DNA of 64,000 bases from Rodentolepis nana. Its lineage: Eukaryota; Platyhelminthes; Cestoda; Cyclophyllidea; Hymenolepididae. The stretch covers positions 1-64,000 of the forward strand of contig UZAE01012086.1 of NCBI GenBank assembly GCA_900617975.1. Direction: 5' to 3'. Both the position numbers and the translations under genes were made by a program. The notes below the pieces were generated by a model. The model made no database searches. It worked only from the letters and a program-made list of their open reading frames with translations, and had not been told where the DNA came from. Below, in pieces: positions 1 through 64,000 of this stretch (positions are counted from its first letter, which is position 1; each line of letters begins with the position of its first letter).

Positions 1-85
1 AAAAGGTAGACTTTGATGAGACGTTGTAATGGGTTCCGTTATTTACGTTCAAATTCAACTTAGATGTGTTTTATATATTAAGCAA

Positions 86-406
86 GGGTGTGCGATAGAC
101 TTACCTCCACGTGGTGCACCCTGGGCAACGCATACTCATACGGCAAAAAAGTCTATTAACTAGCAGTTGACTTCAGACTCCAAACTATCATCACCCCACT
201 GTATGTCAAATTCGACTACTTTAACCGTACTCACCTCACCTTTTTCCCTGCCTTTGCGTCTGTCTCTTTTACACCTTTGAAATACTCTTCTGTCCCCCCA
301 TCTCGACCTTTTTCCCTTTGATGTTCCTTCCCATCTGTGAAGCCTGAAGTTAACTAAAGGGCTAATGATAACTATCAAAACGCCTGTTATTTGAAATAAA
401 TAAATA
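86..406 (+). mobile_element. SINE-like element, copy 1
   Basis: Head GTGCGATAGACTTACCTCCA followed by CGTGGTGCACC, a pyrimidine-rich body, then the tail AAGGGCTAATGATAACTATC ending in (AAAT)-type repeats. A TATATATTA-like sequence occurs on both sides, a possible target duplication. Confidence 0.85.
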
Positions 407-3400
407 TATATTAGGAATATTTAGGTTTTCACTTTGAGTTGTCTTTTGATCTAAAAAACGATGATTTTCATAAAATACGATATCTGCCAACTGGAATTCT
501 CAATAAAGCTTCCATTCATTCGTAACGACATAAAATTCTATTTATATATGACTTTGAAACTGCACGTATTGGATTATTACCTTGTAAATGTACAGCAAAA
601 TTAACAAACTATACCATTTTGTATTGAAGAAAATTTAATTTGGCAAATTATTTTTCGAATTTTACACAAATTTAGATGATGTTTAAATATGATAACCAAG
701 GCATCCCTGAAAATGTAGACATTTTTATTGAGTCTTAAGAGACTTAATATAACCCATTAAAAGGAAGCAAAACTTGCAACATTGTTTTACAGAGACAATC
801 TGAAAATAAATACTTTTTCATATATATCTTGTTCATTGAAATCATCGTATTTCATGATCCAAACTAGCGATTGCGGGAATAATTTAAAGTGACAGGCTCA
901 GAAAGTATCACAAATTAACAGGAAGGGTCCTAGAGGCACTTATGTTAACTTAATTAGATATGACTGCACGACACATTTGTCAACTAAATGGATAGTTCTC
1001 TGACTTACTTGTCAAGATAATATGCTGCAGTATATGAGATATCCTTGTTGGCTATACTCAAATACATCCCAATTTAAGTGATTTATGCTGAAATAAAATG
1101 CAGAGAGATTCTACTCACTCATGTCAAAATAACCAACAACTTCTTGCATGCTTTTTAAAGAGACAAGCTTGTCACACAACGGTTGACAATTTTTAAATCT
1201 CAATCTTTAAAAGTAGTTTGCTTTTAGTTGTTTACTTTGAGCGAGTTCACGGATTTTTTCTTTCTTATTATAGATACTACGAAATAACAAAAAGTTTTGA
1301 AAATTAGCTCGTTGTAATAATTTAAAATGTTTCCGAAACTAATCTAATTTATTCTAAAGCTAAAAAGGAGAACAGATTTGTTTAGGTAGCTTAGACACCT
1401 GAAACTCTGCTATTATTCGTTTTTGTAAATCTCATTTTTAACAATAGTTGATAGATATGAAAAACTTCAAAGCAATACTTAAAAGATTTTTTTAGATTTC
1501 GGACTGTAAATTAATGAAATTGGGACCTGAAGTTTAGGCAAAATTTGTTAACTTAGATAGGTGAGGACCATTTCTTAGATGATAAGCTTTTCCATGTAAT
1601 ATTTCATAGCCAACAGTTTTTTTAAATTTGCGGCATTTTATTGATGCAGTCGTTCTAAAACGAAAGCAATAAACAAATTTTTATTTCATTATAACTTTAA
1701 CTAATTTATTACAATAATTATAGCTTTATTGATCCTATTATTGAGACCTAATTGAGTGCCCAATTGTACGCACATATCAATTAATCCAGTTCATGGTAAT
1801 TATTTAAATTAATCGATAACAATACTAAAATAAGGGCTTCATTATTTGTGAACTCGATGCAGTTATGTGCAAATTCATGCCAAATCCGTTTTTAAATTAT
1901 AAGATCGTTTTTCCGTCTTCGTTTAACCATTTTTCGATTTCTAACAACTTGGCAGCACATTATCTTTCGCATAAAACAGACAAATAACAGATAATTCATG
2001 CCTAGGTGCTCTATAGAGTGTACACTTACCCTGTATGCTCAAACAAAGAAGTTTTCCTATTTATTATTACACTTATTTAATTACAACTCTATTCACAAGG
2101 AACGGAATTAGAGAATGCACGATACTCAAAATTATGTTTACTACAAAAATTTTTAAATATTTCTTTTGGATTGATGATGATCGCTTCCGGATATTATTTA
2201 AAGTATTCACAACTAACGTTTACATTCAAATAAAAAATTCAACTTCAATTTATGTAGAGTTTAACTAGTTGTTTGAAGGAAACCCTACCAATCAGTTCTT
2301 GGGCATTGGTTAAGACTCATTTTTTTTCTATTTTTCACACTTTATTCTTACAATTATTTTATATATCGTGGTACAAAAAAATTTCCTAAAAGGTTATTTG
2401 GGAAGAAGATGCAAGTATTTCACTGCGATTTAAACAAGTTTTATAGACATAGGGATTGGAGAGGAACAAAAAGTAGTACCAAGTTACAATAAAGAGTTAG
2501 GAAGTATTTTTTCTGCAAACGTAAATCCTTTGTTTTCATCTCCCATCGCTACCACTGTTTGCACTTGCGACATTAGGTTTTATTACTCTAAATGTTTTTG
2601 TTCAATCTTATTATTCTATATCCGCATTGAAAATGATACATTTAACTTCAAAGTGTACATAAATAAGGCAAGAATTAATATTTTAAATACTCAAAGTTAT
2701 AGTTCTTTTCAAAGGCAGCCACCTATGACTCTAAATCTCACCCACAAAAGACATCGCACTGAAATCAAGCCATCTGTTATGAACTTTTTATAACCAAAAG
2801 TGATAATTATACTTTATAACCACGAAATTAAAATTAGATATTTGAAAAAATGATTTTAAAATTTATAGGAGGTAGCCGTGTTCGTTATGAATTATCCTCT
2901 TATAACATTTTTATACCGTGTGGATGCAAATCCCTGATTATTGCCATTTTTGGTCGTCTAGAATCTGTCTACTTTTTAATAATGCTGTGACAAAGTGATT
3001 TGGCAAAGCTTTGTTGCTTGAACTTAAGCGGAAAATCTCGTCAATTTCATTTAAGCATATTTGCCACGTTAATTTTATGTAAGAAAAATTTTAAGGTTAA
3101 CATGCATCCTAAAATACGTTGTAGTACTTTGCAAGTTGTTAGTATAGAAGTACCAAAGCATATCTTCAGATATTAAATAATTCATAATTGAGTTGAATTT
3201 GTTGTTGCATTTATGATATAACCTATATTAACGAACTCATCCGATTGAGCTAAGTAATTGATTTTAATGTCCTTGGCTACAGCGTCAATGAGAGGGAAAA
3301 CAAGAACAAATAATTTGCTTAATTCAAAACATATTGGCTTCTCTCTTCACTATTAATTATGTGGGACACAGTCTCCTCATTGACCAAAATTAAAAAAAAA

Positions 3401-6400
3401 TGGATTAGAATATCATTATAGAAGTAATTATGAAATGAAGTATAAAATATACGCATTAATTCTGCACATATTACTATCTTTTCTTTATAATTAAAGATGA
3501 AGGATATTGTTCCATTAACTGTCAAAAAATCAATAACAATCTTGGATTAGAACATCTATATTGAAATAGATTTTATCATTAAAAATACCTTAAAGTAGAT
3601 CTGACATTAAATTTTTTGCAGTTCTAAAGTCGAAATTAGTTGCAATGAAGCCTTTCAACTCTCTTAAATTGTAACAAAATGAAATACAATATTGGTTTGA
3701 AAGTGACAAATCAATTTTGTGCATTCAAAGGTGTCCAGTAAGAAAATGAACAATATGTTTGTGAAGTGGGGGGGGGGGATACACTAGACCATAATTCATT
3801 TGCTTATTAAAGAATTTTTTTCAGATTATTTAATCGACACTGATATGCAATCTTATTATCATGTGTGACTAGTAATGGTGCCCTTTTGGAAAGTTACCGT
3901 TATTCTGCCGTTGAATAGGAACAAAATCAACTCCGTTTACATAAAGACTTGGTCTTGCAATATAATGAGTGAAATAATTATTTTCGAGAACGAGAAAACA
4001 AGCGAAATATATAGATGTTGAAAATATTTTACTTAGACATTTTGTTTCGATATATAAATCTTGATTTTGAAATTTTATGGCAAGTGAAGCTTTTCTGCTT
4101 AGAGTAGAGTTGTAAATTTAAGATGGTTGATGTCACATTTTTATGAATAATTTTCAAGTTCAGCTAATTATTATTTCCCTCTATTCACCATAGGGCAAAC
4201 ACGCGTTCATAGTGAAAGCAAAAGAAAATATTTATAATTAAATGGATGATTTTTGAGGGCTAAATAATGCAAAGTAGCAAAAGAATTTTTGGCTCTTTGT
4301 TGAAGTAACCCCATGATCCCCAATTGCCTATCATGTTGTCTTGGTGTTTCCCAGTGTATGAGTAAATCATATCTTATTAGCCAGATATTTATGCATTTTA
4401 AATTTTCTGATAAATTTAAAAATTGAAATTTTCATACTACGGTAATTGTGAAAACATTAATTTGGAAAATATTAACTGAGCGAAAATTATGAATGCCATA
4501 CATAAAATATATATTTACAGCAATTGAAAGTAAGTATTATATATATATATAATGACAATTTACTCAAATAATATGTGAATTATTTCAAATCCGTTTACAC
4601 ACATGTATAGTGTCAAATTCTGAATTATTAAATTCGAAATCTCCATAGTTACTTGCAAATTTTACCGAAAGGCCTAATTTATTCATTTTGCACTCCTTAA
4701 CTTCTATTATGCATTTGATTTGAGGTAAAAATACAAGTATTTGGTGAAGATAGATGCGTCTAATGCATCCTTTTCTGTTACATGATGTTAACGTTCAAAT
4801 TGGGATATAACGTTTCACGTTCTTTAAAATTAATTTCTCAAATTATTTGAATTTTGGTTGCGAATTCCGGGCTAATTGAATTGAGGGTATTTTGAAATAT
4901 AATAACTTCTAAATTTTAATAAACCATTTTCCTTAAATTGTCTTGGAACGATTGATTTTGCATTTATCATGGATTTTTAATGTATAATTAGCTGAAAACT
5001 GGGTTTTTGGGTTCATATCTGCATCATTTAAACATCAAAGTAAGTGTATAAAGAAACAGGAAACAAAGGTCACTTTCTAATCGTGTCGAAGTTAGCAGGC
5101 ATTGTAAAATAAGAAAAATAGAGTCCGTTTAATTGCGCCTGTATGAAAAAAACTTGGCATATATAAATTTTATTTGCAATCACCATACAGTATATTAAAT
5201 TCTTTTACTTAGAATAAAGTTGAGTACAATAATTATTAAATTACTATTTAAACTTTACTATCAATTTGCATTTTAATGTTTTAATATTTAAAAGAATTGC
5301 AAGAAAATTCGAATTTAACACGAAAGTGTGCATTCTGGCATTGGCAGGTTGGTAAATTTTAATTTACATTATTCCTTCACCTTGATTGGTTGTCCGAAAT
5401 AGGATCACGCTTTCCCACATTTGCAATAATAGATTAATATATATTTTGTAGAAATTGTTTTGCTTAATGTATAAGGAACTAAATATAGCAAAACAAATTA
5501 TTTAAGTAAGCTATTCCGGGCGAATGCTATAATTTTAAGGAACTGAGCAGTTTGAATCTTTATTTTCATAAAATGAAAATGCAATTTTACTAGTTCAAAT
5601 AATCAAATATTGCCAATTTGATAAAAATATTTTGAAAAAACATATTTTTATATAAAACAGGAGGCTTTTGATTCTGTAGCTTGCAACAAAAATGCATTTC
5701 CAGGTCAATTTTTATTATATTGTTTTATTCGCATAAAAGAGGAAGGTAAATATTGTTTTCATCACTGGCAATTGGCGTTCTTAAAAAAGTGAAATCCCCA
5801 TTGTGCATTAAGTTTAAAATTTAACGCTTTACTAGCAACTAAAGATGTATTCAATAAAGCAATTTAAACGTATAAGCATCATCGATTAAATTGAACACAT
5901 CATCACTAAAAATCAGAATTTCAAAAACTTACGAATTGAAAATAAATTCAGAATTAGACTCTAGACAGTCACCTATTATTTTTTATTGAAGGCAAGAAAT
6001 GTTTCGCAGGAAGCCAATAAGTTGTTTCAAAATTGACTTTCTTTTACGAGGCATGAGTAAATCGAACTAAAACTATAAAACGCGTTTAAGGAAATTTAAT
6101 GAACGATTTATATACTCTTTCATAGGAAAGCAAAGAATCTTGGGGACTCTAGAACCTTCGGGAACGTGTGTGTGTCGCAAATCATTTGCAAAGGCCTCCC
6201 AGCTTATCCCTAAACGATTTTAGTGCAAATTAAAGAGGAATGTACTCTATTGCTAAACTCGGTTGAAGAAAACTTCCCGTAAAGTATACCTTCTGTGTTC
6301 TAGACATTTCAAAATCATATTGAATCGTAAATTACTATTTCAATTGAAATAGAATGATCGATAAATTGAGGCATTGGAAGAAAAAAAATTTAATTTAATT

Positions 6401-7695
6401 TTTTGATTTAAAAAGATGAGGAATTTTTCAGGTTTTCTAGCAAATTATTTTACCTAAAGTTTTATTTTAACGAAAAATATTTGATGAGATCCAAAAAATT
6501 CCAAATTTAGTCACACGGATAGGATCACTTAGTTACTTAAACTAGAAAAAAATACATTAGAAATAATTAAGCAAATTTTGGCAAAATGTGATTAACAAGA
6601 CATTATTTTATTCAATGTCAAGTCCATTCAAGGGCAACATAAAAAATGATCAATTATGGTTGAGTTATTTGGCGTATTAATGCAATTTTAATTAATTAAT
6701 ATTCCTTACGATTTTGTTGTTACAGCTTTGCATTGTTCTTATGGCAATTGTTTGCACAGAAACAAATGAATTCTAAAGCATTTATTGTTTCATAAATGTG
6801 CAAAGTGGTTTAAAGCAAAAATTTATCTTTTAAAACGGTTGATTCGAGGCCACTTCAAATAAAACAAATATATTGCAAAGCCTACCCAAGAACAGAGTGT
6901 AAAGTCTCTATGATACTCTATCAATTTCTAGATTAACTTAAAATTGTGTGAAGAAGCCCATAGCTTGGAATATTATAAGAGCACAAATTTAAAGCATATT
7001 AGGGTAGGAAATACACTGCCAAGGTGACATTATGCACTTTGACTGGAAATGCTATCCAGAGAAAATAACACGAATTGGAAAGAAACTTTAGCAGGCATTT
7101 CGCCATCGAGCAGGAATTTTAGTTTTAAAGCACGGAGTAATTCAATGAAGTACTTAAAGCGTAACTCAATCTCCTTAAGTAGACATTTTAATTTAACCTG
7201 ACGTGAATGCTCATCGTAATGCAAAAATAAAAACACAGTTGAGAGATGTGCTGCCGAGAAATAAAGGCCTCTTTCATTAATAATTACGCGTTCCCTTAGC
7301 TACTGCTAAAGTGAATTTTTAATGCCTTGGCGCTTTTTGCTTAATAGCAAAAATTGAAGTTGCCAATAAAAGTAACTGTCACCCACTGAACCATTGTCAA
7401 AGGTTCTTAATTTATTGGACAGGCCCGACCAACATGTCTAGAAATAAGTCCTTAATCACTAAGCATTGTTCTCTAATAATACAATTCAATGGTAAATTAT
7501 AGAATTATAATTATAGATTTTGACCCACCGATCCACTCAGTATATATAACATGAAGAACTGAGGCTATTCAATAGTTCGACCCTTCTCTTATCAATATTT
7601 GCTCCCCACATGTGTACCTTGTCTACGAATTAGTGATGATATATCAGTTACTCATTAATTTTATTTTGTATTCGTAACTCAGAATTGCTTTGGTT
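407..7695. other. Gene-free AT-rich stretch
   Basis: No coding frame longer than about 90 codons and none with a recognisable motif. Contains the poly-G tract at 3768 and a heat-shock-element-like triplet at 6152-6164. No further copies of the named repeats. Confidence 0.6.
3768..3778. repeat. Poly-G tract
   Basis: Eleven consecutive G in AT-rich DNA; one of several such tracts in the window. Confidence 0.9.
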
Positions 7696-7705
7696 ACATA
7701 ATATA

Positions 7706-8010
7706 GGGGGTGTGCGATAGACTTACCTCCACGTGGTGCACCCTGGGCAACGTATACTCATACGGCAAAAAAGTCTATTAACTGGCAGTTGACTTCAAAC
7801 TTCCATGACCCCACTGTATGTTATACTGGACCCCTTTCACAGTACTCATCTAGCCTTTTCTCTGCCTTTGTGTCTGTCTGTCTGTTACATCTGTGAATCG
7901 CTCTTCTTTTCCCCTGTCGAATTTTTCTTACTTTAATGTTCCTCCCTTCTGTGAAGCCCGAAGTCAACTAAAGGGCTAATGATAACTATCAAAATGCCTG
8001 CCATTTGATA

Positions 8011-8041
<31 letters not shown>
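7706..8041 (+). mobile_element. SINE-like element, copy 2 (with target duplication)
   Basis: 336 bp, complete head to tail, ending in a run of AAATAAATAAAT. Flanked by ACATAATATA at 7696-7705 and 8042-8051, a perfect 10-bp target-site duplication. This defines the element's ends and shows it is a retroposon. Confidence 0.92.
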
Positions 8042-8051
8042 ACATAATATA

Positions 8052-11000
8052 TTTGAGGCAATATATAAAACTTTTTTGTTATGACAGAAACTAAAAATGA
8101 ATATTTGTGATAATAATAATTTATTATGCAAATGAAAGTACATCGTTGCTCAAAATCATCCATTTCTGGAAATTTTCGCTTTGTTGATTATAAGCTAAAA
8201 TTGATATACCTTTATATATAAGATCCGTTTGTTACTTTGAAATTTATATTAACGAACAGATTTAAACAAAAACATACCGAGTTTTCAAAGATTAGCAACC
8301 TGAAGGGTAGGGCCTACAGAACGGGTGCTTATAATATCCATTCCAATAGCTTTTTTCTGTATCTGGTATTCTAAATCCCTCTATAATAATAATCATTAAC
8401 TCACTTTTTAGTAGTAAATACTCTTCGAATTCAGTATTTCATAAAGGTGTCTTGATTTTAAAAAATCGTAAATTCCCCAAACATCTACACAACCAAATGC
8501 TTCCATTTTAATTCTGGTGTATTCAGTATGGAATCACTTTAAACTACAAAGAAACGCATTCATTTGTGTGTTAGTGTTACAATTATGGTTGCGGTTTAGT
8601 GCTCGCATTTAGAGATACATATATCAGTAAAACACGAAACATTATTGACCCTATTGAAATCTTTATTATGTTTAAATCAAATACATGGAATAATGTAGAG
8701 TTGAGATATCCACTACATCAGATAAAATTATATCTCAGCTGAGTTGCTCATATCTTCATCATTACAATCGGCTTCAACTTTTGTTTATTACTCCTTAGAA
8801 TACATTATTCAATCAAATTGGTTCTTTCAGTCAATGAATGGTGGGATAAAATTTAAATATTTTCAAAATTCAATTGACTATTGCTGTGAATCGTGTTGCT
8901 TCGTTTGGTTTCTTTTGTGTTTGCATCAAGTTAAAAATGCAGCGTCAAAGGAAAAGACTCCCAAATTTAGTAGCCTTAGCATACAACAGCTTGTTATAAT
9001 TATACAGAATTAGAGTGACATTCAAAAATAGTGAATAGATAGCTTGCGTACTCTATTAATTAGAACATAAACCTCCTGAATGCTTTATTTCGCTTACGAT
9101 TAAGAAAAAATACTTCCGTTCAATTGTCAAAACGCTTTAATTGTTATTTATCAAACTATTGCTAGTGTGATGATAGTTAAAATAGTCTGAAGATTTTTTT
9201 TCATTCTGCTATATAATTTTGACAAATCAAAATTAGTTAGCAGAACCTTGATTGATGCAAATAATTATTCTCCGTATATCTTGGATACGATAGCTGCACT
9301 CAATTTAACCAATTTTTTAATCACTTCAAATTAACTTGCGTTTGGTATCAACTTACGTACATCAGAAGCTACCAATGACAGTGCACAAGGAGAATTTTTG
9401 TTAAAGATTTTGTTTAAATTTGAGTTTGAATTCTACTACCCCATTTCATAACCGTTTCATTAGCAGTTTACTCAACTTTTAAAAGTTAGCATTTTTCGTC
9501 TTGGAAAACTCATTAATTTTTTTAAAATTAGAGATTACCAGTCTAATCATAATAACATTCTATGTGGTTTGAAGAAAATTTTCAATCAAAAGACTTTCAG
9601 TGTAGAAAATATGAGTAAATTTAATATTTAATATAATGTTAATATAATATAAGATATTAACTTTAATTAAAAATTATTATTTCCCTCAATCATGAAAATA
9701 ATTACGAAAAAGTATAAAATCAGTAAGGTATGACATGCGAATAGCAAAGAGTGTAACTTTTTAAAGATTTTCATAGTGAAGTATAAATATAGTTTTATTA
9801 AATTTGTGAATACCAATTCGAATTTGAAAAATAATTGAACCTCACTCGCTTCGATCTCGAACTTCCATGTCAAGACTATATTACGTAAACTAGCATTTTG
9901 ATTAGTACTCTCTTTTGTTCAAGATCATGAGCTGGATGGACCTCGATTTCGCAGGAGATTTAAAATCTTAATTGCATATAATTGAAAGTAGAAACATTTT
10001 CTCTCTCATTTACTTATTTATTGCACAAATTTAGTCTTATTCGTTATGTTGTGTTTTAATTCAATCATTCAATTGTTTTGATATTTTGCCAATAAGTCAA
10101 AAATATTCGAAAACATTGATCGATTCAAGCCGTCATTGTAATTTAAACGATAAGCACTACTTTAAAACCCCAATCCTTTAAAATCATATTCCAAGAGAAA
10201 CACTAAAATTATGATTACATTGCATTGGCCCAATGCTTTGAACTATTCAGGTTTAATCACTTGTCGACGCTTTCTCGTTAGTTAATCAAAAAAATAAATT
10301 CCTGAGAGGAACTTTCTGAATGGCTATAGAATTAATGTGCTCCACGTTTAGCTTGTCTGAGAAAACAGCAAACGGATAAAAAACATGAAGAGCCAGGTTG
10401 CTGTACTTAGCAATATAATAAAAATATTTATATATGAAAAATAAATAGTCCAATGGATATAATTCGGTTACATGAAAAGAAGCGTTAGTGGATTAATTAT
10501 AAACATTTTTCAAACAATTCTATTAGAACTGAACTTTAAAGTACATTAAGTTTAGTGTCCAACAGCACAGGATAATTTCTTAATAAGTTAAAAATATTCC
10601 ATTTTTTCGCAGTATGCTTTTATAACGCCATATTTTAACTTGGAATGCGTGATAGACTTACCTCCACGTGGTGCACCCTGGGCAACGTCAATAGACTTAC
10701 CTCCACGTGGTGCACCCTGGGCAACGTATATTCATACGGCAAAGTCTATTAACTGGTAGTTGACTTCTCCGCATACGGCAAAAAGTCTATAAACCGGCAG
10801 TTGACTTCTGTCTTCAAATTACAATGGCTCCTCTGTATGTCATATTCCCCCACTTCTACAGCACTTACCTCACATTTTTTTCTTCGCCTTTGTGTCTGTC
10901 TGCCTCTTTTACGTCCGCAAATCATTATTCTATAACGCCTTTCAACTTTTTGTCGCTTTGATGTTCCTCCTCCTCTCTGTGAAGCCCGAAGTCAGCTATT

Positions 11001-14000
11001 GATGTTCCTCCTCTCTGTGAAGCCCGAAGTCAGCTAAAGGGCTAATGATAACTGTCAAAACGCCTGCCATTTGAAATAAATAAATATTTTTACTCCAAAT
11101 TTTCATTTGCTGAAAACTGGTTTTACATTGAATGGTTGAAATTCTGTTGTCCATTATTTTTCTCAATAATCAAAACTGGGTTTGATAAATGTATTCATAT
11201 TTTTTAATGCTGAGAAAATGCCTTATACTTAGGTGGGGTATCACGTTTTTCTAAAAATGTTTACTACAATGCAAGTAAGAATTCCAAATTATGTAAAATT
11301 TATTCATCGATAAACACTTGTTCGGATGTGGTTCTTTTATACCGGAAACAGAGATTTCATATGAAAAAATGGACATTCTAAAAATAAATGTAATAATTTA
11401 AAATCTAAGGTGTTTTTTCTGATATGAATTATTTGGAAAATTTTGTCATTTCAATTAAACCTGAGAGATCTTTACCAAGCGAAACGGTATTAAAAGTAGA
11501 TTTCTTCCAGATGATCAAAAACTCATATCTCAATCAATTAGGTACTTAATACACAATTAGCACTGAAGCATATTGTTATCAAATGAAATAAATTAGGATA
11601 TCAATGTAACTAGAAAAATTTTAAATTGCATTGCTAAGCAAAAATTAATTTTTTGTTCTGAAAAGATTAACTTGAATCAAATAAATGTTTAAGAGTGGCA
11701 TTAAATCTCCTTTTAACTATAATTAAAGATCAAGTATATTTTTACTTCAAGGTCTGAAACGTTGACAACTACTCACTACGTTGTCACTATTCATTAAATA
11801 TTTACGTCAAAATAGCAGAAAAACAGTATTGCATGGAACAAAATATGATTATTATGGTACTTTCGGGCAATTTGATAAATGATTGTCCAGATTTCACCCA
11901 TTTTATTCATTTCTTACTAAAAATCAGTTCAAGTAATTTTGATGAAGGATCAAAATCCTCCTAAAATAAACATGCCATAAACTATGCTGCTCTCTCAAGA
12001 AAAATAATGAGTGTTTAACAGATAGAAAAGTCAAAAGATTTTTAATATTTTTCATGAGGCTTTCTTGAATTTTTACCAAAAATGTTTAAACACTGCTTAC
12101 ATTCCGATTTTGCAGAATCTGAAGAGTGATCAATATTTGACTCAAAATTTTACCATCCGATAAAGTACCTAGGAGTACTGTGGCCGAACATAAGAACTAG
12201 TAAAATTGGTTGACGTCCATTCTAATCCTATACTTAACATGTGGAATGGGGTGGAATACAATTTCCTAGGTACATATGTCCAAACATATTTCTTAGCATG
12301 GGTTTGTTCACTAAGGTTAATGGAAAATCCATGCAGAAGTCTCAATTCAATCACCTAAAAGATATTTTCCGGATCATCATAAACCCCACAAAAGGCTAGA
12401 AGCAGAGCATGCATCTGAAAGCTATGACAATTTAGGCAAACTGAATAGGTTGGTAGTACAATGCATCTTGAATAAACGTTTGTTGCATCGGAAAGAATTT
12501 CATTTTTTGTGACGAATTTTATTCAGAATCGTTTTAGCCTTTGTCAAGTGACGATACTCAGGTGCATCTTCTGTGAGGAGTTAAATTCTGTGATATTTGT
12601 TTCTATGGTAGTTAAGCATAATGAATATCGAAACAAAATAATGAGCTTCGTGCGTCCGATAAATCCGAACGATATTCCCCGTATTACAAAAGTTGAAAGA
12701 GTAAAGTCTTGACAAGATGGGCATTTTTTAAAGGCTGGGAAGAGACGACTTTCCAAAATGAAGATTTATTTCTCTTTGGAATTTACAACCATCTGAGCGC
12801 TTGCGCAATACGCAAACTGTTGCTATTGAAATAGCTGCAGGCTCGTTGATTTCCCCGAATTCACAGATAGAATGTATTTCTCGAATGATCGATGAGCTCT
12901 CCATTAATTCATGGTGCTACATGTTGCCAAACCCACAAAAATTAATTTTGCAGGTAGACATCCTTTGAATACTTCTTCCTGAAAAAATAACATTTTTCAG
13001 AACTTAAATCAGTTCATAGTATATAGATCTGTTTATTTGTTTCAAGGTCGCATTAAGAGTTTATTTCATACTTATTTGGCACTTTCATTAATTATGTCAG
13101 CTCTTTTAACATTACCTTTGTGTGAGCACGAGCTGTTTGGTCTTTTCAAGGTCATTATTAATGTTTGTTTTATGGGCAATTGATTTGTGCGCATTTATCT
13201 TCCATCTTCCAATACTCCCAAAGCAAATGCGATGGTCGCACAAATGAGCGAGACAAAGGGAAAAAATTTAAAATTTGAATATTAAACCAAAATTATAATT
13301 AACAGTTGTGAGCTGAAGTATTTGAGCTCATATTGATGAATCAGAAGGCACACCATGGATTAATGGCAAAGAAATAGAGAGGGAGACTACGAGACAAGGC
13401 CATTTACTCGTCTAGCAATAATTGAGAAAGAGAGTTAATTTAGAGTGAAATCAATGCGGATGACCATTTATCGCATAGGAGGCAGTGTGATTAAGGTCAA
13501 GTGAGGTGACGATGAAAATAAGAATTGAGAACATGTAGAGGCTTCGTCTTCACATTTTAAATGCCACTGCAAAACCTTCAATAATTTCGTAACTGTGCTC
13601 ATGTTTAAACTTTTTCTGGCATTTTGTTTCTCCATTCTCAGTCAAATAAATGAAATGGTAAAAGCACCTACACATAAGACCATGCATGATTTTGGAGAAA
13701 AAAAACTAGTATCGATGGTTTTACCTCAGACTGCAACTTTATTAAAGGAGGGTTGACAAACTCTTCGTTCCAACAAAATTTGGCATTTTGATATTTGACC
13801 CTTCGAGTTCTTAAATGGTTTTACATATTGATTAGCATGACTTCGCCCATTGTAGATTTTTTTAAAAAATGCATCGTTGGAAACAATTGCCAAAAGTGGG
13901 CAAATTGAGAGAGTAGTGGTTTCAAAAAGTTCTCACATTTTCGCATTTTGAGCTTTTGGTTTACGCAAGAGTTTTTTAATGTCAATTCCCGTTACCAAAA

Positions 14001-16191
14001 TTCGACTTCAATCAATCGTTTCTCAAACTGCAGCAAAATACAGTATACAACGATGAGGATCATATTGACCATTACTTCTCTACATAGCAATTGGTCCAAT
14101 TGCCACTTTTCTAATATTTGAGATGAAAACGTGTTTCTGAGTGATATTCAATTAGTTGTAGTCTTAACGTAACAGAGGTAAAGACAAGTTGAATATGTAT
14201 TATTTAATTTTGAGAAAAATTGCTTGTTTTATGTGAAAGTTGTCTTTATGCCAGTTTTCTAATAACACATGTTTAAGGAAAATCTGATAGCATCACTGAT
14301 CACATTTCCTTCCGTTGTGCAGAAAAATTGGAATAAATAAGTGAGCAGTCTCCATTTCTCCTCCAATCTTAAAGCAATATCACTGTCATGAATTGCGGCA
14401 ATTTTCGTGTTAGCATTGCGTTGAGTAACTAACAAACACATTCATAATTGGGAGAACAAAGTGGTCCAACTCAGTCATTTCGATTTCGCATAACCATGGG
14501 TATGTGTCCAACTTTTAAATCTAGAATGTTCCATGTGACTGATTTTGACGTTGTTAAACGAAAAGACAGGTAAAGGTAACTCTTCGTTTGGACGAAACAA
14601 TATGTGCAAGTGTCAACAGAGTGGTTATAATTGAGCCTAAACTAAATGGCAGATTCTAAATCCTCAAACAGTGCCATTCGCAAATTATACAATGCAAAGA
14701 ACACTGGTTTCGGGATCCACATCACCTGATTAACAAAGTCGTTAATGTTTTATCATTCAATTTTGTCTCAAGTGTTGCCCTCTCTTGCCTCGATCTCAGT
14801 TTTGAGGACCAGGGGTTTTAGATTTAGTAAATAAGTTATTACTGACTAAAAGTGGTATTATTCGCAGACGTAGATGTATTTATAAAACTGTCTCAATTCT
14901 TTGATAAATTTTCTAAACATCTGTCTCTGTGCATTTTGCATAGCTTGTTAAGCTGTCTATGGGGTAAAAGTTGAACGAAATTGTGACAATATTTTAAAAA
15001 AAATATAAATTAGTATTTGCATGGCAAGCCTTTGAGCGTTTTATAGAAAATATATTTCAGTAATGTATTGTTCCACATTAAGTCATTCAAAGTCTGGAAT
15101 GCCTCAGTCAAGTTTAATTCCAATAAAATTTTATTTAAATCATGTATTTACAAATGGTTACTTCAAACTGCTCTTTAAATTTGCTCCTTCTTCGTAGATG
15201 AAATGATTTTAAATTTTCATAAGGAAAATCCTATTTTTTGAGCAAGATGGTAGCGACCATAGTCAATATTGACAGTAACTAATATAATTTTAAAGAAACA
15301 GAATTTTGCATTTTTAGCTGAGCAAAGCAGCGGAAATAGACTTACATTAAGGCCGGTTAATCTTAAAAAGGAAGGCCAAAGGATGTTGCGAATGACGTCT
15401 TACCTCAATAGATTTTCCAGGACTCAGAATCTACTAAGTGGGTATTTCTCTTGTTGATAGATGCTTTGAAGTATTGAGCGCTTGCTTATCTAAGGTATTT
15501 AGTAAATATTGACTGATTGGTTGACTATATTGGTTGGACTGACAACAGTATCTTGTGCAGTTAGGCAATGATCAATGTTAATTTCATTCATTTGTATAAT
15601 TACCTTATGTATAACATCGTTTTATAAGGACTTGAGAATGAACATCAAGCAAAATTGTATTATTTTTCTGAAGGCTAACAAAATGACTTTTAAATTCTAT
15701 ATTTCATTTTGAGATCTTTGGTGAAGTGTTTAATTATCGTCTGATTTTATCAATTTAAGAATCTTTCTTTAATGACCAAAAGGATTTGATTAAAATTTTT
15801 TAGCATATAAATTCAGCAAACGTTACGTAAATATACTTTTAATATCATTTTTTCACAGTGGTTGCAGTTGGAAAGTCACCACTGTTACGTTGTAAGTGCA
15901 AACTCGCGATTTGCATGCAGGATGGACAAGTTTCGACCGTTTGAGAAATAATTAGTTTATTTGAATAATCTTCAAAAATTAAATATTTCCAGTTCATAGG
16001 TAATCAATGTCACACTTACTGCAAACCGAGAGTTGAATCACGATACTAGAATTTTGGCAAATATTCTAGAATACAAGCGACACTTGATAACACTTTATAT
16101 GTATTTTAAATCCCCTTTTTATAATGATTTTACTCTTTGCTTTTAATAATAAAATATTTACAATATTTTAATGGTAAGACTTTGGACAGAA
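8052..16191. other. Gene-free stretch with one SINE-like copy
   Basis: Apart from copy 3 (10646-11086), I see no gene, RNA gene or known repeat. Small open frames (8744-9013, 12509-12756, 15269-15457) look random. Confidence 0.55.
10646..11086 (+). mobile_element. SINE-like element, copy 3, internally duplicated
   Basis: Head segment (ATAGACTTACCTCCACGTGG to GGGCAACGT) occurs twice in tandem; the next block (CATACGGCAAA to GTTGACTTCT) twice; and the TGTGAAGCCCGAAGTCAGCT block twice. The rest matches other copies. Probably template-jump or recombination mosaic. Confidence 0.85.
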
Positions 16192-16486
16192 TTTGTTTCC
16201 CATGGCAGGCGTTTTGATAGTTAGCATTTGCCCTTAGCTGACTTCGAACTTCACAGAAGAGAGAAACATCAAGAGGGGGGCCTAAGAGTGATTTGCAGAT
16301 GTAATTGAGATGGACACAATGATAGAGAGTAGGGTAAGGTGAGTACTGTAGAAGTGGCCGACTGTGACGTACAGTGGGGTCATGGTAGTTAGAAGTCAGA
16401 AGCCAACTGCCAGTTAATAAACTTTTTTGCCGTATGAGTATACGTTGCCCAATGTGCACCACGTGGAGGTAAGTCTATCGCACACA
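16192..16486 (-). mobile_element. SINE-like element, copy 4
   Basis: Reverse orientation; starts with a degraded tail (CATGGCAGGCGTTTTGATAG on +) and ends with the head ACGTGGAGGTAAGTCTATCG. An open frame across it (16130-16462, minus) is a by-product, not a gene. Confidence 0.85.
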
Positions 16487-16935
16487 GAAAATATTTAAGT
16501 CAATTCATCATCCAAAATTTTCGTAAGACTATATTTATTAAAGTAAATATAGAATAATTTTAAATCAAAAATAAAATCAAAGTAATTAAACGAATGTTTT
16601 CTAATTCAAATTGAAAGCGCTTTAATTTTTTTCTTCATTGAATAATATATTACTTGGCAATTGTTCTGCAGGTTGTGAATCCAATTAAAATGTAATTTTG
16701 GAAGTTATAACTTTTGATGAATGCGCTTGATTTCGTAAGAAATGATAAAAACCGTAATTTTAATCTATTTAATTCAAAGTTGAGAAAGATTCTTTGATAA
16801 ATTATAGGTTGGTTTAATTTTTTAATGCAAGTAATTTTTCCGATTGACGCAATTAATTTTCATTAATTCTAGTAAATTTAAAATACGACCAAAGGCTCTG
16901 TGTTAGAGTGGTTCAGACCTATTTTATACCAAGTA

Positions 16936-18077
16936 TTGGGTTGGCAACTAAGTCATTGCCATTTTTGTTGACGGATTCACTCTATACTTTCAATTGTTTT
17001 GTTAACGTGGCCAGAGCATCTAACCTATATTTTTTTCTTACTGTATGGGCTTCTAGGTTAATTAGTAAAAAATTTTTTTTGTTTAGGCAGTGTCGAAATT
17101 GGTTTGAAAGATTTCGTTCCAGTGATTTTTCACTGAAAAATTCACAACGATCTGGCCGCCCAGTCGAAGTAGATGAAACCCATATCAAGGCCATTATCGA
17201 TTCAAATCGTCACAGCACAACACGAGATATTGCAGAGAAGCTCAATGTGTCGCATACATGCATTGAAAAAAAAATTAAAAACCCTTGGTTATGTCAAGAA
17301 ACTTGATTTATGGATCCCTCACCAGTTAAAGGAAATTCATTTGACGCAACGGATTAGCATCTGTGATTCGCCGCTACTGAAACGCAATGAGAATGATCCA
17401 TTTCTGAAGAACCTAGTTAATGGCGACGAAAAGTGGATAGTTTATAACAATGTTACTCGCAAGAGATCATGGGTGAAGAAGCAAGATCAACCAGCCCAAA
17501 CAGTATCAAAAGCAGAGATTCAGCAAAAAAAGATTATGCTGTCAGTCTGGTGGGATCACAAAGGAATTTTGTATTTTGAACTTATGTCGCAGAACCAAAC
17601 GATAAAGTTAAATGTGTATGTTGAACAACTCGAAAAACTGAAGGATGCAATTGAAGATAAGCGGCCGGCATTATCAAATCGGAAGGGTGTTGTTTTCCAT
17701 CATCCTGTTAACGCAAGGCCCCACACATCTTTGGTTACTCGGCAGAAATGATTGGAACTGGGTTGGGATGTTTTGTCACACCCACCATATAGCCCTGACC
17801 TTGGACCTTCGGATTATCATTTGTTTCGTTCCATGCAAAACTCTTTAAATGGTAAAATTTGTAACAACGCGGCTGATGTCGGATCACACCTAATTCAGTT
17901 TTTTAATAGCAAAGACCAGACATTTTACGAAGGGGGAATTTTTACTCTGCCAGAACGATGGAAAAGGGTCATCGACAAGAACGGCCAATATTTAATTGAA
18001 TAAAGTTATATTTTTAAACAAAAATTCCGAATTTGCCTTCTTATTTGAAATCGGCAATGACTTAGTTGCCAACCTAA
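16936..18077 (+). mobile_element. mariner element (mellifera-type), decayed
   Basis: Terminal inverted repeats TTGGGTTGGCAACTAAGTCA (left) and TTAGGTTGGCAACTAAGTCA (right, reverse complement) match at all but one of the first 25 positions. TA dinucleotides flank both ends (16934-16935, 18078-18079), the mariner target duplication. The length of 1142 bp is about 150 bp short of a typical member. It is inserted in gene-free DNA. Confidence 0.95.
17086..18003 (+). pseudogene. mariner transposase pseudogene
   Basis: Aligns along most of a mariner transposase: helix-turn-helix part (SQRSGRP, STTRDIAEKLNVSHTC), catalytic VNGDEKW, second block VVFHHPVNARPH, third block YSPDLGPSDYHLF, end LPERW...NGQYLIE. 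Breaks: the N-terminal ~40 residues are unrecognisable and lack a start; a frameshift falls in the A-run near 17267-17275; an in-frame TGA is at 17749-17751. The second catalytic Asp (normally H-x-D-N-A-R-P-H) is replaced by Val with one extra codon. The closest group by recall is the mellifera subfamily. It cannot be active. Confidence 0.93.
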
Positions 18078-18079
18078 TA

Positions 18080-20350
18080 GATAAGGAAAAAGGGAAGAAT
18101 TTGCTTCAACTTTTAATCCAAGCAGATTTAGTAAAATAATATGCTCTAAAATTTGGATTCACGTATGCCCCATCATTATCTGCACTTTTGACTGGCATAA
18201 TACAGCAATGATTGCATGAATTGAACTAAATGAGGATACATTTTCCGCAATGTGCGTTCGCACTGTCGAAAGCTATTTTTCAATCATTCTTATGACTTCT
18301 AAGAAAATACTTTTAAAATTGACATTTTTCAAGATAATAAAGTTCATTATTACATTAAAATATAACCATTTTGTCGTTCTAAATATCAATCTAAAACGTT
18401 CTAATTAGACTCATGCTTGTAGACGATATTTACTGCGAAGAGTTGGCAATCATCAAATATCAATAAAGCACACTTTATAGAAAGGAGAATTATTTGAAAA
18501 AATCCAAATAATTTTTCTATTGTTGGAGTAAATTGAAGCTATAATTGTTTCCTATAAATACATACATTTTGAGTGGCATCTTAAATCAGTCTTCAAAACA
18601 GAAAAACTTTTGTTAAATCACATTAAAGAAGGAAATGTCACATTTGATGATAGAATTTATCTAAATTTGTATTTCCCTATTGGTTTATTTCCAAATACCA
18701 ATTGCATTTAATGTTTCACAAGGACTATTAAAAGTCGGGATATAAAACAATGTTGAAAGCAAAAGTGATGTTGAGATAAGAACTTTTCTTTTCTCCAAAA
18801 AACGCAAATTTTTCAATGTTCCCTTCTAATGTAATAAGCACATTTCTTCTTTAACCAAACGTGAATAAAGTTTCAAAATGCCAAGCTTCAACATTAGGAG
18901 TCTTAATGTGCTGTTAAACCAATTCGCTAAAATCAGTGAGTTATGTACGAAATTTTAGCTCAGAACTCCTCGCTCTCTCTCTCTCTCTCTCAAACACCCA
19001 CTTACTAAACTGCCTGAAACGTGTGATAGAGACTGGTAAATGCAAATATAGCTTTGCAGGCTTTTCTGAAAAACTTCGCTGTGATTAATTTTCATTAGCA
19101 TCATAACGGAAGAATATTTCAATTGAAGTCAATTTTTCGTAGAACTCAAATGATGCCATGTAGCCAAGTGAGAAAAAGCTCGATGTAACACTTAAAAAAA
19201 GGAAAAATGATAGCGCATAATTTAGTTTTTGTTGATTCCCAAGCTTTACCTTTGTGTCTGATGGGCCAATCATACTGACCAAGTTTTCAAGATAGGCTGA
19301 ATTCCCATTATTACCTTTTCAAGGTGGGCATCGAGCTCAGTATGACTCCCGAATCGTCCACCGACAACAGGACCTGGACAGGTCAGAAAATCAGCTGACT
19401 TTCTTCCGAAATATACATGATCCTCTGCCGCATGTGCAGCGTTTTCTGAAGTTTATTTGAGCATTTAACTCTATGATGCCAAAACGGATGAAATTAAAGT
19501 AAACAATTTATAAAGCGATATATTACAAGTTTTTAATAGTAATTGTTTGAACTTCACATGTAATATAGCGTGCAATAGTACAGAAGGAATACAGCGCCCA
19601 AACCGGCTACTGTTAGGATTCTATTATTACTTAAAATTATAATTTCCTTACAAGCTTTTCTTATTACCGTTTCGAGTTCTAACAAGTTTTATGGAATGGA
19701 GAGAAAATGAACCGTCAAAATTCGAAATTTAAAACTAAATATCAAATTGTCAGAAAGCTCAATAATATTAGAGGATAGATAATTATAACTTCTAGTTGGG
19801 AACCACCTTCAGCCTACTGGAACAAGTTACTATATGCATCCATTTGAGCTATTTGAGTGAAATGCACAAATAGAGGAAGTAAGGATTGTTTTTGCGTATA
19901 AAGGGTTTGCAAAATATGATTTTGGTAAGAACTACACTCGAAGCCTACTTTTATTGATAGAGTCATCTATGGTGGCTTACAAACTCTTAGGTACAGAATT
20001 CGGAGCTTTTGAAAACCCAGCATTGTATGAAAGTTATAAGTCTGCTAAATTAACCTCATAATTTAGTTCACGCAGAATAATGTTTGTTTTGACAAAGTTA
20101 ATATCGTTAATTAGATTAACAGAAAGCAACCCACATAGAATATTTTTTCATATATGGAACAGTAAACAGGGTCTCTTATTTTAAAAATCCTCTAATTTGT
20201 CTCGAATACTTATGCTACTTTTTAATGTCAGTACTTGAAGGCTTCTAGAGGAGGTACTTTTCTCCTTTAATAAATAATTTATACCTAAACCTGTATAGAA
20301 CGTAAGTAGAACTTCTCGAACCCAATCGGTCGATTTCATTTAATGTTAAT
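18080..20350. other. Gene-free stretch right of the mariner
   Basis: Holds the CT microsatellite. About 19320-19445 is less AT-rich and keeps one frame open for about 54 codons; no motif is recognised and no splice context is convincing. Confidence 0.5.
18973..18990. repeat. (CT)n microsatellite
   Basis: Nine CT units in otherwise unremarkable sequence. Confidence 0.95.
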
Positions 20351-20657
20351 CTATTTATTTATTTCAAATGACAGGCATTTTGTAGTTATAATTAGCCTAT
20401 TAGCTGACTTTAGACTTCACAGAGGGGTAGGGAGAGTATCAAAGTGACAAAATGTCGAGGGGGGACAAAATAATGATTCAACGATGTAAAAGAGACAGAC
20501 AGACAGACACAAAGGTTGAGTAAAAGATAAGGCGAGATCTGCTGAAATGGTGGAATATGACATATGGTGGGGTGATGGTAGTTAGAAGTCAGAAGTCATC
20601 TACCGGTTTATAGACTTTTTTGCCGTATGAGTATACGTTGCCTAGGGTGTACCACGT
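20351..20657 (-). mobile_element. SINE-like element, copy 5, head truncated
   Basis: Reverse orientation; tail TTTATTTATTTCAAATGACA at left, then the usual body; homology ends just after the ACCACGTG of the head, so the outer ~20 nt are missing. Confidence 0.85.
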
Positions 20658-21192
20658 GTACTGCCGTTTATTCGTAGGAGTTATTCAATTTACAAAGTAT
20701 GTTTTAAAAATCGGTGCAAGTGAAATGCTGTAAAGTTAGAGAAGCGCTTTCTTCCCTCCAACTGTTTTCAATGAGAAGTTATTTGGGGTTTGGCATACAA
20801 TGACACGAATAAATATAGCATTTATAAACACATGGGTTCTCATGTGGCTGATGAGAAAGTTGCTTCAACTTTTTTAGCAAACTCTTGTCTTCCTTTATTT
20901 AATAGACAATATATTTTATATGGGCTATTAATCTTCGTTTATTTTTGCCTCTTCACTTCACAAATGTATCTGCGTTATTAGAAACTATTTTACTACCCTG
21001 AGTTGACGCTTATATTTCGTTCACCTTCGCTCTCTCCACCCTTCTCTATCTTACACATGCACACACTAGTTTCAATCTGCTTCCGTTTTGAAGATCTCAT
21101 TTTAGCCGTGCTAGTGCCCTAGTGGTTTATGTGTATAAAGTGAATTTTACCTCCCACATTGTTATTTCTTCTGAAATGTTTTAATTTTACTT

Positions 21193-21428
21193 AACCCACA
21201 TGCTCTCTATGTAACCTACAGGAGGAAATGGAGAAGACCCACCTGATTCGGTGTCCAGCCCTAAAGACAACGACGGAAAGCCAGAGGTACTGGGAAGCAA
21301 GAATACAGCTAATGAACTGCTATTAATTAACTGCTATATATGTATCCCCTACCCATGGGGGAAGCTGAACTCAAAGTTTAAGGGCTAATGATAAATATCA
21401 TAAGGCCTATCATTTGAAATAAAAAAAA
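21193..21428 (+). mobile_element. 5'-truncated LINE: C-terminal CCHC end plus 3' UTR
   Basis: Frame from 21201 reads CSLCNLQEEMEKTHLIRCPA then L-K-T-T-T-E-S-Q-R-Y-W-E-A-R and stops after MNCY. C-x2-C-x8-H-x4-C is the zinc knuckle found at the C-terminus of many non-LTR reverse transcriptase polyproteins. The 3' UTR ends in AAGGGCTAATGATAAATATC and then an ATTTGAAATAAAA tail. Truncation at 5' and the A-rich 3' end fit target-primed reverse transcription. The clade cannot be set from this fragment. Confidence 0.75.
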
Positions 21429-22266
21429 TTTACTCATAAGTTAGGGACCCCTGGGTACTGCCGAGGCTATTATTCAGATGTCATTAACTCTTTAACGCCC
21501 GATTTATTTATTGAAGAAAACTAAGCCCAATCGCACTCATGTGTATCCCACAGTGATGAGTTTAGTCGGTATCAGGCAAAGGTAATTGACGCGTTTCAAA
21601 CGATAATAGCCCCTTCTGTTACGAGACAAGTACCAATGGAGCTTAAAAAGCTAATTTCACTATAATTCAGCGACTTTTTGTCTTTTCTTTTAAATCTTAC
21701 AAATAAAATAATACAAACGAAATATTAAAAATTGTTTTTTTTCTAGTGGTTTTCTTAACAAATGAAAGGAAAAATTGTTTTAGAGAGGAAAGGATTTATT
21801 TCTGATGAGTACGAACTAGATAAATTAGATTAAGCATTCACTCTTTTAGTAATTTTCTTCTGCCGCAAATTCTCGCCCAAATAAATGTTTTTAAATGCTA
21901 TTTTTAAAAGAAACTCTGGTACCTTCTTTCAAGTTAGAACAGTTCTGCATGCATCAGAGCACATTGTTATTATCCTTTTATCAAACTCGCATTGGAAACT
22001 ATGCGTCAATTTTTTTGATGCATTGATAACTATATTTGATATTAACTGTGACATATTGCAAGCACGCTTTAGTTTCTATTGGCTTTCAACTTTCCATTTA
22101 AAATATCTAGCAATCTAAAATTGAGTACTGGACTTTGGTAATTTTTATTGAATCGATTAGAATTTAATACTACCATCACATTGACATAATTGAAGGTGAT
22201 CAAGGAATAAATACATCGAATTGAGGGTATTACTATTGAGATGGCTTACCACCCAAAAAACAAACA

Positions 22267-22581
22267 TTTATTTATTCATTTATATCAAATGGCAGGCGTT
22301 ATGATGGTTATCAGGTTGACTTTAGGCTTCAAAGAGGGGAAGGAACACCAAAGTGACAATAAGTCGAGAGGGGGAGGAACAGAAGAGTGTTTCAAAGACG
22401 AGGTATAAAAGGTAGAAAAAGGTGAGGTGAGTACTGTGGGAGTGGTAGAATATGATATACAGTGAGGGATGGTAGTTAAAAGTCAGAAGTCAACTGCCAG
22501 TTAATAGATTTATTTGCAGTATGAGTATACGTCGCCCAGGGTGTACCACGTAGAAGTAATTCTATCGCATACCCCCCCCCC
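22267..22581 (-). mobile_element. SINE-like element, copy 6
   Basis: Reverse orientation; tail at left (TTTATTCATTTATATCAAAT), body diverged with small deletions, head at right ending ATTCTATCGCATA followed by a run of C. Confidence 0.85.
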
Positions 22582-23814
22582 TTATAATCAAACCGAATTT
22601 ATGCATAAAAGTTTCCATCGTTTCTTCTTAGCAGTGCTGGAATAAGTACAGTCAACGAAATTATATTCATTTACCATGAATTTGTATAACGCATCATTTT
22701 AGCCATGGGGTTAAAAATAGCCCACGTTGACAAAGAAAATATCAGCCAAACTAATTATTATTTTTTCAGTCATAATAGGCTTCAATTGCAGATATGGCCT
22801 CTGAACATTTCAGCGATGCAAATGTTTGGAAGATAAATCTAAAAGCCCATATGTTGAGTTCCTAAAAAATTACTGCATACTCCATTGCCAGACCCTATGC
22901 CATATTCGGCTTAGAAATACAACTCAATATCGACAAATTCATTATTTGAAATCATTATATAATCTTACGTTTGCTTGTTCAAATTTTGTAGTTGGAAATA
23001 TAATTGAAATGTAAGCACTCACGTAAGTAAATTAATCTTTTAATTAGATTTGGCAGCATACAATATAAAGCCAAAAAAAGTAATATACTTTGGCAGATGG
23101 TTTTATTAAAATAGCTCCATCCGTCCACCCTCTCTCTTCGCCTCCCCTACCACCTCCTTTCCACCCCCCCCCGCCCCGCCCCTAACGTCAGCCAGTGCCA
23201 ATATGTTGTCTGGTTTATTACTTATTTATTTAATAGGATAAGCATATTTGATCAAGAATATTATATTTCCATTCGAGGATATTGAAATTAAGTACGTAGT
23301 GGTATTGCATATAATAAAATAGGAAAGACCTTTTTAGAAAGCAAAGGCAATTAAAAGGAAATTGGTTCTCTTAGAACACGTTTTGCTATTATAATCATTA
23401 AACTGCTATGTGTTTGTTTAGTTTGTAATAATTCTAACCTGCCAGCCTATGTTGACGTTATTTTTCAGTAATAACCGAATAAATTATCAAATATTATTTT
23501 AATCATTGATTTTGTTGAAAAATGATCATGAATATCCTATCTGGTTTACTTTTCCTGAATGCAATCGTTCTATTGCACAAGGGGGCAGGAGAATTAATTA
23601 TTTAAGTTAGAGAACATACTCAGAAATTTAAAACTGCTATTAAATTTAACACTTTTGCAAAGCATATCTGTTCCCTTTAATTAACTCAAATTACATAAGC
23701 CAGTATTGTAGGTGGATAAGTCTTAATTCCTACCGTTCTGAAACTTCAATATGGCTTTTGTAAAATCACTCCTAACCGATAACAATTTTCTACCCATAAT
23801 ATGAACTCTATTAC

Positions 23815-24208
23815 ATATTTATTTATTTATTCATATCAAATGGCAGGCGTTTTGATAATTATCATTAGTCCCTTAGTTGACTTCAGGTTTCACAGAGGGT
23901 AAGGAACATCAAAGTGAAAAGTCGAGAGGGGGGGGGGGTAACAGAAGAGGGTTTCAAAGATGTAAAAGAGAGATACAGAGGGAGAAAAAAGGTGAGGGGA
24001 GTACTGTGGAAGAAGNGGGGGGGGGGTAACAGAAGAGTGTTTCAAAGATGTAAAAGAGAGATACAGAGGTAGAAAAAAGGTGAGGTGAGTACTGTGGAAG
24101 AAGTGGAATATGACACATAGTGGGGTCATGGTAGTTTAAAGTCAGAAGTCGTATGATTATACGTTGCCCAGGGTGCACCACGTGGAGAATAGTCTATCGC
24201 ACACCCCA
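23815..24208 (-). mobile_element. SINE-like element, copy 7, with tandem block and an N
   Basis: Reverse orientation. A block of about 86 bp starting in a G-run is tandemly repeated (about 23930-24015 and 24016-24101). The single N of the window lies at the junction, position 24016. The head at right ends AGTCTATCGCACACC. Confidence 0.85.
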
Positions 24209-24653
24209 CTCTATTATATGTAAATTCAACCAAAGCTTCAAATAGGTCTGGAATAAACAAATGTCGCCTTTTATGAATTTTTGAAAAATATATTCAATTT
24301 AATAGACTTTCCAGCCAGACTAATGGAAGCTCTAATGGTATTTTATTTAGACTGTGGGTTTAGTTATTTTTAGCGGAAACATACGTTGTAATAAGCTATA
24401 GTAACATACTGATAAGTTTGAAATAGGTTCAATTATTTCCTCTCCGGTCAGTAAAATGCTTCTAATTATAAGACAATTGCCTCAAATATGTGAGAAAACG
24501 GTCACTACTTTAAGAATAATTGTTACAGAATGCCGGTAATTAATTGCAATTAGTATATATATATATTGTTCGTCAACCAAACTCTGTGAAAACAAGCTTT
24601 TGATCAACAACTTTACTGATCATCATCCCAGTGGAAAATATAGCCATCAAAAG

Positions 24654-24980
24654 GTGTTTGATATACTTGCCTTCACGTGGAGCATCCTGAGCAACGTATA
24701 CGCACACGGCAAAAAATTCTATTAACCGGCAGTTGGCTTCTCACTTCAAACTACCCTCACCCCACTGTGTATCATATTCGACTACTTCTACGGTACTCAC
24801 CTCACCTGTTTCTTGACCTTTGTCTGCCTCTTTTACATCTGTGAATCGCTCTTCTCTTCCCCCTTCCCAACTTTTTGTCACTTTGATGTTCCTACTCCTC
24901 CTCCTCCTCTTTGTGGTGTCCGAAGTCCGCTAAAGAGCTAATGATAACTATCAAAACGTCTACCACTTGAAAAAAATATA
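24654..24980 (+). mobile_element. SINE-like element, copy 8, diverged
   Basis: Head TTGATATACTTGCCTTCACG with several substitutions (the CACGTG core is kept), body, then GAGCTAATGATAACTATCAA and a decayed A-rich tail. Probably an older insertion. Confidence 0.82.
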
Positions 24981-25971
24981 TTCATTTAGACCTATTTCAA
25001 TTGAGCATGTAAATATGCACTATTTTAACATATGATTGACAAAATATATGCATCAAAATCAGTCTCTACTACAATTTGCTTGCGCTCTAAGTTGTCTTTA
25101 AATAAATACAGTTGCGCCTATTTTACTTCTAATACTAAAAATATTTTAATGCAAAATGCAAGAATCAAGTTCGACGTCGGCATTTGATGGCTTTTTCTTC
25201 AGACAATGATGTAAAAAATGAAACGAAATACTTTTTGATTATTATATTTCAGTTAACGAAAATTAACAGATTTGATCAATTGAATATTTTTGAAACCATT
25301 TATATCAAACTTTAAAATTTATATTTCACATTTTTCTATCTTTTTTGCCAAAATATTAAGTCTTTTTATTAAATAAATTCTAAATGGATCACATTTTTGG
25401 AAGGTATTAACAACATCATATGAATAAGTTAATGAAAAAATGAAAGCTTATGACAACTTTTACCTTGTGGAAAAATTGGCCATTTTAATAAGCAAAATCT
25501 TGTGCGTTTATAATTTAAAACCTTTTATTTATTTTCTTATAGCAAACAAATATTACTCATTACTCATTCGCTCATTAACTTAAGTGTAGACTTTCATATT
25601 ATTGCAAGTCTGTTTCTTAAATCAAGGAGAGGTTACGATTCAAACTTTAATACAATTTTTATTAACTCCTATAAAAGAAATATTTATCTTCACTAAAATG
25701 GATTTTATTAAGAAGGAAGACTCTCCATGTGTCTCCAGCATTTTACGTAAGTTATCATCAATTACTAAAACTTTATTACCTTGACTTCACAGTAAGGATG
25801 AGTCCATTGGTGACCTCGAGTTCACCGCAGAGAACGTTGGTGTCTTCTCAAGCTATTTATTTTGCCCAATGGAAAAATTAAGTGATTCTTGACTGAGCGC
25901 TGTTAGAGTTAAATCTTTACAGTCATAGTAATTCGAATTTATTCCATGAAGCAGTGTTAAGGATCCTGTAT

Positions 25972-26009
<38 letters not shown>

Positions 26010-29000
26010 GCACGCATCTTTCCCATCTCACTTAATTGAATTTCAAACGTGCATTCATCATACAGCAAGTCCATTCATAACTTGACCTCCGGAAAAATGC
26101 AGCTGCCTGCTGTTTACATTGTTAGCTGGTGGCTTTTAAACACCTAGAAATACAAAAATGATATTTTATTTAAATAAATCGATAATGCTGTGAAATAACT
26201 CCTGTCTTAAGGCTGCAGAGCATGAGTTCGTAGGAGCGAATTCCGCCAAAATTTATTCCCATTAGTCGATTTTTCATCATTTCAGCAAACCTAGGGAGGA
26301 ATTTTGTCAGAGAATATTTTTAATTAGGCAAGTTTTATTTAAAATATTTATTTAGGGTATATCTTGTTCACAATACAGGGTCACAAAATTGAATTAATTG
26401 AACTTCGAACTAAGTGAATTTCTTAATTTCAAAAAGATCAGATCTATTTCAAATATTTTAATACCAAATGAATCAATTATTTATTTTTTAATTTTTAATA
26501 AATTATTTAATTGAATTTATTCATGGTATATTTTGCATATTTATAAATGAATTTTAAACTGCAAGTTGAATTTAAAGTCATTTTATTTTGGGTCAGCACG
26601 TCAACTTCCTAAATTTAACAAGTGCTTAAATTTAAAATTTTGAGTTTTTATTTAATTTACTAAATCCTACTGTCAAATATCAAAATTCTAGGTGTTGATT
26701 GAGAATTGCTCAATACATGAGTTATTGTGTAATTAATTTTCATTTTTTCTGAATAATAAGTTTTACAAAAATTATTATCTAGAGATCAGCATTGGTCTAC
26801 TGCGCAAATGAAATCGAAATTGTTCGCAGTTATATATCCAAATGTGGTATTAACAATTTTATTGCGTGCAATCATCAATTAATTCTATTTAAGTTAATAT
26901 CAATATTATACCAGTTTTAAAATAACTGATTCCATTATTACTCAAAAAGATGTTTCGTTCTTCATTAGTTATATTCCTTTGGAAGTTGATTTCAAATTCC
27001 AAAATGCGCTTAAACTGATTTTACCTTTTCAGATTGTCCAGTGACATTTTTGGCTACAATATAAAAGCAAAAGGAACTGCAAGTTTTATAAATTATAGCA
27101 AAACCATTTTAGAGTTCAACATGTGAAAATAAATGTGAACTTCACATAACACTTTAAAGTTAAGTGGTAGCAAATTTAATGTGAAAAAAGTTCATTTTCT
27201 TTAAGAGATAATATTTATAAATTATTTAAATTTTTCTGTTTACATGACTTATGGAGTTTAAGCTTGAATTTTAAATAGCTATTCGATTGGCTTAATTATT
27301 CATCATGACAATTTCTTCTCAATGCAGGTGAGTATTTAAATGATTGGTGCAACTTTGATTAGTTTTGTATCACTTTACGTCAAGTTCACCAGAAGGTGGA
27401 CAAAATATCTACAAATCTTCTCTGCCATTGTTTCATCGCCCTCTTTGTTTAACTTTTACTTTTCATTCCCTCACGCCAGGAGAACAAATATTACACTCAT
27501 TCTTGTCGTAATTGGAAGGTCTTCTTCCCCTTCCTTTTTGGCATCTCTCGCTTTTTAACTCGAATTTTCATCCGTTTGATGTTTCGCGAACTAATTCAGA
27601 GTGTTAATCCTCTTTCCTTATTTTCTTCCACCTCGATTTTGAAATACATTCCAGAGGATTCTACTTTATACTCATTGAAGCAACCCTTTCATTCTGTCAC
27701 ATGATAGGCAGAAATGAAGGGGGGGGATGATCAAGACAATGGCGTCAAAATTGAAAATTTGATTGTTTTGTTTGGATGTTACAGACCTATCAGCCGTAAT
27801 CCCAGCCAGTAGGAAATAAGCCTATTTCCTTGCTGTCATTGGGAAAGCTTGATGTTGTTCAATTCCAACTGTCGTCATTTAGGGGAATTCATAAGAAATG
27901 ATATTAACATTAATGAACTATTTGAATATTGAGGAAAAAATGTTTATGTGAAATATTAAGTTTATTCAAAGAAAATTTTAAAAAATTTTGAAATTTAATT
28001 TTAACACTGTCGTTTTTCCACAAATATAAATTAAATGAACAATCTCATCTGTTTCGAAATTTTTTCACTTAACTATTTATAATTGCGTCCAATTATCTAA
28101 TTATCCAAAAATTGGCGGTATTTGTGGGACTCACTGTGAAAATAAATGGGGGAAGATTATGCGTACAGTCATTTTAAATTTTATTTCAAAAAATCAACTG
28201 ATGTATAAGTAAAAGGAAATTCAATTCCTATAGCTCCCCTTTCAGCGTTATGCTCTTTGACCAAATCTATTAAAATGAATTTCAGTCAATTCTGACGCTC
28301 TTATTTAATTCTATGATACATGAATTTATTAAACTTATAATGCTTTCGATGTAAACCAACCAAATTGTAATCTGTGGGTATTAATGAAACGACTAATCTT
28401 TTACATTGAAATTTCTAGATGTTTCAAGACCAGATTCACCGTTTTTAAAAATTACGCTTTTGAGAGGAGTCCACATCAGGTATACACAGGTCTTGTTGAC
28501 ATGTTTATTTATACGAATTATGCATCAGAAGTGTTTATGTCATTGCCTCTTCCAGCAGCCTTACAGTAGAGAGATGAAACAATTAAAGAAAGAGCTAACT
28601 CATTTTGAACTCAAATAACTGCAGTCAATTTAATAGTCCCCATTTAAGGCTCAATAACTTCTTTTGAGCAAATAATTTTCATCAACTTCACACCATTAAT
28701 TCTCTAATTCATATGAATATATGAAAATAAAAGCATTTTCAAATAATTTAACCTTATGTTGTGCTTATGTAGAAAATGTATTAATTTGAATTGAATGCGA
28801 ATATCATTCTTTGTTTATAGATGTATCCCGGTGGTCTAATTGAGGTGGTTTAACTGAGGTGTTATAATACGGTGCGTTCCAATTAAGAAATATTTTTCTT
28901 AGCTCCCTGAGTCGCTGCACTTGTAAAAAACGTTCTGTTAAAGATAAAAGATATTAAAAATTCATATTCAGTGAATTTTAAAAAAGAAAGCCTTGTGATT

Positions 29001-31544
29001 TCGACAGAAATTGAGAGTATATTCTCTCGTTAATTTTGATAATGATTAATTTCATTCATCGTCGATAATTCCTTTTAAATGCTACAGGGTTAGTCATATT
29101 GGAGCCTTGAAGGATGTTCAGTTTAAAATTGCGTTGAAAGGTGTTTCCTATCAAGAATAAGGACTGAAACTAAATATTTGTGATTTTTGTTTCCTTGAAT
29201 AAATACAAATTCACTTATTATCATTGATTGTACATATTAGAGGTACAAGTTATTTCAATTTTATCCGCCTCATTTGCTCTTATTCAAACATTGCGCTCAA
29301 AATTTTCTACTTATTTTTGGTAAATTTTCTCTAAGTAACCAAACTCCAAGTGCCATATATTTTGTCCATAAACGGTTTGCATTACGATTCAAAACTAATT
29401 AAACATCAATTAGCAAACATTTTCTTTAGGGATTAAAATCTATTTTTTTAATACCATCTGGTTAATTTTTCTGCATTATAAATTTGATTAGATATGCCGT
29501 TGTCTATCATTTTCTAAAAAAATAGATAGAAGATAATTATTAACTTTACTATTATTGTGAAGCCATTAAAAACAGAAGAAATGAATAAAAGAGACTCCAG
29601 TACATTTCATGGCACACATTACAAAGTGAAGAGTTTAAATTCTATTTCTCACATTACCTAAGGTTTAAGACTCGATTAGAGCAACAAAGTAACTGATCAT
29701 GCAAAAAAATAAACAGCGACTATTCAATTCAAAACTAGAAGAAGCTGTTTCGATTTAATTGTGTTTTTGCAAAAAATCAGAGATTCTCTTGCGAAAGGAT
29801 TTTTTCTTTGCAAAATAAGTGACATGAGAATGTATACAGTTTAATTCAACCAGCTCAGGTAATTGGAGGCCTTTCTGCACAGGGATGATAAATATGTGAC
29901 TTTGAAAATTAAATTAGAATTAGAATTAGGACACGTGATATCCTTAATTACATTATTTATGCTTTATTAATGACTTTGCCTTGTTTCATATATCACTTAA
30001 TATATATTCTTCTCCACTAATTCACTTATATATATATATTGAGGAGAAATGTTTTGCGTTTCTGGTGGCAACACGGAAAACAACAACATGAAGGCCTTTT
30101 TATATTATAGATAAAGTCATAGCTTACCAAAAATGAACATTCCATTGCGTTTCTGCTCAAATGCACCTCCCCACTTGATATAATGTAAATTAAAAAGAAA
30201 CATGGAAAGAATGGTAATGATGTGGAGAGTAGACGATACTGTATTCCAAACTGAGATAAGCTAGTCACTCAACTAGCACCATGTTCCTTTCACAAAGGGT
30301 AACAAGGCGTATAACGCATATTGATTGATTTTTGTCGACCCTGAAATTTATGGCTCACGTTTTGACTTCGCCATTTTTGTTAACTCAAATCAGGAATTAC
30401 TCAAAAGTCTTTATTAGTAAAATGGAGATGAAAAATATTGTTTTTTTTATTTTCTGGTGTTATTTCGGCATTATATGAATGCATTAGAATCAACTATTGA
30501 TTTAATCAAATGGATTTGGCCTTCACTTTAACTAAATGCACTTGGCAGATCTGTAGGATTTGTGCAAGCTCATCAATGATTCACATTACTTTATATTGTA
30601 TTGAAAAAATACTAATAATAATTGAAAAATGGTGACGATTCCTTCATTTCTGGTTCTGCCTCAGTTGATGTTAACTGTATGTGATCAAATAGGGGTTCGG
30701 TAGAGAATGCGACAATCTTTTTGAGGTTTGGAGAGCAAACGGAGTAGAAGCAAAACGTGCCTGTGCTTTTTTCAACCTTTTGCGAGTTTGTGGTCGCCCC
30801 TAGTCAAAATTGCATGAAAGCAGTACTACTATCGAGTCCCTAAATTCGTTTTCGCTTTCTCCAGTAATTACGCTAAATTAATATGGATTTATGAATTGTA
30901 AATGAATTCATGTCCTCGCTCTCTTAGAAATCACGACTAATTTTACTAAATAAACCACTTTTCTGGCAAGATAGATTCAACTCCAACAAGGTTTAAAAAG
31001 AAAGTGTCCCTAACCGCCACTTGTAATAGGTACAACTTTTGATTTCAAGGTTGAAAATGGACAATTTATCATTTTTAGCGCCTCTACAACTATACAATTT
31101 TGGATGTCTTTAATTAAAGCCTCATCGGTAATGGACCTTTCGCTAGCTAGTGTACGCTATTAATAATGTATCAAAGAAATCACCTATTTTAAGAATTTTA
31201 TGTCCACTATCCTGATTTTGTAATTCAATCGACATGATTGCGATTTAACGTTGTTTTGGCCTTGGTAAACATGGAATTGATGTCCACTAAAATCGTTAGT
31301 TACAGGACCGCAAGAGACTAACATAATCGGCATTGCATAACCCTATTCATTATAAACATAAGGGGTCTCCAATTTCAGACATCCTTAACTGATCCTTAAC
31401 CAAGTTTTAAGATTTAATGACCATGTACTTTTAAGCATAAGTCTTTAGACAAAATTGAGTTCAGAAGGGAAAAAATATTACTAAGACTTTCACAAGCTTC
31501 TCCAAAACCGTAGGAAATGTCCTGGTCTGGTCACAGGAACTCAT
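24981..31544. other. Gene-free AT-rich stretch before the SLC17-like gene
   Basis: Contains the TA microsatellite, a short G-run near 27720 and an AG|GT acceptor-donor site at 27327/27328. No coding homology seen. It may include an unrecognised 5' UTR intron of the downstream gene. Confidence 0.5.
25972..26008. repeat. (TA)n microsatellite
   Basis: About 37 bp of nearly uninterrupted TA. An open frame translating as alternating Y and I across it is an artefact. Confidence 0.95.
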
Positions 31545-31677
31545 GTCCTCATTGGTTTGGCGATCGACCAATCAGGAAAGAACAATTTTCCGAGTGGCTT
31601 AGCACTTAACATGCTTTTGGCTTGCCTGGACTTAATAAAAACGACAACTAAAACAGGACAGCCTGTCGAGCAGACAA
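31545..31677 (+). promoter_or_regulatory. Putative promoter/5' UTR of the SLC17-like gene
   Basis: Two CCAAT-type boxes lie close together in opposite orientations (ATTGG near 31552 and CCAAT near 31569), about 110-125 nt before the ATG, in locally less AT-rich sequence. No clear TATA box at a fixed spacing. This is motif inference only; the real start could be far upstream if a 5' UTR intron exists. Confidence 0.3.
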
Positions 31678-32821
31678 ATGAATTGCCCGGATAACGTATT
31701 TGACCTAGAACATGGCGGCGAACAAATAGGCCTTAGAAAGGTAAATCCACCCAAAGTGACAGTGACTCAACGCAGGCAATCATCAAGCCGTAGTTTCGCG
31801 TGTTGTGGACCTGGAAAAAAGCGCTATCTTATTTCCGTGCTTTGTACGGCTTGTCTCACCATCGTTATCGGGATGCGAGCTGAAATGCTAAGTATCATAA
31901 CAAAATTGAATGATACGCATTCAGGAAGGCATGTAGAGCTTCCAACATCCGCCTTGGTCAGAAATTTCATATCACGAAATCATATAATGGTTCCAGAAAT
32001 GCCTGAACCACCTGCAGCTGATGATCATCTCTTTTTCAAGCCATCCCACCACCGTCAATTGCCATGGACAGCAACTATCACTGAAGACCTTGTAGAGAAT
32101 GCCGTTTTCTTTGCTTATCTTATTGCCAGTCCCATTGGTGGCTATTTGACCGTTCGTCATGACTCCTCCCTCCTCCTAGGATGTTCTGTCGCTATGACCT
32201 GCGGACTTAATCTCTTCTTACCTTTAGCTGAAACTATTGGATCAAATATTGATGCCAAGTTGGCATTGATTATAATCTTGCGGCTGCTTCAGGGAATGGC
32301 TGAAGGTTGCCTAATACCGGCTGTCTTTGGAATACTTCGTTATTGGAGTCCAACTAGCGAGAGATCAACACTTATTTCCTTGGCTGTGATTGGGGTATCT
32401 CTAGGCCCTCTAATTGGACTTCCTGTGTGCGCTGAAATTGAGCAAAAATGGGGTTGGGGTGTAGTGTTCTACATTTACGCTAACCTAGGCTTAATTTGGT
32501 GCATATTTTGGTGGCGAATGGTTGATGAAAAGCCCCAGAAAGATCGAAATCTCTCGAAGGCAGAAAAAGTTTACTTGAAAGTGAATACATCCCAACAATT
32601 GCTCTTTGATCCAAGCAATGTTCAAATTCCCTGGGCAGCAATTTTTACCTCAAAGCCAATCATGGCTATATTTCTCACTTATGCCGCAGATGATTGGACA
32701 TTCCAAATTTCATCTGTTTGCATGCAAACTTTCTACCAACAGAAGTACAATGCAGACGTGCAGAAAACCATTTTCCTTCTTTCCTTCCCCTTTCTCTCCC
32801 GGTCAATTTTTGTGCCTATCG
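31678..32821 (+). CDS. SLC17-like exon 1 (residues 1-381)
   Basis: Large first coding exon holding the N-terminal half and the first part of the C-terminal half, ending after F-V-P-I plus one base of a Gly codon. The donor is G|GTAAGT at 32822. Reading through the donor would add 16 residues and stop, so the longer open frame is not the real protein end. A 5' UTR exon or trans-splice acceptor upstream (for example the AG in 'aaaacag' near 31656) is possible but unproven. Confidence 0.9.
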
Positions 32822-35800
32822 GTAAGTTCCTTTCACTGCCTCCAGTCTTCTTTGGATGGCAAATGGCATAAAAAATTTAAAACTTAGTTGTACTTATTTT
32901 TTAAAAGCTCATTCGCCAGTTCTTTTACCTTTGCCTTTAAATGAGACGTTAAAGCTTATTTTGTTTATCTGATTAAAAAATAGCGGCTTAGTGGCGGCCG
33001 TATTTTAAAAACTCTGGTCTGGCGCCACAAGTAAGAAAATTTCGAAGTGAATTTCAAATCCTTCACTGATTCATATACACTTTTTGAAATAATTTTAAAA
33101 TATGGCTTTTTTATAACTTGTGTTCTTGAAAAATGACTATATCTTTGAGCTTTAATGAGAATGAGGTTTCCGAAATCCATATTTTGCTGTGAGCTGCACA
33201 GGAAGTGCTTAGTCCACAATTATCAGAGAAAATGAATGCGAATTTTATAGCTGGTTTTACTCTTGGCTATCACTTACTTGCCAAGCCAATAATTAAATCT
33301 AAAAAATTGATCTCGTTGAACGTTTATTTTTCTAATCAACTCCCAATTAATTTGTATCGATTACCGATCGGAAGCAGTAATTTCATTTAACTTGAAGAGT
33401 AAAAGAAAACAAACTCATATTTATTTGTTTAGAAGTTCGATTTTTTTTCCTCGAAAAGTGCAAGATGCGTACTTCTAGAATGACCTCCTATTGAAATGTC
33501 GTGATCTTCAATGAAGTACGTTTAGACTTCCTTTATGTAATTACGGCTTTAAGTGTTAGATGGTAATTCTTGACCGTACTTTCATCATTCTAAACAACTC
33601 ATTCTGGAATGGTACACCGCTATTCCTAGTCAATATTGGTGCCACCTGGCCAATGTTTTCTTAAAATTTATTCCATCATGAGAAAAAAGAAAAATTGTTT
33701 AAAAACTTTTCAGTTGAGTAGATAATAGGTGCTGTAAATTCAACATGTCGCCTTTACAGATGAAGAGGACAATTTCGTTTTTCTTTCCCGAATTTTTATG
33801 GCCTTCTTGTTGATTGGGCTATCTGCTTAAGCGCATTCCCCTTTCATTGTGGTAGAAATGTTCTCGCGGCAATCGATCAGAATGTCGTATACATCTACTT
33901 CCAAAAATAGGCTGAAGATACCGTTTTCATTCATAAGTACTACTTAATAAACAATTGATTGTGACAGGTCGCTATCTTTTTCGTAAGTCTATTCTGTCAA
34001 AATTATGACATAAAGTGGAATTCGGTTGATAAAAAACTGGGTTGCCTTTCTTAGTTCCAAGTGATGCAATGCGATATTTTTTCGTTCACCTTCATTAAAC
34101 GTAAAGGAAACTTAAATTGTTCACTTGAAATGATATGAATTACGAAACACTATGCCCGTTTGGGGTTGATTTATGATTGGGGTTTGCTATAACTACGTAA
34201 TGGTGCGCCTTTTCCTTCCTGTCTGCAATTCAACATGTGAATCTTAAAATTAGCGGCCAACAGTTGAAAAGAATGAAAAGCTCTAAGCGTTTATATATAT
34301 ATATTTATTTATTTATACCAAATGCCAGGCTTTTGATAGCCGTCATTAGCCCTTTAGTAGACTTCAAACTTCATAGAGGGGAAGGAACATCAAAGTGAAA
34401 AAATACGAGAGGAGGTTGGGGAAGAACAGAAGAGCGTTTCAAGGATGCAAAAGGGACAGACGCAGGGATAGAAAAAAGGTGAGGTGGGTACTGGGGAAGT
34501 AGTTGAAAGTGACGTACAATGGGGTGATGGCAGTTTGAAGTCAGAAATCAACTGCCGATTAATTGACTTTTTGTCGTATGAGTATACGTTGCCCAGGGTG
34601 CACCACGGACTCTTTTGCCGTGTATACGTTGCCCAGGGTGCACCACGTAAGGCCAAGAGTAAATAGATGGAAATCCAAATTAGAATCGAGAGAAGCCAAG
34701 AAGACCTTCCAATAAAATCACCAGTGAGTGCAATGTTCTGTCTCAGACATCCAAAATGAAGGCATGAGAGAATAAAAATTACAAATCACATGAAGAATAT
34801 GAGGGAGCAATGCCAGAGAAGTTTTGGTGTGTTTTCTTGACCTTCTGGGTGGCCTCTCTTGCAGAAATCGATGCAGTATTTTCTAAAGAAAAGACAAAGC
34901 TGAACGGAGATGTATCAATCATCTAAATACTCTCCTGAATTTGAATTTGAATTTGCTATGAAGTTTTGTAGAATCGCCATGTGTACTTCAAGAGGTATGT
35001 GTGTGAATCATTATGAGATATGTCAAAATGAAATTGTGCAAGGTCTTGAGTTACGATGGTTAAAAAGTGTTCTGCTAAAATGCCTCAAATCAGTCAATTT
35101 TGTTTAATCTTGCGTTTGCATTATGGCAAAACTTTGCACTTTTCAAAAGTTGTTCATTTATAATTTATTTCAAAGCATAAAAAATAGATGGGAGAGAGAG
35201 GGTGAAAGTAAGTGTTTACTTACTAAGAATTTGAGGGGGCGAATGAAAATGGTGCCAAAGTGCCTGACTTCATTTTATATTTATTTTTATCTATTTTTAA
35301 TTCCGGTACTTACGAATTCACTGGCTTGCTGTTGGTTATTCAAATTTTCAGAATTCACTGCTTGGCAGAACATCATTTGCCGGTCTACGATGTTTCGTGC
35401 ACTTTGAACAAGTTGTTTTGCATGGAAAGACCTGATTTAGAAGCTTTGTTAAATTTTGTGACATCAGCACTTGAATTTTAATTGCTTGATATTTAGCAAA
35501 GTACAATTTTAAAATAGCAGATTTGAGATGGATGTTTGCTTTAAGTCAATAGAGCACTCTAATGTGGCATTTATTTGCTAATCTTTAGTGTATATTTAAC
35601 CTGTTCATCTTAAAAGGCTCCCATAAATTTTCCATGCTTTTAAAACTATAGAAAAAACTTATTCAGTTTGGTGGCCAATCATGTTTGTGTATTGATTTTG
35701 CTCTAGCTTAAAATATTTGCGTTCGACAAGGTGAGGAAACTTTGATAGGCGATTCGTAATTACCAATTTTGTGATAACTCCGTTTTGGCCTGCTAAACAA

Positions 35801-38800
35801 CAACAGCATATCCCATGCTACCTCTGCTGCGTAATCCCTTCATTTCTCACATCTCTCAAATTGTAGTCGTTGCCATTTCAAGAACTCTGCCTCCCCCCCC
35901 CCACTTCCCCCATCCGCCGGTTTTGAAACCGGCGATAAGACGTCAGTGTTAAAATTCGTCAGTCTTAGTTGCAACAAAGTGACGCCTATCCAATCGTCAA
36001 TGGTGAAAGACTAGAGAGTTCTCTCACCAGCATTAAAAAAATATGCATTCCAGAGATTTTCATTCTTCTCAGTGCACAGCTTTGCGCTTACAAAATGACC
36101 AACAAGCTAGTTTGCGAAGCTCGTGTATGGCATTCTTAAAACTTTCCAGAATTAGAGCATAATAAATGAATTTTGCTCCATCTCCAGAAAGATTTACCGT
36201 AGACAAAAGAGAGATTTTTACAGAGACAGAACTTCCTGAAACAGACATCGATAATTTATCCATTATAGTCATTGTCACAGAAACTGAGTCGGAAAAACGT
36301 GACAAGTTTCTTTATTGCTTCTGTTTCCAACTGCATATTAAGTGCATCCATTATAGATTGATAATAATTTCATTTATCTTGTTGCTATTCTAGAAGTCAC
36401 TATTAAAGGATTGTTTGATCTATCATCATTTAAGCACGTTGGCGCATCAAAATACGTTCAAAAATCAAAATGTCTCAATTAATTTAAATAAGTTCATTTA
36501 AAAAAATACAAATCATGTAGATTCATTTTACTGGGGATTAGAAAATTTCTTGTAGATATTTCTTTTTGTTAGCCTAAGAAATTTTGATTTTTTCGAACAT
36601 TATTAACAGCACATTTGCAAATAAAATTCATGAAATGGGCTTCAAGTGCTTGAAATGGCAGCATTTTTCAGTCTGGAGGCGAAGAATAATCTTTCATCAA
36701 GGCAGAAGATCAGACACTTTAATTTATTTGAACTCTGGAACAGCTGGAGTTTTCAGTTTTTCACAAGTATCATAATCGGTTAGCAATATTTAAGCGTTTC
36801 AACTTTTATTACGTTTTCAAATTGTTGATGTCGTTTGTAGTTTTTGACAGGTTAATTTATTTGCTTGATTGGTAATGCTTTTCTGATCCAAACACTCCTT
36901 TTAGGAATCAAAATCAGACATATAGGAATGGCACTGAAGATGAACTCTATGTGGCAATCATCAAATCGGCAATCGTTTATCCCATTTATTAATGGTCTTT
37001 ATCATTTTACATTTAAGAAAATCTTCAATTATTCGGTTCATAATTATCATGATGAATGATTTCAGATGCCTAACACTAACTGACTCTTTCATATAAATTG
37101 GTAACTATTTATTTTCATTAGCTGAGGACACTTTAATAAAATTTGAGCCAAACAAGTTTCAAAGTGCTATTATTTATGAGGAAAAATGCTTCTTCCAAGT
37201 TTGTTTTTCTTCAGAATTGTATCATTCTTTTCATTAGAAATACAAAAAGATCAGTTGCACCAGCTTCTATAAGCGGTTTAAAAATAAGAGAGTTGTAAAG
37301 TCAAGTAGAAGTGTCTTTAACTTTCAATAAATTGTATTCCATTTGGCATTTTTCGACTTTCTTTTTATCTTAATTACATTTAATCACAATTAGCCTACTT
37401 TATAGTTAATTGTCCATGAGAGAGGAAAAAAATGTTTAAACACTCACAGGACGAGCAGGAAAGGAGTTCGAAAAGGCAAATACTGGAGAGAGACCAAGAA
37501 GAAGCCTGCCCTTGAATTAAAGCATTAAATGACTTCCTTTGCTTCAATTAGGAGGGAGGGGTGGAATTGGACCCAAAATGTTCTTGAGTGTGTGTGTGTT
37601 AATCCTTAGGCTTATGTTCGAACATGCCCATTTCAAAAGCTAATTTCCATTTACATGGGCCTGATCATATCCATGTTATTGAAACCTTTTGGTCAGTTGT
37701 TTTTGATCCGTGGTTGAAAATGCAGACCTTGTTTTATTACTATTCAAGCCGAACGTATGACAGCTAACGGGGTTTTGATATTTTAAAGCATTAGTCATCC
37801 CTATTCTATGGCCTATTAAAATTTTAATTACCGAGTACCATGAAGGGCAGTTTAAAATTGCCGACACTTTGGTGATATAAATTAAATTTTCCTCACCAAC
37901 ACTTGATTAATTTATTGAGAAATGAATAGTAACGATCTTTTAAAACCATCTTTTACTATCCATAAGACAAATTATCGAATTTGCATTTTGAAACGTGAAC
38001 TATCCAATTGGTAAATATTGAACAACATGAATTGCAGATAAATTAAAGTAGGACTTCTTGATGTCCTAAAAACGCCATCTGTATGTTTTATCCCTTTCCC
38101 CTCTTCCATAGCTGAGAGCTCATTTGCTTCCCTTAATTAAAATTGGAAAGTTTGCTTGTATTATTCTGACTAATAACAATATTCAAGCCCAAGTAATGCG
38201 TTGGAAGGACGCTTTCATCCTCAAACAAAATACGTTTGAGAACGAAACTCAATTATGCAAGTTCAATAAAGTAAAGGCATTTCTGGGATCCTGACGTAAA
38301 GCTTTACCAATAGGCCCTGAAAATGTTCTTGGTTTCTAATATTGCCGTAGACAACGAAAGAGCATTGAGCACATTGATTAATATTAAATTATATTAATTA
38401 ATCCTTCTCAGAGGATAATGATTTACGTATATATTACATTTTCAGAGTCAAATATTTCTGATTCGTTCGCAAAACGAAATTTTACCAACCAAATGTCTAT
38501 TTCTTTATTGCATTGCCTTGAAGAGGTTGTAGTTAGTCAATTCTCCAGAGGGCGTGAGAAAATTCCAAGAAGACTGTAAATAAATATTTCCTAATTAACA
38601 TTTAATCAATCCAATATCGTCAGTTTCAACAGTGCACCAATTATGATTATATTTAAGTCCGTATTTATGAATTATCGGATAATTGCACAAATTAGAGCAA
38701 TTTTAAATGTTTAATTGTGAGACATTTGTTAATGAAATCCCTATTTATTTTACTATACTTCAATATGAATGCATGTTTCAACGAAACGGATAAGACCAGC

Positions 38801-41800
38801 CCTATTGATTGAATATAATTAGCCAATAATTGCAGAACATCGCAGACATGTATTTGCCGCTGTCACATTGCGATCAATTTCTCTCATTATCACGTGTTCG
38901 ACTTGCTGCCATTCTATATCAATTGCTTCCAAATTTTTGATGTGGTAAATATTAAAGATATCATTAATCTTTTTGACAAGTGTGTAAAAGTTCTAAATAT
39001 TAAAATTCATTTAAAGTAGCTCACTGCATTACAATATGCACTTAGCACTTACAAGCCGTTCGAAGTGTTCAATTACAAACCAAAATCCTTGATTGGCTAA
39101 GTGAGGTGGGGTAAATACAATTCTAGTATCATAAGAGAGAATTTAAAACGCCTAGAAGTCAAATTTTATGAGTTCAGAATTCGTTTAAGTGTCTTCAATA
39201 AGTGAAATGACTATTTTTAGCAAGATCCTACTTGAAGAAATTTTAAACAACTTTTTTGCCTGTCAGAGAATTCGTGTTTTTCACAAAGACCACTCAAAAC
39301 TAAAAATGTATATAAAATTCACTTTTCATTCCAAAGAATTATCACGCAGGTAAAGAATTGCCGGCGTTGGCAATTAATTGAACAAGATCTCTACGAAAAT
39401 ATACTTTGAATTGACCGGAATTTGCTCTCGTTTTAATTTTTAATGAACGTTTGAGGGAGCATCTTTTTCCTTTCGCTTTCACTGAATTCTACCTGTCTAA
39501 TCTATACTTGTCCGGTTTTTATTGCATTGATTTAAACAGAGCTTATTGCTCCTAACGAAATAACAAAAAATCTCTTCAAAATTAATAATATTATCTTATT
39601 TATTTTTATACGATTCATTGGATTTAGCTATATTGAAAATTGTCAGAGTATATTGGATTCGTCTTCGATGTTTGCATTTTTTGAAATTAATTCTTTTATT
39701 CAGTTAACCAATGCTTCGTTTTGAAGTCATTTTGACATTCCCGTGAATATCACAATTAAATTTGATTATTTATTTTAATATATTCGCAATACTTAGAAGA
39801 GAGGGGTGACTCCATTTTAAAAAGCTAAACTAGTTATTTTTAGAAAATTAGAGATAAATATAGCCCACCAACCACACACGCCTCAACCTCTTAAAAAAGC
39901 CATTTGATTTTTAACAACAGTGCCTATGAGTCCTGTCCCTTCTTTAGAAACTGACCAATTTAAATTTGAAAAATGAGTTATGAATAATTAAGTGTATTGG
40001 AAAAGATTTAAAATTGAAGAATATTTGAAAATTTTGTTAGTATCTACACTTAAGGAAGTAAGAGCAAATGTTATGCTACCACAAAATTTTAATTTCATTT
40101 TCTCGAATTGAAAAAAAAAACTTATCATTTTTTGTTGATTAAACTATATTCGAAATAAATGTTATTTGACCAGAAGTTAGCAATGTGATATCGGCTTTGA
40201 TCATTTTAAAATTTTCTTCTGTTAAAAACTGGATCTCTGATGTTATGTCATTTGAAATAAATTTTATTAATGTTTGCATTACAAAATTAAAAATGAAAAA
40301 CCGTTTGAATCCTTATTTCATAGGGTGATTCATACATTTTCATGAGATCCTGTTAAGTTGACTTTGCCTAAATAAAGTTAATTTGGTTCATTGGCAAGGA
40401 TTAATCCAAATCAACCGAGGAAAAACAAAATACCTTTTATTGACACTTGGATTACATTAACCCGGAGAGAAGGGTGCTAAGTTAAGCTAATTGAAACTAT
40501 TTCAGTCATAGAGAGAGTAAATGAATTGAAGTTTCAAGGACGATGCCCATAATTAAACCGTCAGTCAATTAGAGTAGGATAGAAATTATAAATAGATTGC
40601 AGAGAAATAGTGATGAAAATTGAAATTTAAACCCAAATTCGAAAAGCAAATGAAGAAAAAAAGTTTTCAACTAAATTTCTTTATCCACCAACCCACCCCC
40701 CCCCCACCAAACCTCCACAAGGGGTAGGAGCAAGAATTTACTCTGTATTCTCCATTGATTCACAACAATAAAAAAATGATATAATATTAAGCCTTGATAT
40801 AAATTATAAGAATGATGAAACCGAAAAGTAATTAAGTTTACCAAAAACACATTAAAGACGCATATGTTGTGAACTGATTTTTCAGTTAAATTAATCGCGA
40901 ACCTACCTAATTAATTCCTTTATCTGACTAAAATTAAACTACGACTTACTTATTGCCCAAAGATTGACGTTGGAGCAAAAATCTTGAAAAGAGCAAACAC
41001 CGATGCCCTTCTTTCATTATTTACAGAAGAAAAATGAGATTTCATAGTGAGATCAGATAAATTAGTACTAACTGAGCATAAAAATTAAAAGGAAATCTGT
41101 CAGGGTTAAATTTATGAAAAAATCCAATCAGTAATTTGAGCTGAGAGGCAAATTGGTAAGTTGTTGACAAAATCGCCTCTGAAAATGGTAGCATAATTTC
41201 ATTTGGAACATCGAACTTAACGGAATTGTGATCCCCTTACGTACATGAGAGTACTTTTTGAGTGAATATCCTTATGCTATGCATAGGATGAACTGGAATT
41301 ATATTACAGAGAAGTCAAAGAGGATTTATGCAATTTGTAGTAATCGAAATTCAATCTCGCTTTTGATGGTGACTTTGTGTTTACCACCTTTGTAGGGACA
41401 AAAGTATCTTTCTTACCCACCACAAAATAGCTCCCAGTCGATCCTAAAAAACTCACTTTCACTTCTCAAAGCATTCTGCATTCAGCTGGCACACTACCTG
41501 CACTAAATTACTAGGTGGATTTGAAGCGATTCGGACATTTCTGCTAAAATGAGCATTGTACTATGCATTGTCAGATCAAATAAATGCTAACCTCATTACA
41601 TTAACATGTTCGTTTAGCCAAATTGATTTATTTAGGCAACGATTTTTGAAAAGGATAAAATGGAGAGAAAATCGACTCCCTCCTTTCATTAGTTGTGGAA
41701 GAAAAGTTGTGAGATTTCATAGTGAGCTTTATTGAAATTGTACCAACTGAACCAAATGAGCAAAAAAAGGCTCAAAAACGAAATGATTCAGGATTGAAAT

Positions 41801-44800
41801 TAATCAACAGACCAGTAAGGATGGAAAAAGTGAGAATGATCTCGAATAACCAATTTCGAGACAAACTCGAACCATTGCACTTTACGGATTGAACAGTAAA
41901 GCAACAAACTAGTCTATTCCAAATGGAATTCAATTTGACGATGAGGTGAGACTGTTGAAATTGAGTAGAAGAAAAAGACAACATATTCCAAGGCAATTAT
42001 TGCGACTACAGTTTACCCACTTTTCTAATTGGTAACATAATTTTAAAACGCATATTGATTTGACAAATAAATAAGTTGAGTGTGAGATGGATGAATATCT
42101 TATTTCAACTTGGAGTTGGAATTCATTGCTCATGTTGTGCAATTCATACTGATCTCAACGCCTAATTTGATATCTGTATTCCAATGACTGTAGGAAGATA
42201 AACTGTGTACTCAAAACTAGGACCCGAATAAATTTTGATTCATCGTCCCTCCCTCCTTCTGATTTTGGCTGCAAGTCACACAGCTATTCAAGTCAAATGC
42301 GTTCATCTACATTTTGTCCACTTGCTCCAGACAACTTTAATGCAAATCGTGCAATTACTTTTATTGATTAACTTGGATGTACTTTATTACCATTACTGTC
42401 AATAACATTATTATTGTTGTTATTAGACACAACAGTGCAAATTTCTTGCACGTTTCAGTAACGAAAGAGCATTTGAACATACGAAATGGTAAATTGAGTC
42501 ATTAAAAGATGAAGTGTAATAGGAAGTGGGTTTGTCAAGACAACTTCTTCCTCTAAATACCTGATGTACTGCTCATAAATTCTCAAATGTTTTCTAGAAT
42601 CGAAGAGATTCATCAAGAAATGCGAACTACAGGAGATAGCAAATTTAGAGGAAAGCTCTTTTTCTTACCTTTAAGAGAAAAACAGCTTTCCACATGGCTT
42701 TTAAGTTGGATGTTGGCAATAAAATAAAAGTTTACTTTTGGGTTGAGCAACTATCTTACTTTCTATCATAACTGTACTGTTTCTTTTATTTCTGATTTCT
42801 GTACTATCATCTAATTTCACGAAAAATTCCTGACAACCGCTAATGGTGATTATCGCTTCATTTGGCTACCAGATGCATTGCGAAATTCGTTTTCTGAGCG
42901 CATGAATTTTAAATATCCAGACATTCGAGGAAACTCTTTTCAGAATCTGGTTTCTGAGTTAGCTCATGCCCGTCATACTGTGACTTTTATTGGTAATTTG
43001 ATGGACTATGATATATGATTATGGCATTTTGTGTGATTTTCTTGACACTTTGCTTCTTACAAAAATGATTGGTCGATTTGTAATTAATTTTTGCCTCAAT
43101 TTCACTCTTCTCCAAGATCCAGAATTGTGCCATATTTCGGGAATTAAAACTTTATATCTACGTGTGCATTCGCATTTCCTCTCCTATTTCCCATGAAAAG
43201 CCTTTAATGCTTAATTAGCCACTGATTTGATTAAATGCTCTTAAATTCGCATCAAAGTTTAGAAATTCGGTTAGGCTTGTGATTAACAATGGCACGGAAA
43301 TTTTCATCAATTGCTTTAACATATGCAACTCGGGTTGTTTATTTCTGAAATTTTGTGGATTTAAACTGATTCTTTTTCTAGCAAGAAATTGATACATGTT
43401 TAATTTAGACATTTATTAAAATATAAAATGAAGGACTTTTAGTCGAATTGGTGGAATAAGGTTAACTCCACAACAGTCCTTCGAGTATTTATTGAATTGA
43501 ATCCATTTTATACCAGTAAAACGAATTTAGAAATTCTTAAAGCCTGAAACACTTTTCTAGTAAAAGGCAACAAATAAGATAGACTTTTTTTCCAATACTA
43601 CTCCTACTCTTCAGAAAAACAATTTGTTTGCTCGTTTTATTGTTTTTTTCGATAAAAGAATTTAGTGCCAAACAATTTCATGACAATATATTATTCAAGT
43701 TTGATTTTTGGCAAGCAAGTAAAGTTGAAAAGCAAACTAAATGAGGCGAAACCAAAAAATGAAACCATTTATATCGTCCTCATTATCTAGCAGTCTAACT
43801 GGTCTTATGTTTTGTTTGAATTGACAGGTGGCTTTCTAGCGGATATTATCAAATTAAAAACGCCATTGTCATGCACCACGATACGTAAAATCTTCTCAGG
43901 AATTGGATTCGGTCTCAAGGGAATTTTCTTCATTGCCCTGGGTTTCGCCAAAAATGAAGTTGACGCCACCATCATCCTCTCAATGGCGTTAGGTAACTAT
44001 TCACTTCTGATATTGTGCATTTGTTTTGTTCAAAACAAACGGTTACACAAAGATAAGTTGGGAGATGGGAAAGTTACTTCAATCTGAAAGCTAAAATTCT
44101 ACTTGAGTCTTATTGTGATTAGGACTCCTTTCTAAATTTTCATTGCTTCGAGGTATGAGAGTGATTAGCAGAAGGAAAACATATAGATCCATCTGATGAA
44201 ATCGAAACCATGGTAATTATCTAGACATATTGTTAATATTTACTGGTATTTGTCTAGTCTCCGCCTGTTTTTAAAAATATTTTTTCGAGTTAGGTAGCCA
44301 ATTAACTTTTAATAACTAATAATAATAAATGAATTATTAATATTCTATTCAATTTAAATTTCTTTTGTGCAAATATTCATTGAAAAATTATCTTGTTTGT
44401 TAACATGTTTAACAATTAAATATAACTTGATGGATCACTCGTCACTTTCCAATAAACTCCATCCAAAAAAAATAAAAACAACTCATTTATATAATGAATT
44501 TCGAATTGTTTTCATTTCTATGGCCATTTGGTTATTTATTTACTTCGTGTTTTATTAAGCCAAATATTTGAATAAAAAAATTCCCTGACTTCGATTTGTA
44601 ATGAAATCCCCGCCTCATATCAACTGTAGTAGTTCGGAAACAACTCAAACAAATGCTGAATAAATTTTGCACTCTTCTCTTGAACTCATATCAGGATATT
44701 TTCTTTAAAAATGTGCAATGATAAGCAGCATACTTTCTATATTACACGATTTCAACATTTTCAGGGTCAAAGAATGTCGACTAATTCAATTTACTTACTC

Positions 44801-47800
44801 GTTATTAACATATGCCAGAAAGTTGGTTATAATCCATTTTTAAAAAACAACCAGTTGAACTAATTTCACTCCTTAAAATTCAGTTCTACCATTTTGAATG
44901 GTCATGCGTTTGTTAAATATTCCAGTGTCAACTGAAATTGAAATATTCAAGACTTTGTGTGAATAATGACTGCCAACAACCCTTGTGCACTCGATATTCC
45001 TTGCTAAAATTATAAAACAATGAAAGGAGATGGATAGGGAGGTGTTTAATCAGGAATTTTGTTATTCCCACCACTGAAGAGACCTTGATGAAGCAATCAA
45101 GTGGCATAATTTCCCCTCCATTTATGTACTATTCTCGTCGTAGTTATAACTAGTTGAACTACAAATGTCCTTTTAATTGAGCAGAAAATTTGGCCAAATT
45201 TAATATAGCCATGGTAATTTGAAAAAGCGTACTTACGCTAGATCGGTGGAAATGCTTGAATTGCAATTCAGGTTATTTTGAGAAAGCAATTGAATGAAAA
45301 AGTGATTCACTGAAGATTTGTCATCCTGATTAGCAATTTGAAGTCATTAAAACTATCTGCACAATTAACAGACTGAAGCTCATTGTAACTGAATGCAATA
45401 ATGTTTTTATAGGTACTGAATGCCTTTAATTGCTGCATTTTTGTTTCTGCTGAATATTTAATGCGATTTGAGTCGAGATATTTGCCGCAAAGTCTGAAAA
45501 ATTCCTGAGAATTCGATTCCAGTCCTCACTAATAACTAAGGCAGAATTCAAATAACGTTGAATCCAACGTTATAATCTTAATCATAACTATTTCTTTCTA
45601 TATTAATTAGCTAGAATAAGCTAATTAATGGGCAAAATTATGAACAAATTCCTCCACGTTGGAATACAAGTTCCTGGCATATTTCCTTAGAAAAGTTTAA
45701 ATAACGTCTAGATGCACTTGCGTTCTTCTTAACGACATTTCGGATTTAAAAAAGCATATTGGGTGGCGTTGAAGTTGTTATCTTACGTAGTTGCTACAAC
45801 TTGATGGACAAATTAATTTATAAATCTATGACCTGCCACCAGGAAACAGACTTTTCTAACTTTAATCTGCCTGATCACTAATCATTCTATCGAACAGTTA
45901 CTGTATGTTTTTTTCTTTTTTGTTTGTTTTTTTCTTTATTTACTAGCTACGAGTGATAAGACCCTCAATGTCCTTCCATTGTCATTATTACTGCTTATCT
46001 CTCTTATCTTCCAATATTTGTCTGTTGATTGACAATTGCTTCAGAGGCTATTTCAGGAATTGCTACTGTGCACTGAAATGATTTTCTGTTACATTCCTAC
46101 TTCTATTTCCTCCAAACACACATGGTATGAAGTTGCCCGTTCACTCACCAATGGTTGGACAGTGACACTCTTTGTTAAATATTTTGAAATGTTGTGAGAG
46201 TGATTTTAATTAGTTAGAGGTGAGTTGATAGATTGGCGCTTAATTGTCAAGTTATAGGATGCAAAGCAGAAACTGCAGTACCTTTTAACTGCTAAATTGA
46301 ATTCTTAACAACGCGTATGTGTAAATTATTTATGGCACGGCTACTGGGAGTAATGCTGACATCTGAGGATAACTCTCATGAAAATAAGTGCATTTTAAAT
46401 AATAAATATTTATAAGTCTGCAATGTCTATTTCCTTATCTTTACTTCTGAGAGTGCCAGAGTAGAATCTGGCAATAATAATAATTGAGTTTTCATTATAT
46501 TACATGCCTTAAATGACTCAACTATCAAGGTCACTGATTTTATTAAGAAATGGAAAAGTAGGCATTGATCGGAAAATTAGTTTTTTTTTGCAAACCAAAA
46601 TGTGAAGGCTATTTTATTACAAACAGCTATGTAATGGAAAAAGAGGATACAAATGCATAGGGTCCGTTCTAAGTGGCGAATTTTCGCCAATGCTGATTGA
46701 ACGCTCGTCTAGAGCATATTTGAAATGATGCAACCACCATACATCCTTTAAGGTCGAGAAATTTCTGTTCTTGCTTTCTTCTGGCAAAAATCAATTTAAA
46801 GATGATTTGCAAAATTCGTGACAAATAAACTATAAGAGAGAGTTCAATTCTTCGCTCGTTGAAATCACACAGTCAGTGCCATTGGTCTGGAGGCTTTTTT
46901 CTCTAATAGAAAAGAATTTCTCAAGTACCCTGAAGGTATTGAGGACAAAGAGGCATAAATGGTAACTGAGGTTGCCTTGACATTCTTAGCTTTCAAGAAA
47001 GATATTCGGATATTGCATCTTTCGTGTAATTTGATAATAGCATTGTTTAAAGCTATTTTGTCTATATTTTCTGATCATATTTGTAATACGGCCATAGAAA
47101 CGACCATATTTTTCGTTTGATAAGATGGTCTAAATAAATACTATCAACCTAAAATTCTTGAGTGTTTTTAGCTATACCATTCAAAACTTACCTGAAATTA
47201 CATTCATAGGTTGGTTTTTTCAGCATTGACTGGCTATAGAAGATTATAAATTACTTTGAAAGACACCATTTCTCCCAACTATTTAATTGTACCTTGCATC
47301 GAGTTGTTTAGCCAAATTTGTTTGTTGTCATATTGAACTAATAAAGATTCTGTACCTTTTTTAATAAATATGTCATATCCGCTTATTCAAAAAAACTAAT
47401 ATTTTATAATTATTATCTATGAATAAATACATATTGTTTCCTGAGAATGGATCATCATTAGTACCTTCTAAAACTTTTCTTGAGCGAAATAAAGATGTTT
47501 TCTACAAGCAATTTCAATTCAACAGTTTAGCTGTGATCTTACCAAGAAACCAAAATGCCCCAATGCTGCTCAATTTAAGACGTGATTTGAATAGTCTAAA
47601 ATTGTTCCATTTGTGTCTAATGCTAGCTTTTTTTCAGCTGTTCAAGCATCTGTCCCAGAAAGTGAGTATTAAATTCGCCTGTTGATCTCCGTCTACCAGC
47701 ACAATTTTCTTATCAGTGCAAATCAATGAAGTACATGTTTAAAGTTTTATTATACATTCCTTGTTCTCTTACAAATGTTTTTGCTTAGAAAATTTGGGTA

Positions 47801-50800
47801 GTTAAAAATTTAGTAGCTCCATGTTTTTACCCTAAAATAACGCGTTCATTCAATATTATAATCAATATTTTGGCATCATTAATCAATGTCGTTTATTTCA
47901 CCATCTACTATTGCTTTCATCCATTTTTAATATCAGTTGTTCGTATCAATAGGGAGTTATTTCAGATTCTTCCTATTGGCCTCATTTCGATCCTATAACT
48001 TTTTGATAATTTTGTTAGAGCCATCACTAAAACGTGTTTAATTAAGGTTGGCAATCACAGTCATTCCAAATAGATTAAGAAATAAAGTTGCTAACTATTT
48101 CAAACAAGATAAAAAGAATAGTATTTGTTCCTCACTCTAAAAAACTACATATTACGAACGCTATACGGAGGTATGTCATTCTGCGACTAATTTTTAACAA
48201 CCAGACATTAGAACGTCTTGTCTCGATATTTAGCGAATGTAACATTTCATTAGAGGTATTCAGGAGGAAAACTTGTTGGCAAACAAATTCCCAGAAATAA
48301 AGTAAAAAGTAAAAACCTTGCCATGACAAAAAATTGATGAAACCACACATCCTCAAGTTCTCGCTGTGGTGATAAGGGGAAAAAATATTAATTTTGATTT
48401 AGTGACTTATATATTTATAATTTCAAATTTTAACTCGAGCAAAACACCTTCATAGATTGGGAGTATACACTCAACCCACATGCCCCTATGTAACCTACAA
48501 GAGGAAATGGAGAAGACCCACCTGATTCGGTGACCAGCCCTAAAGGCAACGACGGAAAGCCAGAGATACTAGGAAGCAAGAAGACAGCTAATGAACTGCT
48601 ATTAATTAACTGCTATATATGTACCCCCCCCCCTTCCACCCATGGGTGAAAGGGAAGCTGAACTCAAAGTTTAAGGGCTAGTGATAAATATCATAAAGCC
48701 TGCCATTTGAAAAACTTAGAGCTTGATTGAGAAGCCCATAATTTATGGTGTCTATGTGGAAAAAGAATTTTAAGTTAATTTTAAATATATATGTTCTTTT
48801 AATTTTATTTTCTTGAGATGTGTGAACCAAAAAACCATACTTAGTAAAATCGTCTTTTCATGATGCTATTTCATTCAAAGTTAATTGAAACGATTTGTTC
48901 CTATCCCTAGAGATGTCAAGTTTAATTTGGAGAAAATTTACTCAAATATCCAGGTAATTTATTGATTACGGTTCAATTTGCGATGTACTTTAGAAAGGGA
49001 CAAGTTTTCAGTTATATTCTTGAGAAAATGCAGATTTATTCAAAAAAAAGCGAATCTAATTTCATAATCACGAATGTTTGGGCCGGGAATATAAGGTACT
49101 TATGTAAACACACACTCATTTTCAAACTTTGCGAGGTGGAAAAAATGTTAATAGCCAACGTTGTTTCGCACATTGGAGAGCGGATTCACAGCGAAAGTAA
49201 CAATCTTGAAGCCAAAAGGCAATAATGGCCATTTTAATATCGAATATTGGTCTTTGCCATTTCATCATTAATGTTTCTTGAACAGAATAAATTCAAAATA
49301 TTGCGTTTTAGGAGATCTAAATTGAAAGACTGCTAATGCAGTAGATTCCAATGCAATTTATATTTACCTCACTGAGACGCAACTGGAATTGTAAATTTTA
49401 AGGGACCAGTCTTTAATTTTTCTTTAAGATAACTGAATCCAATAATATCGATTTTATAGATTATAGTTGATCCTTGGCTTAATTAAAAACAAAAAGATTC
49501 ATTTTCGATAATTTTATTTTGCCCACTTCAGGTTTGTTCCAGTTAATTGATCCAATGATCTAGATACAGGGGAGTAAATAGTGGAATTATAAAAATTCGA
49601 TTAATGCAAATTGACAATTTATTAATTTTAATAGCTACCTGATTAGTGGTATTGAATCGAAACATTTTAACTAATCAAAACCATCTTTGAAGCAAACTGA
49701 CAAAAGGATTTATGTAATTAATTTCGAGTGTGAAAAATTCTATTTCGGAGTTTATTTGCGATTGACTGAAAATTTTCTTGCCTTTGAAGAACAGTAGAAT
49801 TAGTATCGTTGTGAGAGAAAGTAGGATTGCTTCTCAAACCGAATGCAAAAGTTTAACTCGAGACCAACTTTTGAGTTCAAAGACATGTGGGAAACTTGCT
49901 TGAGGTAAATAAAACAAAATTTTCCTTAACGGTAAAAAGAGGAAAAGATTTCCTCAAAATCTGCTTTCACCTATAGTTTGCATTTCTTGATGAACCTCTT
50001 CCAATGTGGGTTTGATTCTAGAAAACGGTTGAGAACTTAGGAGCAGTACATCAGGTATTTAGAGGAAGAAGTTGTCTTGACAAACCCACTTCGTATTACA
50101 CTTCATCTTTTAATGACTCAATTTACCATTTCGTATGTTCAAATGCTCTTTCGTTACTGAAACGTGCAAGAAATTTGCACTGTTGTGTCTAATAACAACA
50201 ACAATAATGTTATTGACGGTAATGGTAATAAAGTACATCCAAGTTAATCAATGAAAGTAATTGCACGATTTGCATTAAAGTTGTCTGGAGCAAGTGGACA
50301 AAATGTAGATGAACGCATTTGACTTGAATAGCTGTGTGATTTGCAGCCAAAATCAGAAGGTGGGAGGAACGATGAATCAAAATTTATTCAGGTCCTAGTT
50401 TTGAGTACACAGTTTATCTTCCTACAGTCATTGGAGTACAGATATCAAATTAGGTGTTGAGATCAGGATGAATTGCACAACATAAGCAATGAATTCCAAC
50501 TCCAAGTTGAAAAAGACATTCTTCCATCTCACACTCAACTTATTTATTTGTCAAATCAATATGCGTTTTAAAATTATGTTACCAATTAGAAAAGTGGGTA
50601 AACTGTAGTCGCAATAATTGCCTTGGAATATGTTGTCTTTTTCTTCTACTCAATTTCAACAGTCTCACCTCATCGTCAAATTGAATTCCATTTGGAATAG
50701 ACTAGTTTGTTGCTTTACTGTTCAATCCGTAAAGTGCAATGGTTCGAGTTTGTCTCGAAATTGGTTATTCGAGATCATTCTCACTTTTTCCATCCTTACT

Positions 50801-53800
50801 GGTCTGTTGATTAATTTCAATCCTGAATCATTTCGTTTTTGAGCCTTTTTTGCTCATTTGGTTCAGTTGGCACAAATTCAACAAAGCTCACTATGAAATC
50901 TCACAACTTTTCTTCCACAACTAATGAAAGGAGGGAGTCGATTTTCTCCCCATTTTATCCTTTTCAAAAATCGTTGCCTAAATAAATCAATTTGGCTAAA
51001 CGAACATGTTAATGTAATGAGGTTAGCATTTATTTGATCTGACAATGCATAGTACAATGCTCATTTTAGCAGAAATGTCCGAATCGCTTCAAATCCACCT
51101 AGTAATTTAGTGCAGGTAGTGTGCCAGCTGAATGCAGAATGCTTTGAGAAGTGAAAGTGAGTTTTTTAGGATCGACTGGGAGCTATTTTGTGGTGGGTAA
51201 GAAAGATACTTTTGTCCCTACAAAGGTGGTAAACACAAAGTCACCATCAAAAGCGAGATTGAATTTCGATTACCACAAATTGCATAAATCCTCTTTGACT
51301 TCTCTGTAATATAATTCCAGTTCATCCTATGCATAGCATAAGGATATTCACTCAAAAAGTACTCTCATGTACGTAAGGGGATCACAACTCCGTTAAGTTC
51401 GATGTTCCAAATGAAATTATGCTACCATTTTCAGAGGCGATTTTGTCAACAACTTACCAATTTGCCTCTCAGCTCAAATTACTGATTTTTACTAAAATTC
51501 ATGCTTTAGTGTGCCTTAGTAATTTACCCGATTAGCTGACCTTTATAAAGGTTAATGACTATAGGTAAATTATTTTTAATTGATTTTACCAGTTAGGGGT
51601 AAATCGTATGCATGCTTTGAGAGGATGCAAAATCTCTGAATTTGCCAACTTTGGATCCAAGTCTTCAAGACTCCTTTCTGGTCATTTCTTGCTTACTTGC
51701 GTTTTCTTTAAACTTTAGGTGTGTCGGGTCTGGCTGTGGCAGGGTATGCAGTAAGTGTAATCGAATTAGCCCCCAAATTCGCGGGACTTATTATGGGATT
51801 TGCAAATAGTATCAGCACACTTACTGGTAAGTATGTTTCCGTGCATGGTGTCCCAATTATACACCCAATTTCATATTAATCAAGTAATTTCTAAGATGAC
51901 GTAATATACTGGCAAAAAAGACATGGTTTTAGAAGATTTCAGTGTAGGATTAGGAAAACTGTGGAAGTATTTTTCCAATTACACCAACTCAATCATACCA
52001 TGACAGCAATGACGCAAAATAGGTGTAGAATATAGTTAGTGGAAAATGACGGGGAGGAAACGACCAAATTTTAGGCAAACAGAGTGAAAATCGATTCGGT
52101 GTTTCAGAAGATTGGAAGTTCTTAGATAACGAAGGTGGCAGATAAGTTGCTGAGGTAAAGAAAATCGTGCATATAACTACCTGAAGCAGACAACAAACGT
52201 GGTAAAAATCGATGAACGAATCACAATAATAGATAACATAGATAATTAAAAGCCACAATAAGCTTGGTCTCACTGAAGAAAGAAGAATTTCCTCATTTAA
52301 CGCCGAGGAGACATTGAATAACTGCTAAAGGAATCTGCAAATCAAGTTTTCAATTTGAATTCATATCAAATAGATTTCTATCAGTGAAGGGACTGAAAGA
52401 ACGAAATTACAGAGAAATGCTTTATAAAATCAGAAAAACTTATGAGCCAAAGTTACTTGCTGGTGAAGACAATTTCAAAATCTGCAAAAAATAGGAAAAA
52501 AGTCAATTACTCAGCTCTCGATTCTAATCATGTTTTCGTGCTGAAAACCGGAAACCAATTAAGTAGAGATATTTTTCACATTTATTCATTTATAACATCG
52601 AATAAAATTTGTAAATCATAATCAAACAATGGCTTAGGTAAATTTCCATTTTTTATGAGAATCGCGTAAAAAAGTCCTATTTTTCATTGACTAAACATAG
52701 AATCTGACTGTAAATCACTCACAACTCGTCAAATGCGTTCCTGATTTTATATGATCAAGAAAAAAATTCAGTAATCGCTAGCCTACCAAGAAATCAGAAA
52801 TGTTCACTTCTATTTTGATAATCTAAATTTTATGATTATAAATGCTTTAAATGGAAATAAGCTAGTTTAATCGGATTATCATTAATTTATAACAGATGTT
52901 CTCATCTGTTTGTCGTTAAGTTAAAAATATGAATATTTTTTGCTCAAAGGAAAAACGTTAATTATAACCTATATAATTATCTTACAACTTGTTAATTTTC
53001 TTGTGATTATCTATTTATTCAAAAATTGGTAGGAAAAATAGCATTTTTATCAATTAATCCCGATCTACTTTAGTGTAGCCTAATCTACTTCAGTCCGAGA
53101 ATGGGTAGGTTACAAATGAACATAATTTGAAACACCCCATGTAATTGATTAAGTTATATTGTCTAATTTTCTGCAAAGACTAAGTTTATGCATTAATTAA
53201 CTTCAAAATAAATACTTTTTCGCCGGTAGCACAATTCCTTTAGGCCATCTCATTTATTTTTCTTAGTTTGAGTGCAATATTCTGCTTTGGGAGGCTTCAA
53301 CTCTCGCATACTGTTTTATCGATTCTCCAAATTTACTATCAAACCTGAACATGCAATGACAGAATTTTAATTATTAGCGGTCCAGGCCACCAATCAACTA
53401 TGAAAATTAGTAAACTTATTTTCCCGATAGGCGAAGCCGTTACTAGGGCTAAAGTCTTCCTTTTCCTTCCTCTGGAGGTCTGATTATGTATTCCTTTAGA
53501 AAGAGACTATTGAGTATTTTAAAACAAATATTACTCTGATGTTAGAGACAGCACAATGCGTCAGACTTTTTGTTTGAAACCCATCTACGAAGTGAGTATT
53601 ACCCCAGCTCCGCTTCTTCCAATAACCACTTCTTAAACCTATTTATCAATTTTAACCACTTTATGATTTTATGGTTTATAGTAATTACTCATTCATCGAG
53701 TTCTTTATTCATGTGACAATATTCCTCCCCACCTTTCATTATGTCAGCCAGTCAGGTTATTTGTATATAATTCAAGTTCTCATGGTATTCGTGTAGCATT

Positions 53801-56800
53801 ATTAAGAACAGTGAAACCACTTTAAAACCCCGACTTAGTTCGGTTTAAGGATAACCCTTTAAAATAAGCTAAGTGTATGGGCCAGCAAGATAATAACAGC
53901 CTTTCACAAAATCAGAGGTGCGAGAGCTGAAGACGAAGGCTTGATCTAGAGGAGTGAGAGAACGAGAAAAGGTCGTGGGAAGGGTGGGTTATAAATGGAA
54001 GAACTGGCGTTTTCTCATAATGAACCAAGGAAAATAGGAAATTAACGGGATTAGCTGAGTTCATGTGCCACGCTCTCACAGAGATAAGTCGCAGACAATG
54101 TGTGCCATCACGTGCTTACTACAGGAATTTGGATAAACAATGAGTCGGCTTACTCCTTATCTTCACTCTGAGTCGTAAGTATTGTTTTAATAATGTTAAA
54201 TTACATTAAATAGCCCTAGAAACCGATTTGCTAAAGCCCTAAGCCGCATTGCTCTTCTCCTATTTTACCGCAAAGAAAAGAATAGGTTTTCCCACTGCAA
54301 CACTAATCACCATCTGTATATATTCACACTTTGGTATTTGATCTCAAATTTATATTTGTAATTTCTTTCCCTTTATTGGCGGTTGGCGTTTCTTCTTTTA
54401 TGCAAATGACTGTTGATTGTAGAGGGGATTGCCAAAGTGTTACAGTACACGCTTGAATATATTATTCTATTCGATTACCTGAGACATAATCAGTAGAAAG
54501 ACGATAGGCTGTATCGATACACTCAACGGTACGGTAGATGGTGTGTTGATTAATCACGCAAGACCTCTAACTAAACAGTGAACTCATTGCCATCTAGTCA
54601 ATTGACAGAAAATTCTTATTTTTTTCAATTTATAGATCAGGTAATAGAATAATTCTCACCATTCCTCCAGCAGTCCGTTTTCTGTAGAGGTCGTAAGAAT
54701 ATCAGCCCCCTCCTTCACCCCTCCCCCACCCACGCAACCAATAATATATCATTTTTCTCGGTTAGGGGCTAAGGTATCCTTGAATTACTCCATTTTCATT
54801 ACCCCCCCCCCCCGCCCTGGTTAACATCCTTTGGTGGACAGACCACAAGGAAATAAAGCACATTATTCAGCCTATCAAACTTAACCCACTCCATCATTAT
54901 TCCTTATTTTGGCTTTGTGATGGGCATTGGGCCGCGCCAGACGTGCTGTTAACAGTCGAATCCTTAATCATGAGAAAATCCTCAACTTGGAACAGAGCGA
55001 ACTCAAAATATCTGATAAAGTTGAACCTCAGAACGGATAATGTAATAAACGCAAATGAGCCGCAGTAAAAGGCCTAAACGAATATGGCTCAAGCCAATCC
55101 TTCAATAATAATAATAATGCGAAGTAAGAAGAGTTAAAATAAATGTTGATCGTAAAATTATTCCCTATTTTTAAAAAAATTGAAGTATTATTTCATATTC
55201 GAATTAACCACAAGTGCGCACTTACAGATCGTTGGGCAACTGGAGATTTCATTGTAAAATCTCCGGTTTCTCGACTTTTTTCGAGACAGCTTCTAGTTAA
55301 TCTTTGTGACCATCTGAGTTTGTTGTTCAATGTTTATTCATAGCAAATTTGTCCCTATTTACACGTCTGAAGGACTTTATTGTTGGGAGGGGGGATCATT
55401 TTCCAGAGATTTGGGAGATATTCTCAATGTTCCTCCATTTAAGCACCAACATGTTTCGTATATGCTTCAGTTTTATAAATCTGTAAGCCCTTGAAACTCA
55501 TATGAGAGCTTAACTCTATATCGGACACTTCACACAAAAAGAACATGACAAGACCACATCATTCTTGTTTGCCAAAATCCCTAGTATAAAGCCATTCCGG
55601 AAATAAGACTCAGCTACCTTAACGGTCTTGAGGGAAACAGAACTTATGACGTAAATAGCGTTATCACAGTCATGTTCAACTTCAAAGCATACTAAATAAA
55701 CGGATTTAGTTAGCTCAACTTTGGATGAATATCAAACGCCGATTAGTCAACAAAGCCCCGAAAACACGCTCGCACTTTCCGGAAGTGACTCTGGAATGAC
55801 TTCATTTGTCATTCTTGGCTGTATGGTGTATTCCACAAATCCAAGGTCACGAAATCTAATTTTCTCTTCCTTAAGTTACTTCTATAAAAGTACTTCATCA
55901 CATCACTCATCTAACACATTTGATACCAGCTCCCAATAATAGATCGAGACCATTCATTAAGTGCGAGATGGGAAATGTCTTGTATAAATAATGAGCCATA
56001 CTTTTATAAAGCGATCATGCGTCAGATTACATTCACGATTATTAGATCCCGTTGACAAGTTTATTTAATCATGTAATGAATATACATTTATTTATATCAA
56101 ATGGTAGGCGTTTTGATAGTTATCATTAGCCTTTAGCTGATTTCGGGCTTCACAGAGGGGAAGGAACATCAAAGTGTGACTAATTCGAGAGGGGGAACAG
56201 AAGAGTGATTCACGGATGTAAAAGAGACAGACAGACACAAAGGTAGATGAAAGATGAGGTGATTACTGTGGAAGGGGTCAAATATGACATTCAGTGGAGT
56301 CATGGTAGTTCGAAGTGAGAAATCACTTGCCAGTTAATAGACCTTTTTGCCGTATGAGTATACGTTGCCCAGGGTGCTCCACGTGGAGGTAAATCTATCG
56401 CGCACCCCGTAATTAATATACAACCTGAGTAATTCTTTTTAACTTATAATCCAAAGCCAATAGGTGACAGTACCAACAATCTTCCTAGCGTTGCACATTA
56501 TACTGCGGTTCACTTAATTATACCTCTGCTAAAACGCATCCTACCTATTGGGAGATCAATCCCGAATTATCTCCAGTACTCAAAGGCATTCTTTCCTACT
56601 CTAATACGCTTATTTCTGTCACCTAGGTATTTTATCAACAGTGATAGCGACAGTGGTAGTACACTATTTAAGTACGGGTGTAGGAGCAGGTTGGATTGTT
56701 GCAATGAGCTTAGCAGCCGGAAGTCAATTCTTCGCGGCAATTTTCTTCCTCATTTTTGCCTCAAGCCAAGAACAGGAGTGGGCAAAAGGAGATGACAGCA

Positions 56801-56934
56801 GCTTTGGGCCATCCGAAACCATGTTTCATCCTCCCGGCAACAGTCACCTCAACGCTGCTGCCAATCAGAGCAGGCTTCAACATCACATGCTACAGCTCTG
56901 TGAAACAGACAATATTGAAGCGAATTACGGATGA
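31678..56934 (+). CDS. SLC17-family (VGLUT/sialin-like) MFS transporter, four exons
   Basis: Seen: joining 31678-32821, 43828-43992, 51719-51826 and 56627-56934 gives an open 574-codon frame. Every junction is GT..AG and interrupts a glycine codon in the same phase. The product has basic N- and C-terminal tails and about 12 hydrophobic segments, the first near residues 50-66. A ~70-residue loop after it carries an NDT sequon at 78. The fourth segment has R-L-L-Q-G-M-A-E-G (R202, E209). VPIGG falls at the exon 1/2 join and ELAPKFAGLIMGFAN in exon 3. Known: these are SLC17 hallmarks (VGLUT R184/E191, VPIGG, 'IAPRYASILMGISN'-type segment), and VGLUTs are of similar length. Members carry glutamate, sialic acid, nucleotides or phosphate. 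Inferred: a vesicular or lysosomal anion transporter; the substrate is unknown, because the first helix-2 position matching VGLUT2 H128 is E140. The ATG follows an in-frame TAA at 31636. Confidence 0.88.
34303..34650 (-). mobile_element. SINE-like element, copy 9, in intron 1
   Basis: Reverse orientation. At the head side the block TATACGTTGCCCAGGGTGCA plus CCACG is repeated twice in tandem (about 34580-34650). The outermost head with the GTAAGT sequence is lost. Confidence 0.85.
41127..42706 (+). repeat. Left arm of a long inverted repeat
   Basis: The core 41127-42601 is the reverse complement of 50013-51486 (1475 versus 1474 nt), with only occasional mismatches by eye. The outer edge at 41127 is sharp. 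Homology continues more weakly, with indels, to about 42706. It carries a 74-codon frame on minus (41772-41996) identical in the other arm, probably just a shadow of duplication. Confidence 0.9.
43828..43992 (+). CDS. SLC17-like exon 2
   Basis: Acceptor TTGACAG before 43828, donor G|GTAACT at 43993. It encodes GGFLADIIKLKTPL and onward to ATIILSMAL, the equivalent of the VGLUT 'GGQIADFLRS...TTTVRKI' segment, covering a cytoplasmic loop and the next membrane helix. At 165 nt it keeps frame, so skipping it would remove 55 residues without a frameshift. It lies in the loop between the two arms of the long inverted repeat. Confidence 0.88.
48473..48714 (+). mobile_element. Second 5'-truncated copy of the same LINE 3' end
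   Basis: Starts at the same base as the copy at 21193 (AACCCACATGC) and ends at the same tail. The frame is broken: one base is missing in the first C-x2-C and the last Cys codon is TGA. A C-run has expanded in the 3' UTR. It lies in intron 2 of the SLC17-like gene, sense orientation. Confidence 0.75.
49860..51486 (-). repeat. Right arm of the long inverted repeat
   Basis: Inverted partner of 41127-42706, with core 50013-51486. It lies in intron 2, while the left arm is in intron 1, with 7.4 kb between cores. The inner 150 nt (49860-50012) are diverged by substitutions and a 13-nt indel. No terminal inverted repeats or transposase belong to it. Confidence 0.9.
51719..51826 (+). CDS. SLC17-like exon 3
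   Basis: Acceptor AACTTTAG, donor G|GTAAGTATG. It encodes GVSGLAVAGYAVSVIELAPK and FAGLIMGFANSISTLTG, aligning with the conserved VGLUT/sialin segment around 'HLDIAPRYASILMGISN'. The exon is 108 nt, a multiple of three. The usual H-L-D before I/L-A-P is V-I-E here. Confidence 0.9.
54800..54812. repeat. Poly-C tract
   Basis: A run of about a dozen C followed by GCCC. Another C-rich block (CTCCTTCACCCCTCCCCCACC) lies about 90 nt earlier. Confidence 0.85.
56087..56409 (-). mobile_element. SINE-like element, copy 10, in intron 3
   Basis: 323 bp, complete. Flanked by TAATGAATATACA (56074-56086) and TAATTAATATACA (56410-56422), a 13-bp target duplication with one mismatch. Antisense to the SLC17-like gene. 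Confidence 0.9.
56627..56934 (+). CDS. SLC17-like exon 4 and stop
   Basis: Acceptor CACCTAG. It encodes the last two hydrophobic segments (ILSTVIATVVVHYL and GWIVAMSLAAG onward to FLIFASSQEQEW). A polar cytoplasmic tail of about 50 residues ends ...DNIEANYG followed by TGA. The 'FASSQEQEWA' motif matches the family's 'FA(S/K)GE.Q.WA' ending, which confirms orientation and family. Confidence 0.9.
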
Positions 56935-57005
56935 CAAAAGTGCATTGCTACTTAATTGATTTTAGTAACAAACTGTTTTTTACACTTATGGTTTTATGAT
57001 ACTCG

Positions 57006-57011
57006 AATAAA
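57006..57011 (+). terminator. Polyadenylation signal of the SLC17-like gene
   Basis: AATAAA 72 nt after the stop of exon 4, followed by T-rich sequence. It is the first such hexamer downstream and the likely 3' end signal. Confidence 0.6.
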
Positions 57012-58262
57012 ATTCTGTCCAATCCGTCTTTTGAACTGAAAACTCACGAACCATCAAAAAAGTTCAGGCTGTCGTATTCGTTTCTTATTGGATGTCAATC
57101 GACGGAAAGCTAGATCAAGTCCCAAAACAATGCTGGCCGGTCAAACGAATCGGTAAAATTCACGTTTTCCGGAGAATTCTAGCTCTAATTTTCATGGTAA
57201 TAGTTAAAATCACTCAAATTTGCTGGAACACAGCCTTGAAGATTTTGTAACAATGACATCAGATGCTACATTTCAAGTGTGCATGAATCTCCCTCGCAAG
57301 CCAGTTAACTGTGCTCCACAGCAGCGTGGATCCACAGTGGGTAGACTAATTACAGCTAATAATTTAATAAAGCTGCAAATGGCGCAAAAAACCTTTAATC
57401 CAAAAAGGTTACAAACACATATATTCAGCGTTCCCCCTAGACACTCCCTTGCTGAAATAAGCTACTTTCACCACAGTTGGTGTCATTCCACAGACACGAA
57501 TTACATGTACTTTGGAATCTCCTGTCAACTCACCCGTAAAGTAAATTATACTACTCAAAAAGACCGGATAATGAAATGCACCAAATAGCGTTAGCAACCA
57601 CGAGGTTTAAGTATCCAACTCTATACTGAAAGACGTCCTAAACGAGTGTGCAATACCAAAAATTAGGACAAGCGCGACCAAGCGAAAATTCAACCAATGA
57701 AAGCTAAAACATTAGCCGATCGTCAAATCTGAACCTTCGGAGGGACACAAACGATCACAGGGCACCGACTAGGAGGAAAATGAAAGTTAATTCGAACCTC
57801 ATCAGCACACCACCACTGGTTCCAGCAATGAGAGTTCAATTATACATATGAAAAAGGCTGTCCAAAATTGAAACCTCGAACATTCAAAATCAATGAATAG
57901 CATTACGAACAAAGTAAATAAGTCGTTTATTCCAAACTTGATAATCAAAAACATGATTTTCATCAACTTTATGCCATAGCATTTAACTTTCATGTGAACA
58001 GACCCCTAAAAATTATTGAGAGGAACTAGAACTGCACAAATGAAAGCGACTACCAAAGAGAAAAATTCAAAACATAATGGAGATATATTAATAATCACTA
58101 GAACTTAAAATATTATCTTAAGCATGACATAAGGGAGTGGCATTAAGTTAAATTCAACACAAAAAATACGTCACCATTATATATGCATAAAATCAGAAAC
58201 GTAATCCACAGTTAAACGCCAAATAAAAATCAATGAAAAGGTTAAATAATAAACCGCTTTAA
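57012..58262. other. Region between convergent SLC17-like and eS31 genes
   Basis: No recognised gene. The part from about 57050 to 57800 is less AT-rich than its surroundings and holds an ATG-started open frame of 111 codons on + (57253-57588) and an overlapping 62-codon frame on the other strand (57409-57597). Neither has a motif I recognise. Part could be a small uncharacterised gene, UTR, or old repeat. Confidence 0.4.
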
Positions 58263-58268
58263 TTTATT
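58263..58268 (-). terminator. Polyadenylation signal of the eS31 gene
   Basis: AATAAA on the minus strand, 10 nt after the TAG stop, implying a very short 3' UTR. Confidence 0.6.
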
Positions 58269-58278
58269 AATAACATTG

Positions 58279-58768
58279 CTAACGTCTATAGGTCAGATGA
58301 CACTTTCCACAGTACTCTCTATCATGGTGACTAGCCATGAAGGAACCGGCACCGCACTCTTTGTTAGGACATTCTCTCCTTAGACGGGTAATCTTGCCAG
58401 TGGCGTCAACCTTAAGACATTTCATTAAGTGAAAAAGAATATCATACCCCGTAGAACTTTAGGGTAGAGAGCTTAACCTTCTTTGGCTTCTTCTTGTTCT
58501 TCTTAGGTGTAGTATAAACCTTCTTTTTTCGCTTCTTGGCACCACCAAGGAGATCGACATTTAAGTCAAAGTGGGCAAGACTTGAAGAGCAAATATCCTC
58601 CAAAGAGTCTTCGTTATTAAGGAATGATCCCCCGTAAGAGAGCGACTGAAGAGAGCACGGAATTCCTTCCCGAGACTCAATCTGACGCTTGACATCATAA
58701 ACAGTATTATTGGCATCACAGTTGAGGGCTAGAGTAGACCCGTCAAAGCGCTTTAACAGCAATTGCAT
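58279..58768 (-). CDS. RPS27A: Ubiquitin-like/ribosomal protein eS31 (RPS27A) fusion, two exons
   Basis: Seen: exon 1 runs 58768 to 58448 and exon 2 58410 to 58279, joined across a 37-nt GT..AG intron, giving 150 residues. Residues 1-76 are a ubiquitin fold ending LLGG; then [16 protein letters not shown] and a basic tail; then the zinc ribbon (CPNKEC ... CGKC) ending HLTYRR. Known: eS31 is a 40S subunit protein made as a ubiquitin or ubiquitin-like fusion and cleaved after Gly76. The zinc ribbon is typical. The domain keeps K6 and K27 but has S, Q, R, S and S at positions 11, 29, 33, 48 and 63, S at 44, D at 72 and L at 74, so it is not functional ubiquitin; it resembles nematode UBL-1 or human FUBI. 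Start chosen at the ATG of MQLLL; a longer frame begins only at GTG after a stop. Confidence 0.93.
58411..58447 (-). other. 37-nt intron of the eS31 gene
   Basis: GTATGATATT ... GTCTTAAG on the minus strand. Removing it restores LKFYG-VDATGK, matching the family's 'LKYYK-VDENGK'. Without removal the frame stops two codons past the splice site. This is close to the minimum size for a metazoan intron. Confidence 0.9.
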
Positions 58769-61607
58769 CTTCAAGCACCGAAACCAACACGCACCAAAGA
58801 GAAGTGAGTTTCGCGCCACTGCAGTAGTTTAAAGAACTTTGCGAATTGCATGAAACATTTTTATGTGCTATATTGTGTATTTTCTAAAAATTAACTTTAT
58901 TAAATATTAAGAATAATTATGAACAACTATGAATAACATGACATACACTTTGCTTTCGGAGCACATATTTGAACACAAAATAAGCATCAAAAACATTACT
59001 TTAGCACTTATTTGTCAAGTGAATGGCGTTTTTAACGTTTTTTGTGAGATGCATAATGATCAACTTAATTATGTGACAAATTACTTCATGTATTTATTTC
59101 AAATAAATCAAATTAATTAATTAAACCAGGCAAGAAATGTCTACAATAAAAATGTTAACATTTGCCTACTTATGGATTTAATTCAACATTTTTTATGAGA
59201 ATAAGAAATAGATATGAATACAGTCAACTATAACAAATGTTTAATATTTTCTGTATTACATTTGATATTTGCCAAACCATAGCATCAATTGATGGAAAGG
59301 CAAGCATTTAATAATTATGCATCCAAACTGGTTTAAAGAAAGGAAGTAAGGCATTAGGAATATAGTGAAGGGGTACATTTTTTATTAGTTTATATGATGA
59401 ATTTATCTTGAAGAAAGATCGGTCGGTGAAATTTTCCTTCTTTTTGAAATGTGTATATTCTCATATAAGGCATCAAAAGCGCTATTCTGATTAGCTTGTT
59501 GGGAAATACCAATCCAATAAAGTAATTTTATTACCACGTTAATAGCCTATTTTGAAAATTTCAGTAACAATATATATGAAGTGGTGTAAGTATCATCGAT
59601 ACATTGATTACTTTTTACCAGTCCAATTAGCTTGGTTGGTTTAATTTCATTTTAAATTGAAAATTAACACTATTGAATCACAAATATCATTAATTTAAAA
59701 CAATGTTGCGAAATAATTAAAGTGTATAATCTAATATAGAGTTTAAGGTAAACACATTCACTTTGACACTTGCTAAGCTCCCTGTTGGTTCTTAGTTAAC
59801 CCAAAAACCATTGAATGCACCATTAAATTCGTAACGATTTGCAATTTCACTCTTTATGTTTCGAATAGGAACTATAGTCTACGAAAAGCACTGGAATTTA
59901 AAACAATAAAATCTATAGTGGTACAAACAAATGTAATTTTTCTAAATGAGTAATAAATATGTTTCTTAATTTTTCAGTACTTAGGATAAATTGTGCAAAA
60001 ACAGGATGGTATTTTAGCTAAGTTGTTAAGCCGTTAAGGTGAGTGATCTTTACAAGTTGAGAGTTAAAATACGTGGCAGCTCTAAAGGTATGTACTCTGG
60101 TGTTTTGCTAAGTATTTTGTCCCCGAAAAATCGAAACAGCGCCACTATATTGAAGGAATAATAAGGATATCTATATGATAGCTATGGGAAACGGATCACA
60201 TCGATCTAATAGGTGGAATTGTTCAAGTTACTCGTGCAGGTATGTTAATATGCTATTTATCTTAAAGCCTCCTCAATTTATCGAAAATAAATTATGTTTT
60301 TTCGTATCAATCTTGTCTCTTCGTCAATATATGCCCGATAATTAGTGTCAGAGAAGGTATCTATGTAGAAACAAGTCCACATGCAGACAAATGTGTAGCC
60401 CATGTGCATATTGAATTCGAGAGCTTATCGATAGTAGATTAATTTTTAGCAGTAAGTATTAATTGACATTTGCTGTCTGCTGTAAGTCTACTGGTACAAC
60501 TATTGATTCGATCATTGACTAGTTCAGCCTCCTTACATAATTAATAAAGCATTGCGGACCTTTCCGTTGAATTTGTGGTTTTTAGTTTGGTCCAGGGTCA
60601 TTAAAAATGTTTAAAAATATTGAATTTGTTTACAATCTAGTCGAATGCCACTAAAACGGCTTGAGTAAGGAGATCATTTCTAAGTTAATTTTATTTTCAT
60701 AGAAATGTTTCTTTGTGTCGTATTAGCAATGTTACCGTGAGAAGTGTCTAGCCATACAAAATTTATTGCACAAATATTTGGGTTTCCTGTGTTGGGATGA
60801 TCCTGAAGCTAGGTTATCGTAATTGACTCTTAATCTTCGAAATTGTTTGTCTTCAGCAGTTTATGTATAATGGTTTAGGAAATAGAATTATCTTCAGGCG
60901 TTAGATAAATTTTATTTGCATCTTAATTAAAGTAACATAGAAATACATTTCTTCGACAATCGTCATAGCAAAAGAAATTCATTTGTAAAATTTCCAAAAA
61001 GATGATTATTTTATCAAGCAAAAATGGAAGTTCTAAATGAACAAAGTACGATTTCGGTAAAAAATCGATAATGGTGTGTTAAGTATAGAAAAAAACAAGA
61101 AAAAATTTACCATGTTATGAAATAATATTTTCTGCATTGGGCAATATTCCCACTTATCATTAAAAAATTAATGTTTTATTTTATTTTCTACCTTAATATA
61201 TTGCACTAAGCTCTAAAATCAATTCTTTGAACACTTTGATATGAAGATAAAACAGATTTATATCATAAGATAGGATCAAAATTTGAATTCTAAACGACCT
61301 GCTCTTACGCTTAATCGATTTCACCAAGCATTTTGTAAATTCAGAATTTTATAAAATATCTATTTGTTTCATGTGATTTAACACTAACGAGAGTAATCAT
61401 TTTTCAAAAGAAAATGAAATTAATACATTTTGACCTTTAAATATGTATAATCTCTGATTGGGGAAAATTAAACATAAACATAATATGTTAATTTTTCTAT
61501 CTATTTAAATCAGCAACATTAGTTTTGTTTATATAGATTAAGTAAACGCACACATCTGAAAGTGTTCCTTTGCCTTAGTTAGGTCTGTACATTCTGTGTC
61601 TTCACAC
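58769..61607. other. Divergent intergenic region between eS31 and the NAA38-like gene
   Basis: About 2.8 kb of AT-rich sequence without recognisable coding. It must contain the promoters of the leftward eS31 gene and the rightward NAA38-SLC35C1 pair. No repeat of the families named here was seen. Confidence 0.5.
58796..58804 (-). promoter_or_regulatory. Candidate 5' TOP tract of the eS31 gene
   Basis: Minus strand CTTCTCTTT followed by GG, 28 nt before the ATG. A C followed by a pyrimidine run at the cap is the usual TOP signal of ribosomal-protein mRNAs. If the mRNA is instead trans-spliced, the pyrimidine run could serve as acceptor tract for the AG just before ATG. Confidence 0.35.
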
Positions 61608-61898
61608 ATGGCCTGTGCATCTCCAACTCTTCCAAACACAGTCTCAGAAAATCCTCAATCGTCCTTCTTATTAAACTTGATGGGGAAAAGGATGGTTGTT
61701 AAAATTGTCGATGGTCGAATTTTTGATGGATTATTAATGTGTACAGATAATTGTGGCAACATTGCAATGCGGGATGTAATAGAATTTCAACCCAAGGACG
61801 AAGACAATGCCGAAATTAACACTAGAAAGCTATATTTAATTACAATCCGTGGGGAATTCATCAAACAGATTTGTATTGCAAAAATGGACAGTCAATAA
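61608..61898 (+). CDS. Sm-like protein, probably NAA38/LSMD1 (NatC auxiliary subunit)
   Basis: Seen: a 96-residue single-exon frame, starting MACASPTLP. An Sm fold spans about residues 20-92: Sm1 with LLNLMGKRMVVKIVDGR, F-D-G and LLMCTDN-C-G-N-I, an acidic insert (PKDEDNAEIN), then Sm2 with TIRGEFIKQICIA. Known: the L-C-T-D-x-x-x-N pattern and the short length favour NAA38 (LSMD1), a subunit of the NatC N-terminal acetyltransferase; canonical LSm proteins of U6 or decay rings share the I-R-G motif. Start: the frame is open a little further upstream, but only from GTG; the first ATG is 61608. A CCTTTGCCTTAG acceptor-like site lies about 30 nt before it. An AATAAA overlaps the stop. The family is clear; the exact member is not. 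Confidence 0.82.
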   Translation: MACASPTLPNTVSENPQSSFLLNLMGKRMVVKIVDGRIFDGLLMCTDNCGNIAMRDVIEFQPKDEDNAEINTRKLYLITIRGEFIKQICIAKMDSQ

Positions 61899-61900
61899 AC
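61895..61900 (+). terminator. Polyadenylation signal overlapping the NAA38-like stop codon
   Basis: C-AATAAA-C with the TAA stop inside the hexamer, then T-rich sequence leading to the next acceptor AG at 61974. Such tight packing of 3' end signal and acceptor is typical of trans-spliced polycistrons. Confidence 0.5.
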
Positions 61901-61973
61901 TCTTTTTTATGCCATTTTTAGCTTCTTTTAATTATGTATATATTTTATTTTTGTATTTGCTAATTTTTTATTT

Positions 61974-61975
61974 AG
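61974..61975 (+). other. Candidate trans-splice acceptor of SLC35C1
   Basis: AG after T-rich sequence (TTTTTTATTTAG), 77 nt after the upstream stop codon. The next base opens the SLC35C1 frame (GCA GAA GCA) with no in-frame ATG, so a leader ending in AUG would give M-A-E-A-K. A cis-spliced upstream exon is the alternative. Confidence 0.55.
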
Positions 61976-62900
61976 GCAGAAGCAAAATCAGAGTATAACA
62001 TCCGTCTAATTTTTGGAGTCGTGTCCCTGTATTGGGTTGTCTCCATTTCCCTTGTTTTTATAAACAAATGGCTGCTCAGCAATTCCGATACATTGGTGAT
62101 TTGATATTCCCCTTGTGATACAATTTGCTTCTTTAGCTCGATGCACCAATGTTCGTCACTTGGTTCCAATGCTTTATCACAGTTCTGCTATGTGTAATTT
62201 TAGCAAAAATCTCTAGTACCATACCCGATAAATTTTCTTTCCCAAATTTGGACTTTTCGTGGAAAACTTCTCTGACTGTAACACATTCATTTTCTTTGAA
62301 ATAATATCTCTCCTTCTAGGTTATGCCTCTTAGTTGTGTCTTCTTTCTGATGATATTTTTTAATAACCTCTGTCTTAAGTACCTTGATGTAGCATTTTAC
62401 TTTGTCGCTCGATCACTTACAACGGTTTTCAATGTGGTATGTCTCTACTTATTTTCGTGGCTTTTCCAGTGTCAATACTTTCTTTGTTCAATTTCGTTTA
62501 GATTCTTACCTACCTGATTTTGCGCAAAACAACCTCATTGAAGGCTATAATATGCTGTGCTATAATTATCGCAGGTTATATGGTCAGTGTTATTCAAGAG
62601 AATGGGCTAGGTTGGTTTCTATTACAATATTTATTCTCAAAAATGTTTTTTTCTCTGAGCTGAAATCGTCTTGTCTTAATATGTAGGTACCCTGTCGCTG
62701 TCTGGTTTGTTCTATGGTCTCTCTGCAAGTTTGGCTGTTTCGCTTTTCTCCATTCTCACCTCAAAAGGACTAGCACTTGTGGATGGAAGTGTTTGGCGTC
62801 TCACTTTCTATAATAATTTAAACTCTTTCCTCCTCTTCATAATTGGCATTGCAGTTTCTGGCGAATGGAAGGAATTACACTATCTACCAACCACTTTCAG
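61976..62900 (+). CDS. SLC35C1: GDP-fucose transporter (SLC35C1), 5' five exons, 3' end beyond window
   Basis: Seen: exons 61976-62095, 62137-62277, 62320-62436, 62502-62610 and 62687-62900 join in one frame across GT..AG introns of 41, 42, 65 and 76 nt; a fifth intron starts at 62901. The product reads [20 protein letters not shown], then [49 protein letters not shown], and [13 protein letters not shown]. Known: these are signatures of the Golgi GDP-fucose antiporter of the drug/metabolite transporter superfamily, which supplies fucose donors to lumenal fucosyltransferases. About 234 residues are present; the remaining C-terminal ~100 residues (the FGFAIGYVTG-type segment) are not found before 64000. 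No in-frame ATG occurs in the first exon; alignment with the human protein shows only a short N-terminus is missing, so the start is probably supplied by a spliced leader. Confidence 0.9.
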
Positions 62901-64000
62901 GTATTATTTTCAATATTATATGAAAACCAACATGTTATTTTGAAATACACTGGCTTTCAGAGTTTGTTCTTGAGAAAACGTTTAATAGCTCTTTGTATTT
63001 GATCATATTAGTGCACAACTATAAAGTTTCATCAACCTATCGAGTTGAAAGTTTAGGTTCTGATTCCTTATTCTCTCAATTTACGCACAAGTCTCATTAG
63101 CAATTAAAATTAATCTCATAATTTGTTACCTTTTTAATAACATCAATTAGGCTATTTTCTGTTAATTGCTGTTAATATTCTATCCTTCGGTGATGTATAG
63201 AGTGGGATATTTTCTATTTTGAAGTGTATTATGAATTGTTTCAAATAATGAATAGCTATCAAACGAAATTGGCTTTCTCTATCGAAGATAATTTTATTAT
63301 TTATTTATTTTGTTAAAGATACGGTTCGGATGGAGTTTGTATACCTCTCGACGTTGCTTTTCCTAATAGAAGGACAGGTAGAATTTAGAGATTTTGAATT
63401 ATCTCTTCTCGTGATTCTTTCCTCTTTGTCTCCGCGACTTCGTGCCTTGGCGGTTTTCGTGCCTACTCTATTCGTTTAACGGTTATTGCTTTGCCATCGG
63501 AGTAGGGTTTTGCATTAGGAGATGGTAAATCTTTTGGGTAACAGACCTGTAAGTTGAAATCAGTAGGGATTTGCAACTAGTATAAGTCAACTCAACTCAG
63601 CTTAACAAGTGGAGTGAATTAACTTCCATCTCCGGTTTGGAAAACGTTTTCCAACATTCGCCTTAAGTGGAGTTGTTGTGTCGTAGAACATCTCTGGTGT
63701 GAATCTCTATTTCTGCCACCTAATTTATTAGCCTAACTCAATCTGTGCGATTTATTACTTTCCTCTCACTAAATGTCTACCGAATCCGTAGTCTTTGTGA
63801 ACGGGAATGTTAACCAGCACAAGGGGAATCAATAGCTTCGAGCAGTTAAATTAGTGTACATTTCTCGTGCCTTCGATCCTCCCTTTCCGGCTATGAAGAA
63901 TTAAGTTGCTTTCTACACAATTTCCCATATTTCACTGTAACGAATACCAATCTTTAAGGGGTATATCGTTTTCAATCCCACACGCAGTTCTTATTTCTGC
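62901..64000 (+). other. Intron 5 of SLC35C1, running off the window
   Basis: Donor G|GTATTATTTT at 62901. I looked for the next conserved segment of the family on + and did not find it before the window end, so the intron is at least 1.1 kb, far longer than the four before it. Confidence 0.6.

Follow-up and report, generated by a model that had tools for sequence, protein, structure and literature searches.

How does the message of a gene acquire an initiator methionine when its first exon offers none? The question is raised by a GDP-fucose-transporter-like (SLC35C1-like) gene near the end of a 64,000-nucleotide stretch of DNA from Rodentolepis (Hymenolepis) nana, a cyclophyllidean tapeworm of the family Hymenolepididae, the whole of which (the window) was analysed. 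Five exons of this putative transporter lie on the + strand: exon 1 (61976..62095), exon 2 (62137..62277), exon 3 (62320..62436), exon 4 (62502..62610) and exon 5 (62687..62900), the last exon found in the assembly. The encoded protein is 53-57% identical to five named GDP-fucose transporters (P0010, P0012, P0026, P0030, P0034) and matches the Pfam TPT family (E 6.5e-11). From 61976 the frame reads A-E-A-K-S-E-Y (codons GCA GAA GCA AAA), and exon 1 contains no in-frame Met codon, as the original prediction had stated; the first Met that the genome itself encodes in this frame is residue 45, in exon 2. The codon just before 61976 is TAG (61973-61975), which closes the transporter frame upstream, and an in-frame ATG at 61934 is shut off both by this TAG and by a stop at 61961. 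A usable start codon in the transporter's own frame is absent at the 5' exon.

Immediately upstream, on the same strand, is a gene for a NAA38-like LSM-domain protein of 96 aa (61608..61898; ATG at 61608, TAA at 61896-61898). The open frame that contains it (61560-61895) matches Pfam LSM (E 5.3e-12), and two relatives of the protein are 67 and 83% identical to it. An AATAAA motif on the + strand (61894..61899), a putative poly(A) signal, overlaps the stop codon, and the 77 nt between the two genes (61899..61975, + strand) have a G+C content of only 17%. This intercistronic stretch includes a CTAAT (61960-61964, + strand) that resembles a branch site in its motif, and it ends in the AG (61974..61975, + strand) that is the proposed trans-splice acceptor. 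The recomputed coordinates agree with the earlier description of a NAA38-like gene that ends at 61898, with AATAAA over its stop and an AG 77 nt further on. An Rfam scan at gathering cut-offs gave no match at the junction between the two genes.

We propose that the NAA38-like and transporter genes form a two-gene operon, the second gene of which depends on the AUG of a spliced leader, and we put the probability of this reading at roughly 85%. The two genes would be transcribed into one pre-mRNA, which would be cleaved and polyadenylated just past the NAA38-like stop codon. The downstream RNA would gain a spliced leader at AG 61974-61975, and the 3'-terminal AUG of the leader, in phase with GCA GAA GCA AAA, would provide the initiator Met of a transporter that begins M-A-E-A-K-S-E-Y.

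Cheng et al. in 2006 reportedly described the AUG of a flatworm spliced leader as an initiator Met. This role of the leader AUG is reported in PMC12582326, PMC7653826 and PMC3510090, and PMC5832876 repeats that flatworm leaders can supply the start codon. Leaders with a 3' AUG are described, with few exceptions, for 24 cestodes and flukes, H. diminuta included, in PMC12582326, where genes on one strand separated by no more than 300 nt are treated as operons; the R. nana pair shares a strand and is 77 nt apart. For E. granulosus, 143 of 187 leader-bearing clusters were predicted to be full length from the leader ATG, with the caution that other AUGs are often found within a few codons and may replace that of the leader (PMC3510090). 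Unlike the E. granulosus case, the R. nana transporter has no other AUG within a few codons.

Several observations count against the proposed reading. Leader addition was detected on less than 10% of the genes in all cyclophyllideans studied (PMC12582326), and the transporter is incomplete in the assembly, its later exons missing. None of these exons was seen by eye in the three forward frames of 62901-64000 and on to the contig end at 66562, nor was any found elsewhere in the assembly with a relative's protein or its C-terminal part, an empty answer that does not amount to absence. With the relative's protein, the only matches were to exons 2-5 of this contig and, weakly, to a single place in the rest of the assembly.

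The sequence around AG 61974-61975 has the character of an acceptor. Pyrimidines make up 75% of the 24 nt before it, and as many are found in the preceding 24 nt of only about 2% of the AGs of the window, on either strand. Its hexamer, AUUUAG, agrees at only five of six positions with the published leader acceptor motif UUNYAG (PMC12582326). When the 3356 + strand AGs were ranked with an acceptor profile, which was built from only four introns, all of the SLC35C1-like gene, 61975 stood 83rd, 61921 stood 88th and 61979 stood 574th. The near-equal score of 61921 (5.07 vs 5.12 for 61975) speaks against 61975 as the acceptor. With an AUG placed before each of four AGs (61921, 61975, 61979 and 61982), only 61975 opened the transporter frame: at 61921 a stop followed after 14 codons, the AUG counted, and at 61979 or 61982 the AUG led into a different frame with an early stop. 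A leader AUG joined at 61975 would be in phase, which by itself is expected in one case of three by chance; given the pyrimidine content, the profile rank and the fusion of the same pair in gene models of three genera, the arrangement of acceptor and frame is more than chance.

The start of the predicted protein was compared with those of its relatives, and the protein counts given here and below rest on the best 120 of 992 and the best 120 of 681 matches. In the M-A-E-A-K-S-E-Y protein, 19 residues come ahead of a conserved YW that lies in the first membrane segment. The same distance is 17-20 in all eight unfused named fluke proteins among the matches listed (P0011, P0012, P0014, P0023, P0024, P0025, P0026 and P0034, with P0023 labelled partial), although five of the eight are from schistosomatids and so not independent. 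The fused P0124 was not counted among these eight, nor were two models from free-living Macrostomum, P0122 and P0168. The YW anchor is present in 139 of 171 proteins, at a median distance of 24 and in 49 of them at 16-20, so that the 19-residue match is to flukes and represents no universal length. The original prediction had aligned the frame with the N-terminus of GDP-fucose transporters, and a leader-AUG start would lie at most two residues from the fluke starts.

Seven species account for the eight named cestode models among the matches listed (P0008, unnamed and with its start inside the protein, was left out), and by our judgement a plausible start of its own is seen in none of them. P0003 and P0123 are fused models, and P0006 begins without a Met. 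P0005 and P0007 begin one residue before the YW, and it is possible that a genomic ATG is found right before the YW in these two; P0004 and P0021 begin later. At its start P0009 agrees at 15 of 25 positions with the R. nana exons read out of frame, a figure that stands without a control. These models bear on an alternative in which cis-splicing links 61976 to a separate exon further upstream that brings an ATG of its own. Such an exon could find a donor, as a scan of 61700-61898 located GT sites in phase with 61976 at 61707 and 61776, and acceptors common to cis- and trans-splicing are frequent in flatworms (PMC12582326). The same source reports that cis-splicing is lowest at the acceptors of downstream operon genes in nearly every species studied, and this, with no start seen in any of the eight cestode models, makes an upstream coding exon very unlikely.

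LSM and transporter sequences are fused in three models among the best 120 of 681 matches: P0003 from R. nana, 100% identical over the query, P0123 from Echinococcus granulosus (representing a cluster of five) and P0124 from Paragonimus skrjabini miyazakii. An LSM protein (P0002) and a transporter (P0009) of Anoplocephala perfoliata bear one and the same gene label. If the R. nana model were correct, a donor at 61891, before the NAA38 stop, would be joined by cis-splicing to 61980, the stop would be removed, and a fusion protein would result; 61608-61890 joined to 61980-62095 and the next four exons reproduces the public R. nana model letter for letter. The acceptor that this would use, at 61979, is the one ranked 574th, 4 nt behind a better one, and the place of the join, as judged from the proteins, differs between the R. 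nana model and that of E. granulosus. P0123 runs from the LSM domain into AEARSVYNVKR, the counterpart of an 11-residue R. nana segment, so that it enters the transporter at AEARSVYN, for which the R. nana equivalent is AEAKSEYN. Fused gene models are described as frequent errors at operons, where cis-splicing at such acceptors is rare (PMC12582326). We regard a genuine fusion protein as very unlikely, and the intron of 89 nt (61891-61979) that removes the NAA38 stop in P0003 is probably an annotation error. The entry point of P0123 suggests that the same acceptor and frame are used in Taeniidae and Hymenolepididae. In Paragonimus the fused model contains SM-VENRRSETIRV, from which it seems that a genomic Met is present at that place. 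That a normal or shortened transporter arises with no leader AUG, from a non-AUG codon or from Met 45, is scarcely credible, since the latter has in its favor only that Met 45 exists and would lose the first conserved segment, which is common to flukes, a bryozoan, two annelids and a snail.

Initiation at a leader AUG within an operon is the reading that we prefer. From gene order, spacing, the acceptor-like site, the frame, the lack of a usable genomic AUG, the fluke-like start and the fused models, all read from DNA and protein sequences, we infer co-transcription, leader addition at 61974-61975 and initiation at the leader AUG. The closed frame, the fluke-like start and the fused models, together with the published leaders, support the original prediction that a leader AUG starts SLC35C1.

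The leader RNA gene was sought in the R. nana assembly (107 Mb in 4701 contigs). The taeniid leader sequence is given in PMC3795323, and in H. microstoma three different leaders from four loci, all ending in ATG, have been described (PMC7653826). When up to three mismatches were allowed, the 3' half of the taeniid leader gave three unconvincing matches in the assembly, its reversed control none; none of the three, when up to 160 nt downstream was inspected by eye, combines an ATG, a GT donor and an Sm-like motif, and at one of the loci the sequence stops after about 100 nt. No match in the assembly was found with the 5' half of the published leader, again with up to three mismatches allowed, or with a pattern of the leader 5' motif plus a gap, the reversed control of which matched once. 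Because the H. microstoma leaders vary and the assembly is in 4701 contigs, a leader gene that was not found is not to be equated with one that is absent.

Elsewhere in the window a SINE-like repeat of about 320 nt carries at its 5' end an HDV-like ribozyme (RF02682), identified by the Rfam scan. The repeat with its ribozyme is at ~7705-8020 (+) and a further match at 16417-16486 (−), the two with scores of 44.5 and 46.2 bits (cut-off 44), and the ribozyme core motif recurs at 103, 10660 and 10699 (+) and, beyond the window, at contig position 66477 (−). A genome search returned 701 first-look candidates; in the 40 that were scored, the ribozyme part is 96-100% identical, and identity over the whole repeat is ~80-92% among the matches listed. 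Eight loci inspected have a TAAA-type tail at their end, and several have what by eye appear to be target-site duplications. Three protein-coding features of the window may also be recorded. At 58442-58828 (−) a ubiquitin-like domain (Pfam E 2.9e-10), divergent by eye in its ubiquitin half, is followed by a basic tail, which we take to resemble ribosomal protein eS31. Two overlapping frames at 16857-17751 (+), the first of which gave Pfam HTH_32 below the cut-off, presumably resemble a decayed mariner-type transposase, and 31639-32871 (+) is an exon of a major facilitator superfamily transporter (Pfam E 4.1e-28). Our literature search found no report of an HDV-like ribozyme in Hymenolepis; such ribozymes are described in the literature from mobile elements of trypanosomatids.

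The mechanism proposed for the transporter is already known in flatworms, and the R. nana NAA38-SLC35C1 pair would be a new example of it. It would share with the known cases of leader-AUG initiation a leader whose final AUG is joined in phase to a frame without a start of its own, and differs from them in that the R. nana case is deduced from DNA and its leader gene was not found. With the flatworm two-gene operons of PMC12582326 it shares the common strand, a gap of at most 300 nt, an acceptor-like site before the second gene and fused models. The enolase operon of flukes, described there, likewise has a second cistron with leader trans-splicing, but it is an operon in flukes while the cestode gene stands alone, whereas the NAA38-SLC35C1 fused models point to both groups. 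The terms "fucose", "SLC35", "nana" and "Rodentolepis" are absent from the main text of PMC12582326, the supplementary tables of which may list the pair; "GDP-fucose transporter" was not encountered in the 20 papers listed of 637 in our literature search, although the pair may stand in supplements, and six flatworm terms sought in PMC7986045 are absent from it.

The chances seem to us about even that the NAA38-SLC35C1 operon predates the split between tapeworms and flukes, that the downstream gene of tapeworms lost its genomic start codon and came to need the leader AUG, and that an ATG of the gene's own is retained in flukes, Paragonimus for example. If the proposed reading is true, fused gene models in public databases would be corrected, and a human tapeworm would rely wholly on trans-splicing for the start codon of one of its sugar-nucleotide transporters. 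The pair in flukes would then provide the before-and-after of a gene that gives up its own start once a leader supplies one.
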